DNA of 64,000 nt, from the NCBI GenBank assembly GCA_009663185.1, contig VJZX01000014.1:16583-80582 (forward strand), in the 5' to 3' direction. Numbering within the stretch: position 1 is the stretch's first letter; every line of letters begins with the position of its first letter. The translations under genes and the position numbers were made by a program. Shown here piece after piece: positions 1 through 64,000 of this stretch. This stretch comes from Isoptericola halalbus. Lineage in GTDB: Bacteria; Actinomycetota; Actinomycetes; Actinomycetales; Cellulomonadaceae. The notes under the pieces were generated by a model. It saw only the letters and a program-made list of their open reading frames with translations. It was not told where the DNA came from and did no database searches.

Positions 1-5
1 TCAGC

Positions 6-1277
6 TCAGATGGAGCCCTCGATCTGACGCTCGTAGGTGTAGGTGTTGTCCTCACCGTAGGAGTAGATCCCGATGAACGCGGACGACGGGTCGTTGTCCT
101 CGTTGAGCGGGCCCGTGCCGGCCTTGCCGGTGTAGATGATCTCCTCGCCGGCCTCGAGCGCGGCGACGCCGTCGGCGAACGACGTCACCTCGGTACCGCC
201 CTCCGCACCCGAGACGGCGGCGATGTTGTCGGCGATCGTCTGACCGTCGGTGTTCTCACCGCGGACCGCGGCGAGCGCGGCGAGGATCGTCGCGTCGTAC
301 GACTCGGCCGAGTACGAGTAGTCGGACAGCTCGCCGCCCTCGTTCTCGGAGTACCACCCGTTGAGCTCCTCCTTGAAGGAGTCGTCGGCCTGCGCGCCCG
401 GCAGCGTGCCCTGCACGCCCTTGAGCGTGCCCGGGTCGAAGCTGTCGCCGTAGTTGGACAGGTTGCCGTCGCAGAAGTACGTCGTGCCGTCGAACTTCCA
501 GTTCTGGGCGACGAGCTCGTTGACGATCGCGACGGTCTCCTCGAACGCGATGATCGAGATCGCGTCGGGCTCCTGCGCGAGCAGGTCGGTCACCTGGGCG
601 CCGAAGTTCGTCTCACCGGGGGCGAACTCCTGGCCCTGGCCCTTGCCGCCGTAGACGACCTCGCAGCCGCCGGCCTCGACGGCCTTCTGCACGTTGTCGC
701 GCAGGCCGTTGCCGTACGCCTCGTTCTGGACGAGGAAGCCCACGCGGCAGTGCCCGCCGTCGAGGATCAGCGAGCCGAGCGCCGCGCCCTGGACCGTGTC
801 CGGCGGCGCGGTGCGCGCGAAGAAGTCGCCGTAGCCCGAGAGGTCGGTGGCGGTGTTCGCGGGCGAGATCTGCATGACCCCGGCCTCGGCGAACGAGTCG
901 ACGACGGCGAGCGAGACGCCGGACGACGCCGCGCCGATGGCGACCGAGACGTCCTTGCCGATGAGGTCGGTCGCGGTCGAGTTGGCGACCGAGAAGTCGG
1001 TCGTGTCACCCGAGTCGCCCCACTCGACCGTCACGTCGTTACCCAGGACGCCGCCCGCCTCGTTGATGTGCTCGACGGCCAGACCGACGCCTGCGATCTC
1101 CGGCGGGCCGAGGAACGCGAGCGTCCCCGTCACCGGCAGGATCGTGCCGATCTTCAGGGGTTCCGCCGTCGTCTCCCCTTCGCCTGTCTCTCCGCCTTCG
1201 GAGGCGCAGGCTGTGAGGCCAAGGCTGAGAACCGCGGCAAGGGCGAACCCCTTGGCGGCCGTGGTGCGTCGAATCAT
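6..1277 (-). CDS. Branched-chain amino acid-type ABC transporter substrate-binding lipoprotein
   Basis: Extracellular lipid-anchored receptor expected to capture an amino acid or related small solute for an ABC importer. The 423-aa product starts with a lipoprotein signal ending in a lipobox (LTAC, Cys24), followed by a Gly/Glu-rich linker and a type I periplasmic-binding domain of the LivJ/Peripla_BP_6 class from about residue 40 to the end (IGTILPVTGTLAFLGPP near its start). The ATG at 1277 is chosen because AGGGG lies 6 nt upstream; the frame stays open to 1439, but the extra N-terminus would bury the signal peptide. Genes downstream on this strand fall outside the window, so permease and ATPase partners cannot be seen. 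The family call is firm; the substrate is unknown. Confidence 0.85.
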   Translation of the reverse strand: MIRRTTAAKGFALAAVLSLGLTACASEGGETGEGETTAEPLKIGTILPVTGTLAFLGPPEIAGVGLAVEHINEAGGVLGNDVTVEWGDSGDTTDFSVANSTATDLIGKDVSVAIGAASSGVSLAVVDSFAEAGVMQISPANTATDLSGYGDFFARTAPPDTVQGAALGSLILDGGHCRVGFLVQNEAYGNGLRDNVQKAVEAGGCEVVYGGKGQGQEFAPGETNFGAQVTDLLAQEPDAISIIAFEETVAIVNELVAQNWKFDGTTYFCDGNLSNYGDSFDPGTLKGVQGTLPGAQADDSFKEELNGWYSENEGGELSDYSYSAESYDATILAALAAVRGENTDGQTIADNIAAVSGAEGGTEVTSFADGVAALEAGEEIIYTGKAGTGPLNEDNDPSSAFIGIYSYGEDNTYTYERQIEGSI

Positions 1278-1444
1278 GCTCATCCCCTTTGGGAGGTGGT
1301 CGTGCGGCGGCTCATCACCGCATGGGAGTGGCGCCGAAGGTAGCGACTCTGTGTGACGCAAATGTGTCGCGTCCGTGAGTTCGCACAATATCGTGACAGA
1401 TCTGTTATCTGTGTCACACGAGTGTAAGACGGCATGCACGCGGG

Positions 1445-1464
1445 CCGCCGCGCCCTCGCGGCGG
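1445..1464 (-). terminator. GC stem-loop after the aldo/keto reductase
   Basis: Perfect 8-bp stem (CCGCCGCG, 4-nt loop CCCT, CGCGGCGG) starting 15 nt beyond the stop codon of the minus-strand aldo/keto reductase gene. There is no clear U-tract, which is common for actinobacterial terminators. It also lies upstream of the binding-protein gene on the same strand, separating the two transcripts. Confidence 0.5.
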
Positions 1465-1479
1465 TCGTCACCCTAGCGG

Positions 1480-2325
1480 TCAGCGGCGGAACTGCGTAAA
1501 AGCGGCCGACGCCGGATCGCCGCCCGTGCGCCCCGCCACGCCGCTCTCGAGCGCGGAGACCTGCGCCATCTGCTCGTCGGAGAGCTTGAACGAGAACAGG
1601 TCGATGTTGGTGGCCTGCCGCTCCGGCGAGACCGACTTGGGGATCACGACGATCCCCTGCTGCACCGCCCAGCGCAGAACCACCTGCGCCGGCGTCACGC
1701 CGACGTCGGTGGCGATCGACATCACCGCAGGCGCCTCGAGGTCGGCGCCGCGGCCGAGGGGCGAGTACGCCTCGACGGCGATGCCGTGCCGGCGGCACGT
1801 CTCCTGGATCTCGGCCTGCTGGAACGTGGGGTGCACCTCGACCTGGTTGACCGCGGGCACGACGTCGGTCTCGGCCACGAGACGGTCGAGGTGGTCCGGA
1901 AGGAAGTTCGACACGCCGATCGCCCTGACCGCTCCGTCGGACAGCAGCTTCTCGAAGGCCTGCCACGTCTCGACGTACAGGTCCTTGCTCGGCACGGGCC
2001 AGTGGATGAGATAGAGGTCGACGTAGTCGACGCCGAGCTCGCGGCGTGAGTCCTCGAACGCCCGAAGGGCGCGCTCGTAGCCCTGGTCTCCGTTGCGGAG
2101 CTTGGTGGTGACGAACACCTCCTCGCGCGGCAGACCTGACGCACGCAGACCCGCACCGACGCCTGCCTCGTTGTAGTACGCGGCGGCCGTGTCCACATGC
2201 CGGTAGCCCAGCTCGAGGGCCTTCTCGACGTTGGCCTGCGTACCCTCGTCGGGCACCTCGAAGACGCCGAGCCCCACCTGCGGGATCGCGACGCCGTTGT
2301 TGAGGGTGACAGAGGGAACAGTCAT
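1480..2325 (-). CDS. Aldo/keto reductase, 2,5-diketo-D-gluconate reductase-like
   Basis: Cytosolic NADPH-dependent carbonyl reductase of the AKR superfamily, 281 aa, the normal length for a single TIM barrel. The catalytic tetrad is visible: Asp45 and Tyr50 in HVDTAAAYYNE, Lys75 in VFVTTKL and His108 in YLIHWPVP. The cofactor-binding end carries VIPKSVSPERQATN. The start MTVPSVTL fits the family N-terminus; the ribosome site is weak (GAAATGAG). The nearest relatives by motif are AKR5-type enzymes such as 2,5-diketo-D-gluconic acid reductase, but these act on many aldehydes and ketones, so the true substrate is not shown. It is monocistronic, with cspA divergent. Confidence 0.88.
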   Translation of the reverse strand: MTVPSVTLNNGVAIPQVGLGVFEVPDEGTQANVEKALELGYRHVDTAAAYYNEAGVGAGLRASGLPREEVFVTTKLRNGDQGYERALRAFEDSRRELGVDYVDLYLIHWPVPSKDLYVETWQAFEKLLSDGAVRAIGVSNFLPDHLDRLVAETDVVPAVNQVEVHPTFQQAEIQETCRRHGIAVEAYSPLGRGADLEAPAVMSIATDVGVTPAQVVLRWAVQQGIVVIPKSVSPERQATNIDLFSFKLSDEQMAQVSALESGVAGRTGGDPASAAFTQFRR

Positions 2326-2597
2326 GTGCTCATTTCTACCGCCCGAGCCGCGCCCTCGCGCCGCGGAACTCGACCGAAGCACCTGAAGGGCTGGTGGTAC
2401 TGCCTCACCTCGCGTAACGTTGTGGTCTGTTGCAGTGCCTCGCTCGATCCGGGACGGTTCCCGTCCTGCGTCGAGGGCCCACGTCGTCAGGGTTGACGTG
2501 GTCCTCGGCGGACCTTGTTTGATCAAGAGTTGACGACGATTCACCGTGATGCGCGACTCCGAAAGGCGGGGTCGTCACCTCTTGAAGGAGTACCAGC

Positions 2598-2801
2598 ATG
2601 GCCACCGGAACCGTGAAGTGGTTCAACGCCGAGAAGGGCTACGGCTTCATCGCCCCCGAGGACGGCTCCGCGGACGTGTTCGCGCACTTCTCCGCGATTC
2701 AGTCGAGCGGCTACCGCTCGCTCGAGGAGAACCAGCGCGTCGAGTTCGACGTGACGCAGGGCCCGAAGGGCCCGCAGGCGGAGAACATCCGCCCGCTCTG
2801 A
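2598..2801 (+). CDS. cspA: Cold-shock protein, CspA family
   Basis: Single cold-shock domain of 67 aa that binds single-stranded RNA/DNA and acts as an RNA chaperone. RNP1 (KGYGFI, residues 13-18) and RNP2 (VFAHF, residues 27-31) are present; RNP2 has Ala where many family members have Val. AAGGAG lies 10 nt before the ATG. The 271 nt between the divergent aldo/keto reductase start and this gene hold a TTGACG -35-like box at 2493 and leave room for a long 5-prime leader, as is usual for cold-shock genes, though I cannot place the transcription start. Confidence 0.95.
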
Positions 2802-2846
2802 CGCTCGATCCGGGTGTCCGACGTCGGTCGGTCACCCTCTGAGCAT

Positions 2847-2887
2847 CGGCCCGCATCCACTCGCCTCACGGCGGTGGGTGCGGGCCG
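2847..2887 (+). terminator. Rho-independent-type stem-loop after cspA
   Basis: Inverted repeat with 14-nt arms (CGGCCCGCATCCAC at 2847-2860 and its complement at 2874-2887, one mismatch) and a 13-nt loop, 45 nt after the cspA stop. It is followed by TCGTCGTGGG rather than a U-tract. Confidence 0.65.
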
Positions 2888-2971
2888 TCGTCGTGGGTGC
2901 AGGTGGGCGGCACTGGGTACGGGCGCTCACCGGCGCGGGAACCTGGGCGCACGGGCAAGCGTTCGACAGGC

Positions 2972-3751
2972 ATGGGATTCCTCGACCGTCTTCTCGGCAG
3001 GTCTCGCGACGACGAGCACCGCTACGGCGGAGTGCCCGGCGAGCGCGGCTACGCACAGCCCGGTTACGCGCCCGGCAAGGTGGGCTACGGGGCCGCGGAC
3101 GCGCAGCCGGCCGGCGTCCCGGCGTCTCCGGGCTACGGCGCGAAGGGTGCCGCAGGCCACGGCCGCAGCGCCGACGACGTCGCGATCGATCGCTATCGCT
3201 ACCTCTTGCGGACCGCGCCGCCCGACGCCGTCGAGCAGGCGCACGCGGAGGCGTTCGCCCAGCTCACCCCCGAGCAGCGGCGCACGGTGCTCGCCGAGCT
3301 CGGCGCCTCCGTCCCGCCGGCCGAGCGCGCCACGTCCGACGACCCGCGTTCGCTCGCACGCATGGCCACACGCGCCGAGATGCGCAACCCCGGGACGCTC
3401 GAGCAGGCCTTCCGCGGTCAGGGCGGGGCGCAGGGTGCCTACCGCGGGCCGAGCATGGGCGCGATGATCGGCTCGAGCCTGCTCGGCACGGTCGCCGGTG
3501 TGGTGATCGGATCGGCCGTCGCGAACGCGCTGTTCGGCCCCGCGTTCGGCGACGTGTCGCAGGAGTTCGTCGCGGCCGACGGCACCGAGGGCGCCGAGGG
3601 TGCTGACGCCGGAGCCGAGGGCGACGCTGGAGCGGAAGCGGACGCCGCCGGGATGGACGCGACGGCCGACAGCGGCGACGGTGGCGGGTTCTTCGGCGAC
3701 TTCTTCGGGGGCGGTGACGGCGGCGGCTTCGACATGGGCGGCGACTTCTGA
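2972..3751 (+). CDS. Uncharacterised protein with a central membrane-like segment and acidic Gly-rich tail
   Basis: The 259-aa product begins MGFLDRLLGRS, then a Gly/Tyr-rich low-complexity stretch to about residue 65. A conserved-looking helical core follows (RYRYLLRTAPPDAVEQAHAE, LTPEQRRTVLAEL, about 70-150), then a small-residue hydrophobic segment at about 163-188 (GSSLLGTVAGVVIGSAVAN), and an Ala/Glu then Gly/Asp/Phe-rich tail (FFGDFFGGGDGGGFDMGGDF). Similar actinobacterial proteins have been labelled cation-transporting ATPase in databases, but no ATPase motif is visible, so I do not adopt that. Its ribosome site is weak. It is convergent with the nuclease/helicase gene, with a hairpin repeat between them. 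Confidence 0.7.
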   Translation: MGFLDRLLGRSRDDEHRYGGVPGERGYAQPGYAPGKVGYGAADAQPAGVPASPGYGAKGAAGHGRSADDVAIDRYRYLLRTAPPDAVEQAHAEAFAQLTPEQRRTVLAELGASVPPAERATSDDPRSLARMATRAEMRNPGTLEQAFRGQGGAQGAYRGPSMGAMIGSSLLGTVAGVVIGSAVANALFGPAFGDVSQEFVAADGTEGAEGADAGAEGDAGAEADAAGMDATADSGDGGGFFGDFFGGGDGGGFDMGGDF

Positions 3752-3790
3752 CGAGGTGGCGCGTCCTTCGGCGACATAGAACGCCCGCCC

Positions 3791-3831
3791 GCGAGGTAGA
3801 AGCGATTTCGACGATCGCGCTTCTACCTCGC
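3791..3831. repeat. Family B repeat, copy 1 (GAGGTAGAA hairpin)
   Basis: Perfect 14-bp inverted repeat (GCGAGGTAGAAGCG at 3791-3804, complement at 3818-3831) with a 13-nt loop. It lies between two convergent genes, and the right arm contains the TAG stop codon (3823-3825, read on the minus strand) of the nuclease/helicase. The motif GAGGTAGAAG recurs at 16.6 and 31.8 kb, and related units occur at 27.1 and 53.4 kb. It may act as a bidirectional terminator. Confidence 0.8.
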
Positions 3832-6800
3832 CGTGAGGCGCAGGAAGGCGCCGAGCTGTTCGAGCTCCCGCACGCTGCGCGGCAGGTAGTCCGTCAGGTG
3901 CGGGGACCGCACGACGATCGCGCACCACTGCCCGCGCGACACTGCCACGTTGATCCGGTTCCGGCTCAGCAGGAAACGCATCCCGCGCGGCACGTCCCCT
4001 GCCGCCGACGCCGCGAGCGTCAGGATCGTCACCGCGGCCTCGCGGCCCTGGAACAGGTCGACCGTACCGACCGCGACGCCCGTCAGCCCCGCCGCGTCGA
4101 GCGCGCGCCGCACTGTCCACACCTGCGCGTTGTACGCCGCGACGACGATGACGTCGGACGGCTCGAGCGGCCGCGCGGCCCCGCCCGCTCCCGGGTGCCA
4201 TGTGCGTCCGACAAGGGCCTGCACCTGCCGCACGACCTCGGCCGCCTCCTCGGGGGACGCGACGGACCGCCCCGTATGGTCGACCAGCACCTGCCGCACG
4301 CCGGGCTCCACGCCCTCGAGGCGTCGCTCGGCGGCGACAGGGTGTGCCCGCAGCCGCCCCTCGTACGCGAGGTCGGAGACGGCGTCCGCCAGCGCAGGAT
4401 GCATGCGGCGTGACGCCGGCAGGAAGTACCCGAGCTGGGCGGGCAGGACGTCGTGCCCGTCGGCGAGCCACCGCAGCGCCGAGCCCGCGACCGCGGGTTC
4501 CGGGTGGGCCCCCTTGCTCACCTGCGGCAGCTGCTGCGGGTCGCCGAGCAGCAGGAGCCGCCGAGCGGCGCGGGACACGGCGATCGTGTTCGCCACCGAG
4601 AACTGCCCGGCCTCGTCGACGACGAGCAGGTCGAGCCCGTCGTCGGCCCAGCGGCCGTGCGCGAAGTCCCACGCCGTGCCGCCCACGACGCAGCCCCGGG
4701 CGGCGGCCTCGGCCTCCGCCGCGAACCCGGCGAGCTGGTCGGCGTTCAGCTCCGTCCAGCCAGGGTCACCGTCCGGGGCACCGCTCCGCCGCTTCTTCGC
4801 GACCCGCTCCCCCGGCACTCCGGCGGCGAGCGTCGCGCAGAGCAGGTTCTCGACGACGGCGTGCGACTGCGCCACCACGCCGACCCGCCAGCCCTCGGCG
4901 ACGAGCCGCCCGATCACGTGCGATCCGACGTACGTCTTGCCTGTCCCGGGTGGGCCCTGCACCGCCAGGTACGAACGGTCGAGCTGCCGGACGGCGTCGC
5001 GCACCGCGCGCACGAGGTCGTCAGGGCCGTCGGCGAGGGGCAGGGCGGCGCCGCCCACCAACCGCGGCGGCCGGCGCAGCAGCAGGTCGGCGACCGGGGC
5101 GGTCGGAAGCCGCGCACCACCCCCCGTGGTGCCCGACGACGCACGCCAGACCGCGAGCGCCCGTGCCGCAGCGTCCTCGACCGCCTGCTCCTGGGCGTCG
5201 CACGGCACGTGGCCGTTCACCGCGACGCCCATCGGCAGCTGTTCGTGGCCCTCCATGCCGGTCGAGAGGCTCTCGGACACCACGAGCACGTCGCGCTCGA
5301 CCAGGCGCCCGGGCTCGTCACCGGACGCGCCGTCGGACACCGGCAGCAGCTCACGCCTCGCGTCGGTCACGACCCCGCGCCGGTTCACGCCGCGCACCGC
5401 ACGTGCGTCGGGCTCACCGACGACGGCCGGCACAGGCCGGTCGTACAGGAGGAAGACCGGCGAGCCGGCGACGAGCTCGGACCCCTCGACCGGTCGGCCC
5501 TCGATCCGCAGGTCGCGAGAGAGCACCTTGCGCCCGTCCTCGGGGCCCCAGTCGCGCAGCACCGTCACACGGTCGGCGACCATGGCCGACCGGCGCCCGG
5601 GCCATTCGTCGGGCGCCCGCTCGAGCCGCGCGAAGTGCTCCTGCCACAGCGGCTTGGCCTCGCGCCGGTAGTACCCGATCGCGGACCCGAGCAGTGACAG
5701 CGCCCGCAGCTCCGTGGGATCGGCGGTGTTGGCATCACCGGTGCCCTGCTCCGCCTCGACCAGAGCGTGGATCTCGGTCTCGAGTCCGATCCGCCGTGCG
5801 ACGTCGACGGCCCGTGCCGTCGGCTCGGGAGCCTCACGCTCGTTCTCGGCGAGCCGCGCGGCGCCCTGCTCGGCCACGGCGGGACCAGGGCCTGCGGCCG
5901 AACGCAGCCAGTCGAGCAGCCGCAGCGTCGACAGGCAGTCGTACCGGTTGTACTCGAGGATCTGCTGCTTGCGCTCGGCCGCCTCCTCGATCCGACCGGC
6001 GTCGCGCAGCGCGGTGTACTCGGCGTACTCGACGACGCTCGACGCGGCGTCCTTGACGCCCTCGCGGGCCGGGTCGTCGGCCATGTACAGCGGCTCGAGC
6101 TTCTTGAGCGAGCGCGACCGGTCCGAGATGCGCAGCGCGGGACGCACGACGTTCCACAGGTCGACGAGCACGCCGTCGCGAAGCAGCTGGTCGACCTCGT
6201 CCTCGTACACCCCGTGGCGGGCGGCGATCGACAGCAGGTGGGCGCGCTCGTAGTCGGCGTAGTGGTAGACGTGCAGGTCAGGCCACCGGCGACGACGGTC
6301 GTTCAGCCAGTCCACGAACGCGACGAGCGACCGGCGCTCCTGCGCCGGGTCGTCCGCCCAGAGGCCCTCGAACGCCGGGCGGCCCTCGGCGTCAGGCTCG
6401 CGCGTGACCCACCCGAAAAGATAGTCGAGCCCGAACCCGCCCGACGGCGTCTCGCCTGCCGGGTCCGTCCACAACGGGTCGCCCTCGAAGTCGAAGAAGA
6501 CGTCCCCGGGGCTCGGTGGCGGGAGCCGGTCGACGGGCTCGCGGTCCACCAGCGCCCAGCGCAGCTCCGCGGTCTCCGGGCCGTCGGGGGTCTCGACGTC
6601 GTACCGCACCTGGCCGTCGCCCGGTTCCGCGCCGAGCTGGAGACCGGCCTGGAACCGCAGACGCTCGAAGCGGGAGGCCGGCATGCCCGACGGCGGCTCG
6701 GTCGCGGCGGCGAGCGCGTCGATCGTCGTGAGGCCCGCCCGAGCGAGCACCGCCCGCTGCGCGGGATACACCCCGGCGACGAGCAGCACGTCGCGCGCGG

Positions 6801-7575
6801 CGGCCGCGGCCTCCGCGCAGTCGGGGCAGCGGGCAAGGCTCCCGCACGCGGCGAACCGCGGGTCGCCCCACCCGACCGGACCGTCGTCGGCAAGGTGCTC
6901 GTCCACGATCTCGAGCATCCTCATCCGCCGGGCGCGGAACACGGGCATGACCTCGGCCAGCAAATGACGCGTCTCGACGCGGGTGCCGAGCACCAGATGG
7001 GCGTGGTCGGTCGGGTCGATGCCGGCCCCCTGCAGCTGGTCCGCGTAGGCCGCGAGCTGGAGCACGGCCCGCACCTTCTCACGCCGGGCCAGCTTGGTGT
7101 CCCACACCGCGTAGCGCGGGCGGCCGGCCCCGAGAGAGGTGCCGTCGTCGCGGACGAGGAAGTCCGCACGGCCGTGGAAGCGGCCGTCGAAGAACGACGC
7201 CTGGTAGACGACGTCCGCCCCGGCCTCCATCGCCCCGAGCGTGCGCGCGTGCGCGGCGACGAGCTCCGCCGTCGTCATGCGCCGGGGCGGCTCGACCGCG
7301 ACGACGCCTCCCGGCCCGCCGGCGGAGGCCGAGCCGTACCGGTCGACGAGCTCGTCGAGGACGCGGCGCTCGTGCTCCTGCCCGACGGCGGCGGTGCGGG
7401 CGAGCATCTCGTCCGCGGGCCGCTCGCGCCGGGGGGCACGTCCGATCACCTCGTCCAGGCGCCGGAGCAGGGCGAGCTCGCACTCGGCCGCGGCGACGAG
7501 ATCTCCCGCGGAGTGCATGAGCATGGATCCGGGATCGACCGTACCCCGAGGACCGTCGTGCTCGAGCAGGAACAT
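3823..7575 (-). CDS. TM0106-type RecB-like nuclease fused to a DnaQ/RNase H-like domain and a superfamily 1 helicase
   Basis: Large 1250-aa fusion likely acting in DNA or RNA processing or repair in the cytosol. In order: a RecB-like nuclease region (about 90-270) with DTKLA and a cysteine set CGSLARCPDC that could hold metal or an Fe-S cluster; an RNase_H_2/DEDD-like segment (FDFEGDP at about 356-364, YNRYDCLSTLRLLDWL near 540); then a UvrD/Dna2-like helicase with Walker A GPPGTGKTY (about 870) and Walker B LLVVDEAGQF (about 980), ending with the VGTVDLFQGREAAV and LSRNRINVAVSRGQ motifs. The C-terminus LTAR-stop is encoded by a family B repeat. It is transcribed after the methyltransferase gene, 43 nt away. 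Its biological role has not been defined, to my knowledge. Confidence 0.85.
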   Translation of the reverse strand: MFLLEHDGPRGTVDPGSMLMHSAGDLVAAAECELALLRRLDEVIGRAPRRERPADEMLARTAAVGQEHERRVLDELVDRYGSASAGGPGGVVAVEPPRRMTTAELVAAHARTLGAMEAGADVVYQASFFDGRFHGRADFLVRDDGTSLGAGRPRYAVWDTKLARREKVRAVLQLAAYADQLQGAGIDPTDHAHLVLGTRVETRHLLAEVMPVFRARRMRMLEIVDEHLADDGPVGWGDPRFAACGSLARCPDCAEAAAAARDVLLVAGVYPAQRAVLARAGLTTIDALAAATEPPSGMPASRFERLRFQAGLQLGAEPGDGQVRYDVETPDGPETAELRWALVDREPVDRLPPPSPGDVFFDFEGDPLWTDPAGETPSGGFGLDYLFGWVTREPDAEGRPAFEGLWADDPAQERRSLVAFVDWLNDRRRRWPDLHVYHYADYERAHLLSIAARHGVYEDEVDQLLRDGVLVDLWNVVRPALRISDRSRSLKKLEPLYMADDPAREGVKDAASSVVEYAEYTALRDAGRIEEAAERKQQILEYNRYDCLSTLRLLDWLRSAAGPGPAVAEQGAARLAENEREAPEPTARAVDVARRIGLETEIHALVEAEQGTGDANTADPTELRALSLLGSAIGYYRREAKPLWQEHFARLERAPDEWPGRRSAMVADRVTVLRDWGPEDGRKVLSRDLRIEGRPVEGSELVAGSPVFLLYDRPVPAVVGEPDARAVRGVNRRGVVTDARRELLPVSDGASGDEPGRLVERDVLVVSESLSTGMEGHEQLPMGVAVNGHVPCDAQEQAVEDAAARALAVWRASSGTTGGGARLPTAPVADLLLRRPPRLVGGAALPLADGPDDLVRAVRDAVRQLDRSYLAVQGPPGTGKTYVGSHVIGRLVAEGWRVGVVAQSHAVVENLLCATLAAGVPGERVAKKRRSGAPDGDPGWTELNADQLAGFAAEAEAAARGCVVGGTAWDFAHGRWADDGLDLLVVDEAGQFSVANTIAVSRAARRLLLLGDPQQLPQVSKGAHPEPAVAGSALRWLADGHDVLPAQLGYFLPASRRMHPALADAVSDLAYEGRLRAHPVAAERRLEGVEPGVRQVLVDHTGRSVASPEEAAEVVRQVQALVGRTWHPGAGGAARPLEPSDVIVVAAYNAQVWTVRRALDAAGLTGVAVGTVDLFQGREAAVTILTLAASAAGDVPRGMRFLLSRNRINVAVSRGQWCAIVVRSPHLTDYLPRSVRELEQLGAFLRLTAR

Positions 7576-7618
7576 GCCCCAGGTCTACCAGCGCCATCCG
7601 ACACCGCCGGGAGCCGGG

Positions 7619-8413
7619 CTACGCGCGTGCGGTCACCAGATGCGCCGCGTGGTCGAACTCCACAACGCCGTCCGGACGCACGAAGGCTGCCAGGCGCTCC
7701 GGCGCGGCCGCGAGCAGCCGGTCGATCTCCGCCCTTGAGACGCGGTCGGCGAGGGTCCAGCCCATGATCTCGGCGTTGATCCAGTCCTCGGCCGAGTCGA
7801 ACCGCGTCGTGCCCTGCTCGGTCGTGACCGACGCGGAGAGTCCGGCCTGTTCGAACAGCTGCCTCAGCGCGTCAGTGTCGCCCAGCACGGACGGCGCCCG
7901 CAGCGCGTCCGCTGACTCCCGTCCCAGGAACTCCTCGACCAGCTCGGCCAGGGCGGCGGAGCCGGGACCCTGATCAAGCGCGGCCCACACCGCCACCACG
8001 ATCCCCGCACCGGGCCGGGCGACGCGCCGCATCTCGCGCAGTGCGGCGACCTTGTCGGCGAAGAACATGAGCCCGAACTGGCACAGCACGGCGTCGAACC
8101 GGTCCGCGGCGAACGGGAGCCGTTCCGCGGGCGCCTCGACCCACTGCTCCGACGGCTCGTGGCGCAGGGCGATCGCCAACATGCCGGGATTGAGGTCGAC
8201 GCCGATCACCTCACCGTCGCTGCCGACCCGTTCTCGCGCCTCCCGGGCGACGACACCTGTGCCGCACGCGACGTCGAGCACCGTGTCGCCCTCCCGGATC
8301 CCTGCGGCGTCGCAGACCCGTGGGGCCCACTGCTCGAAGATGGCGGGCAGAAAGTACCTGTCGTAGACCTCGGCCGCACCGCTCACGACCTGACCGGTCT
8401 CGGCATCGCTCAT
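7619..8413 (-). CDS. Class I SAM-dependent methyltransferase
   Basis: Soluble 264-aa methyltransferase of the UbiE/Methyltransf_11 type. SAM-binding motif I is VLDVACGTG (45-53), followed by the acidic end of strand 2 in VIGVDLNPGM and by LCQFGLMFFADKVAALREMRRVARPG. The ATG at 8413 is chosen because GGAG lies 9 nt upstream; an upstream ATG at 8458 lacks a site. The substrate cannot be read from the sequence; relatives methylate quinones or small metabolites. It precedes the nuclease/helicase on the same strand, probably without functional linkage. Confidence 0.82.
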   Translation of the reverse strand: MSDAETGQVVSGAAEVYDRYFLPAIFEQWAPRVCDAAGIREGDTVLDVACGTGVVAREARERVGSDGEVIGVDLNPGMLAIALRHEPSEQWVEAPAERLPFAADRFDAVLCQFGLMFFADKVAALREMRRVARPGAGIVVAVWAALDQGPGSAALAELVEEFLGRESADALRAPSVLGDTDALRQLFEQAGLSASVTTEQGTTRFDSAEDWINAEIMGWTLADRVSRAEIDRLLAAAPERLAAFVRPDGVVEFDHAAHLVTARA

Positions 8414-8546
8414 CGTGATCTTCTCCGTCGGTCGTGCCGCCCTACTCGATCCTGACAACGCTCGGTGAGGCTTGCCAGGCGGGCGGACGTGGACCTGCGG
8501 CGCGGGTTTCCGTCATAGTGGGGCCGCTCGACGTCGAAGGAGAGAC

Positions 8547-9482
8547 ATGCCCGTCCGATTCAACCCGCCACCCGGATGGCGGGTGCCACCCGGGTTCCGG
8601 CCGGAGGCCGGCTGGGCGCCCGACCCTGCCTGGCCCCCCGCGCCGCCCGGGTGGGACTACTGGATCGACGACGCGCCGCCGCCACCCGCGCCGCCTGCGC
8701 CCCCGGCGCAGGTCGCGGCCCCGGCGCCGCCCGCGCCACCGAGGCGCCGGCCCGAGACACCCGTAGAGGCCACCACCGTCATGGCGCCGGTCCGAGCCGA
8801 GGTCGCGTCGGCGCCGGTCGCGGCAGCTCGGGTTGCGGCGCCCCCGGTCGCGACCCACGTCGCGACGGTCGGCATGCCCGAGCGGTACGCCGCCCACCCC
8901 ACCGAGCACGCCACCGCCCCGCTGCCGCCGGCGCAGCCGCCCGCACCGCCGTCGTCGTACACCTCGGGGCGCTCCGCCACGGGCGGCGTTGAGGCGACCC
9001 GCACGGCGCAACAGAACCCGACGGCGCGCCCGAGCAACCTCCTCATCGCGGGCGTCGCGGTCGCGTGCATCGCGCTCGGGTGCATCCTCGGCGTCATGTT
9101 CTCCCTGGTCAAGACGGCCGACGCGTCGCAGGCGATCGCCGACGCGCAGCGCGCCCGCGACGCCGCCCACGCGCTGAAGACCGAGGTGAACGAGCAGCAG
9201 GAGGCCATCGACGCCATGCGCGCCGAGCTCGAAGATCGCGAGAAGGCGCTGCGCGACCGCGAGACCGAGCTGGCGGAGAAGGAGTCGCAGCTGACCACGC
9301 GACAGCAGGAGCTCGACGCACAGGCCGCTCAGCAGCAGCAGGGTCAGGGCGCGTGGTTCTACTGGAGCTGCAAGGACGCGGAGAAGGCCGGCGTCACACC
9401 GATCCAGCAGGGTCAGCCCGGGTACCGTGGCGACCTCGACCCGAACGGCAACGGCTATGCGTGCGAGGAGGGCGAGTACTGA
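8547..9482 (+). CDS. Membrane protein with coiled coil and C-terminal Excalibur calcium-binding domain
   Basis: 311-aa cell-envelope protein. A cytoplasmic Pro/Ala-rich N-terminus opens with PPPGWRVPPGF and WAPDPAWPPAPPGWDYW, a short motif repeated in many actinobacterial membrane proteins. One transmembrane helix (about 166-188, LLIAGVAVACIALGCILGV) is followed by a charged coiled coil (about 190-260, heptads of Glu/Arg/Leu). The extracytoplasmic end is an Excalibur domain (about 271-311) with two Cys and the Asp-rich loop DLDPNGNGYACE expected to bind Ca2+. GAAGGAG precedes the ATG. The function is unknown; the architecture suggests a surface sensor or adhesion role. Confidence 0.8.
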   Translation: MPVRFNPPPGWRVPPGFRPEAGWAPDPAWPPAPPGWDYWIDDAPPPPAPPAPPAQVAAPAPPAPPRRRPETPVEATTVMAPVRAEVASAPVAAARVAAPPVATHVATVGMPERYAAHPTEHATAPLPPAQPPAPPSSYTSGRSATGGVEATRTAQQNPTARPSNLLIAGVAVACIALGCILGVMFSLVKTADASQAIADAQRARDAAHALKTEVNEQQEAIDAMRAELEDREKALRDRETELAEKESQLTTRQQELDAQAAQQQQGQGAWFYWSCKDAEKAGVTPIQQGQPGYRGDLDPNGNGYACEEGEY

Positions 9483-9500
9483 CGGAGCGTTGACCCCGCG

Positions 9501-9566
9501 CGGCCGGTGGCTACAGTGCGTCCCCGTTTCTGGATGAGATCGGGGACGAACTGTAGCCACCGGCCG
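9501..9566. repeat. Family A palindrome, copy 1
   Basis: Inverted repeat with 26-nt arms (9501-9526 and 9541-9566, one mismatch) and a 14-nt loop. The core is GGTGGCTACAGT plus GTCCCCG and its complement. It lies between the convergent Excalibur and secreted-protein genes, 18 nt and 11 nt from their stops, so it may form a shared terminator. Related palindromes are at 12035 and 13162. Confidence 0.9.
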
Positions 9567-9577
9567 TGACGTTGACC

Positions 9578-10030
9578 TCAGCCGCGCGAGAGCGGGACCA
9601 CGGGGCAGGTGAACGACGCGACCACGCCGCCGTCGACGGCGAATCCCGCGCCGATCGCGGCCTGGACCTCCTCGGCGCTGCCGAGCACGCCGTCGGCGTC
9701 AAGGTCACCGGCCGCGAGCGCCGCGCCGTAGCCGGACGGGAACGACACGGCGCGGACCATCCAGCGGCCGCCGTTGTAGTCGGTGTCACCGGGCGCCGCC
9801 TCGGCCACGTTGAGCTGGGCGCCGCCCAGGTCGTAGATGACGTCGAACGAGTGGGCAGGAGCCCCGGTGCCGGACAGGTCGTTGGGCGTCGCGACGGTCC
9901 GGTACGCGACCCCGTCGACGTAGAACGCCGGCCCGCTCACGCCGGCCTGGGCGGCCGCGGCGGGCAGCAGCGCGGCGCCGGCCGCGAGGACGGCTGTGCC
10001 GACGGCGGCGAGCGTGCGGGTGCGGTTCAT
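9578..10030 (-). CDS. Small secreted protein with EF-hand-like loop
   Basis: 150-aa exported protein. A Sec signal peptide spans residues 1-29 with likely cleavage after AAAAQA. The mature part includes an EF-hand-like calcium loop ([13 protein letters not shown]) and two Cys-poor beta-type segments ([25 protein letters not shown]). GGGGAG lies 5 nt before the ATG. I do not recognise a named family; the Asp-rich loop resembles dockerin/EF-hand repeats, but only one copy is present. It is divergent from the two-component system and ends at the family A palindrome. Confidence 0.7.
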
Positions 10031-10189
10031 GGTTCTCCCCTCTCCGAGCCGGCCCGTGCGGTCGGCTCCCCTCCACCTCACCGCTCCGCAGCCGGCGACT
10101 CCATGACGGCCGGCTTACTTCGTGCTTACGAGGTGGTGACGCAGCTCCCTGCCAGGCCCGACGGCGGTCCTCGCCGCGTGCGCCGCGCC

Positions 10190-10201
10190 TACGCTGGGTG
10201 C
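10190..10201 (+). promoter_or_regulatory. Leaderless -10 box of the response regulator
   Basis: TACGCT (10190-10195) is followed by exactly 6 nt and then the GTG start, with no ribosome-binding site. This is the standard spacing for leaderless actinobacterial transcripts. Confidence 0.5.
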
Positions 10202-10981
10202 GTGGCCCGGGTCCTCGTGGTGGACGACGACGTCACCGTCGCGGAGGTGGTGGTGGCGTACCTCGAGCGCGCCGGGCTACGGGCCGAGCACGCCGCGGAC
10301 GGGCCCACCGCCCTCGAGGCCGCGGCCGCCCGCCCGCCCGACGCCGTCGTGCTCGACCTCATGCTCCCCGGGATCGACGGGATCGAGGTCTGCCGCCGGC
10401 TCCGGGCCGCCCGGCCGGGCCTGCCCGTGCTCATGCTCACCGCGCGCGGAGAGGAGGAGGACCGCATCCTGGGCCTCGAGGTCGGCGCCGACGACTACGT
10501 CACCAAGCCGTTCAGTCCTCGCGAGCTCGTGCTGCGGGTGCGGTCGGTGCTGCGGCGCTCGCTGCCCGCCGGCGGCCCCGACGTGACCCCGGCCGACGGC
10601 CACGCGCAAGCACCGCCGTCGGGCACGCTGCGCGACGGCGACCTCGTGCTCGACGCCGCGGCTCACCGCGTCCTGCGCCGCGACCAGGAGCTCCAGCTCA
10701 CCGTGCGCGAGTTCGACCTGCTGCGCTGGTTCCTCGCGCACCCGGGCCAGGTGCACGACCGCGAGACGCTGCTGCGCGAGGTGTGGGGCTGGGAGTTCGG
10801 CGACCGCTCGACCGTCACGGTGCACGTGCGACGGCTGCGCGAGAAGGTCGAGGCCGACCCCTCGCGCCCGACGCGGCTCGTGACGGTGTTCGGCGTGGGA
10901 TACCGCTGGGACGCGTCCGTGCCGGCACCTGTGCAGGCCTCCGAGCAGGCCTCCGATCAGGCCGAGGTCGGTGCGTCGTGA
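10202..10981 (+). CDS. OmpR/PhoB-family response regulator
   Basis: 259-aa DNA-binding response regulator. The receiver domain (1-115) has the acidic pocket DDD at 8-10, phospho-acceptor Asp52 in VVLDLMLPG and Lys102 in DYVTKPFSP. The winged-helix effector (about 145-235) ends [31 protein letters not shown]. The GTG at 10202 starts directly at the receiver and follows a leaderless -10 box. The stop overlaps the kinase start by 4 bp (GTGA), so the two are translationally coupled. No target or signal is evident. Confidence 0.92.
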
Positions 10982-12012
10982 GCCCGGTGCTCGAGGGTGT
11001 CGTCCTGTCGGCCGGGGTGGCCGGGGGTGTCGGCGCTCTCGGCGCGGCCGTCGTGCTCGCCGTGGGCCGACGCCGGCCCGCGGTGGCGGCGGTGCTCGCG
11101 CCGCTCGTGGTGGTCGGGTCGGTCGCGGCCGGCGTCTACGCGAGCGCGCGGGCGATGTTCCTGTCCGAGGGCGACTCCGCGACCGTGCTCTGGCTGCTGC
11201 TCGCGGCCGTGCCGGTGGCACTGGGGGTCGGGCTCGCGCTGGCGGTGCGCACGCACCGGGTGGGGCTCGAGCGGGCGGCGGCCGTGGCCGCGCGGGACCG
11301 GGACCGCGAGGTCGAGGAGCGGCGGCGTGAGCTCGTCACGTGGGTGTCGCACGACCTGCGCACGCCTCTGGCCGCGGTCCGTGCGCTCGCCGAGGCGCTC
11401 GAGGACGGGGTCGCCGAGCCGGCCGTGGCGGTCAAGGGCATCCAGGCCGAGAACCTGCGCATGAGCGAGATGGTCGACGACCTGCTCGCGCTGTCGAGGC
11501 TGCAGTCCTCGGGGCTCGAGCTGCGCCGCGAGCCGGTCGCCGTGGGCGACCTGGTGTCCGACGCGCTCGCTGCCGCGACGCCGTTGGCGGACGCCGCGGG
11601 GGTGACGCTGTCCGGCGTGGTCACCTCGCCCGTGGTGGCGCGGGTCGACGCGCGCGAGGTGGCCCGGGCGCTGGGCAACCTCGTCGCCAACGGCGTCCGG
11701 CACACCCCCGCGGGCGGCGCGGTGCGCGTCCGGGTGAGCGCTGCGGGGCGCGGGGCCGACGGCGCGGCGAGCACCGCCGTCGTGCAGGTCACCGACCGTT
11801 GCGGCGGCATCCCCGCCGACGACCTGCGGCGGGTGTTCGACGCCGGGTGGCGCGGAACCGCCGCGCGGACTCCCGGGGGCGGCGGAGCGGGCATCGGGCT
11901 GTCGATCGTCCGCTCCGTGGCGGACGCGCACGGCGGGAGCATCGCCGTCGAGAACGTGGCGCTGCCCGACGGCGGCACCGGCTGCCGCTTCACGCTGACG
12001 CTCCCCACCTGA
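10978..12012 (+). CDS. Sensor histidine kinase
   Basis: 344-aa membrane kinase that should phosphorylate the overlapping response regulator. Three hydrophobic helices lie at about 4-29, 34-54 and 67-87 with only short extracellular loops, so it probably senses a membrane or internal signal. The H box [10 protein letters not shown] has His125; N box [12 protein letters not shown]1 DRCGGIP and G2 [11 protein letters not shown] follow. There is no HAMP or PAS domain. The GTG start overlaps the regulator stop. A family A palindrome follows the gene by 23 nt. Confidence 0.9.
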
Positions 12013-12034
12013 CCGGCCGACGGCTGCCGGCGGC

Positions 12035-12098
12035 TGCCGGTGGCTAGAGTTTGTCCCCGTTTTCGGTCGAGAACGGGGACAAACTCCAGCCACCGGCA
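12035..12098. repeat. Family A palindrome, copy 2
   Basis: 27-nt arms (12035-12061 and 12072-12098, one mismatch) around a 10-nt loop; core GGTGGCTAGAGT plus TTGTCCCCG. It lies 23 nt after the histidine kinase stop and 50 nt before the AbiEi-like gene on the same strand. Confidence 0.9.
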
Positions 12099-12147
12099 AA
12101 CGTTGTCCACAGGGGGTCAGCGGCGTGGGCCATACTTCTGGTCGCAT

Positions 12148-13215
12148 GTGCCCGTGACGCGACCTGATCCGCTCCCCGCCGAGCTCCGTGCGCGCGCCAC
12201 CCGGCAGGAGTGGCTCGTCGACACACGCCAGCTCGCCGAGGTCGGCCTCAGCCGCCAGCAGGTCAGCAAGCTGTGCACTCGCGGTGTGCTGACGCGCGTG
12301 GCATACGGTGTGTACGACCTGATCCCCGAGGACCCCGATGCCCGCACGGAGGACCCGAGCTCGGCCCGCGACGACCCTCTCGACCATCGGCGACGCCGCT
12401 CAGCGTGGCTCGGGATGCTCACCCATGGTCCTGATGCCGTGGCCGTCGGCCAGACGGCGCTCGTCCTGCACGGCATCCAAGGGCTGCCGAAGCGGCCCAA
12501 GGTCGAGATCGCTCGGGCGGACCGCCGGGAACGGCGCGCCCGCGACGGCGTCGCACTCCGCCGTTACTCCGGGCTCGACCGGCTGGCCCGGGTCCAGGGA
12601 CGCCTCGTGGTCCCGGTCGAGCAGGCGTTGGCACAGGCAGTTCCGGAGCTCGGGCGCCGCCACGCCGTCGCTTGCCTGGACAGCGCCGTCCACCAGCGGC
12701 TGATCTCGGCCGAGGGAGTCCGCCGCGCGCACGACGCCGCCAGGGGCCGCCGGGGCGTCGAGCGGACGCACTCGTGGTGGGACCTCGTCGACGGCCGGGC
12801 GGAGTCCCCTGCCGAGACGTGGGCGCGTCTCAGCTGCGTGGACGAGGGCATCCCTCCGGACGTGCTCCAGCAGAAGTTCGTCGTCGAGCGGGACCGCATC
12901 GCCCGGGTGGACATGGCGTGGTGGCTGGGCCCGGGGCGATGGCTCATCGCGGAGATCGACGGCGCGAAGGCGCATGAGGGCGCGCTCGTGCGCGACAGCC
13001 AACGGCAGAATCCGCTCGTCGGGGCAGGGAACGTGATACAGCGGTTCACCGGGCTCGACGCAGGGAGCAGCACGATCGGGCCGAGCCTCAAGCCGTTGCT
13101 CGCCGCTGCGGGTTGGCGGCCTGGCCGACCGGTACCTCGCGGCCCGCAGCTGCTCCCGGACGTCGGTGGCTACCGTTTGTCCCCGAAGCTGGCCGGAATC
13201 GGGGACAAGCTGTAG
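12148..13215 (+). CDS. AbiEi-type antitoxin-domain protein with a nuclease-like C-terminus
   Basis: 355-aa protein. The N-terminal winged-helix segment (RATRQEWLVDTRQLAEVGLS, LCTRGVLTRVAYGVYDLIP) matches the AbiEi antitoxin N-terminal domain. The middle carries WLGMLTHGPDAVAVGQTALVLHGIQGLP. The C-terminal part has RVDMAWWLGPGRWLIAEIDG with a spaced D/E-x-D pattern resembling PD-(D/E)XK/DUF559 nuclease folds, followed by RDSQRQNPL and VIQRFT. No AbiEii-like nucleotidyltransferase toxin is next to it, so it is an orphan. GTG 12148 is preferred; GTG 12154 is possible. The last 17 residues and the TAG stop are encoded by a family A palindrome. Function inferred only from domains. Confidence 0.7.
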   Translation: MPVTRPDPLPAELRARATRQEWLVDTRQLAEVGLSRQQVSKLCTRGVLTRVAYGVYDLIPEDPDARTEDPSSARDDPLDHRRRRSAWLGMLTHGPDAVAVGQTALVLHGIQGLPKRPKVEIARADRRERRARDGVALRRYSGLDRLARVQGRLVVPVEQALAQAVPELGRRHAVACLDSAVHQRLISAEGVRRAHDAARGRRGVERTHSWWDLVDGRAESPAETWARLSCVDEGIPPDVLQQKFVVERDRIARVDMAWWLGPGRWLIAEIDGAKAHEGALVRDSQRQNPLVGAGNVIQRFTGLDAGSSTIGPSLKPLLAAAGWRPGRPVPRGPQLLPDVGGYRLSPKLAGIGDKL

Positions 13216-13223
13216 CCACCGGC
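13162..13223. repeat. Family A palindrome, copy 3
   Basis: 24-nt arms (13162-13185 and 13200-13223, three mismatches) with a 14-nt loop. It is embedded in the 3-prime end of the AbiEi-like gene and supplies its TAG stop at 13213-13215. It ends 9 nt from the end of the convergent metS gene. Confidence 0.85.
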
Positions 13224-13231
13224 CGACAAGG

Positions 13232-13399
13232 TCACGTGTCGCGCTCGATGATCCCCACGTCCTCGCGGTGGTCGTCGTAGCCTCCGGCCGGGTAACCAGT
13301 GCGCTCCGGGTGGCCCCGCAACCAGACGATGCTCGCGGTCAGCCCGCCCCAGATGACGAGCATGGCAACGATCATGAGGATGATGGCGGTGGCGGTCAT
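13232..13399 (-). CDS. metS: Methionine/alanine importer small subunit (MetS family)
   Basis: 55-aa protein with a single N-terminal transmembrane helix (about 3-27, TAIILMIVAMLVIWGGLTASI) and a short hydrophilic tail ending GIIERDT. The start ATG overlaps the stop of the upstream NSS transporter (ATGA), as in known metPS pairs. MetS is reported to be required for activity of the partner permease MetP in corynebacteria. Size, topology and overlap all support the call. Confidence 0.85.
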   Translation of the reverse strand: MTATAIILMIVAMLVIWGGLTASIVWLRGHPERTGYPAGGYDDHREDVGIIERDT

Positions 13400-14991
13400 C
13401 GGGTCGCCTCCTTCGGAGCGGCGGTCTCAGCCAGCGGCGGGTACGGCGGCCACGGCGTGAAGACGTCGGGGTCCCTCCTCCAGCGTGGCAGCGTGAGCAG
13501 GACGGCGCCAGCCACGAGGAACACGACCGTGCCCCAGCCCACGATGAGCAGGTAGGTCGTGTCGTAGCCCTCGTAGGGCTCGCGCAGCAGGTTGATGATG
13601 CGCTGCACGAGCATGACGGCCAGGACTACCGGCACGATGAGGCCGACGCACGCGTACCACCACGCTCCCACCACACCGGTCGACACGGCGTTGAGGTGGT
13701 AACGCAGCTCGGGCGCCCGGCGGTACACCCACACCACGAACACGCACATGAAGATCGCCGACGCCACGATGCCGATGTTGTTGGACCAGTTGTCCATGGT
13801 GTCGAGCGCGATGAGGCCGGTCGTCGTCGAGAAGCCGACGATCGACAGGATCCCCGAGAAGACGCCCAGGTAGACGGCCGCCATCTGGCGGTTCAGGCCC
13901 CACTTCTCCTGCAGCGCGGCCGAGACCACCTGAAGGATCGACAGCAGCGACGTGAAGCCCGCCATGACCAGCGAGCCGAAGAACAGGGCACCGAACACCG
14001 GTCCCGCGGGCATCTGGGAGACGATCTCGGGGAACGTGATGAACGCCAGCGTGACGCCCACGATGCCGAGCTCGTCGACCGCGACCCCCTCGTTGACCGC
14101 CAGGAAGCCCAGCGCGGAGAACACGCCGATGCCGGCGAGCAGCTCGAAGCCGGAGTTGGAGAACGCCACGACCAGGCCCGGCGTGGTCATGTTCGCGCGA
14201 CGCTTCCGGTAGGACGAGTACGTGATCATGATGCCGAACGCGATCGACAGCGAGAAGAAGATCTGGCCGTAGGCCGCGATCCACACGTCCGGGTTGCCCA
14301 GGGCCGACCAGTCGGGGGTGAACAGTGCGTTGAGGCCCTCAGCCGCGCCGTCGAGGAAGATCGATCGGACCACGAGGATCCCGAACGAGACGACCAGCAG
14401 CGGGATGAACACGACATTGGCACGCTGCACGCCCTTGGCGACGCCTGCGGCGAGCACGACGATCGCGACGACCCACACGATGGCGAGCGGGATGAGCACC
14501 GCGGCGACGAAGTCGAGCGTGAACCAAGGGTCCTCGCCGCCGACGTCGGCCAGCTGGAGGTGCTCGCCGACGAAGAACCCGGCAGTGTCGGTGCCCCAGC
14601 GCAGGTCGAACGAGTAGACGAAGAAGCTCAGCGCCCACGCGAGGACCGCGGCGTAGTAGATGGAGATGACGAAGCAGATCATCACCTGGAACCAGCCGAG
14701 GCTCTCGAGCCAGCGCTTGACGCGGCGGAACGCCATCGGTGCGGCACCGCGGAACCGGTGGCCCAGCGCGTAGTCGAGGAAGAGGATCGGGATGCCTGCC
14801 GTCAGCAGCGCGATCAGGTAGGGCACGAGGAACGCGCCACCACCGTTCTCGTACGCCACACCGGGGAATCGCCAGATGTTGCCGAGGCCCACAGCTGAGC
14901 CGATCGCCGAGAGAATGAATCCGACCTGCCCGGTGAACTGCTCCCGGGGCGGATGGGTCACGCTGGTGCTGTTCGCGCTCACGGGTGTCAC
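13396..14991 (-). CDS. metP: NSS-family sodium-dependent transporter (methionine/alanine MetP-like)
   Basis: 531-aa secondary transporter of the neurotransmitter:sodium symporter family with about 11-12 membrane helices. The TM1 signature GSAVGLGNIWRFPGVAYENGGGAF contributes the unwound Na+/substrate site. It is followed at once by the overlapping metS gene, which favours methionine/alanine uptake rather than tryptophan or tyrosine. The start is GTG; position 14991 has GGAGG only 3 nt upstream, while the next GTG at 14982 is 11-12 nt from it, so the real start may be the latter. The 270 nt upstream hold no gene. Confidence 0.88.
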   Translation of the reverse strand: MTPVSANSTSVTHPPREQFTGQVGFILSAIGSAVGLGNIWRFPGVAYENGGGAFLVPYLIALLTAGIPILFLDYALGHRFRGAAPMAFRRVKRWLESLGWFQVMICFVISIYYAAVLAWALSFFVYSFDLRWGTDTAGFFVGEHLQLADVGGEDPWFTLDFVAAVLIPLAIVWVVAIVVLAAGVAKGVQRANVVFIPLLVVSFGILVVRSIFLDGAAEGLNALFTPDWSALGNPDVWIAAYGQIFFSLSIAFGIMITYSSYRKRRANMTTPGLVVAFSNSGFELLAGIGVFSALGFLAVNEGVAVDELGIVGVTLAFITFPEIVSQMPAGPVFGALFFGSLVMAGFTSLLSILQVVSAALQEKWGLNRQMAAVYLGVFSGILSIVGFSTTTGLIALDTMDNWSNNIGIVASAIFMCVFVVWVYRRAPELRYHLNAVSTGVVGAWWYACVGLIVPVVLAVMLVQRIINLLREPYEGYDTTYLLIVGWGTVVFLVAGAVLLTLPRWRRDPDVFTPWPPYPPLAETAAPKEATR

Positions 14992-15265
14992 ACCCTCCGT
15001 GTTGATCGACGTCGAATCAAACGCGTCTCACCTGCGATCATGGCTGACGTCGGCCGTGTCGGCAACGGTTGCGGATCTCGATACCAGACTGTTACCGGCT
15101 GAGTGCGCCCCGACGACGGCAATTCCTCTTCTTTGCCTGGCTCCGCGCGTGTCATCTCTGCCGTCATCGGCTTCACGACATGCCTCGGACTTTTCCTTTG
15201 AACACGCCCGTTTCTGCCGCCAGGACGGTCATAGCGGCAGAGATGACGTGCTCAATGCGAAGGGA

Positions 15266-16525
15266 TCAGCCCAGCAGTCGCTCGACGTACCCGCCGCGGA
15301 GCTTGCCGGCCGGGTCCAGCTTCCCGGCGAGCGCCCGGAAGTCGCCGAACCGGGGATACGTCGCGGCGACGTCGCGCAGGTCGGCGGCGAAGATCTTGCC
15401 CCAGTGCGGGCGTGCGCCGAGCGGGAGCAGCGCCTCCTCGAGCCGCGGCAGCACGGCCGCGACGTCGGCGTCGTGGGGCAACCACGTGAAGTGGAACCCG
15501 ACGGAGTCCTCGGCGAACGGGCTGAGCCACAGGTCGTCGGCCGCGATGGTGCGGATCTCGCTCGTCTGCAGCTGCGGCGCGACGACTGGGCCGAGCGAGC
15601 GCAGGGCCGCGATCGCCGTGGCGGCGTTGCGGCGCGGCAGCAGGTACTCCGACTGGAGCTCCGCGCCCGACGACGGCGTGAACTCGAGCTTGAAGTGGCT
15701 GAGCCGGTCGTGCCACGGCCCCGGCACGCCGAGCTGCTCGGTACACGCGACCGGGTCCATGCCGGGCACCGGGTGCTGCGGCTCGGTCGCCCACCGCAGG
15801 CCGGGCAGGGAGACCGGGCGGCCGTCGTCGGCCGCGGCGCCGGCGGGGACGCGCGACTTGAACCAGACCTGCCGCGCGGCGGGCTCGTCCCACCCCGTGA
15901 AGACGCTCACCGAGGACGCGGCCCCCGTGACATCGTCGAACCGCTCGAGGAGCACGTCCCACGGCAGGTCGAGCGCGACGTCCTGCCGTACGTCGTACGT
16001 GGGCTCGGTCTCGAGCTCGACCCGCGTGACGACGCCGAGCGCCCCGAGCGACACGACGGCGCCCGCGAACTCGTCCTCCCCGCGCACGAGGCGGTGCTGC
16101 CTGCCGTCGGGCGTCATGAGCTCGAGCCCGACGACGGCACCCGCGAGGCTCTTCGTGGCGTCGCCCGAGCCGTGGGTCGCCGTCGCGACGGCGCCGGCGA
16201 CCGAGATGTGCGGCAGCGAGGCCATCGTCGCCAGCGCCCGGCCCTGCAGGTGCAGCGTGCGCATGATGTCGCCGTAGCGCAGGCCCGCGGCGACCGACAC
16301 GACGCCGGTGCCGGGGTCGACGTCGACGGCGGGCCGGCCGTCGTCGAGCCCGTCCACCTGCACGTGCACGCCGGTGGTGTCCGCGATGTCGTTGAACGAG
16401 TGCCGCGAACCCAGCGCGCGGACGCGGTCGGCTCGGGCGAGCACGTCGGCGAGCTCGTCGAGCGTCGTGGGACGCGCGACCTCGCGCGCGCTGTACGTGA
16501 GGTTCCCGGCCCAGTTGCGATGCAC
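15266..16525 (-). CDS. FAD-dependent alditol oxidase (xylitol/sorbitol oxidase type)
   Basis: 419-aa VAO-fold flavoprotein expected to oxidise a terminal alcohol of a sugar alcohol with O2, giving an aldose and H2O2. His42 in LGSRHSFNDIAD is the residue that carries covalent FAD in Streptomyces AldO. FAD-binding segments VAGAVATATHGSG and GALGVVTRVEL follow; the C-terminal substrate domain has WGKIFAADL and FRALAGKLDPAGKLRGGYVERLL. The GTG start follows CAGGGT by 6 nt (leaderless pattern). A triplicated family B repeat lies upstream of it. Related lactone oxidases are the main alternative. Confidence 0.85.
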   Translation of the reverse strand: MHRNWAGNLTYSAREVARPTTLDELADVLARADRVRALGSRHSFNDIADTTGVHVQVDGLDDGRPAVDVDPGTGVVSVAAGLRYGDIMRTLHLQGRALATMASLPHISVAGAVATATHGSGDATKSLAGAVVGLELMTPDGRQHRLVRGEDEFAGAVVSLGALGVVTRVELETEPTYDVRQDVALDLPWDVLLERFDDVTGAASSVSVFTGWDEPAARQVWFKSRVPAGAAADDGRPVSLPGLRWATEPQHPVPGMDPVACTEQLGVPGPWHDRLSHFKLEFTPSSGAELQSEYLLPRRNAATAIAALRSLGPVVAPQLQTSEIRTIAADDLWLSPFAEDSVGFHFTWLPHDADVAAVLPRLEEALLPLGARPHWGKIFAADLRDVAATYPRFGDFRALAGKLDPAGKLRGGYVERLLG

Positions 16526-16570
16526 GGGCCCACCCTGCCACGAGCCGTCCGGACGGCGCCGGACAGTCCG

Positions 16571-16640
16571 GCGAGGTAGAAGCGATCCCGGCGAGGTAGA
16601 GCGCTGGTCGGCGAGGTAGGACGTGGTTCTACCTCGGCGG
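16571..16640. repeat. Family B repeat, copy 2 (three direct units plus an inverted end)
   Basis: GCGAGGTAG occurs at 16571, 16591 and 16611, exactly 20 nt apart, followed by the inverted motif GTTCTACCTCGGCGGTCA ending at the stop codon of the winged-helix gene (16641). It lies between that gene and the alditol oxidase, both on the minus strand. Confidence 0.85.
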
Positions 16641-17786
16641 TCAGCTCGCGAGGTAGGCGGCGAGGTCTGCGGCCGCCAGGTCGAGCACGGAGCGCTCTGC
16701 CGCCGTCGGCTCGCGCGACCACTGCACGTCGAGCCCGTCGGCCGCCACGCCTGCGGCCGGCCATCGCCACCGCGCGGCGATGCGCCCGTCGACGGCCACG
16801 CTGTGCACGAACGCGCCGCGTCGCTCGTAGGGCTCCGACCGCGGGTCGAGCATGACCTCGCGCGACTCGCGGTAGGAGCAGAAGAGCTCGTCGTAGGCCT
16901 GCAGCAGGTCCACCACCGGCGTGCCCGACGGCGCCGCCCCGGCCGCGCCGTCCTCCCACGCCACGGAGGCGGGGGCATACAGCCGCAGCCCCTCGAGCCC
17001 GCCCGCGCCGCGCACCTCGACGGCCTCGCCGGCGTCGAGCAGCACGCCGAGCCCGCGGCGCAGGTCGGTGAGCGTGAGCGTGCACCACTGCTGGACGTCC
17101 TTGACCGTGGCACACGCCCGCGAGGGGAGGTAGCGGCGCCACAGCTCCACGACGGCGGCGTCGGCGTCGAACCGTTCGCCCAGCGGTCCGTACCCGGCGG
17201 GCGCGCGGTCGTCGAACGCGGCATAGGTCTGCCGGCCGTCGCGCGCCGGGCCGCTGATGACGAGCCGCTCGAGCTCGGCGTGCATGAGCACCTGGGTCAC
17301 GTGGAGGCCCGGCGCGTCCTCGGCGACGACGCCCGCCGCCACGAGAGCGTCCCGCAGCTCGACCCGGGTGCGCGGCCCCTCCGCGACCTCCGCAGCGACA
17401 AGGTCCACGCCCGGCCCCGGGTCCTCCAGTCCCCAGGCGCGCTCCGTCGACGCCATCTGCCGCCGAACGCGCGGCGCGGTGAGCTCGATCAGCCAGCGTG
17501 CGTCGTCGGGCCGCACCAGGTGCCAGGTCGGCCGCAGGACGTGGGTGCGCAGCACCTCGCCCGTGTCCAGGGCCGCGGCCGCGGCCGTGGCGCCCGGTTC
17601 GCGGCCGGCCTCGACCCGCCGCGACGCTCCCCACAGCGCGGGCCGCAGCTCCTGGCCCTGCACGGCGAGGAAGTGCCCGACGACGGCGGGCAGGTCGGGC
17701 AGGTCCGGCCCCCGCACCCGGTGCGCGCGCAGGCGGGCGGCCAGCACGTCGTCGGGACCGACCGCGGCGGCGTCGAGCTCGGGCAC
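16641..17786 (-). CDS. Winged-helix DNA-binding domain-containing protein (HTH_42/YcaQ-like)
   Basis: 381-aa protein of the winged-helix family PF06224, whose best-studied members (YcaQ, AlkX) unhook DNA interstrand crosslinks as glycosylases. Typical blocks are visible: VVGHFLAVQGQELRPALWG near residue 35, THVLRPTWHLVRPDDARWL near 80, RYLPSRACATVKDVQQW near 215 and DELFCSYRESR near 305. The catalytic QxQ/QxD motif of YcaQ would align with VQGQE. The GTG start follows CACGCT by 6 nt. Its stop adjoins a family B repeat. The exact activity is inference. Confidence 0.78.
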   Translation of the reverse strand: MPELDAAAVGPDDVLAARLRAHRVRGPDLPDLPAVVGHFLAVQGQELRPALWGASRRVEAGREPGATAAAAALDTGEVLRTHVLRPTWHLVRPDDARWLIELTAPRVRRQMASTERAWGLEDPGPGVDLVAAEVAEGPRTRVELRDALVAAGVVAEDAPGLHVTQVLMHAELERLVISGPARDGRQTYAAFDDRAPAGYGPLGERFDADAAVVELWRRYLPSRACATVKDVQQWCTLTLTDLRRGLGVLLDAGEAVEVRGAGGLEGLRLYAPASVAWEDGAAGAAPSGTPVVDLLQAYDELFCSYRESREVMLDPRSEPYERRGAFVHSVAVDGRIAARWRWPAAGVAADGLDVQWSREPTAAERSVLDLAAADLAAYLAS

Positions 17787-17830
17787 CGACCCAGCGTGCC
17801 ACGAGCCTCCGACACCGCCGCGGTCACGGA

Positions 17831-19357
17831 TCACCCCGCGAGCGTCAGCTCGACCGTGGCGTAGGAGTGCGCGGGCAGCTCGACCTCGAGGCCGCGCTGG
17901 TGCTTGCGCACCGCCTCGAGCACGACCGGAGCGACGGCGTCGGGCCGCTCGGGCGTGTTGTGCGCGTTGAGAGCGTCGGCGCTGAGCACACGGGCGGTGT
18001 GGTCGACGACGTCGCGGCCGCGCAGGTCGAGCACGACGGTGCGCGCCTGCTCGGCGTCCAGGTTGGTGAGCGAGATCAGCGCGGTGTCCCCCTTCGTCGA
18101 CGCCGAGGCCGAGACAAGCGGCAGGTCCGCGCCGTCGACCGGCCGGGTGGGCACACCACCGAGCAGGTGGACGTCGAGCGCGGCGGCGTCGTGGTGCCCG
18201 GCGTTCATCGCGAACACGTGGAACGTGGGCGTGCGCACGAGCGCGTTCGTCTCCGGGTCGGTCAGCAGCATGGCCTGCAGCACGTTGACGGTCTGGGCGA
18301 TGTTGGCCATGACGACGCGGTCGGCGTGCCGGTGGAACGCGTCGAAGTGCACGCTCGCCACCAGGGCGTCGCGCAGCGAGTTCTGCTGGTACAGGAAGCC
18401 CGGGTTGGTGCCCGGCTCGACGTTCCACCACGTGCCCCACTCGTCGACGACCAGGCCCACGCGCTTGGCGGGGTCGTAGCGGTCCATGACCTGCCCGTGC
18501 CGGGTGAGCAGGCGATCCATGAACGCGGCCCGCTCGAGCGCCTTGTACCACTCGTCGGTGGTGAACTCCGTCGCCGAGCCCTTGTCCTGCCACGTGCCGG
18601 TCATCGTGTAGTAGTGCAGCGAGATCCCCTGGAAGGGTCCTGCCTTCCCGTCGCCGTTCTCGAGCGGGTCGAAGGACTTCATGAGGACCTCGGTCCAGTG
18701 CAGGTCGCCGTCGGACGCTCCCGCGGCGATGCGGTAGACCTCGTTGCCCGCATGGTTGCGCACGTACGTCGAGTACTGCCGCGCCAGCGAGGCGAACTGC
18801 TCGACGCGCAGGTTCCCGCCGCAGCCCCAGGCCTCGTTGCCGATGCCGAAGAACGGCACCTTCCACGGCTCGTCGCGGCCGTTGGCCCGGCGCAGGGCCG
18901 CCATCGGGGAGTCGTCAGCGCGGGTGAGGTACTCGATCCACTCACTCATCTCCTGCACGGAGCCCGACCCGACGTTCCCGCTGATGTACGCGTCCGTGCC
19001 GAGCAGCTCGCACAGCGCCATGAACTCGTGCGTGCCGAACGAGTTGTCCTCGACGACGTCTCCCCAGTGGGAGTTGACCATCCGCGGGCGCTCCTCGCGC
19101 GGGCCGATGCCGTCACGCCAGTGGTAGTCGTCCGCGAAGCAGCCGCCGGGCCAGCGCAGGTTCGGGATCTTCAGCTCTCGTAGGGCCTCGACCACGTCGA
19201 GGCGGATGCCGCCTTCGTTGGGGACGTCCGAGTCCTCGCCCACCCAGAAGCCGCCGTAGATGCACCGCCCGAGGTGCTCGGCGAAGTGTCCGTACACGTG
19301 GCGCGAGATGGTGGCGCCGGGAAGGTCGAGGTCGATGACCGCGCGTGTCTCTGTCAT
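17831..19357 (-). CDS. abfA: GH51 alpha-L-arabinofuranosidase, intracellular
   Basis: 508-aa retaining glycosidase that removes terminal L-arabinofuranose from arabinoxylan or arabinan oligosaccharides. There is no signal peptide, so it acts in the cytosol on imported oligosaccharides. The acid/base Glu175 is in GIGNEAWGCGG and the nucleophile Glu306 in LVVDEWGTWW; LRWPGGCFADDYHWRDGIGP is the usual N-terminal GH51 signature, and a C-terminal beta domain ends the protein. The ATG lies 7 nt after a perfect TATACT box, so it is probably leaderless. The divergent LacI gene and the operator over the promoter indicate sugar-induced expression. Confidence 0.93.
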   Translation of the reverse strand: MTETRAVIDLDLPGATISRHVYGHFAEHLGRCIYGGFWVGEDSDVPNEGGIRLDVVEALRELKIPNLRWPGGCFADDYHWRDGIGPREERPRMVNSHWGDVVEDNSFGTHEFMALCELLGTDAYISGNVGSGSVQEMSEWIEYLTRADDSPMAALRRANGRDEPWKVPFFGIGNEAWGCGGNLRVEQFASLARQYSTYVRNHAGNEVYRIAAGASDGDLHWTEVLMKSFDPLENGDGKAGPFQGISLHYYTMTGTWQDKGSATEFTTDEWYKALERAAFMDRLLTRHGQVMDRYDPAKRVGLVVDEWGTWWNVEPGTNPGFLYQQNSLRDALVASVHFDAFHRHADRVVMANIAQTVNVLQAMLLTDPETNALVRTPTFHVFAMNAGHHDAAALDVHLLGGVPTRPVDGADLPLVSASASTKGDTALISLTNLDAEQARTVVLDLRGRDVVDHTARVLSADALNAHNTPERPDAVAPVVLEAVRKHQRGLEVELPAHSYATVELTLAG

Positions 19358-19364
19358 GAGGGGG

Positions 19365-19378
19365 AGTATATCGATAAA
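19365..19378 (-). promoter_or_regulatory. abfA -10 box overlapped by a LacI-type operator
   Basis: On the minus strand, TATACT occupies 19370-19365, 7 nt before the ATG. The near-palindrome TATATCGATAAA (19367-19378, centre ATCGAT) overlaps it and lies 57 nt before the divergent LacI gene. Binding here would block abfA transcription. Confidence 0.6.
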
Positions 19379-19435
19379 CCCCGTGGCGGGTAGAGGGATA
19401 CGGTAGGCCCTGGCAGTCGAGAAGAGGAGGCGCGA

Positions 19436-20458
19436 ATGCCGGTCACGATGAGCGACGTGGCACGCGCCGCCGGCGTCTCCGCCATGACGGTGTCCAACGT
19501 GCTCACCGGGCGCAAGCGGGTCGGTGAGGAGACCCGCCGGCGCGTGCTGACCGCCGTCGACGAGCTCGGCTACGAGCTCAACCTCACCGCGCGCCACCTG
19601 CGCGCGGGCCGCACCGACACGATCGCGCTCGTCGTGCCGGGCTTCCACCACCCGTACTTCGGCGAGCTCGCGGCCCGCATCGCCCGGCGGCTCGAGGTGT
19701 CCGGACGGCACCTCGTCGTCGAGCACGGCGGCGCGAGCCGCGAGGGCGAGCTCGAGGCGCTCTCGCTCGCGCGCCTGCACCTGTACGACGGCGTGCTGCT
19801 GAGCGTCGTCGGCATGACGCACGACGACGTCGCGCACCTGCGCACGGCAGTCCCGGTCGTCCTGCTCGGCGAGCAGCAGATGCCGCAGCGCTACGACCAC
19901 GTGCGGATGGACAACGTCGAGGGCGCCCGGCTGGCCACCGCGCACCTGCTCGCGACGGGCTCCCGGCGCGTCGCCGTCGTCGGCGGCTCACCACGCGACG
20001 CCAACCGAGGGATGCCCGGCATGCGCACGCTCGGCTGGGAGATCGCGCACCGCGACGCCGGCGTGCCGATCGACCCTGCGCTCGTCCCCCCGTCCGGCAC
20101 CGACGGCCCCGCCGACGGGCGTGAGGCCGTGCGCCGGCTCGTGCGGGAGAAGGTGGCGTTCGACGGCGTCCTGGCGCTCACCGACACGCTCGCGACCGGC
20201 GTCCTCGCAGGGCTGGCCGAGGCCGGCCTGCGCGTGCCCGACGACGTCCAGGTGATCGGCTTCGACAACCTCGACGCGTCGGAGTTCCTCGTCCCCCCGC
20301 TGTCGACGGTCGACCCGGGCCACGACGTGATGATCGATCACGCGCTGCGCCTGCTGGACCGGCTCATCGAGCGGCGCGACGGCGACGACGTCACGCCCGA
20401 GCACATCACGGGCCCCGTCTCGCTCGTGCTGCGCGGGACGACGCGCGCCGCGGGCTGA
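19436..20458 (+). CDS. LacI-family transcriptional regulator
   Basis: 340-aa repressor. The N-terminal helix-turn-helix (VTMSDVARAAGVSAMTVSNVLTG, residues 3-25) includes the hinge helix, followed by a ribose-binding-type effector domain (about 60-335) with VALVVPGFHHPYF-like and VIGFDNLDASEFLVPPLSTV blocks. GAGGAGG precedes the ATG. It is divergent from the GH51 gene, with an operator in the shared region, so it probably senses arabinose or arabino-oligosaccharides. Its stop lies in a palindrome shared with the convergent STAS gene. Confidence 0.9.
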   Translation: MPVTMSDVARAAGVSAMTVSNVLTGRKRVGEETRRRVLTAVDELGYELNLTARHLRAGRTDTIALVVPGFHHPYFGELAARIARRLEVSGRHLVVEHGGASREGELEALSLARLHLYDGVLLSVVGMTHDDVAHLRTAVPVVLLGEQQMPQRYDHVRMDNVEGARLATAHLLATGSRRVAVVGGSPRDANRGMPGMRTLGWEIAHRDAGVPIDPALVPPSGTDGPADGREAVRRLVREKVAFDGVLALTDTLATGVLAGLAEAGLRVPDDVQVIGFDNLDASEFLVPPLSTVDPGHDVMIDHALRLLDRLIERRDGDDVTPEHITGPVSLVLRGTTRAAG

Positions 20459-20472
20459 GATCAGCCCGCGGC
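20447..20472. terminator. Palindrome holding both stop codons of two convergent genes
   Basis: Perfect 12-bp arms (GCCGCGGGCTGA / TCAGCCCGCGGC) separated by only GA. The lacI stop (20456-20458) and the STAS-gene stop (20461-20463) are mirror images, so both proteins end in Ala-Ala-Gly. It is probably a bidirectional terminator that is part of the coding ends. Confidence 0.65.
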
Positions 20473-20814
20473 CTCGGTCCAGACGACCGGGATGCGGCCG
20501 CCCATGCCGACCATCTCGAGCACCTCCGTGACGGCCTCCGACGGCTCGAGAAGGCTGACCGGGGCCCCGGTCTCCTGCCCCAGCATGTAGACCTGGAGGA
20601 TGAAGGCGACGCCCGAGGAGTCGATGAAGGTGACGTCCCGCGCGTCGAGCGCGATGGGCAAGGGCGCGGGCCGTGCCGCAAGGCTCGCCATCGCGTCGCT
20701 CGCGGACTCGCGCAGCGCGGCGTCGACCTCGCCCCACAGCGTGAGGTACGTCCCGTCCTGCGCGTGGCGGCAAGAGATCCCCGAACCGGATCCCGTACGT
20801 GTGTCGGTGTCCAT
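20461..20814 (-). CDS. STAS-domain anti-sigma factor antagonist
   Basis: 117-aa single-domain protein of the SpoIIAA/RsbV type. The phosphorylatable serine lies in FIDSSGVAFI (Ser66/Ser67 after Asp65), the site targeted by anti-sigma serine kinases. It would bind an anti-sigma factor when unphosphorylated and free a stress sigma factor. No kinase or sigma gene is adjacent. No ribosome site is evident before the ATG at 20814. The STAS fold is clear; the partner is unknown. Confidence 0.82.
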   Translation of the reverse strand: MDTDTRTGSGSGISCRHAQDGTYLTLWGEVDAALRESASDAMASLAARPAPLPIALDARDVTFIDSSGVAFILQVYMLGQETGAPVSLLEPSEAVTEVLEMVGMGGRIPVVWTEAAG

Positions 20815-20948
20815 CTAGTGCTCTGGCTTCCGTTCAGAGGGTCGCGCCCGTAGACGTGTCTGCCGGTCGCCCTGCCCCCGAAAGCGGCCAGGGCAACGAG
20901 TTTTCCGCTGTCCAGCAGATGTGTCCAGCGGCGGGCCGGAGTGTTCTC

Positions 20949-21428
20949 CTACCCGTCGCTCTCCGGCATGGTCACGTCGGCCAGCTGCGCGGAGAGCACC
21001 CGGACGAGCTCGGCGCCGTCGACGGTGGCCGCGACGCCGTGCGCACCTGCTCCGATCGACACCGTACCCGCTTCTGCGACGCGTGAGTCCGCGACGACGG
21101 GCCAAGCCCCCAGCGACCCGAACGGCGTGATGGCTCCCCGCTCGTAGCCGGTCACCTCGCGCGCCACGTCCTGGTCCGGCATGGACAGCCGGGACACGCC
21201 CAGGAGCGCACGCAGCTTGGGCCACGAGATCGTCCTTCCGCCAGGCACGAGCACGAACAGGAAGTCGTCGTCGGCCCGGCGCACCACGATTGTCTTGAGG
21301 ATCTGCCCGGGCTCGAGCCCTCGCGCGGCGGCGGCCTCCGCGAGCGACCCGACGCGGCCGTGACGCGTGATCCGGAAGCCGATCCCGGACGTCTCGAGCG
21401 CCCCGCGCGCCCGCTCCTCGGGCGTCAT
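20949..21428 (-). CDS. YbaK/EbsC-type aminoacyl-tRNA deacylase
   Basis: 159-aa trans-editing domain protein that hydrolyses mischarged tRNA (classically Cys-tRNAPro). Characteristic segments are ILKTIVVRRADDDFLFVLVPGGRTISWPKL with the catalytic-type lysine, GYERGAITPFGS (GxxGxxxP motif) and the C-terminal VSIGAGAHGVAATVDGAELVRV. The ATG overlaps the DUF2087 stop (ATGA), making it the last gene of a three-gene overlapping run. Confidence 0.85.
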   Translation of the reverse strand: MTPEERARGALETSGIGFRITRHGRVGSLAEAAAARGLEPGQILKTIVVRRADDDFLFVLVPGGRTISWPKLRALLGVSRLSMPDQDVAREVTGYERGAITPFGSLGAWPVVADSRVAEAGTVSIGAGAHGVAATVDGAELVRVLSAQLADVTMPESDG

Positions 21429-21775
21429 GCGTCCTCTTCGTGCTCGTCGTCGAGCATCCTGTCGACGGCCCGCTCGACGGCGGTCTCCGAGTCGTGCTCG
21501 GTGCGCTCGGTGCGCCAGTACTCGGCGCCGTCGCGCGTGCGGCGCACGACGCCGAAGTCGACCATCGCGCGCCGCAGGCCGACCGGGTCGTCCGTGAGCT
21601 CAGCGAGGCGGTCGGTCAGCTCTCGCTCGGTCACGGGCTCGAGCAGCTCCGGCATCGCCTCCGTCGCGAGGTAGCGCAGGAGCGGGATCCTGTCACGCAG
21701 GCGGCGCGGCATCGCCTCCACGCGACCGTCACGCAGGAAGCGGCGCGGGTCCCCAGCAGAGAAGGAGTCGGTCAC
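21425..21775 (-). CDS. DUF2087 domain protein
   Basis: 116-aa small protein matching the DUF2087 pattern: [60 protein letters not shown]. These are winged-helix-like and often lie at the C-terminus of MarR or ArsR-type proteins. The GTG start overlaps the VanY-type gene stop and its own stop overlaps the YbaK gene start. Function unknown. Confidence 0.72.
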
Positions 21776-23493
21776 GCCCCGCCCTCGTCGGCCGTGCTCG
21801 TGGTGTCGGTCGTGGCCTCGGTGTCGTCGCCCTCGGTCGGCTCGGTCGACTCCGACGGCGACGAGGTCGACTCAGGCGCCGACTCGATCGACTCGGTCGA
21901 CTCGGTCGACGGCTCCGACGGCTCCGGCGTCGGCTCGGGCGACGGCTCGGTCGGTTCGGGCGTCGGCGCGGGCGTCGGCTCGGGCGTCGGCTCGGTCGGT
22001 TCCGTGTCGACAGGCTCCGTCGGCGTGGGTTTCGGCGTCGGCGACGCTGACGGCGTCGGCGACGGTGACGTGGAAGGCGTGGGCGACGGCTTCGGTGAGG
22101 GGCTCGGCGACGGGGACGGGCTCGGCGACGGCTTCGGCTCGGGCCTGACCACCGGCTCGGAGGTCACCGGCGTCGGGTCCTCCTCGCTCTCCTGCGGCGC
22201 CGTCGAGCCACCGCCCGTGCTGACGTCGTACGAGGACCACGCGCGGTCCGGGATCGGCCCGCCCGCGAAGAACTCGAAGTGCCACGGCTCGGGCTTCGAC
22301 CCGTCAGGCCGTGCCCACGCCGGGTTGTCCCAGCCGTAGTCGGGGCCGTGCACGCGCAGCCACACATACTCGGCGGATCGTCCCGTCGAGATGGGGTACG
22401 ACAGGTCGACCGCGAGACCCCACCCGTGGTTCGACGTTCCCGGCACGGCCGCGAGGTGCGGCTTGGTCGCCCGCACCGCGACCTGCGCCCCGTACGAGCG
22501 GTAGGAGTCGGTGATCGGGATAGGAACCCCGAACTCGTCCTCGTACGCGTCGCTCAGCTTGGTGAGCTGGTCCGCGGCGTCGCAACGCAGCAGGTGGCCG
22601 GGCGCGAACTCGAGCGGGCACAGCACCGAGGCGGGGATGCGCCCGTTCTGGTAGCCGTCGGTCGTGCCCGCGTACCGCTCGACGACGGAGAGCAGCGACT
22701 CCGTGAGCTCGGCGCGGACCACGCCGACGCCCGGGAGCTCCCCGGCGGGCTGGATGTCGGCGACGAAGGACGCGGAGGCCGGGTTCAGCAGGTTCGCGAG
22801 GCGCGTGGCCGAGACCACGACGTCGTCGAACGTGACGGCCTCGTCGACGTGCTCGTGCGGGTCGACGGCCACGTCCCCGTGCCCTGCCCCGTGCGGGTCG
22901 GTGGCTGCGTGCGGGTCGGTGGCTGCGTGCGGGTCGGCGGGGGTCCCCGCCTCGTCCGCCGGCGACCCACCGCCGTCGGGCACCACGTTCGACACCGTCG
23001 ACGCGTCGCCCACCGGGACGGCGTCGTCGACCTCGTCGACACTCCCGGCGTCGGGCGCGGCGACGACGAGGCCGGGCCGCGGCTCGGTGAGCGCTCGCTG
23101 CTGCGCGACGTAGACGCTCAGGAAGATGCCCAGCTCGGCGGCAGCCTGCTCCATCTCGCTCGTCCGCGGCTGGCCGGCGAGGACGGCCGTACGCTCCGCC
23201 TCTTCGAGGACGTCCATGAGCTGTGCGACCGTCTGGGGGCCTTCGGAGCCCGTCGTGACCGTGCTGCCGACCCGACCGATCGAGGACGGACTCGGGCTCG
23301 CTTCGGAAGGCTCGTCGGCGTACCGGTGCGACGGGAAGTCGTTCCACGGGACGCTCGCGACCGACGTCGCGAGGAAGCCGACGGCAAGGACGACGGACGC
23401 GGCGGCAGAGCCGAGCACCCGCACCACGCCACGGCGTCGCGCTGCGTCGACTTCGGCACAAGCTGCCTGGTCAGCGTCCTCCCGTTGCACCAT
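21772..23493 (-). CDS. Membrane-anchored D-alanyl-D-alanine carboxypeptidase (VanY type) with long Pro/Ser/Thr/Glu tail
   Basis: 573-aa peptidoglycan peptidase. The membrane segment is at about 27-48 ([20 protein letters not shown]). An Asp/His-rich linker holding a short tandem repeat precedes a helical region, then a VanY domain (about 280-415) with zinc ligands in [14 protein letters not shown] (near 354-361) and PWHFEF (near 403). From about 434 to the end it is a low-complexity tail of Ser/Pro then Thr/Glu/Pro repeats that could span or bind the wall. ATG 23493 is chosen because GGGGAGG lies 8 nt upstream; ATG 23535 has no usable site. It is the first gene of an overlapping run with DUF2087 and YbaK. 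Confidence 0.85.
22891..22937. repeat. In-gene tandem repeat, 18-nt unit
   Basis: GTGCGGGTCGGTGGCTGC is repeated twice exactly (22891-22908, 22909-22926) and then 11 nt of a third unit follow. In the VanY-type gene it encodes [17 protein letters not shown], a likely slippage-variable linker rich in His and Asp. Confidence 0.85.
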
Positions 23494-23704
23494 GACGGTG
23501 TCCTCCCCTGCGTCTGCCGTGCTGCTGTCCCGCATCCTCGCACAGCCGCCTACGTCGGTCTGACGCAGGAGAGTCTCTGCCGGTTCGGGCCTGTGTTGGC
23601 TCCACTGTGCGCCCCGCGGGGTCGGCCCCGCCAGCCCTTGGCAGAAAGTTCACCCGGGCAACACCAGCTCGTGCCGACGGGGGGACAGGGAGGACACTGG
23701 GGCC

Positions 23705-24481
23705 ATGAGCGTCGTCGACCTGAACAGCGACCTGGGCGAGGGGTTCGGCCGCTGGCGCCTCGGCGACGACGAGGCGATGCTGCGCGTCGTCTCGAGCGCC
23801 AACGTGGCGTGCGGCTTCCACGCCGGCGACCCCGCGACGATCCGTCGCACCGTGCGCGTGGCGGTCCAGCGCGGCGTCGCGATCGGGGCCCACGTGGGCT
23901 ACCGCGACCTCGCCGGCTTCGGGCGCCGGCGCATGGACGTGCCGAGCGAGGAGCTGCAGGCCGACGTCGCGTACCAGGTGGGTGCCCTGGCCGGGCTCGC
24001 GGCGGCCGAGGGCGGCCGCGTCAGCTATGTCAAGCCGCACGGCGCGCTGTACAACACGGCGGCCGTGGACGAGCGGGTGGCCGCCGACGTCGCGGCCGCG
24101 GTCGCCGACGTCGACCCGTCGCTCGTGATGCTGGGCCTGCCGTGCAGCCGTGCGCTCGACGCCGCGTCGGCCGCGGGTCTCGCGACGGCCGCCGAGGCGT
24201 TCGCCGACCGCGCCTACGAGGCGGACGGGACGCTGGTGCCGCGGACGCGACCGGGCGCGGTGCTGCACGACCCCGACGAGGTCGCGCGGCGCATGCTGCG
24301 GCTCGCGACCGAGGGCGTGGTCGAGGCGGTCGACGGCAGCCTCGTGCCCGTGCGCGCCGACTCGATCTGCGTGCACGGCGACACGCCCGACGCCGTCGCG
24401 ATGGCCGAACGGGTCCGGGCGGTGCTCACGGCCGCCGGCGTGCGCGTGGCGCCGTTCGCGGGCGCCGGTGCCCGCGGGTGA
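23705..24481 (+). CDS. pxpA: 5-oxoprolinase subunit A (LamB/YcsF family)
   Basis: 258-aa subunit of the bacterial ATP-dependent 5-oxoprolinase PxpABC, which converts 5-oxo-L-proline to L-glutamate. Family motifs are [11 protein letters not shown] at the start, [30 protein letters not shown] and [17 protein letters not shown] lies 12 nt before the ATG. The stop overlaps the GTG start of the fused pxpBC gene by 4 bp, so the complex is made stoichiometrically. Confidence 0.93.
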
Positions 24482-26145
24482 CCGTGCGGGTCCGCGCCGC
24501 GCGCGACGACGCGCTGCTCGTCGAGCTCGGCTCGCTCGACGAGGCGGTGGCGCTCGCGGCGTCGCTGCGCGCCGAGCCGCTGCGTGGGGTCAGCGAGGTG
24601 GTCCCCGGGGCGCGGACGCTGCTCGTGCCGTTCGACCCGTGGACGACGACGGCCTCGGCGCTCGCCGACGAGCTGCGGTCCCGCCCACGGGCCAGCGCCG
24701 AGCGGGCGGGCTCCCGCGACGTCGAGATCCCCACCGTGTACGACGGCGAGGACCTGGCGTCCGTGGCGGACCTGCTGGGGTGGAGCGCCGAGGAGCTCGT
24801 CCGGCGGCACACCGGGGCGCGGTTCACGGTCGGGTTCGTGGGCTTCGCCCCCGGGTTCGCGTACCTGGTGGGCGATGACGAGGCGCTCGTGGTGCCGCGC
24901 CGCGCGACCCCGCGCATGCGCGTGCCCGCCGGGGCGGTGGCCATGGCCGGCCCGTACAGCGGCGTGTACCCACGCGAGAGCCCGGGCGGGTGGCAGCTCG
25001 TGGGGCGTACCGACGTCGCGGTGTGGGACGTCGACCGCGACCCGCCCGCGATCTGGCAGCCCGGCGACCGCGTGCGGTTCGTCGCGGTGCGCGCGGAGGC
25101 GTCGGCGCCCGATGAGGTCGGTGATCCGTCGCCGCATCGGCGACCCGGGACGCCGACCTCACGACGGATCACCGACCCGGTGACGACGCCGCCCGCGCTC
25201 GAGGTCGTCAGCCCCGGCCTGCAGGCGCTCGTCGAGGACCTGGGCCGCCCGGGGCACGCGGCGATGGGCGTCTCGACGTCGGGCGCGGTCGACGCGCGCA
25301 GCCTGCGCGCGGCGAACCGCGCCGTCGGGAACCCGGTCGGCACTGCCACGATCGAGGCCACTGGCGGCGGGCTCCGGCTGCGGGCGCACGGGCACGTCGT
25401 CGTCGCCGCGGCCGGCGCGCTCGTCCCGCTCACCGTGCACCCGTCCGCCGGCGAGCGGTGGCGCGCCCCGCTCGCGCGGCCGGTCGCGCTGGCCCACGGC
25501 GACGAGCTCGAGCTCGGCCCGCCCGAGCGCGGCGTACGCACCTACGTCGCGGTGCGCGGCGGGCTCGACGTGCCCGAGGTGCTCGGGTCGCGATCGAGCG
25601 ACGTGCTCGCCGGTCTCGGCCCTCCACCCCTGCGCCCGGGCACCTTCTTGCGTTGTGAGCGGAGTATTGGCCCAGGTTCGAACGCACAACAGGGCCAATA
25701 CTCCGCTCACAGCGTGGGGGTCGTCGACGTCGGGGACGTCGGGGCGCGCGACCCCGGGTCGCTCCCGGCGCCGGGGGACGTCGTCGAGCTGCGCGTGGTG
25801 CTCGGCCCGCGCGACGAGTGGTTCGACGACGCCGCACTCGACCTCCTCGCGGAGCAGGAGTGGGAGGTCACGGACCGGTCGAACCGCGTGGGCCTGCGGC
25901 TCGCGGGGGTCGAGCCACTGCGGCGCGCGGCCGCGTTCGTCGATGCCGAGCTGCCCAGCGAGGGCTGTGTGACCGGCGCGCTGCAGGTGCCGCCCGACGG
26001 CCAGCCCGTGCTCTTCCTCGCCGACCATCCGCTCACCGGCGGGTACCCGGTGGTCGGTGCGGTCCAGGCCTCCGACGTGGGCCTGGCCGGGCAGCTGCCG
26101 CCCGGCGCCCTGGTCCGCTTCGTCCCCTCCGCGTTGCTCGCGTAG
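24478..26145 (+). CDS. pxpBC: Fused 5-oxoprolinase subunits B and C
   Basis: 555-aa fusion. Residues 1 to about 205 are PxpB (KipI-like, with [15 protein letters not shown] and [21 protein letters not shown]). Residues about 235-555 are PxpC (KipA/biotin-dependent carboxyltransferase-like, with [40 protein letters not shown] and VLGPRDEWF). With PxpA it hydrolyses 5-oxoproline using ATP. The GTG start overlaps the pxpA stop. Two large inverted repeats are read through in frame, one in the B/C linker (about 213-233) and one in a PxpC loop (about 392-413). The stop TAG is part of the hutG -10 box. Confidence 0.9.
25113..25177. repeat. In-frame palindromic insertion in the PxpB/PxpC linker
   Basis: Perfect 16-bp arms (25116-25131 and 25162-25177; GGTCGGTGATCCGTCG and complement) with a second, competing 9-bp pair TGAGGTCGG/CCGACCTCA (25113-25121, 25153-25161) and a small internal hairpin CGCCG-CAT-CGGCG. 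It encodes the whole linker between the B and C domains. Confidence 0.85.
25651..25714. repeat. In-frame palindromic insertion in the PxpC domain
   Basis: 23-nt arms (25651-25673 and 25692-25714, one mismatch) around an 18-nt spacer with a TTCGAA centre. It is visibly AT-richer than the surrounding gene. It encodes [20 protein letters not shown] between LRPGTFL and the GVVDVGD block. Confidence 0.9.
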
Positions 26146-26154
26146 CGTCAGCGT
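26143..26154 (+). promoter_or_regulatory. Leaderless -10 box of hutG
   Basis: TAGCGT (26143-26148), whose TAG is also the pxpBC stop codon, is followed by 6 nt and the GTG start of hutG. This allows expression independent of the pxp genes. Confidence 0.45.
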
Positions 26155-27084
26155 GTGAGCACGACGCTGTCCCACGACCCTCTCTGGCCCCGCGCGGGCG
26201 GCTGGCCGGACGCCGCCAGGTATGGGGGCCCCGTCGACCTGGCGCTGCTCGGCATCGGGACCTGGCGCACTTCCCTCTCCCCCACCGGGGCCCACGCGAC
26301 ACCGGCCGCGGTGCGCGAGGCGCTGCGTCGCTTCAGCCCCGCGCTCGTGGCCGGCTCCGACGGCGGCGAGCCGGTCGACCTGGCCGCGCTCAAGGTCGTC
26401 GACCACGGCGACGTGGTGGAGCCGGACGGGCCGGAGGGCGAGGCACGGGCGCGCGCCGCCGTCGGGCACGCACTCGAGCGGGCGCGCGTGCTCGTGGCGA
26501 TCGGGGGCGACAACGCGCTGACGGTGCCGACCGCGCTCGGCGCGTGGGGCGACGACATCGAGACGGCCGGGCTGGTCACTCTTGACGCCCACCACGACCT
26601 GCGCGACGGCGTGTCGAACGGGTCGCCCGTGCGGCGGCTCGTCGAGGCCGGCCTGGACCCGCGGCGCGTGGTGCAGGTGGGGATCGCGGACTTCGCCAAC
26701 TCCGCCGCATACATGCAGCGGGCCGAGGACCTCGGCGTCCGCGTCGTCACGGTCGACGAGGTGCGCCGGCAGGGTGTCGACGACGTGGTGCTGGCGGCGC
26801 TCGGCGAGGCCGGGGCCGCGGGCGGGCCGGTGCACGTCGACATCGACGTCGACGTGTGCGACAGGTCCGTGGCGCCCGCCTGCCCCGCGAGCCTGCCGGG
26901 CGGCCTCTCCGCGGGCGAGCTGCGCGCGCTCGTGCGCGGGCTCGTGCGGGACGAGCACGTGCGGTCCGTCGACATCGCCGAGGTGGACGCGACGGCGGAC
27001 ACCCCCGACGGCCGGACCGTCCGGCTCGCCGCCCTGTGCGTGCTCGAGGTGCTCGCCGCCGTCGCCCTGCGTGAAGTGGCGTGA
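26155..27084 (+). CDS. hutG: Arginase-family hydrolase, probable formimidoylglutamase
   Basis: 309-aa ureohydrolase fold enzyme. Mn2+-binding motifs are present: GGDNALT, LDAHHDLRD and VDIDVDVCD. The position opposite hutI, the last gene of the hutHUI operon, makes formimidoylglutamase (N-formimidoyl-L-glutamate to glutamate plus formamide) the best call. Agmatinase or another guanidino hydrolase would share the motifs. It starts 10 nt after pxpBC and may be both co-transcribed with it and driven by its own leaderless promoter. Confidence 0.82.
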   Translation: MSTTLSHDPLWPRAGGWPDAARYGGPVDLALLGIGTWRTSLSPTGAHATPAAVREALRRFSPALVAGSDGGEPVDLAALKVVDHGDVVEPDGPEGEARARAAVGHALERARVLVAIGGDNALTVPTALGAWGDDIETAGLVTLDAHHDLRDGVSNGSPVRRLVEAGLDPRRVVQVGIADFANSAAYMQRAEDLGVRVVTVDEVRRQGVDDVVLAALGEAGAAGGPVHVDIDVDVCDRSVAPACPASLPGGLSAGELRALVRGLVRDEHVRSVDIAEVDATADTPDGRTVRLAALCVLEVLAAVALREVA

Positions 27085-27091
27085 GACCTGC

Positions 27092-27144
27092 CGAGGCAGC
27101 GCGGTCTTGCGCAGCGCTACCTCGCCGAAGAATGCGCTACCTCG
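27092..27144. repeat. Family B repeat, copy 5 (hutG/hutI convergent junction)
   Basis: GCGCTACCTCG occurs at 27114-27124 and again at 27134-27144, exactly 20 nt apart. The first forms an 11-bp inverted repeat (one mismatch) with CGAGGCAGCGC at 27092-27102. It lies between convergent hutG and hutI and encodes the last eight or so residues and the TAG stop (27117-27119) of hutI. Confidence 0.8.
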
Positions 27145-28388
27145 CGGCCGGCGCGGTACACGCGCGCGGCGAGCGGGACCCCCGGGCGATAGGCGAGATG
27201 CACCCGGCTGGGCGCGTCGAGCACCACGAGATCCGCCCGCGCCCCCGGCGCCAGCGACCCGACGTCGGCGCGCCGCAGCGCCCGTGCCCCGCCGGCGGTC
27301 GCGGCCCAGACGGCCTCGGCAACGGTCATGCCCATCTCGCGTACCGCGAGCGCCACGCACAGCGGCATCGACGACGTGTAGCTCGAACCCGGGTTGCAGT
27401 CGCTCGCGAGCGCGACGACGGCCCCGGCGTCGAGCAGCCGCCTCGCGTCGGGATACGGCTGGCGCGTCGAGAACTCGACGCCGGGAAGCAGCGTCGCCAC
27501 TGTCCCCGGCCCGCCGCCGGCCCACGAGCCCGCGAGCGCTGCCACGTCGTCGTCGGACAGGTATGTGCAGTGGTCGACCGACGCCGCGCCGAGCTCGACG
27601 GCCAGCCGCACTCCCTCGCCGGGGCCGAGCTGGTTGGCGTGCACCCGCACGCCGAGTCCCGCGGACGCCCCGGCGAGAAGCACCCGCCGCGCCTGCGCGA
27701 GCGAGAACGCACCGGTCTCGCAGAACACGTCGACCCACCGCGCGTGCGGCGCGCACGCGGCGAGCATCTCGCCGCACACCAGGTCGACGTACTCGTCCGG
27801 ACGTCCCTCGAACTCGGGCGGGACGACGTGCGCGCCGAGGAACGTCACCTCGTCGGTCATCTCGCGTGCGAGCCGTACGGACCGCACCTCGTCGACGACG
27901 GTCAGCCCGTACCCGCTCTTGACCTCGAGCGTGGTGGTCCCCTGGGCGAGCGCCTCACCTACGAGCCGGCGCAGCCCGGCCAGCAGTTCCGCGTCCGATG
28001 CCGCGCGCGTCGCCGCGACGGTCCCGGCGATCCCGCCGGCCGCGTACGGGCGCCCTGCCATGCGCGCCTCGAACTCGGCCGCCCGGTCGCCGGCGAACAC
28101 CAGGTGCGTGTGGCTGTCCACGAAGCCTGGGATCACGGCCCGGTTCCCCGCGTCGACCGTGCGGTCCGGGGCCCGGCCGAGGGCCTCCTCGACGCCGTCC
28201 GCGGCGTCCCGTTCGGGGCCGGTCCACGCGACGCGATCGCCGTCGAGCAGCACCGCGGCGTCGTGCACGACGCCGGTCGGGTCGTCGTCGGTGGCCCCAG
28301 GTGTGCCCGGCGCGTTGGTCGTCAGCTCCCCGATACCGAGGATCAGGGTCGCGCCGTGCTTGCCGCCGGGGTGCACCACCTCGCGCAT
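27117..28388 (-). CDS. hutI: Imidazolonepropionase
   Basis: 423-aa amidohydrolase performing the third step of histidine degradation, 4-imidazolone-5-propanoate to N-formimidoyl-L-glutamate. Metal ligands His93 and His95 lie in [39 protein letters not shown] and [11 protein letters not shown] follow. The ATG lies 1 nt past the hutU stop with GGGAG 7 nt upstream. The C-terminal residues REVAHSSAR derive from a family B repeat. Confidence 0.94.
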
Positions 28389-28389
28389 C

Positions 28390-30054
28390 TCACGGCTCCC
28401 GCATCGGCACGCGCAGGCCGCCACGCTCGGCCGCCGCGAGCGCGTCGTCGTAACCCGCGTCGGCGTGCCGCAGGACGCCCAGTGCCGGGTCGTTGGACAG
28501 CACGCGCGCGAGCTTGGCCGCGGCGAGCGCAGAACCGTCCGCCACCGACACCTGCCCCGCGTGGATCGACCGGCCCATCCCGACCCCTCCCCCGTGATGC
28601 AGGGACACCCAGGTAGCGCCCGACGACGCCGCGGTGAGCGCGTTGAGCAGCGGCCAGTCGGCGATCGCGTCGGTGCCGTCGGCCATGGCCTCGGTCTCGC
28701 GGTACGGCGAGGCCACGGACCCGGCGTCGAGGTGGTCGCGGCCGATCACGACCGGCGCGCTCACCTCGCCCGACGCGACGAGCTCGTTGAACGCGAGCCC
28801 CGTCCGGTCGCGCTCCCCGTGCCCGAGCCAGCAGATCCGCGCGGGCAGCCCCTGGAACGCCACCCGCTCCTGCGCCGCGCGGATCCAGCGGTGCAGGTGG
28901 TCGTCGTCGAACAGGTCCATGACGGCCCGGTCTGTGACGGCGATGTCGCGTGGGTCGCCCGACAGCGCTGCCCACCGGAACGGCCCCTTGCCCTCGGCGA
29001 AGAGCGGCCGGATGTACGCCGGGACGAAGCCCGGGAAGTCGAACGCCCGGGCGAAACCGCCGCGGCGGGCCTCGTCGCGGATCGAGTTGCCGTAGTCGAA
29101 CACCTCGGCGCCGGCGTCCTGGAAGCCGACCATGCCCTCGACGTGCCGCGCCATCGACTCGCGCGCCCGCTCGGTGAACTCCTCGGGCTTGGCCGCGGCG
29201 TAGTCGGCCCAGTCCTCGACCGAGACGCCGAGGGGCAGGTAGGACAGCGGGTCGTGCGCCGACGTCTGGTCGGTCACGACGTCGACCTCGACGCCGCGGC
29301 GCAGCAGCTCGGGGACAACGTGCGCGCTGTTGCCGACGACGCCGACCGACAGCGCACGGCGCTCGGTCTTCGCCGCCTCTACGCGCCGCACCGCGTCGTC
29401 GAGCGTGTCGGCGATCTCGTCGAGGTAGCGCTCGCGCACCCGGCGCTCGAGACGCGAGGCGTCGACGTCGACCACCAGGCACACGCCGCCGTTGAGCGTG
29501 ACCGCGAGCGGCTGGGCCCCGCCCATGCCGCCGCATCCACCGGTGAGCGTGAGCGTCCCGGCGAGCGTCCCGCCGAACCGCTTCGCCGCGACGGCCGCGA
29601 GCGTCTCGTACGTGCCCTGCAAGATGCCCTGCGAGCCGATGTAGATCCACGAGCCGGCCGTCATCTGCCCGTACATGGTCAGGCCCATGGCCTCGAGCCG
29701 GCGGAACTCGGGCCACGTCGCCCAGTCGCCGACGAGGTTCGAGTTGGCGATGAGCACGCGCGGCGCCCACTCGTGCGTGCGCAGCACCCCGACGGGCTTG
29801 CCCGACTGCACGAGCAGCGTCTCGTCGTCGCGCAGGTCGGTGAGCGTGCGCACGATCGCGTGGTAGCTCGGCCAGTCCCGCGCGGCGCGGCCGGTGCCGC
29901 CGTAGACGACGAGGTCGTCCGGCCGCTCGGCGACCTCCGGGTCGAGGTTGTTCATGAGCATGCGCAGCGGGGCCTCGGTCTGCCAGCTGCGCGCCGTGAG
30001 CGTCGTCCCGCGCGGGGCGCGGACCGGCACCGGGGTGCCGAGGTCGTGGGTCAT
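28390..30054 (-). CDS. hutU: Urocanate hydratase
   Basis: 554-aa NAD+-dependent enzyme converting urocanate to imidazolonepropionate, step two of the histidine pathway. Family blocks include [43 protein letters not shown], the NAD-binding [26 protein letters not shown] and [19 protein letters not shown] lies 7 nt before the ATG. It is the middle gene of hutH-hutU-hutI, 22 nt after hutH. Confidence 0.96.
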
Positions 30055-30076
30055 CTCTTGTCTCCTTCGGGGAGGT

Positions 30077-31720
30077 TCAGGCGAGGTGCCCGACGGCGGT
30101 GCGGGCGGTCGCGGCGACGGTGCCGTCGGCGACGAGCCGGGTCACGGCGTCGATCTCCGGGGCGAGGAAGCGGTCCGGGCCGGGGCCCGCGACGGCGGTG
30201 CGCAGCAGGTCGCGCACGGCCCCGGTCCCCGCGGCGGGCGTCAGCCGACCCGAGCTGTCTTCTGACAACTCGGTGGGGGACGAGGGGGCGCAGCGCAGGT
30301 CGAGCGCACGCGCCGCCGTCATCAGCTCGATCGCGACCACGCGCGTCAGCCCGTCGATCGCGCGACGCAGCTTGCGCGCCGCCGCCCAGCCCATCGACAC
30401 GTGGTCCTCCTGCATGGCCGACGACGGGATCGAGTCGACGCTCGCGGGCGCCGCGAGCCGCTTGAGCTCGCTCACGATCCCCGCGGCCGTGTACTGCGCG
30501 ATCATGAGGCCGGAGTCCACGCCCGGGTCGTCGGCGAGGAAGGCGGGCAGCCCCTCGTTGCGCGCGACGTCGAGGAACCGGTCGGTGCGCCGCTCGCTCA
30601 TCGACGCGACGTCGGCCACCGCGATCGCGAGGAAGTCGAGCACGTAGCCCACGGGCGCGCCGTGGAAGTTGCCGTTGGACTCGACGCGCCCGTCGACGGT
30701 CACCACGGGGTTGTCGATCGCCGACGCGAGCTCGCGGCCCGCGACGGCGGACGCATGGGCGAGCGTGTCGCGTGCGGCCCCGTGCACCTGCGGCGCGCAG
30801 CGCAGCGAGTACGCGTCCTGCACGCGCGTGCACTCGGGGCGGCCCTGCGCGTCGTACCTCCGGTGGCTCGCCACGACCGGCGAGCTCGTGAGCAGCGCGC
30901 GCAGGTTCGCCGCCGACGCCGCCTGGCCGGGGTGCGGCCGCATCGCGACGAGGTCCTCGGCGAACGGCGCGTCCGAGCCGAGCAGCGCCTCGACACTGAG
31001 CGCCGCGGCGACGTCGGCGGTGCTGAGCAGGTCCCGGAGATCAGCAACGGCCAGGCAGAGCATGCCGAGCATGCCCTCGGTGCCGTTGATGAGCGCGAGC
31101 CCCTCCTTCTCCGCGAGCACGAGCGGGGCGATCCCCGCCGCGGCCAGCGTCTCGTCCGCCAGCCGCAGCATGCCGTCGGCGTCGCGCACCTGACCCTCGC
31201 CGGTCGCCGCGAGCGCCACGTGCGCGAGCGGCGCGAGGTCGCCCGAGCAGCCGAGCGAGCCGAACTCGTGGACGACCGGCGCGATGCCGGCGTCGAGCAT
31301 CGCGGCATACGTCGTCGCGACGACGGGCCGCGCGCCCGTGCGCCCGGTGGCGAGCGTCGCGAGGCGCAGGAGCTGCAGCGCGCGCACGACCTCGCGCTCG
31401 ACCTCCGGGCCGGCGCCCGCGGCGTGCGACCGCACGAGGCCGACCTGGAGCTGCGCACGCCGCTCGACCGGGATGTGTCGCCGCGCGAGCGCGCCGAAGC
31501 CGGTCGAGACGCCGTAGTGGGGCCGGTCGTCGCCGGCCAGGGACTCGACGACGGCGCGGCTGGCGGCCATCGTCTCGAGCGCCCGGTCGGTCACGCGCAC
31601 TCGGACGCCGTGTCGAGCGACCGCGACGACGTCGTCGATCGTCAGGGGCTCGCCCGTGATCTCGACGCAGTCGCCCGTCCCAGGCGTCGCGCCCGCCGGG
31701 TGGTGAGTGGTGGCTGCCAT
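30077..31720 (-). CDS. hutH: Histidine ammonia-lyase
   Basis: 547-aa lyase converting L-histidine to urocanate and ammonia. The MIO prosthetic group forms from Cys158-Ser159-Gly160 in [14 protein letters not shown], the Cys variant of the usual Ala-Ser-Gly; Tyr69 in [12 protein letters not shown] is the conserved catalytic residue. The ATG at 31720 is taken rather than 31768 because MAATTHHP fits the family start. Near the C-terminus, [20 protein letters not shown] looks inserted and contains a small hairpin. It is the first gene of the hutHUI operon, divergent from an IclR regulator with a HutR-like operator between. Confidence 0.94.
30250..30273. repeat. Small hairpin in the hutH coding sequence
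   Basis: 10-nt arms (30250-30259, 30264-30273, one mismatch) with a 4-nt loop. On the coding strand it begins GAGTTGTCAG, the same ten bases that open the hrpA palindrome at 46004. It encodes part of a Ser/Glu-rich stretch in the C-terminal region of HutH. Confidence 0.55.
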
Positions 31721-31775
31721 ACGGCCAGGACACACCACGCGGGAGGGCTCGACAGCACCCTGGAGCAAGGATCAG

Positions 31776-31789
31776 TCTGGTATCCCAGA
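31776..31789. promoter_or_regulatory. HutR-like operator between hutH and the IclR gene
   Basis: TCTGGTATCCCAGA is a near-perfect 14-nt palindrome (extended GTCTGG-N4-CCAGAC). It fits all fixed positions of the TCTGwwATwCCAGA motif that I recall for corynebacterial HutR, an IclR-type regulator of hut genes. It lies 56 nt before hutH and 57 nt before the IclR start, so it can control both. Confidence 0.65.
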
Positions 31790-31795
31790 CACCGT

Positions 31796-31825
31796 CGAGG
31801 TAGAAGCGATCCCGCCGAGGTAGAA
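31796..31825. repeat. Family B repeat, copy 3 (two direct units)
   Basis: CGAGGTAGAA at 31796-31805 and 31816-31825, exactly 20 nt apart, in the divergent hutH/IclR region just downstream of the HutR-like operator. The first unit reads GAGGTAGAAGCGATCCCG, identical to the unit at 16573. This copy is at gene 5-prime ends, unlike the others. Confidence 0.8.
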
Positions 31826-31845
31826 CCCTTTCGGGAGGAGGCACG

Positions 31846-32610
31846 ATGGCGGACGTCCCCGCGGCACGCAGCGCGGTGCGCGTGCTCGCGTACCTCGCGG
31901 CGCAGGCCGGGCCGTCGCCCGCGGCGACGGTCGCGCAGCACCTCGGGCTGCCGCGCTCGACGGTCTACCACCTGCTGTCGGTGCTGGTGGACGAAGGCTT
32001 CGTGACCCATCTGCCCGAGGAGCGCCGCTACGGCCTGGGCACCGCATCCCTCGCGCTCGGCTCGGCGTACGCGCGGCAGGCGCCGCTGGCCCGGCTCGCG
32101 CGCCCCGTCGTCGCACGGCTCGTCGAGACGACGGGCGAGAGCGCGCACCTCGCGGTGCTGGGTGGGCGCGAGGTGCTCTACCTCGTCGAGCAGCGCGCGC
32201 CGCACCGCCCGACGCTCGTGACCGACGTCGACGTCCGGCTGCCCGCCCACCTCACCGCGAGCGGGCGCGCCGTGCTCGCGCGGCTCCCGGCGGCCCAGGT
32301 GCGCGCCCTGTTCCCCAGCATGTCGGTGTTCAGCGACCGGACCGGCGTCGGGCCGCACTCGCTGCGCGACCTGCGCGAGGTCCTGCGGGAGGTGCGCCGG
32401 CGCGGGTACGCCATGGAGGACGGCGAGGTCACGGCGGGCCTCGCGTCGGTCGCGCACGCGGCGCTCGACCACACCGGGTACCCCGTAGCCGGAGTGGCGC
32501 TCACCTTCCGGTCCGACGACGTCACCGGCGCCCGGCGTGACGAGCTCGCGGCGGCGGTGGGGCGGGCCGCGGCGGAGATCTCGCGGCGCCTCGGTGCCCG
32601 CGAAGTGTGA
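31846..32610 (+). CDS. hutR: IclR-family regulator, probable HutR
   Basis: 254-aa regulator. The N-terminal winged helix-turn-helix (SAVRVLAYLAAQAGPSPAATVAQHLGLPRSTVYHLLSVLVDEG, about 5-50) is followed by an IclR effector-binding GAF-like domain (about 75-250) with LPAHLTASGRAVLARL and the Ala-rich VGRAAAEISRRL end. GGAGGAGG precedes the ATG. It is divergent from hutH with a HutR-like site between them, so it probably controls the hut genes in response to histidine or urocanate. Confidence 0.85.
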   Translation: MADVPAARSAVRVLAYLAAQAGPSPAATVAQHLGLPRSTVYHLLSVLVDEGFVTHLPEERRYGLGTASLALGSAYARQAPLARLARPVVARLVETTGESAHLAVLGGREVLYLVEQRAPHRPTLVTDVDVRLPAHLTASGRAVLARLPAAQVRALFPSMSVFSDRTGVGPHSLRDLREVLREVRRRGYAMEDGEVTAGLASVAHAALDHTGYPVAGVALTFRSDDVTGARRDELAAAVGRAAAEISRRLGAREV

Positions 32611-32678
32611 CCACGATCTCCACATTTCTACCCCTCACGTCCAGGCTTGTCCCAGGTTCACCAGGCAGGATGGCTGGC

Positions 32679-33176
32679 ATGACGTCAGCGACGACCTCGA
32701 CGAGCAGGGGGCGGGCACCGGCCCGCCTCGCCGCATCGAGCCTGCTAGCGCTGGCGATGATGCTGGGCGCGTGCTCCGCCCCCGGAGAGCTGCAGGAGTA
32801 CGCCCCGGCCGAGCTGCAGCAGTACATCGCGGACGCCCAGGTCAAGGCCCAGGCTGTCGAGGACGACCTGCAACGGCTCGAGTCCCAGGTCGACGGGTTG
32901 CCCGCCGCCTTGCGCACCGACGTCGTCGACGCCGTGGCCTCCGCCGAGGCCGCGACCGAGGAGGCCCGCTCCGCCCTGACGCTGGCGGCCCAGTCCGACG
33001 AGGCCGCCGCCGCCGCGCTCGCCGACGCGCAGGTCGCGCTCGACGCGGCCTCCGCGGAGCTGCGGCACGTCATCGGCGAGGCCGAGGCCGCAGGGGTCGA
33101 GGTGACCGAGGGGCTCGAGCACCTCCTCGCCCAGATCGACGACCTGCGCGGCGAGACCAGCCGCGTCGGCGGCTGA
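32679..33176 (+). CDS. Small lipoprotein with a long helical Ala/Glu-rich region
   Basis: 165-aa lipoprotein. The signal peptide ends in the lipobox LGAC (LALAMMLGACSAP). The mature protein is almost wholly predicted coiled coil, rich in Ala, Glu and Asp (VKAQAVEDDLQRLESQVDGL, AADAQVALDAASAEL-like repeats). The ATG at 32679 follows CAGGAT by 7 nt (leaderless pattern); ATG 32670 is an alternative. No family recognised. Its end is 17 nt from the convergent CHAD gene. Confidence 0.65.
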   Translation: MTSATTSTSRGRAPARLAASSLLALAMMLGACSAPGELQEYAPAELQQYIADAQVKAQAVEDDLQRLESQVDGLPAALRTDVVDAVASAEAATEEARSALTLAAQSDEAAAAALADAQVALDAASAELRHVIGEAEAAGVEVTEGLEHLLAQIDDLRGETSRVGG

Positions 33177-33192
33177 CCGCAGCGCTCGCACC

Positions 33193-34116
33193 TCACGCGA
33201 ACTTCTCGCACGCCTCTCGCAGCCGCCCGACGGCGGCCGGCAGGTCCGCGAGCGCCTCGCGTCCGCGTCGCTCGGCCTCGCGCGCGACGGCGTCGAACGG
33301 CTCGCGCGGCACCCCGTCGGCCTCGGCGGCGTCCCCGACGGAGCGCGCGTGCGCGGCGAGCAGCACGGCGTCGCGGTGGGCGCCCAGCACGTCGTGGATC
33401 CCGGACCCGGCCTTCTTCAACGCCTTCGCCCGACTGCCGAGAACGCCCGTCGGGTCCTTCGTCACGGCGGTCGCGGCGTGCGCGAGACGCCGGGCGGCCT
33501 TGCGCAGCTCGTGCGCGTGCTCGAGCGCGGCGTCGAACCCGGGCGCCGCGGGCTGGGCGAGACGCTCGGCGTCGAGCGCGTCCGCGGCACGGACGGCCTT
33601 GCGGGCCTGGCGGCGTAGCGCGCGACGGACGGTCTTGCGCGCCGGCCGGGATGCGTCGTCCCTGGGCGGTGGGCCGGCCGCCCACCGGACGAGCTCGGCC
33701 GTCGTGCTCACCATCTCCTCGCCTGCGCACCAGCGCACGAAGGCGTCGTGTGCGGCGCGGTGACGGTCCCGCAGGCCCGCGACGAGCCACTCGTCGAGGG
33801 CGTCGGCGAGCCCCAGCGCACCGGCGACCTCGGCGGCCTCGGCCGCCCGCACCTCGAGGTCACGGGCGGCGCCGAGGACGTGGCCGAACGTCGCGAGGCG
33901 GGCGCGCAGCACGGCGAGCTCGTCGCCGTCGAACACGCCGGAGTACACCGCGAGCACGTTGCGCAGCCGGCGGGCGGCGGTACGCAGGCGGTGGACGGCG
34001 TCGGGCGTGTCGAGGAGCGCCGCGGGCAGGCGCTGCTCGAGGCGGCGCACGTGGTCGGCCACCACCGCGGCGAGCAGGTCGCCCGCGGTGTCCCACGCTT
34101 TCCCTGACCCGGACAT
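33193..34116 (-). CDS. CHAD-domain protein
   Basis: 307-aa helical protein with the conserved His-rich CHAD fold, known to bind inorganic polyphosphate through basic residues. Blocks are AVHRLRTAARRLRNVLAVYSG near 40-60, GAARDLEVR near 85, HELRKAARRLAHA near 225 and LGAHRDAVLLAAHA near 260. There is no CYTH phosphatase domain, so it is a stand-alone CHAD. The ATG at 34116 follows TAGCGT by 10 nt. It likely associates with polyphosphate granules. Confidence 0.85.
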   Translation of the reverse strand: MSGSGKAWDTAGDLLAAVVADHVRRLEQRLPAALLDTPDAVHRLRTAARRLRNVLAVYSGVFDGDELAVLRARLATFGHVLGAARDLEVRAAEAAEVAGALGLADALDEWLVAGLRDRHRAAHDAFVRWCAGEEMVSTTAELVRWAAGPPPRDDASRPARKTVRRALRRQARKAVRAADALDAERLAQPAAPGFDAALEHAHELRKAARRLAHAATAVTKDPTGVLGSRAKALKKAGSGIHDVLGAHRDAVLLAAHARSVGDAAEADGVPREPFDAVAREAERRGREALADLPAAVGRLREACEKFA

Positions 34117-34217
34117 GGCACCGCTCACGCTACGCCGAGGTCTCACCCGGCGCGGCGCACCGCCCGGCGACGACGGCGTCGGGCGGTGCGCACCCCAAGG
34201 CGTGGAAGGGGGATGTC

Positions 34218-35135
34218 CTACTTGATCCCCGACGCGGTGAAGCCCTGGACGTAGTGCCGCTGCACGAACAGGAAGATGACCACCACGGGAACGACGTAGA
34301 GCACCGAGCCGGCCGCGATGAGGTTGTTGAGCGGGAACCCCTGCGCGTTGACGTACCCAGAGCTGATCGCGACGGCCAGGGTCGTGTGCTCGCGGTCCAG
34401 GAGCAGGTTGGGTGCGATGAAGTCTCCCCACACGGCGAGGAACGACATGACGAAGGCTGTCACGAGTACCGGCTTGGACAGCGGGAGGAAGATCTGCGCG
34501 AAGATCCGGAACTGCGAGCATCCGTCGAGGATCGCCGCCTCCTCCAGCTCCTTGGGTATGCCGGCGAAGAACTGCCGGTACAAGAAGATGAGGTAGGGAG
34601 CACCCGAGAGACCCCAGAGGACCCACGGCCAGTAGGTGCCGACCAGACCCACGCGCGAGAACAGCAGGTAGATCGGGATGAGGGTGACGATCCCGGGCAT
34701 CATCATCATCGCGATGAGCACCCCGAAGAGCACCTTCTTCCCGGGCCCTTGCAGTCGTGCGAACCCGTAACCGACGAATGCCGAGGAGAGCGTGGTCAGC
34801 ACTCCGCTCACCGTCGAGAGGAACAGCGAGTTCCCCAGGTACGCGGCGAACGGGATCGCGGTGACGGCGTGGACGAAGTTCTCGACATGAGGCGGCAGCG
34901 GGAGCCAGACCATGCTGCCCTGGCCCAGCTGCGAGCTCGACTTCAGCGAGGTGGCGACGATCCAGTAGACCGGGAAGATCAACGCCGTCGTCACCACGGC
35001 CAGCACGAGCAGCCGGGTCGTTCGCCCGCGGCGGGCCTGCCGGGCCCTGCTACGCCTCCTGTCTGGCGACGGCGTCCGCACAGGCTCCGGAGCGGGTTCG
35101 ACCGCCGCGGCGGTCGGGGACAGATCGACGCTCAT
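34218..35135 (-). CDS. Carbohydrate ABC transporter permease, MalG type
   Basis: 305-aa inner-membrane permease with six helices. The EAA loop that contacts the ATPase reads ELEEAAILDGCSQFRIFAQIFLPLSKP. A basic, Pro-rich N-terminal extension precedes the first helix. The ATG overlaps the MalF-type stop (ATGA). It is the last gene of the binding-protein/MalF/MalG operon; no ATPase gene is present, so a shared MsiK-like ATPase is likely, as in other actinobacteria. Confidence 0.92.
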   Translation of the reverse strand: MSVDLSPTAAAVEPAPEPVRTPSPDRRRSRARQARRGRTTRLLVLAVVTTALIFPVYWIVATSLKSSSQLGQGSMVWLPLPPHVENFVHAVTAIPFAAYLGNSLFLSTVSGVLTTLSSAFVGYGFARLQGPGKKVLFGVLIAMMMMPGIVTLIPIYLLFSRVGLVGTYWPWVLWGLSGAPYLIFLYRQFFAGIPKELEEAAILDGCSQFRIFAQIFLPLSKPVLVTAFVMSFLAVWGDFIAPNLLLDREHTTLAVAISSGYVNAQGFPLNNLIAAGSVLYVVPVVVIFLFVQRHYVQGFTASGIK

Positions 35136-36064
35136 GGCTTGGCCTCCGCGTCTCGGGGGTCGACCGCATAGAAGACCGTGCGGCCGCTGATCTTGAAGAA
35201 GGCGCCGGTGAGCAGCAGGATCGCGACGAAGAACAGCCAGAGCATCGCCGAGGCGTACCCGTAGCGGGAGAAGGCGAAGTACTGCGCGTAGACGTCGATC
35301 ATGAACACCCGGTTGGCCTCCGGCACCGCCGTGATGGCGGCGGGTCCGGTCGCCGGCGAGAGCAGGAGCGCCGGGACGAAGGTCTGCAGTACGCCGATCG
35401 TCGTCGTGATCACCTGGAACAAGAGGATGGGTGACAGGGCTGGCAGCGTGACGGCAAGGAAGCGCTGCCAGGGCGACGCGCCGTCGAGCTCGGCCGCCTC
35501 GTGCTGTTCGACGGAGACGTCCTGCAGCGCGGCGAGGTTGATGATGACGCCGCCGCCCACTCCCCAGAGCATCACCGCCACGAGCACGAGGAAGACCTGG
35601 TTCCCCGTGAGCCAGTTGACGGCGTCCAGGCCGAACAGCGAGCGGATGCCGTTGATCGCGCCCACGTCACGGTCGAAGATCAGCTTCCAGGTGAGCGCGG
35701 CCGCGACCGGAGGCACGATGGCGGGCAGGTAGATCAAGGTGCGCCATCCGGCTCGGAACACGACCTTCCCGTTCAGGAGCACCGCGAGGCCGAGGCTGGC
35801 CGCGACGGTGACGGGGACGATCACCAGCGCCAGCAGCCCCGTGCGCGTCAGGCTCGCCCAGGTGTCCGGGTCCGTCAGGACGTTCGAGTAGTTCTCGAGA
35901 CCGACCCAGCTGAAGCCGGGCGAGATGCCGTCCCAGTTCGTGAGGCTGATGCCGAACGCATAGGCCAGCGGGAAGATGGTGAGCAGGACCGTACCGAGCA
36001 ACCACGGCATGACGAAGATGTAGAAGTCACGCGCGCGCCGCCGGTCGATCGTCGAGGCCGCCAC
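35132..36064 (-). CDS. Carbohydrate ABC transporter permease, MalF type
   Basis: 310-aa permease with six helices and the EAA motif EQHEAAELDGASPWQRFLAVTLPALSP. It starts at a GTG only 3 nt past the binding-protein stop and overlaps the MalG-type gene at its end, indicating a tightly coupled transcript. The substrate is set by the binding protein and is not evident. Confidence 0.92.
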   Translation of the reverse strand: MAASTIDRRRARDFYIFVMPWLLGTVLLTIFPLAYAFGISLTNWDGISPGFSWVGLENYSNVLTDPDTWASLTRTGLLALVIVPVTVAASLGLAVLLNGKVVFRAGWRTLIYLPAIVPPVAAALTWKLIFDRDVGAINGIRSLFGLDAVNWLTGNQVFLVLVAVMLWGVGGGVIINLAALQDVSVEQHEAAELDGASPWQRFLAVTLPALSPILLFQVITTTIGVLQTFVPALLLSPATGPAAITAVPEANRVFMIDVYAQYFAFSRYGYASAMLWLFFVAILLLTGAFFKISGRTVFYAVDPRDAEAKP

Positions 36065-36067
36065 TGG

Positions 36068-37414
36068 TCAGCCCCCGACCCGCGACACGCCCTCGGCCAG
36101 GAGCTCGTTGCACTGCTCGTTGGCCTTGTCGGCGAACCCGCCCAGGGTGATCGCGCCGCTGACGAGCTCCGGAAACAGGTCGGTCAAGGTCGCGGTCAGG
36201 GCCGTGTTCGTGGCGTACGGCGAGAACGTCAGCACGCCGGAGTACTGGTTCTCGTTCTGCTGCGTCGCGAGCGCGAGCTTCTGGTACTCCTCGGCCGCCG
36301 GGAGCTCCGACTCGAGCGAGGTGACGACCGGCAGTCCCCAGCCCGAGCGTGCACGGTCCTCGGCCTGCGGACCGGCCGTGTACCACTCGAGGAACGCGAA
36401 CGCTGCATCCGGGTTGGCGGCCTTGGCCGGGATCCAGTGACCCGTGGCCGACGTCGTGGGGCTGAATCGCGTGTCACCGAGGAGCGGAGCGGGAGCGAGG
36501 CGCGACCAGTCACCCGCATCTTCACCCGTGGCCACCTGGCCCCCGAACCAGTACCCGCCCTGTGCCATCGCCTCGCGCTGCGCGAGGAAGGTCGGCCCCG
36601 ACCAGCCATCGGGATTCGGGTCGAGCACCGTGTAGCCGACCTTTGCCGCCGCCACGTCGGCGATCCACTTGATGGCCCGCTGCGCCTCGGGCGAGCTGAA
36701 GTCGACGGTCTTGAGGTCGTCGCTCAGCAGGGTGGCGCCGGTCGTGCCCAGCATGCCCTGGATGTAGACGACGTCCGGTGCCGTGGACCACAGCCCGTAG
36801 GTGGTGACCTTCCCGCCCTTCACCTTCGTCAGCTCGCGGGCGACGTCGAGTGCCTCGTCGTACGTGTACGGGTTGTCGTCGTCGGGCACGCGCACCCCGG
36901 CCGCATCGAGCAGCTCGAGGTTGTACCAGTGCATCATGTCGAGGCTGTAGTCCTTGGTCAGGCCGTACGTCGGCCCGGAACCCTGCTTCGACCCGTCGAA
37001 CTTCCAGACGTCGTTCACCGAGCTCAGGGTGCCGGCCGCGAGCAGCGAGCTCGCGGAGATGTAGTCGTCCAGGGGCATCGCGATGCCGCGAGCGGCCCAG
37101 TACGCCGTCTCCTGCGCTCCGAGACCGCGCACGAGGTCCGGAGGAGTCCCGGCGGCAAGCATGGCGTTGAGGCGAGTGGCGTCGTACTGGATGAGCTTGA
37201 CCGGCACGTCGGGGTGCTCGGCGGCCCACGCCTTCGAGACGTCCTCGTTGATCTCGACCGACATGATCGTGATCCCGCCGGTAGCTCCGGAGGCACCGGA
37301 CCCTCCCGAGGCGGCGGGCATCCGTGCCGTGCATGCCCCCAGGGCGAGTGCCGCGGCACCCGCACCCGACAGGCCCAAGAACCCTCGCCGGCTCATTTCC
37401 ATCGTGCGTGCCAT
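36068..37414 (-). CDS. Sugar ABC transporter substrate-binding lipoprotein
   Basis: 448-aa extracytoplasmic solute-binding protein of the MalE/UgpB class. The N-terminus has both a twin-arginine-like motif (MSRRGFLGLSG) and a lipobox (ALGAC), suggesting Tat export of a folded lipoprotein. The mature part includes AWAAEHPDVPVKLIQYD and FDGSKQGSGPTYGLTKDYSLDMMHWYN. ATG 37414 has GGAG 8 nt upstream. It is the first transport gene of the operon, with a LacI-type operator about 130 nt upstream. Confidence 0.9.
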   Translation of the reverse strand: MARTMEMSRRGFLGLSGAGAAALALGACTARMPAASGGSGASGATGGITIMSVEINEDVSKAWAAEHPDVPVKLIQYDATRLNAMLAAGTPPDLVRGLGAQETAYWAARGIAMPLDDYISASSLLAAGTLSSVNDVWKFDGSKQGSGPTYGLTKDYSLDMMHWYNLELLDAAGVRVPDDDNPYTYDEALDVARELTKVKGGKVTTYGLWSTAPDVVYIQGMLGTTGATLLSDDLKTVDFSSPEAQRAIKWIADVAAAKVGYTVLDPNPDGWSGPTFLAQREAMAQGGYWFGGQVATGEDAGDWSRLAPAPLLGDTRFSPTTSATGHWIPAKAANPDAAFAFLEWYTAGPQAEDRARSGWGLPVVTSLESELPAAEEYQKLALATQQNENQYSGVLTFSPYATNTALTATLTDLFPELVSGAITLGGFADKANEQCNELLAEGVSRVGG

Positions 37415-37542
37415 TTGCGCATCTCCGTCGCTACGCCGGGGTCGACTGCGTCGACCGTCTCCAAGGCCCGGCACCGCTGCCGGACCGGGCGGTCACGCTC
37501 GGTGACGGTGCCCGCGCCGAGGCTAGAGTCCCGAATCCAAAA

Positions 37543-37559
37543 ATGTCAATCGATGACAT
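37543..37559. promoter_or_regulatory. LacI-type operator upstream of the sugar ABC operon
   Basis: ATGTCAATCGATGACAT has 6-bp inverted arms around ATCGA. On the minus strand it shares ATGTYATCGATTGAC with a second site at 38887-38901 upstream of the adjacent lacI gene. It sits between lacI and the binding-protein gene. Confidence 0.65.
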
Positions 37560-37616
37560 CGATCCGATGCACGACTGGACAACCGGCAGCCGGGGCCGGT
37601 CGCGTGATCCTGGAGG

Positions 37617-38696
37617 TCAGCGGCGCGCCGGCGGAGCGGACGTGGAGCGGCGCACGACCAAGCGTGGCGGGACCACTTTCGGCGCGGGAAGGGTCAGCGG
37701 CGTCTCACCCGCGTCGGCGATCATGCCGAGCAGACGATGCACCGCGATCTCGCCGGCGGCGCGGAAGTCGACATGGACCGTCGTGAGCGGCGGGTGGAAG
37801 TACGCGGCGCCGCGGACGTCGTCGAACCCTGTCACCGACACGTCCGTCGGCACCTGGACGCCGACGTCGGTCAGCGCGCTGAGCACACCCATCGCCATCT
37901 CGTCGTTCGCGCACACGATGGCACTCGGGATCGACCTCCGGGGCAGGGCGGTGGCGATCCGGTGTCCGGAGGCGGCCGACCAGTCGCCGTGCTCGACGAA
38001 CGCGACGTCCATGCCCAGCTCGTGCGACCGGTCGAGCGCCGTCTGCAGCCTCTTGGCGGTCGAGAACCAGCCCTCCGGGCCGGCCACGACTCCGACCGAG
38101 CGATGGCCCAGTGCGTGCAGATGTTCCACCACCAGCTCGGTGCCTGGGTCGACCGGCCCCTGCGCGTGCGGGCCCTCGAGCCCGTCCCCGTTGACCTCGA
38201 CCAGGAGCGGCGCCTGAAAGGGAAAGGTGGCGAAGAGGTCGGCTAGAGCAGCGGTCGGTGCCAGGGCCAGCGCTCCGGCGACGTACGACTGGTCCGTGCG
38301 TTGCAGGATCTGCCTGCTCGCGTCGGAGTCGTCGGTGTCGAGGTCGACGATCTCGAGCACGTAGTCCGCATCGGCGGCCGCCCTGCTCGCAGCACGCACG
38401 ATGTTGATCGGGCCGGCCTCGGCGAGCTCGTGGACGAACAACAGCAGCCTGGTCGGCGTCCTCGTGCGCAGGGCCCGGGCGACGGGATCGGGACGGTAGG
38501 CCAGCTCCCGCATCGCCTGCTCGACCTTGGCACGCGTCTTCGGCGAGATGCCGGTGAAGCCGTTCATGTACCGGGTGACGGTCTGCGTCGAGACCCCGGC
38601 TGCCGCCGCGACGTCGTAGATCGTGGCCGACTTCTTGCGGGACCCGTTGCCCGATCGGGCGCGGTCGCGGCTGGGGCTTGCGTCGGACGTCGTCAT
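37617..38696 (-). CDS. LacI-family transcriptional regulator of the sugar ABC operon
   Basis: 359-aa regulator with a basic leader (about 25 residues), an HTH/hinge (ATIYDVAAAAGVSTQTVTRYMNG) and a periplasmic-binding-like effector domain with VCANDEMAMGVLSAL and VTGFDDVRGAAYFHPPLTTV. It lies directly upstream of the binding-protein gene on the same strand. Two copies of a shared operator motif, one before each gene, support autoregulation and control of the transporter. Confidence 0.9.
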   Translation of the reverse strand: MTTSDASPSRDRARSGNGSRKKSATIYDVAAAAGVSTQTVTRYMNGFTGISPKTRAKVEQAMRELAYRPDPVARALRTRTPTRLLLFVHELAEAGPINIVRAASRAAADADYVLEIVDLDTDDSDASRQILQRTDQSYVAGALALAPTAALADLFATFPFQAPLLVEVNGDGLEGPHAQGPVDPGTELVVEHLHALGHRSVGVVAGPEGWFSTAKRLQTALDRSHELGMDVAFVEHGDWSAASGHRIATALPRRSIPSAIVCANDEMAMGVLSALTDVGVQVPTDVSVTGFDDVRGAAYFHPPLTTVHVDFRAAGEIAVHRLLGMIADAGETPLTLPAPKVVPPRLVVRRSTSAPPARR

Positions 38697-39023
38697 GGGT
38701 GCTCACATCTGCTGGTAGCGCGATCGGTCCCGACCACTGTGCCGTGAGGACGCCATGGCCGCCGGGGATCGAGAACAGACCTGGGCATCTATCCTCGCGT
38801 TTCCCGAGTCGTGAACGTTCACGGCGGCCGGTGGCCCTACCGTACCCGTCTGACGCCGTCGAGGCTAGTGGCGGGCTGCCGGTTTCGTCAATCGATAACA
38901 TTCGGCCCGATGCTACCGCGGCGAGCAGTCGTCCGCGGTGTCACCCGGTGCGGCGCAATGGCGAGCCGCGTCCGCGCGTCCCGTCCACCAAGGCGGAGAT
39001 CACCGCCGCGGCACAGAACGGAG
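38697..39023. promoter_or_regulatory. Intergenic control region with two LacI-type sites
   Basis: 327 nt without a gene. It holds a perfect 12-nt palindrome GTGAACGTTCAC (38811-38822), of the AACGTT-centred LacI type, and a site GTCAATCGATAACAT (38887-38901) resembling the operator at 37543. Both lie upstream of the minus-strand lacI gene. I saw no RNA gene or terminator. Confidence 0.5.
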
Positions 39024-39399
39024 ACGGCCAAGACCACCGAGACGACGACGCTGAACGGGATCAACGGCTCCAACGCCGGTCCCAACGCCGTCGAGCTCGT
39101 CCTGCAGGCGCTCGCGTTCTGCTACGCGGTCGGGTACGTCGCGAACGCGGCGGCACAGGGAATCGCGATCGAGCGCATGGAGTACGACGTCGAGGGCGAC
39201 GTCGACGTGCGCACGTTCCTCGGCCAGGGCGGTCCGCGCGCCGGGTTCACCGGCATCCGCGTGACCGGGCACGTGTCGAGCCCGAACGCGACGCGGGAGC
39301 AGCTGGACGCGCTGTGCCGGTACGTGCAGGACACCTTCGCCGGTGCGCGACATCATCGCCAGCCCGGTGCCGGTCGAGACCCGGCTCGAGGTCGTCTGA
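39024..39399 (+). pseudogene. Decayed OsmC-family peroxiredoxin-like gene
   Basis: The remnant reads TAKTTETTTLNGIN, then jumps to GPNAVELVLQALAFCYAVGYVANAAAQGI, EYDVEGDVDVRTFLG and SSPNATREQLDALCRYVQDT, typical OsmC/Ohr-like sequence. Compared with the family, the start codon position is ACG, roughly 60-70 residues are missing between LNGIN and GPNAVE, and a frameshift after VQDT puts the true end (PVRDIIASPVPVETRLEVV) in another frame, ending in TGA at 39397. Loss of function is inferred from these three lesions. Confidence 0.75.
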
Positions 39400-39402
39400 C
39401 CC

Positions 39403-40437
39403 TCAGGCGGCCGCGCCGCCGATCCGGAGCAGCACCTTGCTCGACCCGCTCGACCGGTCCGCCGCGACGGCGAGCGCCGACTCCGCGTCGTCGAGGTCGA
39501 AGGTGTGCGTGACGACGGACGAGACGTCGAGGCCGGTGCGCATCGCCTCGACGGCGTCGGTGATCTCGTCCACGAACCGGTACGACCCGACCCACGTGAT
39601 CTCGCGCGTGACGAGGTCGCCGAGCACGGCCTGCACGGCCGAGCCGGGCACGTTCCCGACCTGGACGAGCGTCCCGCCCCGTGCGGTCGCGCGCAGCACC
39701 GGTCCGAGCGCCGCGGCTGCGCCTGACGCCTCGAACACGACGTCGACGTCCGCGGGCAGCTCGTCGCCCTCGCCCAGGACCCGCACGTCGTCGGCGCCCA
39801 TGCGGCGCGCGACGGCGGTCGGCGCCGCTGCGACGTCGCTCGCCACGACCCGCCCGGCGCCGGCGAGCTTCGCCGCGGCGACGACGAGCGAGCCGATCGG
39901 GCCGCAGCCGTTGACCAGCACCTCACGCCCGCGCAGGTCGCCCCCGCGGGCGACGGCGTGCATCGCCACGGCGAGCGGCTCGGCGAGGGCACCGTGCAGG
40001 GTGCTCACACCGTCGGGCAACGCGCGCAGCTGGTCGGCGCGGACGACGACGAGCTCGGCGAACCCGCCGTCGGTGTGCGGGTCGAGCGCCGCCGACCCGA
40101 GGTAGCGCACCCGGGCGTGGAGGTTGGTCCGCCCGGCCAGCCGCTGCGGGAGCATCTCGCCGCCGACGGGCGTCGCCGGGTGGACGGCGGCGCGCAGGCC
40201 CGTGGCGACGTCGGCCCCCGGGCCGGTCGCGACCACCCGCCCCGCGACCTCGTGCCCCAGGATCATGGGGCGCCGCAGGGTCGCGGTGCCGGACGCCCCG
40301 TGGCGCCAGTACGCGACGTCGGACCCGCACACGCCGCCCCACTCGACGGCGAGCAGCACCTCCCCGTGGCCAGGCTCCGGTTCGGGCAGCTCGTCGACGC
40401 GGACGTCGCCGGGACCGTGGACGACGACAGCCCTCAC
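39403..40437 (-). CDS. Zinc-dependent alcohol dehydrogenase, L-idonate 5-dehydrogenase-like
   Basis: 344-aa medium-chain dehydrogenase. Catalytic zinc ligands Cys37 (GVCGSDV) and His62-Glu63 (LGHEVAG) are present, and the Rossmann motif GCGPIGSLVVAAAKLAGA binds NAD(P)+. The structural-zinc region (about 89-107, TPVGGEMLPQRLAGRTNLH) has lost all four Cys usual in idonate dehydrogenases. The GTG start overlaps the MFS stop (GTGA). With ManD and the MFS carrier it likely handles a sugar acid such as idonate, gulonate or mannonate-related compounds. Confidence 0.87.
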   Translation of the reverse strand: MRAVVVHGPGDVRVDELPEPEPGHGEVLLAVEWGGVCGSDVAYWRHGASGTATLRRPMILGHEVAGRVVATGPGADVATGLRAAVHPATPVGGEMLPQRLAGRTNLHARVRYLGSAALDPHTDGGFAELVVVRADQLRALPDGVSTLHGALAEPLAVAMHAVARGGDLRGREVLVNGCGPIGSLVVAAAKLAGAGRVVASDVAAAPTAVARRMGADDVRVLGEGDELPADVDVVFEASGAAAALGPVLRATARGGTLVQVGNVPGSAVQAVLGDLVTREITWVGSYRFVDEITDAVEAMRTGLDVSSVVTHTFDLDDAESALAVAADRSSGSSKVLLRIGGAAA

Positions 40438-41819
40438 GCCGCGTCCTCGAGCCGCACGAGGTCCCGGCCGCGGACCTCGGGCGCGAGCCGCGCCGCTACG
40501 AGGGTGATGAGCGAGTAGGCGACGAGCATGGCGGCGATCGGCCACCAGTGGCCCGTGAGCGCGGTGAGGCTGGCGGCCAGGACGGGGCCGATCGCCGTCG
40601 CGAGGATGCCGCCGATCTCCTTGGCGAGGGCGAGCTGGGTGAACCGCGTGCGGGCGCCGAACAGCTCGGCCATCGTCACGCTCTCGAGCGAGAACAGGCT
40701 GAGCACGGCGACGTTGAGCAGCAGCGCGACCGCGACCGTGACGAGTACCGGGTTGCCGCTCGTGACGAGCAGCAGGCCGGGGACGCTGACGAGCATCGCC
40801 AGGATCGTGACCCCGGTGTACACGGGCCGGCGGCCGAACCGGTCACCGAGCAGGCCGACGGCCGGGATGGTCGCGAACCCGAAGAGCGACCCGATCGCGA
40901 TCGCCGTCGTGCCGACGGACGTGTCGACGAGCACCGTCGTCGCGATGTACCCCACGAGGAACGTCTGCACGAGCCCGGAGTTGCCCGCCTGGCCGAACCG
41001 CAGCCCGAGCGCGAGGAAGAACGCGCGGCCCTTGCGCTGGTGCAGTGCCGACTCGAGCGCGCTCCGCTCGCCCGCGTTCTCGGTGTCCGCCCGGCCGGCG
41101 AGCTCGGCCTTCGACAGCGCGACGCCGTCGACGACGTCCTCCCGCTGCTCGAACACCGGGCTCTCCTTGAGCCGCCGGCGCAGCCACACCGCGAACAGCA
41201 TGAGGCCGAAGCTCAGGAGGAACGGCAGGCGCCAGCCCCAGCCGAGCAGCTGCTCCTCGGAGAGCACCCCGAGCAGCAGCGCCCACAGGGCCGACGCCGC
41301 GAGCGTGCCCGAGTTGGTCCCGAGGCACACGAGCGACGCCACGATGCCGCGACGACGCGGCGGCGCGTACTCGGTGAGCATGACCGTGGCGCCCGCGATC
41401 TCGGCGCCCGCCCCGAAGCCTTGGAGCAGGCGCAGCGCGACCAGAAGGATCGGCGCCCAGATGCCGATGACCGCGTAGGTCGGCAGCACGCCGATGAGCG
41501 TCGTCGAGAGGCCCATCAGCGTGATGGTGATGACCAGGACGCGCTTGGGACCGATCCGGTCGCCCATGCGACCGAAGTAGATCGCGCCGACGAGCCGGGC
41601 GACGTAGCCGACGCCGTACGTGCCCATCGCGGCGATGAGCCCGACGGCGGGGCTCACCTCGGGGAAGAACAGCCGGTTGAAGACGATCGCGGCGGCCAGC
41701 GAGTAGAGCTGGAAGTCCATGAACTCCATCGCGGTGCCGAGCCAGCCCGAGACGGCGGCCCGCGTGAGGTCCTTGGTCGTGCGCTGCCCGCGTGTGGCGG
41801 TGGAGCTGGTGTCGTGCAT
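40434..41819 (-). CDS. MFS transporter, metabolite:H+ symporter type
   Basis: 461-aa carrier with 12 predicted helices and the MHS-like signatures MEFMDFQLYSLAAAIVFNRLFFP, GRMGDRIGPKRVL (loop 2-3 motif) and LLQGFGAGAEIAGATVMLTEYAPPRRRG. A charged central loop (EQREDVVDGVALSKAEL) separates the halves. ATG 41819 or GTG 41822 are both possible; AAGGAG lies 9-12 nt upstream. It sits between ManD and the dehydrogenase, suggesting uptake of a sugar acid. Confidence 0.88.
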   Translation of the reverse strand: MHDTSSTATRGQRTTKDLTRAAVSGWLGTAMEFMDFQLYSLAAAIVFNRLFFPEVSPAVGLIAAMGTYGVGYVARLVGAIYFGRMGDRIGPKRVLVITITLMGLSTTLIGVLPTYAVIGIWAPILLVALRLLQGFGAGAEIAGATVMLTEYAPPRRRGIVASLVCLGTNSGTLAASALWALLLGVLSEEQLLGWGWRLPFLLSFGLMLFAVWLRRRLKESPVFEQREDVVDGVALSKAELAGRADTENAGERSALESALHQRKGRAFFLALGLRFGQAGNSGLVQTFLVGYIATTVLVDTSVGTTAIAIGSLFGFATIPAVGLLGDRFGRRPVYTGVTILAMLVSVPGLLLVTSGNPVLVTVAVALLLNVAVLSLFSLESVTMAELFGARTRFTQLALAKEIGGILATAIGPVLAASLTALTGHWWPIAAMLVAYSLITLVAARLAPEVRGRDLVRLEDAA

Positions 41820-41856
41820 CACGGTGTCTGCTCCTTCGCTGCTGTGAATGTCCGAG

Positions 41857-43077
41857 TCACCAGTCGTGGACCGAGCCGTCGAGGCGCCGCGCGACCGGCA
41901 GGTACTTGCGGTCGTAGGGGAAGCGGGCAGCGACGTCGTCGTCGTACTCGACGCCGAGCCCCGGCGCGTCGCTCGGGTGCAGCATCCCCCCGGAGAACGT
42001 GACGTCGGAGCGGAACACCTCATACGTGGCACCGACGTGGCCCATGTGCTCCTGGATGCCGAAGTTGGGGATGGCCAGGTCGACGTGGACCGCGGCCGCC
42101 ATCGAGACCGGTGACAGGTCGCCCGCGCCGTGCGAGCCGGACCGCACCTGGTAGAGCGCGGCGAGGTCGAAGATCCGGCGCAGGTGGGTGATGCCCCCCG
42201 CGTGGACCACCGTCGTGCGCACGTAGTCGATGAGCCGCTCGGTGATGAGGTGCTGCACGTCCCAGATCGACGTCAGGTTCTCGCCGACGGCGATCGGTGT
42301 CGTCGTGTGCTGCCGGATGAGCCGGAAGGCCTCCTGGTCCTCGGCGGGAGTCGGGTCCTCCATCCAGAACATGCGCAAGGGCTCGAGCGCCTTGCCCAGG
42401 CGCGCGGCCTCGATCGGAGTGAGGCGGTGGTGCACGTCGTGCAGCAGGTGGAAGTCGAAGCCGAACTTCTCGCGGACCGCCTCGAGGTACCTCGGAGCGA
42501 AGTCGAGATACGCCTCGGTCGACCACGGCTGCTCGTCCGGCAGGTTGCTCTTGGCCGGCTCGTAGATGTCCGTGCCCTTGTGCACCCCGTAGGTGCCGGC
42601 CACGCCCGGCACCGCCGTCTGCGCGCGGATCGCGTGGTATCCCTCCTCGCGGAGGCGCGCGACGTCGTCGAGCAGCGAACCGACGTCGGGGCCGCTCGCG
42701 TGCCCGTACACGAGGACGCCGTCGCGCGAGCGTCCGCCGAGCAGCTGGTACACCGGCAGCCCCGCGACCTTGCCCTTGATGTCCCACAGGGCCGTGTCGA
42801 CCGCGGCGATCGCCGTCATCGTCACCGGCCCGCGCCGCCAGTACGCCCCGCGGTACAGGTACTGCCACGTGTCCTCGATCCGCGCCGGGTCGCGGCCGAT
42901 CAGCAAGGGGACGAGGTGGTCCTGCAGGTAGCTCGCGACGGCGAGCTCGCGCCCGTTGAGGGTGGCGTCGCCGAGGCCGGTGACGCCGTCGGACGTGGTG
43001 ATGCGCAAGGTGACGTAGTTGCGACCCGGTGACGTGACCAGGACCTCGGCGCGCTCGATCGTGCTCAGGGGGACCAC
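41857..43077 (-). CDS. manD: Enolase-superfamily sugar acid dehydratase, D-mannonate dehydratase (ManD) type
   Basis: 406-aa Mg2+ enzyme of the RspA/ManD group, expected to convert D-mannonate to 2-keto-3-deoxy-D-gluconate. Motifs are [23 protein letters not shown], the HDVHHRLTP catalytic/metal segment, [16 protein letters not shown] and [10 protein letters not shown], with [15 protein letters not shown] and the C-terminal [20 protein letters not shown]. Some family members have low activity or act on gluconate. Start is GTG with GAGGAA almost abutting, so the exact start is uncertain. First gene of the operon, divergent from a GntR regulator. Confidence 0.88.
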
Positions 43078-43152
43078 TTCCTCGTGTTCTCGGGGCGTCG
43101 TGCCGGATCGCCGCGGTGTGCGGACATCATCGGCCGACTGTCATGAGAGTAC

Positions 43153-43184
43153 TGCCATACAAGTATGCCAGCACGTGTATGTCA
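43153..43184. promoter_or_regulatory. GntR-type operator between manD and gntR
   Basis: TGCCATAC-AA-GTATGCCA (43153-43170) is a near-perfect palindrome, followed by a half site GTATGTCA (43177-43184). The stretch is AT-richer than its surroundings and lies 76 nt before manD and 38 nt before gntR, a good position for a FadR-type repressor acting on both. Confidence 0.65.
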
Positions 43185-43208
43185 ACCCTCGGAGCCCGCA
43201 CGGCCGAC

Positions 43209-43221
43209 TAGCATGGCAGTC
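43209..43221 (+). promoter_or_regulatory. Leaderless -10 box of gntR
   Basis: TAGCAT (43209-43214) followed by 7 nt and the ATG at 43222, with no ribosome site between. Confidence 0.5.
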
Positions 43222-43932
43222 ATGACGCCTCCTGACGCACGCCGCACGACTCGACGAGCCGTGCACGAGACGCTGCGCCAGAAGGTCATCACCCTCGAGC
43301 TGCCACCCGGCTCGGCACTGTCCGAGAACGAGCTCGCGGCGAGCCTGGGCGTGAGCCGGACGCCGGTGCGCGAGAGCCTGCTCCTGCTGTCCGAGGAGGG
43401 GTTCGTCCAGGTCTTCCCGCAGGTGGGGTCGTTCGTCTCACGCGTCGACCCGCAGCGAGTCGCGGACGCGCAGTTCGTGCGCGAGGCGATCGAGCTCGCC
43501 TCGCTCGACGCCGCGCCCGCCGACCTCGACGACGACGCGGTCGCCGCTCTGCGCGCCAACCTCGCACGGCAGCACGAGCCCGGTATCGACGTCGAGGAGT
43601 TCTTCCGGCTCGACGAGGAGTTCCACCGCGGGCTCCTGGCGCTGTCCGGCCACGCCAACGCCTGGGCCACGGTCGCGTCCGCCAAGGCCCACCTCGACCG
43701 CGCCCGGCGCCTCGGGCTCCACCAGACACCGCCGGGCGCGTTCGCCGAGCAGCACCAGCAGATCCTCGACACCCTCGTCGGCGGCGACCGCCCGCGGGCG
43801 CGCGAGCTGCTCCGTTCGCACCTGCGCGCGGTCTTCGACGACATCGAGCAGGTGCGCGAGCGCTCCCCCGAGCTCTTCGCCTCGGACGCCGGCTCCGTAC
43901 CGGTCCGGCGCAGCGTCGCCGTCTGGACCTGA
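43222..43932 (+). CDS. GntR-family (FadR/FCD type) regulator
   Basis: 236-aa regulator. The winged helix-turn-helix (LRQKVITLELPPGSALSENELAASLGVSRTPVRESLLLLSEEGFVQV, about 20-65) is followed by an all-helical FCD domain (about 85-215) with EAIELASLDA, LDEEFHRGLLALSGH and EQHQQILDTLVGGDRPRARELLRSHL; conserved His residues bind a metal and acid ligand in this group. It is divergent from the manD operon and probably responds to a uronate or aldonate. Confidence 0.9.
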   Translation: MTPPDARRTTRRAVHETLRQKVITLELPPGSALSENELAASLGVSRTPVRESLLLLSEEGFVQVFPQVGSFVSRVDPQRVADAQFVREAIELASLDAAPADLDDDAVAALRANLARQHEPGIDVEEFFRLDEEFHRGLLALSGHANAWATVASAKAHLDRARRLGLHQTPPGAFAEQHQQILDTLVGGDRPRARELLRSHLRAVFDDIEQVRERSPELFASDAGSVPVRRSVAVWT

Positions 43933-43996
43933 GCGGTCCGGCACCGGTGAGCCACGCGGCGTATCCGCTTGCGACGGCTTGAGAGAATCGGTCGTC

Positions 43997-46900
43997 GTGA
44001 GTACCGAGCCCCAGCCCGACGCGCAGCCTCCTGAGCGGGGCGGCGCAGCCGCGGCCACCCCCCGCGAGGCCACCCCCCGCGCGGGCGGCCGACGCCGAGG
44101 CGGTCGCCGCCCGGGCCGCGGCACGCAGTCGCACGAGGACCGGGGCCCCCGGAGGCCGGCGGGCGCGCGCACGGTGAGCGCCGCACAGCTCGAGCGTGCC
44201 GCCCGCGCCCGCTCCGCCGTCGTCGTGCCGCCGATCACCTACCCCGAGCAGCTGCCGGTCTCCGCGCGGCGCTCGGACATCGCGCGGGCGATCCGCGACC
44301 ACCAGGTCGTCATCGTCGCGGGCGAGACGGGCTCGGGGAAGACGACGCAGCTGCCCAAGATCCTGCTCGAGCTGGGCCGCGGGCGCGACGGCCAGATCGG
44401 GCACACGCAGCCGCGGCGCATCGCGGCGCGGTCCGTGGCCGAACGCATCCATGAAGAGCTCGGTGGAGCTGGGCCGCAGACTCTCGGCGGCGTCGTGGGC
44501 TACCAGGTGCGGTTCACCGACCAGTCGAGCGAGGAGACGCTCGTCAAGGTCATGACCGACGGCATCCTGCTCGCGCAGATCCAGCGGGACCCCGAGCTGC
44601 GCGCGTATGACACGCTCGTCATCGACGAGGCGCACGAGCGGTCGCTCAACATCGATTTCCTGCTCGGGTACCTCTCGCGGCTGCTGCCGCGCCGGCCCGA
44701 CCTCAAGCTCGTCATCACGTCGGCCACGATCGACTCCGAGCGGTTCGCGGCCCACTTCTCCCCCGCGCACCTCGCCGAGATCGGCGGGGCGCCCCAGGCC
44801 GTCGTCGACGTCCTGCCCGACGCCGCGCCCGTCGTCGAGGTGTCGGGACGCACCTACCCGGTCGAGATCCGCTACCGGCCCCTCACGCCGGACACCGACC
44901 CCGACGCCCCGGCGAAGAAGAAGGGCGAGGAGAAGGACCTCGTCACCGGCATCGTCGAGGCCTGCGACGAGCTCATGCGCGAGGGGCCGGGCGACATCCT
45001 CGTCTTCCTCTCCGGCGAGCGCGAGATCCACGACGCCGCCGACGCGCTCGAGGGTCACCTCGGGGAACGGGTCCGCGACCCCCGACGCCCCGACCACGTC
45101 CAGATCCTGCCGCTGTACTCGCGCCTGAGCGCCGCCGAGCAGCACCGCGTGTTCGAGTCGCACCCCGGCCGGCGGATCGTGCTGTCGACCAACGTCGCCG
45201 AGACGTCGCTGACCGTGCCCGGCATCCACTACGTCGTCGACCCGGGCACCGCGCGTATCTCGCGGTACTCCAAGTCGACCAAGGTCCAGCGGCTGCCGAT
45301 CGAGGCCATCTCGCAGGCCTCCGCGAACCAGCGGTCCGGGCGGTCCGGGCGAGTGGCCGACGGCGTCGCGATCCGCCTGTACTCCCCCGAGGACTTCGAG
45401 CACCGGCCCGAGTTCACCGAGCCCGAGATCCTGCGCACGTCGCTGGCGTCCGTGCTGCTGCAGATGATCTCCGTCGGGGTCGTCTCCACGCCCGACGACG
45501 TCGCACGCTTCCCGTTCGTCGAGCCGCCGGACACGCGGTCCGTGCGCGACGGCGTCCAGCTGCTCACCGAGCTCGGTGCGCTCTCGGTGCGCGACGGCGG
45601 AACCCGGCTGACCGACGTCGGGCGCACGCTCGCGCAGCTGCCCATGGACCCGCGGCTGGCGCGGATGATCATCGAAGGCTCGAAGCTCGGCGTGGCGCGC
45701 GAGGTCGCAATCATCGCCGCGGTGATGTCGATCCAGGACCCCCGCGAGCGCCCGGCCGAGACGCGCGCACAGGCCGACCAGCTGCACGCCCGGTTCACCG
45801 ACCCGCGCTCGGACTTCCTCACGTACCTCAACCTGTGGGAGTACGTGCGCGGACAGCAGCACGAGCTGGGCTCCTCCGCGTTCCGCAGGATGTGCAAGGC
45901 CGAGCACCTCAACTTCTTGCGCATCCGCGAGTGGCAGGACGTCGTCGCCCAGCTCCGCGAGATGTCGAAGCCGCTCGGCATCGACATGTCGTTCAAGCCC
46001 CGCGAGTTGTCAGCGTCCCGTGACCCTGGAGGGTCACCAGATGCTGAGAACTCCGAGAGCTACCGGCTCGAGTGGGACGCCGACACCATCCACCGCTCGC
46101 TGCTGTCCGGGCTGCTGAGCCAGATCGGCATGCAGGACACGGGCGAGATCAAGGCGTCCTCGGTGGCGCACCTGCGCGGCGAGGCGCGTGCCCGCGCGCT
46201 GCGGCAGGCCGCCAAGCGGGCGCGCAACGAGTACCTCGGCGCGCGCGGCGCCCGGTTCGCGATCTTCCCCGGCTCGCCGCTGAGCAAGAAGCCGCCGGCG
46301 TGGATCATGGCGGGCGAGCTCGTCGAGACGTCGCGCCTGTGGGCGCGCGACGTCGCGCGCATCGAGCCCGAGTGGGCCGAGGAGCTCGCCGCGCACCTCG
46401 TCAAGCGGACCTACTCGGACCCGCACTGGTCGTCCAAGCAGGGCGCGGCCATGGCCACCGAGAAGGTGCTCCTCTACGGCGTCCCCATCGTGGCGGACCG
46501 CCCGGTCCTGTACGCCAAGGTCGACCCTGAGGCCGCGCGCGAGATGTTCGTCCGCCACGCGCTCGTCGAGGGTGGGTGGACCACGCACCACAGGTTCTTC
46601 GCCGAGAACCGCCGGCTGCTCGCCGAGGCCACCGAGCTCGAGGCACGCTCGCGCCGGCGCGGGCTCGTCGCGTCCGAGGACGACCTGTTCGCGTTCTACG
46701 ACGAGCGCGTGCCGGCGTCGGTGGTCAGCGCGCGGCACTTCGACCGGTGGTGGAAGACGGCGCAGCGCGAGACGCCCGACCTGCTGACGTTCACGCTCGA
46801 CCAGCTCGTCGACACCTCCGCCGTGGACACCTCCGAGTTCCCCGAGGCGTGGACGCAGGGCGAGGTCACGCTGCCGCTGACGTACCAGTTCCAGCCCGGG

Positions 46901-48538
46901 ACCGACGCCGACGGCGTGACCGTCCACGTACCGCTGTCGATCCTCAACCGCGTGACCCCCGACGGGTTCGACTGGATGGTCCCCGGCCTGCTCGACGAGC
47001 TCTGCGTCGCCACCATCCGCTCGCTGCCCAAGGCGGTGCGGGTGCAGCTCGTGCCCGCGCCCGACGTCGGCGCCGCCGTCGCGCGGTGGCTGCGGGAGAA
47101 CACGCCCGCGTGGGAGGACATGACGCGCGCCGGGGACATGGCGTCACCGTTCCACGTCGAGTTCTCGCGTGCGGTCCGGGCGCTGCGCGACGTCATCATC
47201 GATGCCGAGGTGTGGGACGCCGAGCGCGTCGAGCGCCTACCCGCGCACCTGCGCATGACCTTCCGGGTCGAGGAGCGGCATGGTCGGCGCGCGACCGTGG
47301 TCGACGAGTCGAAGGACCTGCCCGCGCTGCAGAAGCGGCTGGCTGCCAAGGCGGAGGCTGCTGTTCGGGCTGCTGTGAAGGGCGCCGTCGGGTTTGCTCT
47401 CGAAGAAGCCCGCTCGCGCACGGCTGGTTCGGCCGGCTCTGGTCCGGCGGGCGAGGCGGCGTCGGACACGTCCAGGCGCCAATCCGCCTCGCTCGTTCCT
47501 CGCTCGGCTCCCGCCAGGCCCAGCCAGCCTGGACCTCCGTCCGACGCCGCCTCGTCCGCCTCGTCTTCCGGCTCACCTTCCGTGGTGGTCGCCGAGCGAT
47601 CGGGGCTTGCGTCGTGGCCGTCCGATTTGCCAGACGGCAGTTTGCCCGACGCCGTGTCGACCGATCTGGGGGGCGGGGTCGTGGTGCGGGGGTACCCGGC
47701 GATCGTCGAGGAGCTCGACGCCAAGGGGCGGCCTGCTGTCTCGCTGCGGGTGCTGGCGGACGCGGCCGAGCGGGACGCGAGGCATGCCGCCGGGGTGCGG
47801 CGACTGCTGCTGGCGGAGACGGCGCTGCAGACCGGACGCATCACGTCGCGCTGGACGTCGAAGCAGTCGCTCACGCTCGCGGCCGCGCCGTACCGAAACA
47901 CCGAGGCGCTGGCCGCGGACCTGCAGCTCGCCGCGGTGATTGCGCTGACCAGCCAGGACGCCGAGCGGGCTCCCGGGACGCCGACCGACGGGCCGGTCGC
48001 TGTACAGATCCGGGACGCCGAGTCGTACAACGAGGCCGTGGGGTTCGTGCGGCAGCACCTGGAGGACGAGGTGCACCGCGTCGTCGGGCACGTCGTGGCG
48101 GCGCTGTCGGCGTGGCGGTCGCTCGAGGGCGACGTGCGCTCGTCATCGTCGCTCGCCCTGCTCAACACGCTCCAGGACATCCGGGACCACATCGCGACGC
48201 TCGTCCACGACGGGTTCGTGTCCGCGACGCCGCCACGGCGCGTGCCGCACCTCGTGCGATACCTGCGCGCGGCGTCGTACCGCCTGGAGAAGGCGCAGGC
48301 CAACCCGCACCGGGACGCCGAGCTCGCCTGGCGCGTGCACGACGTGACCGAGGCGTACGACAAGGCGCGCGCCGCCTACGCGGCCGGACCGGCCGACGCT
48401 GCTCGGGCCGCCGAGCTCGCCGAGGTGCGGTGGCTCATCGAGGAGCTGCGCGTGTCGCTGTTCGCGCAGCAACTCGGCACCGACGGTCCGGTGAGCGAGA
48501 AGCGCATCCGCAAGACGCTCAGCCCCGCGGGTTGGTGA
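43997..48538 (+). CDS. hrpA: ATP-dependent RNA helicase HrpA, enlarged
   Basis: 1513-aa DEAH-box helicase, clearly longer than the roughly 1300 aa I expect for HrpA. Walker A GETGSGKT is at 109-116 and DEAH at 210-213; SATID, STNVAETSLTVPGIHYVVDPG and QRSGRSGRVADG follow, then HA2/OB regions and the DUF3418 domain (GAAVARWLRENTPAWED, LHRLLLAETA-like). The added length lies in a basic N-terminus, a stretch near 670-686 and a Ser/Ala/Pro linker at about 1140-1190; the latter two are built on inverted repeats. GTG 43997 is preferred, 8 nt after GAGAAT. It acts on structured RNA, and HrpA is linked to ribosome rescue in E. coli. Confidence 0.92.
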   Translation: MSTEPQPDAQPPERGGAAAATPREATPRAGGRRRGGRRPGRGTQSHEDRGPRRPAGARTVSAAQLERAARARSAVVVPPITYPEQLPVSARRSDIARAIRDHQVVIVAGETGSGKTTQLPKILLELGRGRDGQIGHTQPRRIAARSVAERIHEELGGAGPQTLGGVVGYQVRFTDQSSEETLVKVMTDGILLAQIQRDPELRAYDTLVIDEAHERSLNIDFLLGYLSRLLPRRPDLKLVITSATIDSERFAAHFSPAHLAEIGGAPQAVVDVLPDAAPVVEVSGRTYPVEIRYRPLTPDTDPDAPAKKKGEEKDLVTGIVEACDELMREGPGDILVFLSGEREIHDAADALEGHLGERVRDPRRPDHVQILPLYSRLSAAEQHRVFESHPGRRIVLSTNVAETSLTVPGIHYVVDPGTARISRYSKSTKVQRLPIEAISQASANQRSGRSGRVADGVAIRLYSPEDFEHRPEFTEPEILRTSLASVLLQMISVGVVSTPDDVARFPFVEPPDTRSVRDGVQLLTELGALSVRDGGTRLTDVGRTLAQLPMDPRLARMIIEGSKLGVAREVAIIAAVMSIQDPRERPAETRAQADQLHARFTDPRSDFLTYLNLWEYVRGQQHELGSSAFRRMCKAEHLNFLRIREWQDVVAQLREMSKPLGIDMSFKPRELSASRDPGGSPDAENSESYRLEWDADTIHRSLLSGLLSQIGMQDTGEIKASSVAHLRGEARARALRQAAKRARNEYLGARGARFAIFPGSPLSKKPPAWIMAGELVETSRLWARDVARIEPEWAEELAAHLVKRTYSDPHWSSKQGAAMATEKVLLYGVPIVADRPVLYAKVDPEAAREMFVRHALVEGGWTTHHRFFAENRRLLAEATELEARSRRRGLVASEDDLFAFYDERVPASVVSARHFDRWWKTAQRETPDLLTFTLDQLVDTSAVDTSEFPEAWTQGEVTLPLTYQFQPGTDADGVTVHVPLSILNRVTPDGFDWMVPGLLDELCVATIRSLPKAVRVQLVPAPDVGAAVARWLRENTPAWEDMTRAGDMASPFHVEFSRAVRALRDVIIDAEVWDAERVERLPAHLRMTFRVEERHGRRATVVDESKDLPALQKRLAAKAEAAVRAAVKGAVGFALEEARSRTAGSAGSGPAGEAASDTSRRQSASLVPRSAPARPSQPGPPSDAASSASSSGSPSVVVAERSGLASWPSDLPDGSLPDAVSTDLGGGVVVRGYPAIVEELDAKGRPAVSLRVLADAAERDARHAAGVRRLLLAETALQTGRITSRWTSKQSLTLAAAPYRNTEALAADLQLAAVIALTSQDAERAPGTPTDGPVAVQIRDAESYNEAVGFVRQHLEDEVHRVVGHVVAALSAWRSLEGDVRSSSSLALLNTLQDIRDHIATLVHDGFVSATPPRRVPHLVRYLRAASYRLEKAQANPHRDAELAWRVHDVTEAYDKARAAYAAGPADAARAAELAEVRWLIEELRVSLFAQQLGTDGPVSEKRIRKTLSPAGW
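46004..46053. repeat. In-frame palindromic insertion in hrpA, first
   Basis: Nested inverted repeat: outer 11-nt arms GAGTTGTCAGC/GCTGAGAACTC (46004-46014, 46043-46053, one mismatch) and inner perfect 8-bp arms GTGACCCT/AGGGTCAC (46020-46027, 46030-46037). It encodes ELSASRDPGGSPDAENS in the segment between KPLGIDMSFKPR and the YRLEWDADTIHRSLL block. Confidence 0.8.
47452..47554. repeat. In-frame palindromic insertion in hrpA, second
   Basis: Large imperfect palindrome: 16-bp outer arms CGAGGCGGCGTCGGAC (47452-47467; complement 47539-47554) and 8-bp inner arms GTCCAGGC/GCCTGGAC (47470-47477, 47527-47534) with small bulges and a 49-nt spacer. It encodes a Ser/Ala/Pro linker inside the C-terminal DUF3418 region. 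Confidence 0.75.
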
Positions 48539-48544
48539 CGAGAC

Positions 48545-50515
48545 CTATCGGGGCTGCCCCCGGCCGGAGTATCGGACGGGCTCGTAGTGATCGAGGGTGG
48601 ACTCAAGGACGCCTTCACCGTGGGCCGCGGCGTGCAGCTCGACGCGCATCGCGTTCACCTCAGACGCCCGTACCGTCCCGGTGATCACCGCGACGGCCCC
48701 GGCGGTCTGCGGGGGCTCGGGGACGGCGCCGTGGCGGCCGAGGAGGCTCAACACGTTCGACAGGGTGTCCGTCGGTACTTCGAGCCAGAAGTGATCGACG
48801 GGCTCGCAGACCTGCGAGCCGGCCCGCTGAACGGCTTCACGGACCACGAGGTCGGTGGTGCGCCGGACGTCCACCGCACGGGGCCCGGCCGGTGGGTAGC
48901 CGCTCTCGGTCACGGTGACCCGGACGTCCGTCACCGGCCATCCGTGCGGGCCTGCGGCCAGCGGCTCGTCGAGGTATTCCCGGATTGCGGCGCGGTACCC
49001 GTCGACATTGCCGTAGACGTGCAGGGGCAACGACACGCGGTCGGCTGCGACGACCAGTTCGACCCCGGACCCGGGGCCGGCGGGTTCGACCCTGACACCG
49101 AGGCCGTAGTGGTACAGGTGACCGGGCTCGCCCAGTCGGAGAGCGGCGGTGCCGATCCCCGATGGCCGTTCGACGCAGACCACGGTGGCGTCGTGGAAGT
49201 CGACATCGATGCCGTACTCGGTTGCGAGCGTCTCAACCAAGACCTCCTGCTGCACCTCGCCGTACAGGCGGATCCGGGCGGCGCCTCGATCGGGTCGGAC
49301 GGCGATGAGGGGGTCGATGTCGGCGAGCTCGGCCAGGGCATGGTGCAGGTCGTCTTGCAAGGCAGGGTCGCGAGCGACCACTCTGACTTCGAGGCCGGGT
49401 TCGGGGAGCGCCGCCGCCCTCGCCATCGGGGGCCGACGGCCGATCCAGTCGCCGATCCGGGCGCGCTCGAGGCCGCGGACACGCGCGATCTGACCTGCGA
49501 CCGCGCGGTCGCGCCGCACGGCGCCGCCGGGCTCGAAGACCTCCACTGCCGTCACGGTCGCCGTTCGGCCATCGCCCAGGGACACCCGATCCCGGATGCG
49601 CAATGTTCCTTCGCGCACCCTGACCGTACAGATCCTCTGCCCCCTGAGGGACCGCTCGATCTTGAAGACCTGCGCCACCGCCGACGCGTCTGCATCTGCG
49701 GCGGGCCCCGGCAGCAGCTCGGTGATCGACTCGATCAGGTACCCGACGCCCGCTCCGGTCCGCGCCGATCCGAACAGTACGGGGTGGACGGTTCCGGCTC
49801 GAGCAAGGCGCCCGAGTGCGGTGCGAAGCCGACGCGCACCCATAGGACGCGCCCCGGTGAGCCATTCCTCGAGGAGGCCCTCGTCGCGGTCGGCAAGCTG
49901 AGCCGTCAGACGCTCGATCTCGGCAGGATCTTCCCACGTGATCGGGGCGGTCTCGGCGGCCGCCGTACCGGGATCGTGCACCTGGCCGAGCGGCACCAGC
50001 GCCGTGGAGAGACGGTCTCCGATGCCCGCCAGGACCCGCTTCGGATCGGCACCGGTCCGGTCGATCTTGTTGACGAAGAAGACCACCGGGATTTCCAGGC
50101 GCCGCAGCGCCCGGTACAGCACGATGGTCTGGGCCTGGACGCCTTCCACGGCCGACACGACCAGGATCGCGCTGTCGAGGACGGCGAGCGAGCGGTCGAC
50201 CTCGGCGATGAAGTCGGGATGCCCCGGTGTGTCCACCAGGTTCACACAGATGCCGTCGACGGCGAACACCGCAACGGCGGCACGAATGGTGATGCCCCGC
50301 CGACGCTCCAAGGGCATCGAGTCGGTCTGGGTCGTACCCTCGTCGACCAGCCCGAGCCGGTCGATCGCACCACTATGGTGCAGCAGCGCTTCGGTCAGGC
50401 TGGTCTTGCCGGCATCGACATGGGCGACCACGCCCAGATTGAGCCGACGCGGGCCGAGCGCCGCGGCGGTTCCGAGGTCAGGTCGTGCCGGAGTTCTCGA
50501 GTGTGGACGGTTCAT
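48545..50515 (-). CDS. Ribosomal-protection-type translation GTPase (TetM/OtrA-like)
   Basis: 656-aa EF-G-like GTPase resembling tetracycline ribosomal protection proteins, which release the drug from the ribosome. GTPase motifs: AHVDAGKTSL (31-40), the RRRGITIRAA switch, DTPGHPDF and FVNKIDRTGAD. Domains II-V follow, with EPVDHFWLEVPTDTLSNVLSLLGRHGA near the C-terminal domain. Actinobacterial chromosomal copies may or may not give resistance. GAGGAG lies only 2 nt before the ATG, inside an overlapping short ORF that may regulate translation. Several sampled 60-base blocks of the gene have about 63-72% GC, below its neighbours, hinting at acquisition. Confidence 0.85.
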   Translation of the reverse strand: MNRPHSRTPARPDLGTAAALGPRRLNLGVVAHVDAGKTSLTEALLHHSGAIDRLGLVDEGTTQTDSMPLERRRGITIRAAVAVFAVDGICVNLVDTPGHPDFIAEVDRSLAVLDSAILVVSAVEGVQAQTIVLYRALRRLEIPVVFFVNKIDRTGADPKRVLAGIGDRLSTALVPLGQVHDPGTAAAETAPITWEDPAEIERLTAQLADRDEGLLEEWLTGARPMGARRLRTALGRLARAGTVHPVLFGSARTGAGVGYLIESITELLPGPAADADASAVAQVFKIERSLRGQRICTVRVREGTLRIRDRVSLGDGRTATVTAVEVFEPGGAVRRDRAVAGQIARVRGLERARIGDWIGRRPPMARAAALPEPGLEVRVVARDPALQDDLHHALAELADIDPLIAVRPDRGAARIRLYGEVQQEVLVETLATEYGIDVDFHDATVVCVERPSGIGTAALRLGEPGHLYHYGLGVRVEPAGPGSGVELVVAADRVSLPLHVYGNVDGYRAAIREYLDEPLAAGPHGWPVTDVRVTVTESGYPPAGPRAVDVRRTTDLVVREAVQRAGSQVCEPVDHFWLEVPTDTLSNVLSLLGRHGAVPEPPQTAGAVAVITGTVRASEVNAMRVELHAAAHGEGVLESTLDHYEPVRYSGRGQPR

Positions 50516-50564
50516 GGCTCCTCGTGTGCAGGTCAGGGATGGCAGGGCACACGAGTTGCCGCAT
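50478..50564 (-). CDS. Putative 28-aa leader peptide of the ribosomal-protection gene
   Basis: A 29-codon frame begins at ATG 50564, 7 nt after a good AAGGA site, reads MRQLVCPAIPDLHTRSHEPS and continues 8 more residues, and ends at 50478, 38 nt inside the main gene in another frame. The main gene ribosome site lies within it. Leader peptides control other ribosomal-protection genes such as tet(M), so translation-coupled control is plausible. Not proven; a chance frame cannot be excluded. Confidence 0.45.
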   Translation of the reverse strand: MRQLVCPAIPDLHTRSHEPSTLENSGTT

Positions 50565-50612
50565 GATCGATTCCTTCGCACTCGATGACTCACGAAAAGT
50601 CCGGACCTGCAG

Positions 50613-50642
50613 ATGCTCGATCGGCTCAGTCAGAGCTGTCAA
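50613..50642 (-). promoter_or_regulatory. Promoter of the ribosomal-protection gene
   Basis: On the minus strand TTGACA (50642-50637) and, 18 nt on, GAGCAT (50618-50613). This would start transcription about 90 nt before the GTPase ATG and include the leader ORF. The -10 is imperfect. Confidence 0.45.
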
Positions 50643-50720
50643 TACATTTGCGTCCACGGACGATGGGTTACCTCGCCTTGCCATCAGGCGCCGCCGACGA
50701 GCCGGCCGCACAGGAAAGCC

Positions 50721-51506
50721 TCAATTGAGCCCGACGGGCTCCGGCATCGTCAGCTCGCGCGGCGGGATCACCGCGGCGTCCCGCACGGCCCGGTCGCCGA
50801 GCGGCGCGTCCAGCTCCACGACGAACGGGGTCGGCGGGTTGGAGGGGCAGTCGGCCCCACCGGCGCGCTCCCTGACGCCGATCACCAGGTCGATGACGTC
50901 GTCGCCCTCGACGACGTCGGTGAGCACGATCCGCCCGGTCGCCAGCTCGCCGCTCGCGCACGCCCGCTCGGTCACCAGGAGATGGATCTCGTCTGCCGCA
51001 GAGTCAGGCGGATTCATCGGGTCGAAAGTCAGGCCGGCCCCACCGATCTCGTCCACACCCACAGCACCGGTGCGCAGGGCACAGGTGCCGTACTGACCCA
51101 GAACCCACGCCGGCGACGGGTCGAGGTTCACCGCATCGACCCACTCGACGGTGAGGAGCTCATGGGTGCGCACGTCACCGGCGCCGAGGTCCTCCGGCTC
51201 GCCGAGCTCCCGGATGAGCGCGACGTACTCTGCGGACTCGGTGACGATGGTCCACGCGGACGGGTCGATCGGCGGCACCTCCGCCCCCCCGAGCGCCGCC
51301 CGCCCCTCGTCGCCCAGCGTGTCCGCGGTGGCGCCGTCGTCGAGCACCGAGCGCGTCACCGGAACGTCCCAGCACAGGTACTCCGTGTCGTCCGGCGATC
51401 CGGCGGAGCCGGGAGCGTCCAGGCCCGCGCACCCCGCCAAGAGGAGCGCGACGACGGCCCCCGCTGCCAGCTCGCCAGACCCACGACCTCGCCCGCTGCT
51501 CCCCAT
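50721..51506 (-). CDS. Secreted lipoprotein of unknown function
   Basis: 261-aa lipoprotein with a signal peptide ending LLLAGC. The mature protein contains TEYLCWDVPVTRSVLDDGATADTLG, WTIVTESAEYVALIRELG, WVDAVNLDPSPAWVLGQYGTCALRTG and several Cys that may pair. No family recognised. It lies upstream of the ribosomal-protection gene on the same strand and divergent from the DUF421 gene. Confidence 0.7.
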   Translation of the reverse strand: MGSSGRGRGSGELAAGAVVALLLAGCAGLDAPGSAGSPDDTEYLCWDVPVTRSVLDDGATADTLGDEGRAALGGAEVPPIDPSAWTIVTESAEYVALIRELGEPEDLGAGDVRTHELLTVEWVDAVNLDPSPAWVLGQYGTCALRTGAVGVDEIGGAGLTFDPMNPPDSAADEIHLLVTERACASGELATGRIVLTDVVEGDDVIDLVIGVRERAGGADCPSNPPTPFVVELDAPLGDRAVRDAAVIPPRELTMPEPVGLN

Positions 51507-51636
51507 GTCTCGACTCTGTCGCCACCGGGGGCATCCTTGCGCCTGCCTGCAGGATCCTGAGTGCCGGCCTGGGAAACCCGAGTTCGGTACCCTGTCCGCT
51601 CCGGAGCCCAACCCAGACGACGACCGGAGGCAGGCC

Positions 51637-52251
51637 GTGGACGACGCGCCCTGGGACGAGTTGCTGTGGATCTCTCCGCACGAGGCGCTCGCCGTCGTGC
51701 TCGGCACCGTCGGGATGTACCTCGGGATGCTGCTGATCGTCCGCGTCCTCGGGCAGCGGATGCTCGGCGCGTTGTCGAGCTACGACCTTGTCGCCATCAT
51801 CGCGTTCGGCTCGATCCTGGGACGCGCCGCGCTGGGCGAGATCCCCGTGCTCGGCGGCGGTCTCGTCGCCTTGCTGACCCTGATCTCTCTCCAGGCGGTC
51901 GCCGGCGCGGCGCACCTGCTGCCTGGCGGAGCGCGCATCGTGTCGACGCCGCCCGTCGTGCTCATGGCGGATGGTCAGGTACTGGCGGGGCAGCTGCGGC
52001 GGGCGCACGTGTCCCCGGACGAGCTACGCTCCCGGCTCCGGCTCGCCGGCATCCGCGCCCACGACGAGGTGGCGGTCGCACTGCTCGAACCCACAGGGTC
52101 GATCAGCGTGCTGCACCGCGGTGCCCCCATCGAGCCCGAGCTCCTCAACGGTGTCGTCGGCGCCGGCCTGGTGCCTCGGCACCTGCTGGCGGAAGCGCCG
52201 GTCGGGGCCGACGACGTCGAGCGGGCCGGTCTCGGGCGACGGCGCGTCTGA
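51637..52251 (+). CDS. DUF421 (YetF-like) membrane protein
   Basis: 204-aa membrane protein. Three N-terminal helices (VVLGTVGMYLGMLLIVRVLG, DLVAIIAFGSILGRAALG, LVALLTLISLQAVAGAAHL) lead to the cytoplasmic DUF421 domain with VLMADGQVLAGQLRRAHVSPDELRSRLRLAGI and VAVALLEPTGSISVLHRG. GGAGG lies 6 nt before the GTG. The family is widespread; its function is not established, though YetF-type proteins have been tied to spores and envelope stress. Confidence 0.85.
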   Translation: MDDAPWDELLWISPHEALAVVLGTVGMYLGMLLIVRVLGQRMLGALSSYDLVAIIAFGSILGRAALGEIPVLGGGLVALLTLISLQAVAGAAHLLPGGARIVSTPPVVLMADGQVLAGQLRRAHVSPDELRSRLRLAGIRAHDEVAVALLEPTGSISVLHRGAPIEPELLNGVVGAGLVPRHLLAEAPVGADDVERAGLGRRRV

Positions 52252-52325
52252 CCAGAGGCCGCACACCGCGACCGCCGCCGAAATCCGCTGGTCGTCCGGG
52301 AACGCCCGCACTTACCGTCGGGCGG

Positions 52326-53118
52326 ATGAGGCTGCACGACGACGAGGTCCCCGCCACCGCCGACGACGTCCGTCGGCTCGTGCGCGCGCAGCTGCCGCAA
52401 TGGGCAACTGCCGACGCTCGCGCCGCATCTGCCGCTCACCGTGCCGGCGCCCCTCGCGACCGGCGAGCCCGACGACGCCTACCCGTTCCGCTGGTCGGTC
52501 GTGCCCTGGCTGCCGGGCGCGGCCGTCGCCGACCCCCTCGACCCGGCGGCACGCCCGAACGTCGACCTGGACGCCGCCGCGGAGCAGCTCGGCGTGTTCG
52601 TCACTGCGCTGCGCGAGGTCGATGCGACGGGCGGCCCGGTCAAGGACGGCACCGCCCGCGGCGTGCCGCTCGCACGCCTCGACGAGGCCGTACGCGAGGC
52701 GATCGCGGCGTCGGGCGACCGGATCGACGGCCCCGCGGCGACGAAGGCGTGGGAACGCGCGCTCGAGGCGGATCCGTACCGCGGCCCGGGCGCGTGGATC
52801 CACGCCGACCTCATGCCGGGCAACCTGCTCGCCGAGCGCGGCCGACTCACCGCCGTCATCGACTGGGGCGCGCTCGGCGTCGGCGACCCTGCGGCGGACC
52901 TCGTCCCCGCCTGGCAGCTCTTCGACGGGCGCTCGCGTGAAGCTTTCCGCGAGGCGTCCGGCGTCGGGAGCACGCTCGACGACGGCGCATGGGAGCGCGG
53001 GCGCGGCTGGGTGCTGGTCCAGGCCGTCATCGGGCTGCCGTACTACTGGGACCGCTGGCCGGCGTTCGGGCGTGCCTCTCAGCGGCGCGTCGCGGCGGCG
53101 CTCGCGGACGTCGTCTGA
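52326..53118 (+). pseudogene. Decayed aminoglycoside phosphotransferase-family gene
   Basis: The intact 5-prime end reads MRLHDDEVPATADDVRRLVRA and continues QLPQWA, then near 52402 the frame changes to LPTLAPHLPLTVPAPLATGEPDDAYPFRWSVV and runs to the normal end. Relative to the family about 40-50 residues are missing at the junction, the part that holds the glycine-rich loop and ATP-binding lysine. The catalytic loop WIHADLMPGNLL and metal-binding IDWG remain. A 225-aa C-terminal frame starting at 52441 could still be made but should lack kinase activity. Confidence 0.72.
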
Positions 53119-53199
53119 GCTCGGGCTCGCCAGCGGTATCAGGGTCGGTCAGGGGACGAACCCGGGGAACTCCGGATGCCGAGCAGGACAGATCACCCG

Positions 53200-53211
53200 T
53201 AGCGTCGAGGC
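53200..53211 (+). promoter_or_regulatory. Leaderless -10 box of the PspC-domain gene
   Basis: TAGCGT (53200-53205) followed by 6 nt and the ATG at 53212. Confidence 0.5.
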
Positions 53212-53418
53212 ATGACGAACGAACGCACCCTCTACCGTCCGACTCAGGGCCGCATGCTCGGCGGCGTCTGCGCCGGGATCGCGGACTATTTCGGTTGGGA
53301 CCGCAATCTCGTGCGGATCCTCGCCGTCGTGTCGATCCTCATCCCCGGGCCACAGGTTCTCGCGTACATCGTGGGCTGGATCGTGATCCCCGACGAGCGC
53401 AAGTTGTCCCGGTCCTGA
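53212..53418 (+). CDS. PspC-domain membrane protein
   Basis: 68-aa protein consisting of a single PspC domain: LYRPTQGRMLGGVCAGIADYFGWDRNLVRILAVVSILIPG, then a hydrophobic helix (VLAYIVGWIVIP) and DERKLSRS. In proteobacteria PspC is a membrane stress sensor; in actinobacteria such short proteins are common and uncharacterised. The transcript is probably leaderless. It is convergent with kduI across a triplicated family B repeat. Confidence 0.88.
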   Translation: MTNERTLYRPTQGRMLGGVCAGIADYFGWDRNLVRILAVVSILIPGPQVLAYIVGWIVIPDERKLSRS

Positions 53419-53432
53419 GCCGCCTGCCCCCG

Positions 53433-53484
53433 CCACCTCGGCGCGGAACGTTCTACCTCGGCGAGAGGTGTTCTACCTCGGCGG
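53433..53484. repeat. Family B repeat, copy 4 (three inverted-orientation units)
   Basis: ACCTCGGCG occurs at 53435, 53455 and 53475, exactly 20 nt apart; the last two units read TTCTACCTCGGCG. Read on the minus strand, the end adjacent to kduI is TGACCGCCGAGGTAGAAC, where TGA is the kduI stop. The same 18 bases follow the winged-helix gene at 16.6 kb. Confidence 0.85.
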
Positions 53485-54303
53485 TCAGCGCAGGGCTGTG
53501 GGCGGGACGGCATCCATGTCGGTGAACTCCTGGTTCTCCCCCGCCATGGCCCACACGAACGAGTACGACGACGTCCCCACGCCCGAGTGCACCGACCAGC
53601 TTGGCGAGATCACGGCCTGACGGTCGGCGACGATCAGGTGCCGCGTCTGCGTCGGCTCGCCGCACAGGTGCACGACGCGCGCGTCGTCGGGCATGTCGAA
53701 GTACAGGTAGCACTCGGTGCGCCGGTCGTGCGTGTGCGCGGGCATGGTGTTCCACATCGAGCCCGGGTGCAGCCGCGTCACGCCCATGACGACCTGGCAC
53801 GACCGCACGCCCTTGGCGTGGATGATCTGGGTCAGCGAGCGCCGGTTCGACGTGAGCTGGTCGCCCAGCTCGAGCACGTTGCCCTCGCCCGGGAGCGTGA
53901 GCACGGTCGGGAAGGTCGTGTGCGCGGGTGCGGAGAAGAGGTAGAACGCCGCACCCTCGCCCGCGAAGACGACGTCGCGCGTCCCGCGGCCCACGTAGAG
54001 GCACGCGCCGCTCGGCAGCTCGTAGGTGTCGCCGTCGCACGTGATCGTGCCTGCGGAGCCCACGTTGATGATGCCGACCTCACGGTTCTCGAGGAAGAAG
54101 TCGGACCGCAGCTCGTCGTAGGTCGGCAGCGGCAGCGGCTCGGCGCCAGGCACGGCGCCGCCGAGGACGATCCGGTCGTGGTGGGTGTAGACCGTCCGCA
54201 CCTCGCCGGGCACGAACAGGTCCTCGACGAGGTAGCGGGCCCGCAGCTCGTCGGTGTCCATGCCGGGGACCTGGTCCGGGTGAGTGGCGTAACGCTGTTC
54301 CAT
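53485..54303 (-). CDS. kduI: 5-dehydro-4-deoxy-D-glucuronate isomerase
   Basis: 272-aa cupin isomerase converting 5-keto-4-deoxyuronate to 2,5-diketo-3-deoxygluconate in breakdown of unsaturated uronates. Typical segments: MEQRYATHPDQVPGMDTDELR at the start, LENREVGIINVGSAG, GMRD-like zinc region LHPGSMWNTMPAHTHDRRTECYLYF with His and Glu ligands, and ISPSWSVHSGVGTSSYSFVWAMAGEN. GGAGGAG precedes the ATG. Last gene of the uronate operon, after kduD. Confidence 0.94.
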   Translation of the reverse strand: MEQRYATHPDQVPGMDTDELRARYLVEDLFVPGEVRTVYTHHDRIVLGGAVPGAEPLPLPTYDELRSDFFLENREVGIINVGSAGTITCDGDTYELPSGACLYVGRGTRDVVFAGEGAAFYLFSAPAHTTFPTVLTLPGEGNVLELGDQLTSNRRSLTQIIHAKGVRSCQVVMGVTRLHPGSMWNTMPAHTHDRRTECYLYFDMPDDARVVHLCGEPTQTRHLIVADRQAVISPSWSVHSGVGTSSYSFVWAMAGENQEFTDMDAVPPTALR

Positions 54304-54344
54304 GGGTGCTCCTCCAGGTGGGTCGTTGAAACGGTCGTGGGCAC

Positions 54345-55109
54345 TCAGCGGACGAGCCAGCCGCCGTCGACGGGCAGGACCGTCCCGTGCACGTACGCGG
54401 CGGCGTCGGAGGCGAGGAAGACGATCGCGCCCGCGAGGTCGTCGGGCGTACCCCACCGCCCGGCGGGGATGCGCTCGGAGATCGAGCGCTGGCGCACCTC
54501 GTCGGCGCGGATCGGTGCCGTGTTGTCGGTGGCCATGTAGCCCGGCGCGACGGCGTTGACGTTGACGCCCCGGGCCGCCCACTCGTTGGCCAGAGCCCTG
54601 GTGAGGCCGACGACGGCGTGCTTCGACGCCGCGTAGCCGGGCACGAGGATGCCGCCCTGGAACGACAGCATCGACGCGACGTTGATGATGCGCCCCGAGC
54701 CGCGCTCGAGCATGCGCCGCCCGGCCGCGCGCGACAGGTGGAAGACCGCGTCAAGGTTCACCGCGAGCACGGTGTCCCAGTCCTCGACCGGGTGCTCGGC
54801 GGCCGGCGCGCGCCGGATCGTACCGGCGTTGTTGACGAGCACGTCGACGCCGCCGAGCACGTCGGTCACCTCCTGGACGGCCGACTCGAGCTCGTCGGGC
54901 TTCGCGGTGGTCAGGTCCCGCCGGACGACGTGCACGCGCCGGCCGAGCGCGGCCGCGCGCTCCACGGTCTCGTCGGGAGCGCTGCGGTCGAGCAGCGCGA
55001 CGTCGGCGCCCGCCTCGGCGAGCGCGAGCGCGGCGCCCTGCCCGAGCCCGCGGCTCGTGCCCGAGACGAGCGCGACCTTTCCGTCGAGCCGGAACCGGTC
55101 GAGGATCAT
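54345..55109 (-). CDS. kduD: 2-deoxy-D-gluconate 3-dehydrogenase / 2,5-diketo-3-deoxygluconate reductase
   Basis: 254-aa short-chain dehydrogenase. The cofactor motif TSRGLGQG is at 18-25, NNAG at 93-96, and the catalytic Ser146, Tyr159 and Lys163 lie in ASMLSFQGGILVPGYAASK. In the Kdu pathway it interconverts 2,5-diketo-3-deoxygluconate and 2-keto-3-deoxygluconate. The ATG overlaps the GH88 stop (ATGA). Adjacent kduI supports the specific assignment over other SDRs. Confidence 0.92.
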   Translation of the reverse strand: MILDRFRLDGKVALVSGTSRGLGQGAALALAEAGADVALLDRSAPDETVERAAALGRRVHVVRRDLTTAKPDELESAVQEVTDVLGGVDVLVNNAGTIRRAPAAEHPVEDWDTVLAVNLDAVFHLSRAAGRRMLERGSGRIINVASMLSFQGGILVPGYAASKHAVVGLTRALANEWAARGVNVNAVAPGYMATDNTAPIRADEVRQRSISERIPAGRWGTPDDLAGAIVFLASDAAAYVHGTVLPVDGGWLVR

Positions 55110-56353
55110 CGGTCCCGTCCCTCACCGACGCTCGAGCCGTCGCCCGGCGCCCACCAGGGCGAGCGCCAGCCGGGCAGCGTGGCGCGGGTCAGGGCCTCGA
55201 GGTAGAAGTAGTCGCCCCACAGGCAGCCCTCGTCGACCCCCTTGTTCTTGGGCGCGTCGTACACGGCGTGCAGCAGCAGCGCGTCCGACGGCTCGTCGGC
55301 CGTGGGCGTGTACCCGGCGACGAGCGCCCGCAGCATCTCGTCAGCCGCGTCCGTGTAGCGGTCCCGACGCTCGCCGTCGGTCTCGACCGACGCGAGCTCG
55401 GCCAGCCCGCAGGCGGCGATCGCGGCGGACGAGCTGTCGCGCGGCGCGTCGCTGCCGTCGCCGTAGACGAGGTCCCAGAACACGACGCCGTCGGCCGGCA
55501 GGTGCGCCAGGAAGTAGTCGGCGCACCGGCGAGAGGCGACGAGTGCCTCCCGGTCGCCCGTGGTCCGGTGATGCAGCGCGAAGCCGTAGATCCCCCATGC
55601 CTGGCCGCGGGCCCAGCACGAGTCGTCGCCCGCGCCCTGCTCGGTCGCGCCGCGCAGCGGCTCGCCCGTGGTGGCGTCCCAGTAGAACGTGTGGAACGTC
55701 GAGTCGTCGGGGCGCAGGAGGTGCGTGCGCACCTGCTCGACGTGCCGGCGCACCGCCTCGGCATACCGCGGCTCGCCCGTGACCTCGCCCGCCCAGGTGA
55801 GCAGGGGCATGTTCATGAGGCTGTCGACGATCGTGCGGCCGCGCTGCGTCGGGTCGGACAGGTCGCCCCACGCCTGGACGATGCCCGCAGGCTCGAGGAA
55901 CCGCGTCATGAGGTGATCCGCCGCCGCGAGCGCCGCGTCCCGCGCCGCCTCGTCGCCGGTCAGGCGCCACGCGGTCACGCATGTGAGCGTGTACAGGAAG
56001 CCGAGGTCGTGCGTGTCGAGGTCCTCTCCGGCGTGCACTCGGCGCGCGAAGTCGGCGGTCTGCCGCACCGCGACCTCCCGGTCCGCCGGATCGCCCGTGA
56101 GCTCGTGGGCGAGCCAATGCAGACCGGTCCAGAAGCACGTGGTCCAGCCCCGGTTCGCACCCTCGGCGAAGTCCTCGGTCGCGGGGCGAGGGGGGTAGGC
56201 GTTGTCACGTGTCGTGTCGTCGGGGAACACGTCGCCGAACGCGACCGCGTTGCGCCGCACGGTGGCCAGGGCCGCCGCGACGGCGGGCGCGAGGTCCTCG
56301 CGCGGACTCGCGGCGTCGGGGACCGTCTCGGTGCGGGCCTCGGTTGATGTCAT
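55106..56353 (-). CDS. GH88 unsaturated glucuronyl hydrolase
   Basis: 415-aa alpha/alpha-barrel hydrolase that removes 4,5-unsaturated uronic acid from the non-reducing end of oligosaccharides made by polysaccharide lyases. The probable catalytic residues are Asp116 (DTHDLGF) and Asp177 (IVDSLMNMPLL). WARGQAWGIYGFALHHR and GCLWGDYFYLEALTR are typical of the family. There is no signal peptide, so cleavage occurs after import. The product feeds KduI and KduD encoded downstream with overlapping ends. Confidence 0.92.
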   Translation of the reverse strand: MTSTEARTETVPDAASPREDLAPAVAAALATVRRNAVAFGDVFPDDTTRDNAYPPRPATEDFAEGANRGWTTCFWTGLHWLAHELTGDPADREVAVRQTADFARRVHAGEDLDTHDLGFLYTLTCVTAWRLTGDEAARDAALAAADHLMTRFLEPAGIVQAWGDLSDPTQRGRTIVDSLMNMPLLTWAGEVTGEPRYAEAVRRHVEQVRTHLLRPDDSTFHTFYWDATTGEPLRGATEQGAGDDSCWARGQAWGIYGFALHHRTTGDREALVASRRCADYFLAHLPADGVVFWDLVYGDGSDAPRDSSSAAIAACGLAELASVETDGERRDRYTDAADEMLRALVAGYTPTADEPSDALLLHAVYDAPKNKGVDEGCLWGDYFYLEALTRATLPGWRSPWWAPGDGSSVGEGRDR

Positions 56354-56414
56354 GGGTACGTCTCTCTTCTCGGCGCACGGGAGCGCCGTCGCAGGTCAGG
56401 TCTCGGGCGGCGGC

Positions 56415-57143
56415 CTAGGCGCCGACGGGCACCTTCTCGGGTGCCCCGTCATGAGCACCGTCGGGCACGACGGCGCGCAACGCGTACCGGCTGCCGCCCC
56501 ACACGACGTACAGCAGCGGTGCCGCGACGAGCCCGAGCCCGACGGCGGGGCGGGCGACGATCACGCCGCCCAGCAGCGCGAGCACGAGCAGCGACGCCGC
56601 GCTGAGGTACCAGCGGCGCACCGCGAGGTAGAGGCTCGCGCGCAGGAGGTCGCGCAGGCGGGCGCCCGGCAGCTCCGGCAGGGCCGCGAGCGCCACGATC
56701 GTCGTGGCCAGCACGAGCACGATCAGCGTCACGAGCACGGGGATGGCGGCGGCTCCGAGGCGCGAGCCCCACACCGCCGCGACGTCGACGGCGAGCACCA
56801 CGACGGCGGAGGTGGCCAGGGCTCCGACAGCCAGGGCGCGCCGGAAGCTGGCGCGGTAGGCCCGCCAGAACGTGCGCACCGGCGTCGCCCCCTCCGTGGT
56901 GAACGCCGAGAACACCGCGAAGGTCGCCGCGAGGGCGGGTGCGACGAACGGGGCCACCAGCGCGTACGCGGCCCACGAGACCCGGGGGTCCATGGTCAGG
57001 AGCAGGACGACGGCCGGCAGGCACGCCACCACGAGGAGCAGGTTGGTGACCAGGCCGGTGTAGACGGTGCCGAACACCAGCTCGTAGGTCTCCTGGGAGA
57101 CAAGCCTGCGGCGCTCGCCCGGCCGGGCGGCGGCGGCGCTCAT
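56415..57143 (-). CDS. DUF624 (YesL-like) membrane protein
   Basis: 242-aa protein with about five or six hydrophobic helices and the family start QETYELVFGTVYTGLVTNLLLVVACLP, then TFWRAYRASFRRAL. DUF624 genes commonly sit with YesM/YtcQ-type sugar ABC systems; their role is unknown, perhaps an accessory transporter subunit. The ATG overlaps the stop of the MalG-type permease (ATGA), which ties it to the transporter. Confidence 0.85.
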   Translation of the reverse strand: MSAAAARPGERRRLVSQETYELVFGTVYTGLVTNLLLVVACLPAVVLLLTMDPRVSWAAYALVAPFVAPALAATFAVFSAFTTEGATPVRTFWRAYRASFRRALAVGALATSAVVVLAVDVAAVWGSRLGAAAIPVLVTLIVLVLATTIVALAALPELPGARLRDLLRASLYLAVRRWYLSAASLLVLALLGGVIVARPAVGLGLVAAPLLYVVWGGSRYALRAVVPDGAHDGAPEKVPVGA

Positions 57144-57979
57144 CCCTTGACCCCCGTCGTCGCGATGCCCTCGACGAAGTAGCGCTGGCCGGCCAGGAAG
57201 ATCAGCGCGATCGGCAGCACCGAGAGGACGGAGCCGGTCATGATCAGCGCATGCTCGGCGTTGTACTGGCCGATGAACGACTTGAGACCGAGCTGGATGG
57301 TCCACAGCTCGCGGTCGCGCAGGTAGATCAGCGGGCCGAGGTAGTCGTTCCAGGTGTTGACGAACGTGATGAGCGTCAGGGAGGCGATGGCCGGCACGGA
57401 CAGCGGCACCATGATGCGCCACCAGATGGCGTACTCGCTGAGCCCGTCGATCCGCGCGGCCTCGCACAGCGAGTCGGGGATCGACTCGTAGTACTGCTTC
57501 ATGAGGAAGACGCCGAACGCGCCGAACGCCTGGAGCAGGACGATCGACAGCAGGGTGTTGTTCAGGCCCCAGCCCGAGATCATCTGGAACTGCGGGATCA
57601 TGTACGACTGCCACGGCACGGCAATGGTGCCGAGATAGACGAGGAACAGCGCGTCGCGGCCCGGAAAGCGCATCTTCGCGAACCCGTAGGCGGCGAAGCT
57701 GCCCGTGAGCACCTGCAGCAGGGTCACCGTGACCGACAGGATCGTGGTGTTCTTCAGCCATGTCACCATGTCGGCCTTGAGCCAGATGTCCGCATAGTTC
57801 TGCCAGCGGAACGGGTCGGGGACCCATTGGACCGGCGCCGTGAACACCTGGTTGTTCATCTTGAGCGACGAGATGATCATCCAGGCGAAGGGCAGCATGA
57901 TCCCCGCCGCGGCGGCGAGCAGGACCACGTACAGCAGCACGCGTCCCGCGGTGCGAACGGCGGTCGGACGGGCGGCCAT
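57140..57979 (-). CDS. Sugar ABC transporter permease, MalG/YtcP type
   Basis: 279-aa permease with six helices; the EAA loop is SLCEAARIDGLSEYAIWWRIMVPLSVPAI. It overlaps its upstream partner at TGATG and the DUF624 gene at its end. AAGGAGG precedes the ATG. Expected to import oligosaccharides with unsaturated uronate ends; no dedicated ATPase gene is present. Confidence 0.93.
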   Translation of the reverse strand: MAARPTAVRTAGRVLLYVVLLAAAAGIMLPFAWMIISSLKMNNQVFTAPVQWVPDPFRWQNYADIWLKADMVTWLKNTTILSVTVTLLQVLTGSFAAYGFAKMRFPGRDALFLVYLGTIAVPWQSYMIPQFQMISGWGLNNTLLSIVLLQAFGAFGVFLMKQYYESIPDSLCEAARIDGLSEYAIWWRIMVPLSVPAIASLTLITFVNTWNDYLGPLIYLRDRELWTIQLGLKSFIGQYNAEHALIMTGSVLSVLPIALIFLAGQRYFVEGIATTGVKG

Positions 57980-58926
57980 CACGCCTCCTTCCGCTTGTTG
58001 TACACGAACTGCACCACGGTCACGAGGATGCAGATTCCGAAGAGGACCACGGCCACGGACGACGCGTAGCCGAACTCGAACTGCACGAAGCCCTTGGTGT
58101 AGATGTAGTGGCTCAGGACGAGCGAGGCCCGGCCCGGGCCACCGTCGGTCATGACGAGGATCAGGTCGAAGACCTTGAAGCTGGCGATTGTGATCATCAC
58201 GGTGACGAGGAACATCGTCGGGCGCAGGCACGGCAGGGTGACGTTCCAGAACCGCTGCCAGGTCGAAGCGCCGTCGATGCGGGCGGCCTCGTGCAGCTCG
58301 GCGGGCACGGTCTGCAGGCCGGCGAGGAAGAGCAGCATGTAGAAGCCCATGTCACGCCAGGTCCCGACGATGATGACGGCGGGCATCACCCAGTCCTTCG
58401 AGACGGTCCAGCCCGGCAGCGCGCCGTCGGTGAACAGGCCGAGCAGCTGGTTGATCGGGCCGTACTCGGGGCTGAACAGCATGTTCCACACGACCGCGAT
58501 CGCGACGATCGACGTGATGTATGGGAAGAAGGCGACGGTCCGGAAGAACGCGACCCCGCGGATCTTCTGGTTGAGCAGCAGCGCCAGGCCGAGCGACACG
58601 ACGATCGTCAGCGGGATGTGCACCGCGGCGTAGTAGAACGTGTTGCCCAGCGCGGTGTGGAAGCCCTTGTCGGTCAGGAGCCGCTGGTAGTTGTCGAGGC
58701 CTACCCAGCTCGCGGTGCCGAAGATGTTGGAGCTCGTGAACGACAGGTAGAACAGCGTCAGGACCGGGACGAGCGTCAGCACGGCGAACCCGACGAAGTT
58801 CGGGAGGATGAACGTCCAGCCGATGAGCGCGTTGCGGGCCGTGAGCCGGGTCCCTGGGCGCCTGGGCCGGGCGAGGGCGGAGCCGGGCAGGACTGCCGCG
58901 GGCTGGTCGACGACTGGTGTCGCCAT
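57979..58926 (-). CDS. Sugar ABC transporter permease, MalF type
   Basis: 315-aa permease with six helices, EAA motif ELHEAARIDGASTWQRFWNVTLPCLRP and an extended first periplasmic loop. GAGGAG precedes the ATG at 58926. It follows the binding-protein gene after a 102-nt gap that contains a strong stem-loop. Confidence 0.93.
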   Translation of the reverse strand: MATPVVDQPAAVLPGSALARPRRPGTRLTARNALIGWTFILPNFVGFAVLTLVPVLTLFYLSFTSSNIFGTASWVGLDNYQRLLTDKGFHTALGNTFYYAAVHIPLTIVVSLGLALLLNQKIRGVAFFRTVAFFPYITSIVAIAVVWNMLFSPEYGPINQLLGLFTDGALPGWTVSKDWVMPAVIIVGTWRDMGFYMLLFLAGLQTVPAELHEAARIDGASTWQRFWNVTLPCLRPTMFLVTVMITIASFKVFDLILVMTDGGPGRASLVLSHYIYTKGFVQFEFGYASSVAVVLFGICILVTVVQFVYNKRKEA

Positions 58927-58970
58927 GGTGCTTCTCCTCGTCGGGTGGTGGAGGACGGGGTGGTGTCCGG

Positions 58971-59017
58971 GGTCGGCGTGTCGACCGGGCCGCTGAGGCC
59001 GGGCCGGCACGCCGACC
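58971..59017. other. Intercistronic stem-loop between binding protein and permease genes
   Basis: 10-bp perfect outer stem GGTCGGCGTG/CACGCCGACC (58971-58980, 59008-59017) with further internal GGCC-rich pairing. Such structures after binding-protein genes often stabilise the upstream mRNA or partly terminate transcription, raising binding-protein levels. Confidence 0.6.
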
Positions 59018-59028
59018 GGGACGTCGGG

Positions 59029-60336
59029 TCAGCCGACCTCGTTGGCGACGCGCTCGGCCGCGGTCGCGAGCGCCTCGTCCACCGGGGTGGACTCGGACAT
59101 GATCTCGGTGTGGACCTCGCCGAGGATGGTCTGGATCGCGGCGGTCTTCTCGCCCACCGGGTTCTCCGGCAGCGTCTCGTGCGTCGTGTAGGCGAACTTC
59201 GACAGGTCGTCCTGCGGCACGCCGTCGAGGCCGAAGATCGTCGACTCGACGGTCTCGTCGATCAGGGCCGGCGTGATGCCGATGGCGGCCAGAGCGGCGG
59301 CACCCTCGGGGCCTGCGGCGTAGGCGAGGAACTCCTTGGCGGTGTCGACCTTCTCCTCGTCGATGCCCGCGTTGATGCCCATCGTGGTGGGGTCGCCGAA
59401 CGTGACCGGCGTGGCGTCGGTGCCCGTGGTGGACTCGTCGGCCTGCGGGATCGGCGCGATGCCCCACTCGAAGGTGTCGGCCTCGCCGGAGGCCTGCTGC
59501 GCCACCAGCGTGGCGATGTACCAGGAGCCCATTGGCAGCATCGCGGCCTTCTGGGTGCCGAACTGCGCCTGGTAGGTCAGCTCGTTCGTGGTGGCGGTCG
59601 CGAAGGTCGGCGTGGAGCCCTCCTGCTGCATCCGCAGGGCGCGCTCGTAGTACGGCGCGAGGAACGAGTAGTCGCCGCCCTCGAGGTCGGCGCCCGACTG
59701 GGCCAGTGCGAAGCCCTGCACGGTCGACTGCCAGGTGTGCAGGTAGGCGCCGGTGGCGTCCTGCTCGCCGATGCCCTTCGTGAGCTCGGCAGCGGCCGCC
59801 TCGTAGTCGTCCCACGTCCACGAGCCGTCCGGCTCGGTGACGCCGGCCTTCGCGAACAGGTCCTTGTTGTAGTACAGGACCCACGAGTCCTGGCGATACG
59901 GCACCGCGTAGGTCTTGCCGTCCACCGCCATCGCCTCGAGGCCGCCCGTGGCCGGGTCGAGCTCGGAAGCGACGTCGGAGATGTCGAGCAGCGTGCCGCC
60001 CGCCTGGAACGTCACGTAGTTCTTCAGGTTCTTGACGATGAAGACGTCGGGCGCCGTGCCGGCGGCCAGGTCGGCCGTCAGCGCGGTGTCGTAGTCGTTG
60101 CCGGCGGGGTACTCCTTGAGCTCCACCGTGACGTCCGGGTTCGCCTCCATGAAGCCGTCGGCGAGCGTCTGGAACTCCGGTGTCGCGGCGAAGTCCCAGC
60201 CGGCCAGGCTGATGGTGACGGGGCCTTCGGCCGTCTCGCCCGCGCCGCCGGCGCCGCCGCCGTCGCTGCCGCAGGCCGTGAGGGCCAGCACCAGCGCCGC
60301 GGACGTGCCGAGCGCGATGGGGGTCGTGCGCTTCAT
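59029..60336 (-). CDS. Sugar ABC transporter substrate-binding lipoprotein
   Basis: 435-aa solute-binding protein with lipobox LTAC (LVLALTACGSDGGG) and a Gly-rich linker, then an SBP_bac_1 fold (GFMEANPDVTVELKEYPAGNDYD, PYRQDSWVLYYNKDLF, GSWYIATLVAQQ). AAGGAG precedes the ATG. It lies between DUF2264 and the permeases and probably binds uronate-containing oligosaccharides given the operon context. Strong stem-loops flank the gene on both sides. Confidence 0.92.
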   Translation of the reverse strand: MKRTTPIALGTSAALVLALTACGSDGGGAGGAGETAEGPVTISLAGWDFAATPEFQTLADGFMEANPDVTVELKEYPAGNDYDTALTADLAAGTAPDVFIVKNLKNYVTFQAGGTLLDISDVASELDPATGGLEAMAVDGKTYAVPYRQDSWVLYYNKDLFAKAGVTEPDGSWTWDDYEAAAAELTKGIGEQDATGAYLHTWQSTVQGFALAQSGADLEGGDYSFLAPYYERALRMQQEGSTPTFATATTNELTYQAQFGTQKAAMLPMGSWYIATLVAQQASGEADTFEWGIAPIPQADESTTGTDATPVTFGDPTTMGINAGIDEEKVDTAKEFLAYAAGPEGAAALAAIGITPALIDETVESTIFGLDGVPQDDLSKFAYTTHETLPENPVGEKTAAIQTILGEVHTEIMSESTPVDEALATAAERVANEVG

Positions 60337-60360
60337 ACCTTGCTCTCCTTCGAGTTCGGC

Positions 60361-60405
60361 GGCCCGCGTACGGGCCTCGACCGAGACCGGGACGGCGTCC
60401 CGGTC
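60361..60405. other. Two stem-loops between DUF2264 and the binding-protein gene
   Basis: GGCCCG-CGTA-CGGGCC (60361-60376) and a perfect 9-bp stem GACCGGGAC-GGC-GTCCCGGTC (60385-60405) in an 82-nt gap. They may act as an mRNA-processing or attenuation point inside the operon. Confidence 0.6.
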
Positions 60406-60418
60406 GTGAGGTGGGTGG

Positions 60419-62353
60419 CTAGAGAAGGGGGGTCGCGGTCCGGACGCCGTCGGGCCAGTCCACGACGGCGATGGGTGCCGCCGGGTCGGTGTCGTCGACC
60501 CGGGCGGCGGGTTCCCGCGCGTCCGGCTCGTGGTGGACGCCGCGCAGCACCACGAGCGCCGCGAACCATTCGCCGGGTCGCACCGGCAGGTCCACGAACG
60601 GGACGCGCGAGCTCGGCCCGAGGGGGCTGGCGTCGTGGCGGACGGTCTCGCCCGGCGTCGCCTCGCCCAACAGCGGCACGACGGCGGACTCCAGGCCGTC
60701 GCCCGGGACCACCGGCCAGCCGCAGATCCGTAGCGCGGCGGCCTCGACGTCGTCGGCCAGTGCGTCGACGCGCACGCACCGGACCTCCCACGGACCGCGG
60801 ACGAGCGAGACGACGGTCAGCGTGCCGGCGTCGGTCGTCGCACCTGGCCTGCCGTAGCCGTGATCGTGCTGACCGGCGTCGGGGGTCAGCCAGCGCACGT
60901 CGGCGCGCGAGGCGGCGACCGCGACCGAGTTCCCGTCGTCGAGCTCCTCGACCCGCAGCGCGAGCGTGGTCATGCCCGAGCGGTGCGTGGCCCGGCCCTC
61001 GGCGTCGAGCAGGACGACGGACTGCTCGGCGGGCGAGGCCCAGCTCGCGTCGTCGAGCCAGGGGCTCGTGGCGGTCGAGTAGCCGATCCGCGCGTACAGG
61101 GGCGAGTCGCCCGTGCGCGCGCCGGGCAGCGCGTGGTCGGTGCCGTGGTTGACCACGCGCACGACGCCGTCGGCCCGCGTGCCGCTGATCACCCAGCCGG
61201 GGGCGCGCACGGTGCGCAGCACGTCGCCACGCTCGACGGGCAGCGGCTCCTCGGGCGCGGTCCACGCGGGATGGTCGGCGGGCAGGGCGAGCCCGAGCAG
61301 GCCCTTGCTCGCCCAGTACGGCGAGCCGGTGCCGGAGTAGGACTGGGCGATGCGCGGCCATGCGTGGTGCCAGCCGAGCGTGAGCAGCCCCTCGTCGTCG
61401 GGCGCGCCGTGATCGGCGAAGTGCCCGACGACGCCTGATGCCGCGCGGCGCAGCAGGCCGGGCGTCACGGACGGGACGCCGGCCATCGCGCCGACCCAGA
61501 ACGGGGCGGCCGCGGCGAAGCGGTAGGTGAGCGAGCGGCCCTGCACGAGCGGCGACCCGTCGGCGCCGACGAGCGCGACGGCGTCGGTCAGGAAGCGGTC
61601 GAGCAGCGCGACGTCGTGCTCGCGGCGGGGCGCGGCGAGGTCCTCGGCGCCGGCCATCCGCGCCCACAACGTCGGGTAGAGGTGCAGCGCCCAGCCGGCG
61701 TAGTGGTCGTAGGAGCGCGCGGCGCCGTCGGCCAGCCAGCCGTCCGCCCGCGTGAACGTGTCGTGCGTGGCGAGGTCCTCGGCCATCTCGTCGAGCGAGT
61801 ACGGGCCACCCACGGAGCGCAGGAACGTCTGGACCACGAGGCGGAACCAGACCCAGTTGATGCGCGGGTAGGTGTCGTCGCCGACGGCCTCGGCGAGGTA
61901 GTCGACGACGCGCTCCTGGGTGCCGGCGTCGAGGCGGTCCCAGATCCACGGCCGGGTCATGTCCAGAATGAGCGCGATCGACGCGGCCTCGACCTTGGCC
62001 TGCCCGTGCTCGGACATCCGGACCCAGCGGTCGGACGCGTGCGGGTCGGTGCCCGCGGCGAGGCCGGCGGCGTAGCGCTCCGCGTACCCGTGCGGGTCGG
62101 CGCCGCGCTCGCCCGCGAGCCGGAAGCCGGCCGCCAGGAAGGTGCGCGCGAAGCCCTCGAGGCCGTCGACGGCGCGGCCGTAGCCACCCTCCGGCCCGGG
62201 CAGCGTGATGAGCGACCCGCCCGGTGAGGCGAACGGCTGCACAGCGGCGAGCATGCGGTCCGCGAGGTCGGCCCAGCGCTGCCGGTCCCACCCCGTGATC
62301 GCGGCGGCGTCCGTCCCGGTTGCCGGGTCGTGCCGCGTCGCGTGCGGTGTCAT
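60419..62353 (-). CDS. DUF2264 domain protein, probable polysaccharide-degradation enzyme
   Basis: 644-aa protein. The DUF2264 region (about 20-385) includes GGYGRAVDGLEGFARTFLAAGFRL, RINWVWFRLVVQTFLRSVGGPYS, DGWLADGAARSYDHYAGWALHLYPTLWARM and SYSGTGSPYWASKGLLGLALP, an alpha/alpha-barrel pattern; a C-terminal beta-rich domain follows. No signal peptide is visible. DUF2264 genes occur in rhamnogalacturonan and other uronate clusters; some family members are described as glycoside hydrolases. First gene of the operon, with GGAG 9 nt before the ATG. Confidence 0.8.
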   Translation of the reverse strand: MTPHATRHDPATGTDAAAITGWDRQRWADLADRMLAAVQPFASPGGSLITLPGPEGGYGRAVDGLEGFARTFLAAGFRLAGERGADPHGYAERYAAGLAAGTDPHASDRWVRMSEHGQAKVEAASIALILDMTRPWIWDRLDAGTQERVVDYLAEAVGDDTYPRINWVWFRLVVQTFLRSVGGPYSLDEMAEDLATHDTFTRADGWLADGAARSYDHYAGWALHLYPTLWARMAGAEDLAAPRREHDVALLDRFLTDAVALVGADGSPLVQGRSLTYRFAAAAPFWVGAMAGVPSVTPGLLRRAASGVVGHFADHGAPDDEGLLTLGWHHAWPRIAQSYSGTGSPYWASKGLLGLALPADHPAWTAPEEPLPVERGDVLRTVRAPGWVISGTRADGVVRVVNHGTDHALPGARTGDSPLYARIGYSTATSPWLDDASWASPAEQSVVLLDAEGRATHRSGMTTLALRVEELDDGNSVAVAASRADVRWLTPDAGQHDHGYGRPGATTDAGTLTVVSLVRGPWEVRCVRVDALADDVEAAALRICGWPVVPGDGLESAVVPLLGEATPGETVRHDASPLGPSSRVPFVDLPVRPGEWFAALVVLRGVHHEPDAREPAARVDDTDPAAPIAVVDWPDGVRTATPLL

Positions 62354-62410
62354 CGCGTCCTTCTCCGTCGAATGGCCTGGCGAGCGGCCTCGATGGCCGC
62401 TGTCCGTATT

Positions 62411-62510
62411 CGATCGACCACGATCGAACACGACCGGAGTCAACCGTTCAGGCTTGGCCGTGTCAAGGCTGTTGCTGTACTGTGATGATCGTTTCTGATC
62501 GATCCCCTGG
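62411..62510. promoter_or_regulatory. Divergent control region with GATCG direct-repeat operators
   Basis: CGATCGACCA-CGATCGAACA (62411-62430) is a 10-nt direct repeat, and GATCG-TTTCT-GATCG (62488-62502) repeats the same GATCG spacing of 10 nt. Such 10-nt-period repeats are typical of DeoR-type operators. TTGACA/TTGACT boxes (minus strand, around 62462-62467 and 62439-62444) and TTGGCC-N18-TACTGT (plus, 62454-62483) are candidate promoters. Confidence 0.5.
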
Positions 62511-62543
62511 TGAGAGGGTTTCGACAGTTCTCGACGAGGAGAC

Positions 62544-64000
62544 ATGGCCACCGACCCCTTCCGCGGCCCGCTCGACGCGGCGTTCGCCCCCGCCCTGCGC
62601 GCGACGGGAGCCTCGCGCGCCGACGCGATCGCCGCCGTGCTACGCCCGCCGGCCGCGGCGCTGCCCGTCGCGCCGGCCGTGGACCGCGCCGTCTGGGACG
62701 CCGCTCGCGGGTCCGCCGATCGCGCCACCTGCGCGGCGCTGCTCGCGGGTGCCGAGGACGATCTCGGCACCCCGTGGCCCATGCCGCTGGCCAGCACCGC
62801 CGCGCGGCTGCATCGCGACGGCGACCGGGACGGCCACGAGCAACTCGTGTTCGCACGGCAGAGCCGGCTCTCCCGTGCGGTCGTCGCGGCCGCGACGACG
62901 CTGGAGGACCGCTGGGTCGATGAGGCCGCGGACGGCCTGTGGCTGCTGTGCGAGCAGAGCTCGTGGTGCTGGCCCGCCCACGACGACGCGTTCGTGGTCC
63001 ACGGCTGCGTGCTGCCCGTCGTGAGCGACCCGTACCTCGACCTCGGGGCCGGCGAGGTGGCCGGTCAGCTCGCCTGGGCCGACCACCTGCTCGGCGACGT
63101 GCTCGACGCGCGCTACCCCGGCCTTCGAGCGCGCCTGCGGCACGAGGCGCGCGTCCGCGTCGTCGAGCCGTTCGTCCGGAGACGCGACTGGCACTGGCTC
63201 GGCCTCGACGGCGACGTGCACAACTGGAACCCGTGGATCCACGGCAACGTGCTCGTCACGGCGCTGCGGCTGCTCGACGGCGCGGACGACGAGCCGCTGC
63301 GGGCGCACGTGGTGGACCTGGTGCTCGAGGGCATAGACCGGTACGTCGCGTCGCTGCCCGACGACGGCGCGATCGACGAGGGGTACGCCTACTGGTGGAA
63401 CGGCGCGTGCCGGGCGCTCGAGGCGCTCGACCTGCTCGCGCACGCCACGGGCGGCGCGCTCGACGCGCTCGGCCACCACGGCGCTCCGGCCGTCCCCGCG
63501 CTGCGGGCGACGGTCGCCTTCCCCCACCGGATGCACCTCGGTGACGGCTGGTACCTCAACCTCGCCGACGGCCAGGCACGGCCGTCGGCCGAACAGCCCT
63601 GGCACGCGCTGCACCGCGTGGCGCGGGCGGCGGGCGACCGCGACGCCGCGGCGCACGCGGCCACCCACCGCGTCCCCGGCGGGCCCGTGGCGCACGAGTC
63701 CGACGGCCTCGGCCGCCTGCTGCGCGCGCTGACCGACGCCGACTGGGCCGCCGCGGGCGATGCGCCCGGGGCGTCCCCGCTGCCGGGCGAGGTCTGGCTC
63801 GGCTCGACCCAGGTGCTGCTCGCGCGCGAGCGCTCCGGGACGCCCACCGGCCTCACCCTCGCCGTCAAGGGCGGGCACAACGGCGAGCACCACAACCACA
63901 ACGACGTCGGGTCCCTGGTCGTGGCGTCCGACGGCGTGCCCGCCGTCGTCGACGCGGGGCGTCCCACGTACACCGCGCAGACGTTCGGGCCCGACCGGTA
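62544..64000 (+). CDS. Heparinase II/III-family polysaccharide lyase-like protein (partial, runs off the window)
   Basis: The frame is open from ATG 62544 (GAGGAG upstream) to the window edge, 485 full codons. The N-terminal alpha/alpha barrel (RWVDEAADGLWLLCEQSSWCWPAH, HNWNPWIHGNVLVTAL, DEGYAYWWNGACRALEALDLL) is followed by the start of the beta-sandwich Hepar_II_III domain with GGHNGEHHNHNDVGSLVV, where the His cluster usually binds metal or takes part in catalysis. There is no signal peptide, so it is probably an intracellular oligosaccharide lyase producing unsaturated uronates for the divergent GH88-Kdu operon. Confidence 0.85.
   Translation, partial: MATDPFRGPLDAAFAPALRATGASRADAIAAVLRPPAAALPVAPAVDRAVWDAARGSADRATCAALLAGAEDDLGTPWPMPLASTAARLHRDGDRDGHEQLVFARQSRLSRAVVAAATTLEDRWVDEAADGLWLLCEQSSWCWPAHDDAFVVHGCVLPVVSDPYLDLGAGEVAGQLAWADHLLGDVLDARYPGLRARLRHEARVRVVEPFVRRRDWHWLGLDGDVHNWNPWIHGNVLVTALRLLDGADDEPLRAHVVDLVLEGIDRYVASLPDDGAIDEGYAYWWNGACRALEALDLLAHATGGALDALGHHGAPAVPALRATVAFPHRMHLGDGWYLNLADGQARPSAEQPWHALHRVARAAGDRDAAAHAATHRVPGGPVAHESDGLGRLLRALTDADWAAAGDAPGASPLPGEVWLGSTQVLLARERSGTPTGLTLAVKGGHNGEHHNHNDVGSLVVASDGVPAVVDAGRPTYTAQTFGPDR

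Follow-up and report, generated by a model that had tools for sequence, protein, structure and literature searches.

A 64-nt palindrome lies in frame within the pxpC part of a pxpBC gene of Isoptericola halalbus, and it raises the question of where such a sequence comes from and how an enzyme comes to carry it. We followed it in a stretch of 64,000 nucleotides (64 kb, hereafter the window), in the host genome (G000; 4.10 Mb, 110 contigs) and in relatives. Three features frame the question, named here by the repeat families described below.

24478-26145, + strand: pxpBC, 555 aa, with CT_C_D and CT_A_B domains; carrier of the insert
25113-25177, no strand assigned: family B palindrome in the PxpB-PxpC linker, arms 25116-25146 and 25147-25177, 81% complementary
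25651-25714, no strand assigned: family A palindrome of 64 nt within pxpC, arms 25651-25673 and 25692-25714

The palindrome in pxpC and its site across the genus

An earlier note on this DNA had described an in-frame palindrome in PxpC with 23-nt arms, one mismatch and about 21 encoded residues, and re-measurement bore this out: the 23-nt arms are 96% complementary with one mismatch, the spacer is 18 nt long and the whole encodes 21 residues. TTCGAA, which the note had placed at the centre of the spacer, is present in the spacer but off its centre. The base composition does differ from the flanks as claimed: GC is 59% in the palindrome, 77% in pxpBC and 73% across the window. When near-perfect stems of 20 bp or more were sought, the window yielded four hairpins, the PxpC palindrome among them, and three first-order Markov controls yielded none each; a 20-nt pattern of the PxpC arm, allowed up to three mismatches, matched only its own two arms in the window (0 matches expected, by 100 shuffles). 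A second palindrome, in the linker 470 nt upstream, is likewise real and its arms differ, and with three further places in the host genome it belongs to a separate family (family B), so that two different elements have indeed hit one gene.

A structure model of PxpC (mean pLDDT 91) places the insert at residues 158-178, with mean values of 42-55 for the blocks covering residues 161-190 and 95-96 for the flanking blocks on either side. This fits a tolerated insert, most of which is predicted to be a low-confidence loop. Among the 18 genomes of the genus Isoptericola, pxpBC was found in 17 (G009 had no pxpBC match); the hairpin is present at the PxpC site in 5, decayed in one (G004) and absent from 10, and the sequence of G015 is cut before the site. 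The residues are thus not shared by most PxpC proteins, which is what would have counted against the note, and no such insert was seen in further actinobacterial PxpC proteins (46 loci, L026-L071), except in L026, whose sequence is that of G016.

Fold z-scores of the site hairpin are -7.1 in G000, -7.3 in G016, -4.7 in G017, -2.0 in G014 and -3.6 in G010; the decayed form in G004 has a z of +0.7 and scores 17 bits with R1, the covariance model of the family introduced below. Between G000 and G014, 8 of 28 pairs have changed on both sides and still pair, and 9 are broken in one or both genomes. The hairpin occupies one and the same position in two clades of the genus, so its insertion is not recent; it may have been a single event followed by loss in G002 and G011 or several events, and the pxpBC tree is compatible with either. 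The pxpBC gene of G017 (L108) has one in-frame stop (TAG) upstream of the palindrome and may therefore be broken. Most of the 17 PxpB-PxpC linkers of the genus (L106-L122) form strong hairpins with widely different arms, those of G012 and G007 being near-perfect and 64 nt long.

Dispersal, location bias and dialects of family A

A blastn search of the host genome with the PxpC palindrome returned 30 rows, and 19 copies, one of which has an internal gap, align across 64 columns. R1 was built from these 19 copies and finds at least 34 places in the host genome, at least 29 of them at 50 bits or more, with PxpC counted; these are lower bounds, the model having scored 150 of 3748 candidates. The inner third is variable and the outer arms hardly change, yet pairing is kept: 92.7% of the cells of the alignment are paired, 10 of 28 pairs show compensatory changes on both sides, and none of 500 shuffles reached the covariation score. 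By eye, the arms of A1 read GTTGTGAGCGG, with no GT[AG]G foot of REP, and the dialects of some relatives read TTGTGGGC.

R1 is unspecific at low scores, giving 46 bits to a family C hairpin (described below) and 32 bits to a linker hairpin, so weak R1 matches at genus, family and order level are not counted as family A. Rfam had no match in the window at gathering scores and, for the element itself, two sub-threshold miRNA matches only, and the phage and plasmid collections had no DNA match to the family A element. A further hairpin family, with AACGAGCGTGCTG arms, is common to G000 and G009 (L237:1407-1469, L245:154-214).

Dispersal on this scale bears on how the palindrome arose. Template switching, which could produce a local quasi-palindrome in place, makes inverted-repeat arms alike according to the sources consulted and may help to keep the arms matched, but it leaves the same arms at some thirty other places unexplained; as an origin it is refuted, and we give it practically no credence. 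It is also highly unlikely that the copies are MITEs of a classical IS with a DDE transposase. Their form as short dispersed inverted repeats and the empty sites in relatives would suit such elements, but exact family A arms occur in the host genome only as pairs 38 nt apart, save two single arms that abut N and look like assembly artefacts. Nor did the own genome show a parent element bounded by the arms, and no target-site duplication was seen at the diverged empty sites in relatives. A reading as DNA uptake sequences was rejected on the ground that no arm stands outside a pair except the two that abut N.

Beside PxpC, 31 own copies were placed relative to genes by means of a gene caller that uses codon usage and had been trained on 28 ORFs of the window; they include three weak ones (28-42 bits: L133, L134, L135) and leave out two partial places (C52, C71), and a few gene assignments differ between two rounds of placing. 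Five of the 32 copies lie inside genes, namely the one in PxpC, two in a single gene, one in a MoeA gene and one in an ABC transporter gene. The two that share a gene are 552 nt apart and both in frame (L014:1529-2144, own contig C16); this long gene has a weak sacsin-domain match, below the Pfam cut-off. Four of the five in-gene copies, PxpC included, are read in the frame that gives RC..HS, and the MoeA copy in the other open frame.

The 27 intergenic copies are strongly biased in location: 16 lie between convergent genes, 11 between tandem genes and none between divergent genes, against 8, 29 and 10, respectively, for the gaps of the window (n = 47), an enrichment at convergent gaps (Fisher p 0.0003) and a depletion at divergent ones (p 0.011). 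Forty-one high-scoring copies in 13 relatives are distributed similarly (convergent 27, tandem 12, divergent 2). The sequence beside the hairpins holds at most 4 T in 8 nt, a value reached in one of 64 flanks, and thus no U-tract. This placing is that of a bidirectional terminator without a U-tract, the terminator role itself being putative.

One alternative starts from that role: the hairpins would be U-tract-less terminators kept at gene ends by selection, the nuclease genes described below would merely be insulated by them, and a general process would spread the copies. Copies after stop codons and between convergent genes agree with it, as do the U-tract-less I-shaped terminators reported in mycobacteria, for and against which a review gives work in the parts consulted; work cited in the same review has the mycobacterial polymerase requiring a U-tract (PMC12288462), which the family A hairpins lack. 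Selection for a hairpin also leaves unexplained the shared arms, the in-gene copies and the dialect replacement set out next, and we regard this account as unlikely.

Arm sequences are common to the copies within one genome and differ from those of other genomes or genera, forming dialects. In five of the five genomes with other copies, some copy elsewhere in the same genome resembles the PxpC copy more closely than any orthologue does, in a comparison that covers more own copies than orthologues and has one own copy (L020_2509) out of register; for the PxpC copies of G010 and G016, another genome's copy is nearer or equally near. Of 16 own loci checked in G017, six hold an element and ten none; of the same number checked in G016, nine hold one (one cut by a contig end), four hold none and three have no sequence to compare. 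At five of the six occupied G017 sites, the position is taken by a 75-nt hairpin of another dialect. This 75-nt hairpin has a small inner stem (L138, L148, L152, L153) where G000 has 64-nt copies.

The copies of two genomes resemble each other no more closely at a shared site than at different ones. With L020_2509 left out, G000 and G017 copies differ by 6.17 mismatches at the same site (6 pairs) and 6.35 at different sites, and G000 and G016 copies by 2.00 (7 pairs) and 2.07. Within G000, the copies at these sites differ from one another by 1.3-1.8 mismatches; within G016 the figure is 3.29, no closer than the G000-G016 cross pairs (2.07), and the copies within G017 are mixed (5.50).

Hairpin-flanked cassettes and their nuclease-like protein

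Two own copies of family A, at C16:45680 and C16:46708, flank one gene in the host genome (cassette A), and the same layout is found in G016, G017, G011 and G014. These five genus cassettes lie at one locus and are therefore counted once. In each, 53-67 nt separate the first hairpin from the presumed start, and the second hairpin adjoins the end of the open frame or overlaps it; the gene has one orientation relative to the flanking sequence in G000 and G011 and the reverse orientation in G016, G017 and G014. In G034, which belongs to another genus, the layout recurs with an unrelated hairpin sequence and 33-40% protein identity, and further cassettes with related proteins and other hairpins occur in G006 and in the window (12035-13224). 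The first hairpin lies 49 nt before the presumed start in the window cassette (cassette C), 137 nt in G006 and 196 nt in G034. The features of cassette C and of a third host cassette, B, are as follows.

9499-9568, no strand assigned: family C palindrome, solo copy 2.5 kb from cassette C
12035-12098, no strand assigned: family C palindrome, left hairpin of cassette C
12148-13215, + strand: cassette C gene (start codon presumed), AbiEi-like in its N-terminal part and with a Vsr-like motif at the C-terminus
13161-13224, no strand assigned: family C palindrome, right hairpin of cassette C, overlapping the gene end
L263:2071-3241 (own contig C78): cassette B, a gene of 326 aa between two relatives of the linker palindrome

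Family C is unrelated in sequence to the PxpC and linker palindromes. Cassette B came from a prediction stated first, that a nuclease gene would lie between two relatives of the linker palindrome 1.05 kb apart; the sequence then showed a 326-aa ORF, whose product matches the family A profile (1.4e-13) and, by blastp, the A and C proteins, but reaches no Pfam model. The host genome has at least three such systems, A (the family of the PxpC palindrome), B (that of the linker palindrome) and C, and two of them have hit pxpBC. The earlier reading of the locus is thus supported as largely right; the cognate nuclease cassettes lay beyond what that view of the sequence could show.

Among the R1 matches listed, hairpin pairs 1.0-1.3 kb apart have a nuclease-like gene between them in seven of seven cases, and pairs 1.6-4.4 kb apart in G009 have no such gene in three of three. 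No cassette gene was found near the copies of G010 and G015 (17 regions) or G009 (5 stretches), genomes that carry copies. Three Arthrobacter plasmid homologues, found by protein alone (28-32% identity), all have a hairpin at the 3' end, and two of the three have a matching upstream hairpin, one right-hand copy being degenerate. Plasmid StoSoilB13-2 carries a solo hairpin (L260:5082-5155) with, by eye, the same arms as the hairpin beside the nuclease gene of StoSoilB13-1, from the same strain. An order-level search gave R1 matches in five genomes outside the family, and the loci of two (G180, G200) are further cassettes. Viral contigs held no relative of the nuclease, phages gave one partial protein match, and the plasmid collection held no relative of the cassette C protein.

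A profile of 12 cassette proteins, run over the 1.17 Mb examined, matched 15 distinct genes, 12 of them its own source proteins; hairpins stand on both sides of 13, on one side of one and beside none of one, a share that is not an unbiased rate because most of the 1.17 Mb was chosen for hairpins. The unbiased cases are window cassette C, the three plasmids and L069, the last a weak homologue (28.5 bits, cut by the locus end) with no hairpin nearby. The pairing of hairpins is cognate: left and right hairpins share runs of 14-59 nt in each of 13 cassettes, and hairpins of different cassettes share at most 11-15 nt, same-locus A set aside. Nine loci are independent (genus A, G034, B, window C, G006, G180, G200 and two plasmids), and the same protein group between matching hairpins at all nine is a further fact that terminators kept by selection leave unexplained.

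The product of the cassette A gene carries MTES_1575/DUF559 domains at its C-terminus; in a PF18741/PF04480 test of six family A proteins, DUF559 was above cut-off in all six and MTES_1575 in three. The cassette B and C proteins reached no Pfam nuclease model (neither DUF559 nor MTES_1575), and their link to nucleases comes from their similarity to A and a shared motif, D..[EQ].DG, present in 12 of 12 proteins. AbiEi models match the N-terminal part in B, C and G034 and not in the G000 family A protein. An AlphaFold model of the latter (6 sequences) is poor as a whole (mean pLDDT 58.7) and better over residues 200-300, and a PDB search with it gave no match at E 0.001; the best was the homing endonuclease I-Bth0305I (3r3p; E 0.03-0.05, prob 0.99-1.00), which we take to be Vsr-like, with TnsA and an AbiEi antitoxin among the lower matches. 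Across the six A cassettes, protein identity falls with arm mismatch (r -0.89; 53 of 720 permutations as good), a correlation driven by one distant genome. Judged from its sequence, the cassette protein is a putative relative of Vsr-type nucleases, related to AbiEi, DUF559 and MTES_1575 proteins, and MTES_1575 is described as a Vsr REase fold in the parts of PMC3710099 consulted.

The same source, to the extent consulted, reports Vsr-type REase domains in defence proteins (PMC3710099). Together with the AbiEi-like N-terminal part in B, C and G034, this would suit a defence- or toxin-like nuclease whose palindromes are operators, decoys or self-protection sites and spread otherwise. Dispersal to gene ends and into genes, and hairpins at both ends of the gene, exceed what an operator calls for, and we hold this explanation to be improbable.

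A proposed cut-and-repair system and its likeness to known ones

We think that these elements probably form a selfish palindrome system akin to REPINs and REPtrons, with a Vsr-type nuclease in RAYT's stead, and that two families of this system have hit pxpBC. The PxpC palindrome would be one dispersed copy, not itself autonomous, of a selfish palindromic repeat (family A) whose likely source is the cassette: a hairpin, a short gap, an AbiEi-like/Vsr-type gene and, at the gene end, another hairpin of that family. The nuclease would recognise its own hairpin dialect and cut or nick DNA there, and repair, we infer, would copy the ~64-nt hairpin into new sites and in place of older copies; it seems likely to us that the nuclease is what spreads the hairpins. 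Most copies would settle at gene ends, where they may act as bidirectional terminators, and a copy of fitting length and frame could persist within a gene as a tolerated loop, as in PxpC. Copying by cut and repair would account for the dispersal, for genome-wide dialects that replace copies at shared sites and for cassettes flipped between their hairpins.

More broadly, and with a little less assurance, we favour a class of selfish DNA in which AbiEi-Vsr-type nucleases, each with its own dialect, copy ~60-75-nt hairpins through actinobacterial genomes by homing-like cut-and-repair, with several systems per genome, and write in-frame loops into proteins. In the published, largely open-access papers searched, no title or abstract listed ties these nucleases to palindromic repeats. 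The nuclease-hairpin system would be a testable answer to how RAYT-less genomes gain palindromic repeats, and a way for mobile DNA to add new loops to conserved enzymes. It also offers a candidate function for a branch of DUF559/MTES_1575 proteins, and its matched nuclease-hairpin pairs are a ready set for specificity studies.

REPINs, in the parts of the work consulted, pair two 16-mers in inverted orientation, keep the length of the spacer between them, show compensatory changes and are tied to RAYTs (PMC3116915); REPtrons, and REPs inserted in frame in tnpAREP genes, are described in PMC6006769, also consulted in part. Family A resembles REPINs in its inverted conserved ends, kept spacer length, compensatory changes and mostly intergenic dispersal (PMC3116915, PMC6006769), and the cassettes resemble REPtrons, as far as those sources go, in having an enzyme gene between cognate repeats and several repeat types with their own enzymes in one genome. 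This shared architecture would speak for REPINs mobilised by a RAYT, a Y1 HUH transposase, but PF01797 matched none of the 18 genus genomes and one of the 150 family genomes, control profiles did match, and the PF01797-positive genome, G088, is not among the 41 genomes listed with an R1 match. RAYT mobilisation is accordingly a very remote prospect, rejected for the genus at the level of this Pfam model, and the system is not filed as REPIN/RAYT. The genus is without a Y1 HUH transposase by that model, the flanked gene is a putative AbiEi/Vsr-type nuclease relative, and the hairpins differ too, being near-perfect and about 62-75 nt long, with no obvious GT[AG]G foot in the main family A dialect of the host genome. 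In the literature consulted, RAYT is the sole enzyme tied to short palindromic repeats; the cassette nuclease would be a second, unrelated one in the same gene-between-repeats layout.

Other systems share single traits. Rickettsia palindromic elements (RPEs), the precedent for palindromes in frame, are, according to the text consulted, palindromic repeats of 105-146 bp that lie in frame in conserved protein genes, usually in one frame, and are tolerated (PMC2229807). The in-frame palindromes in protein genes found here, with 5 of 32 own copies in genes and 4 of those 5 in one frame, are like them, whereas by size our elements are about 64 nt; they also lie mostly at gene ends and go with a nuclease cassette, and no linked enzyme was seen described for RPEs in that text. 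DNA uptake sequences also have short-repeat dialects that differ between related species, in the part of PMC3630211 consulted, whereas family A arms occur here only as whole hairpins. I-Bth0305I (PDB 3r3p) is the best fold match of the C-terminal domain, if a weak one (E 0.03), and a likeness lies in the copying by cut and repair that we propose; in our system there is no intron or intein, and the cargo would be the hairpin itself.
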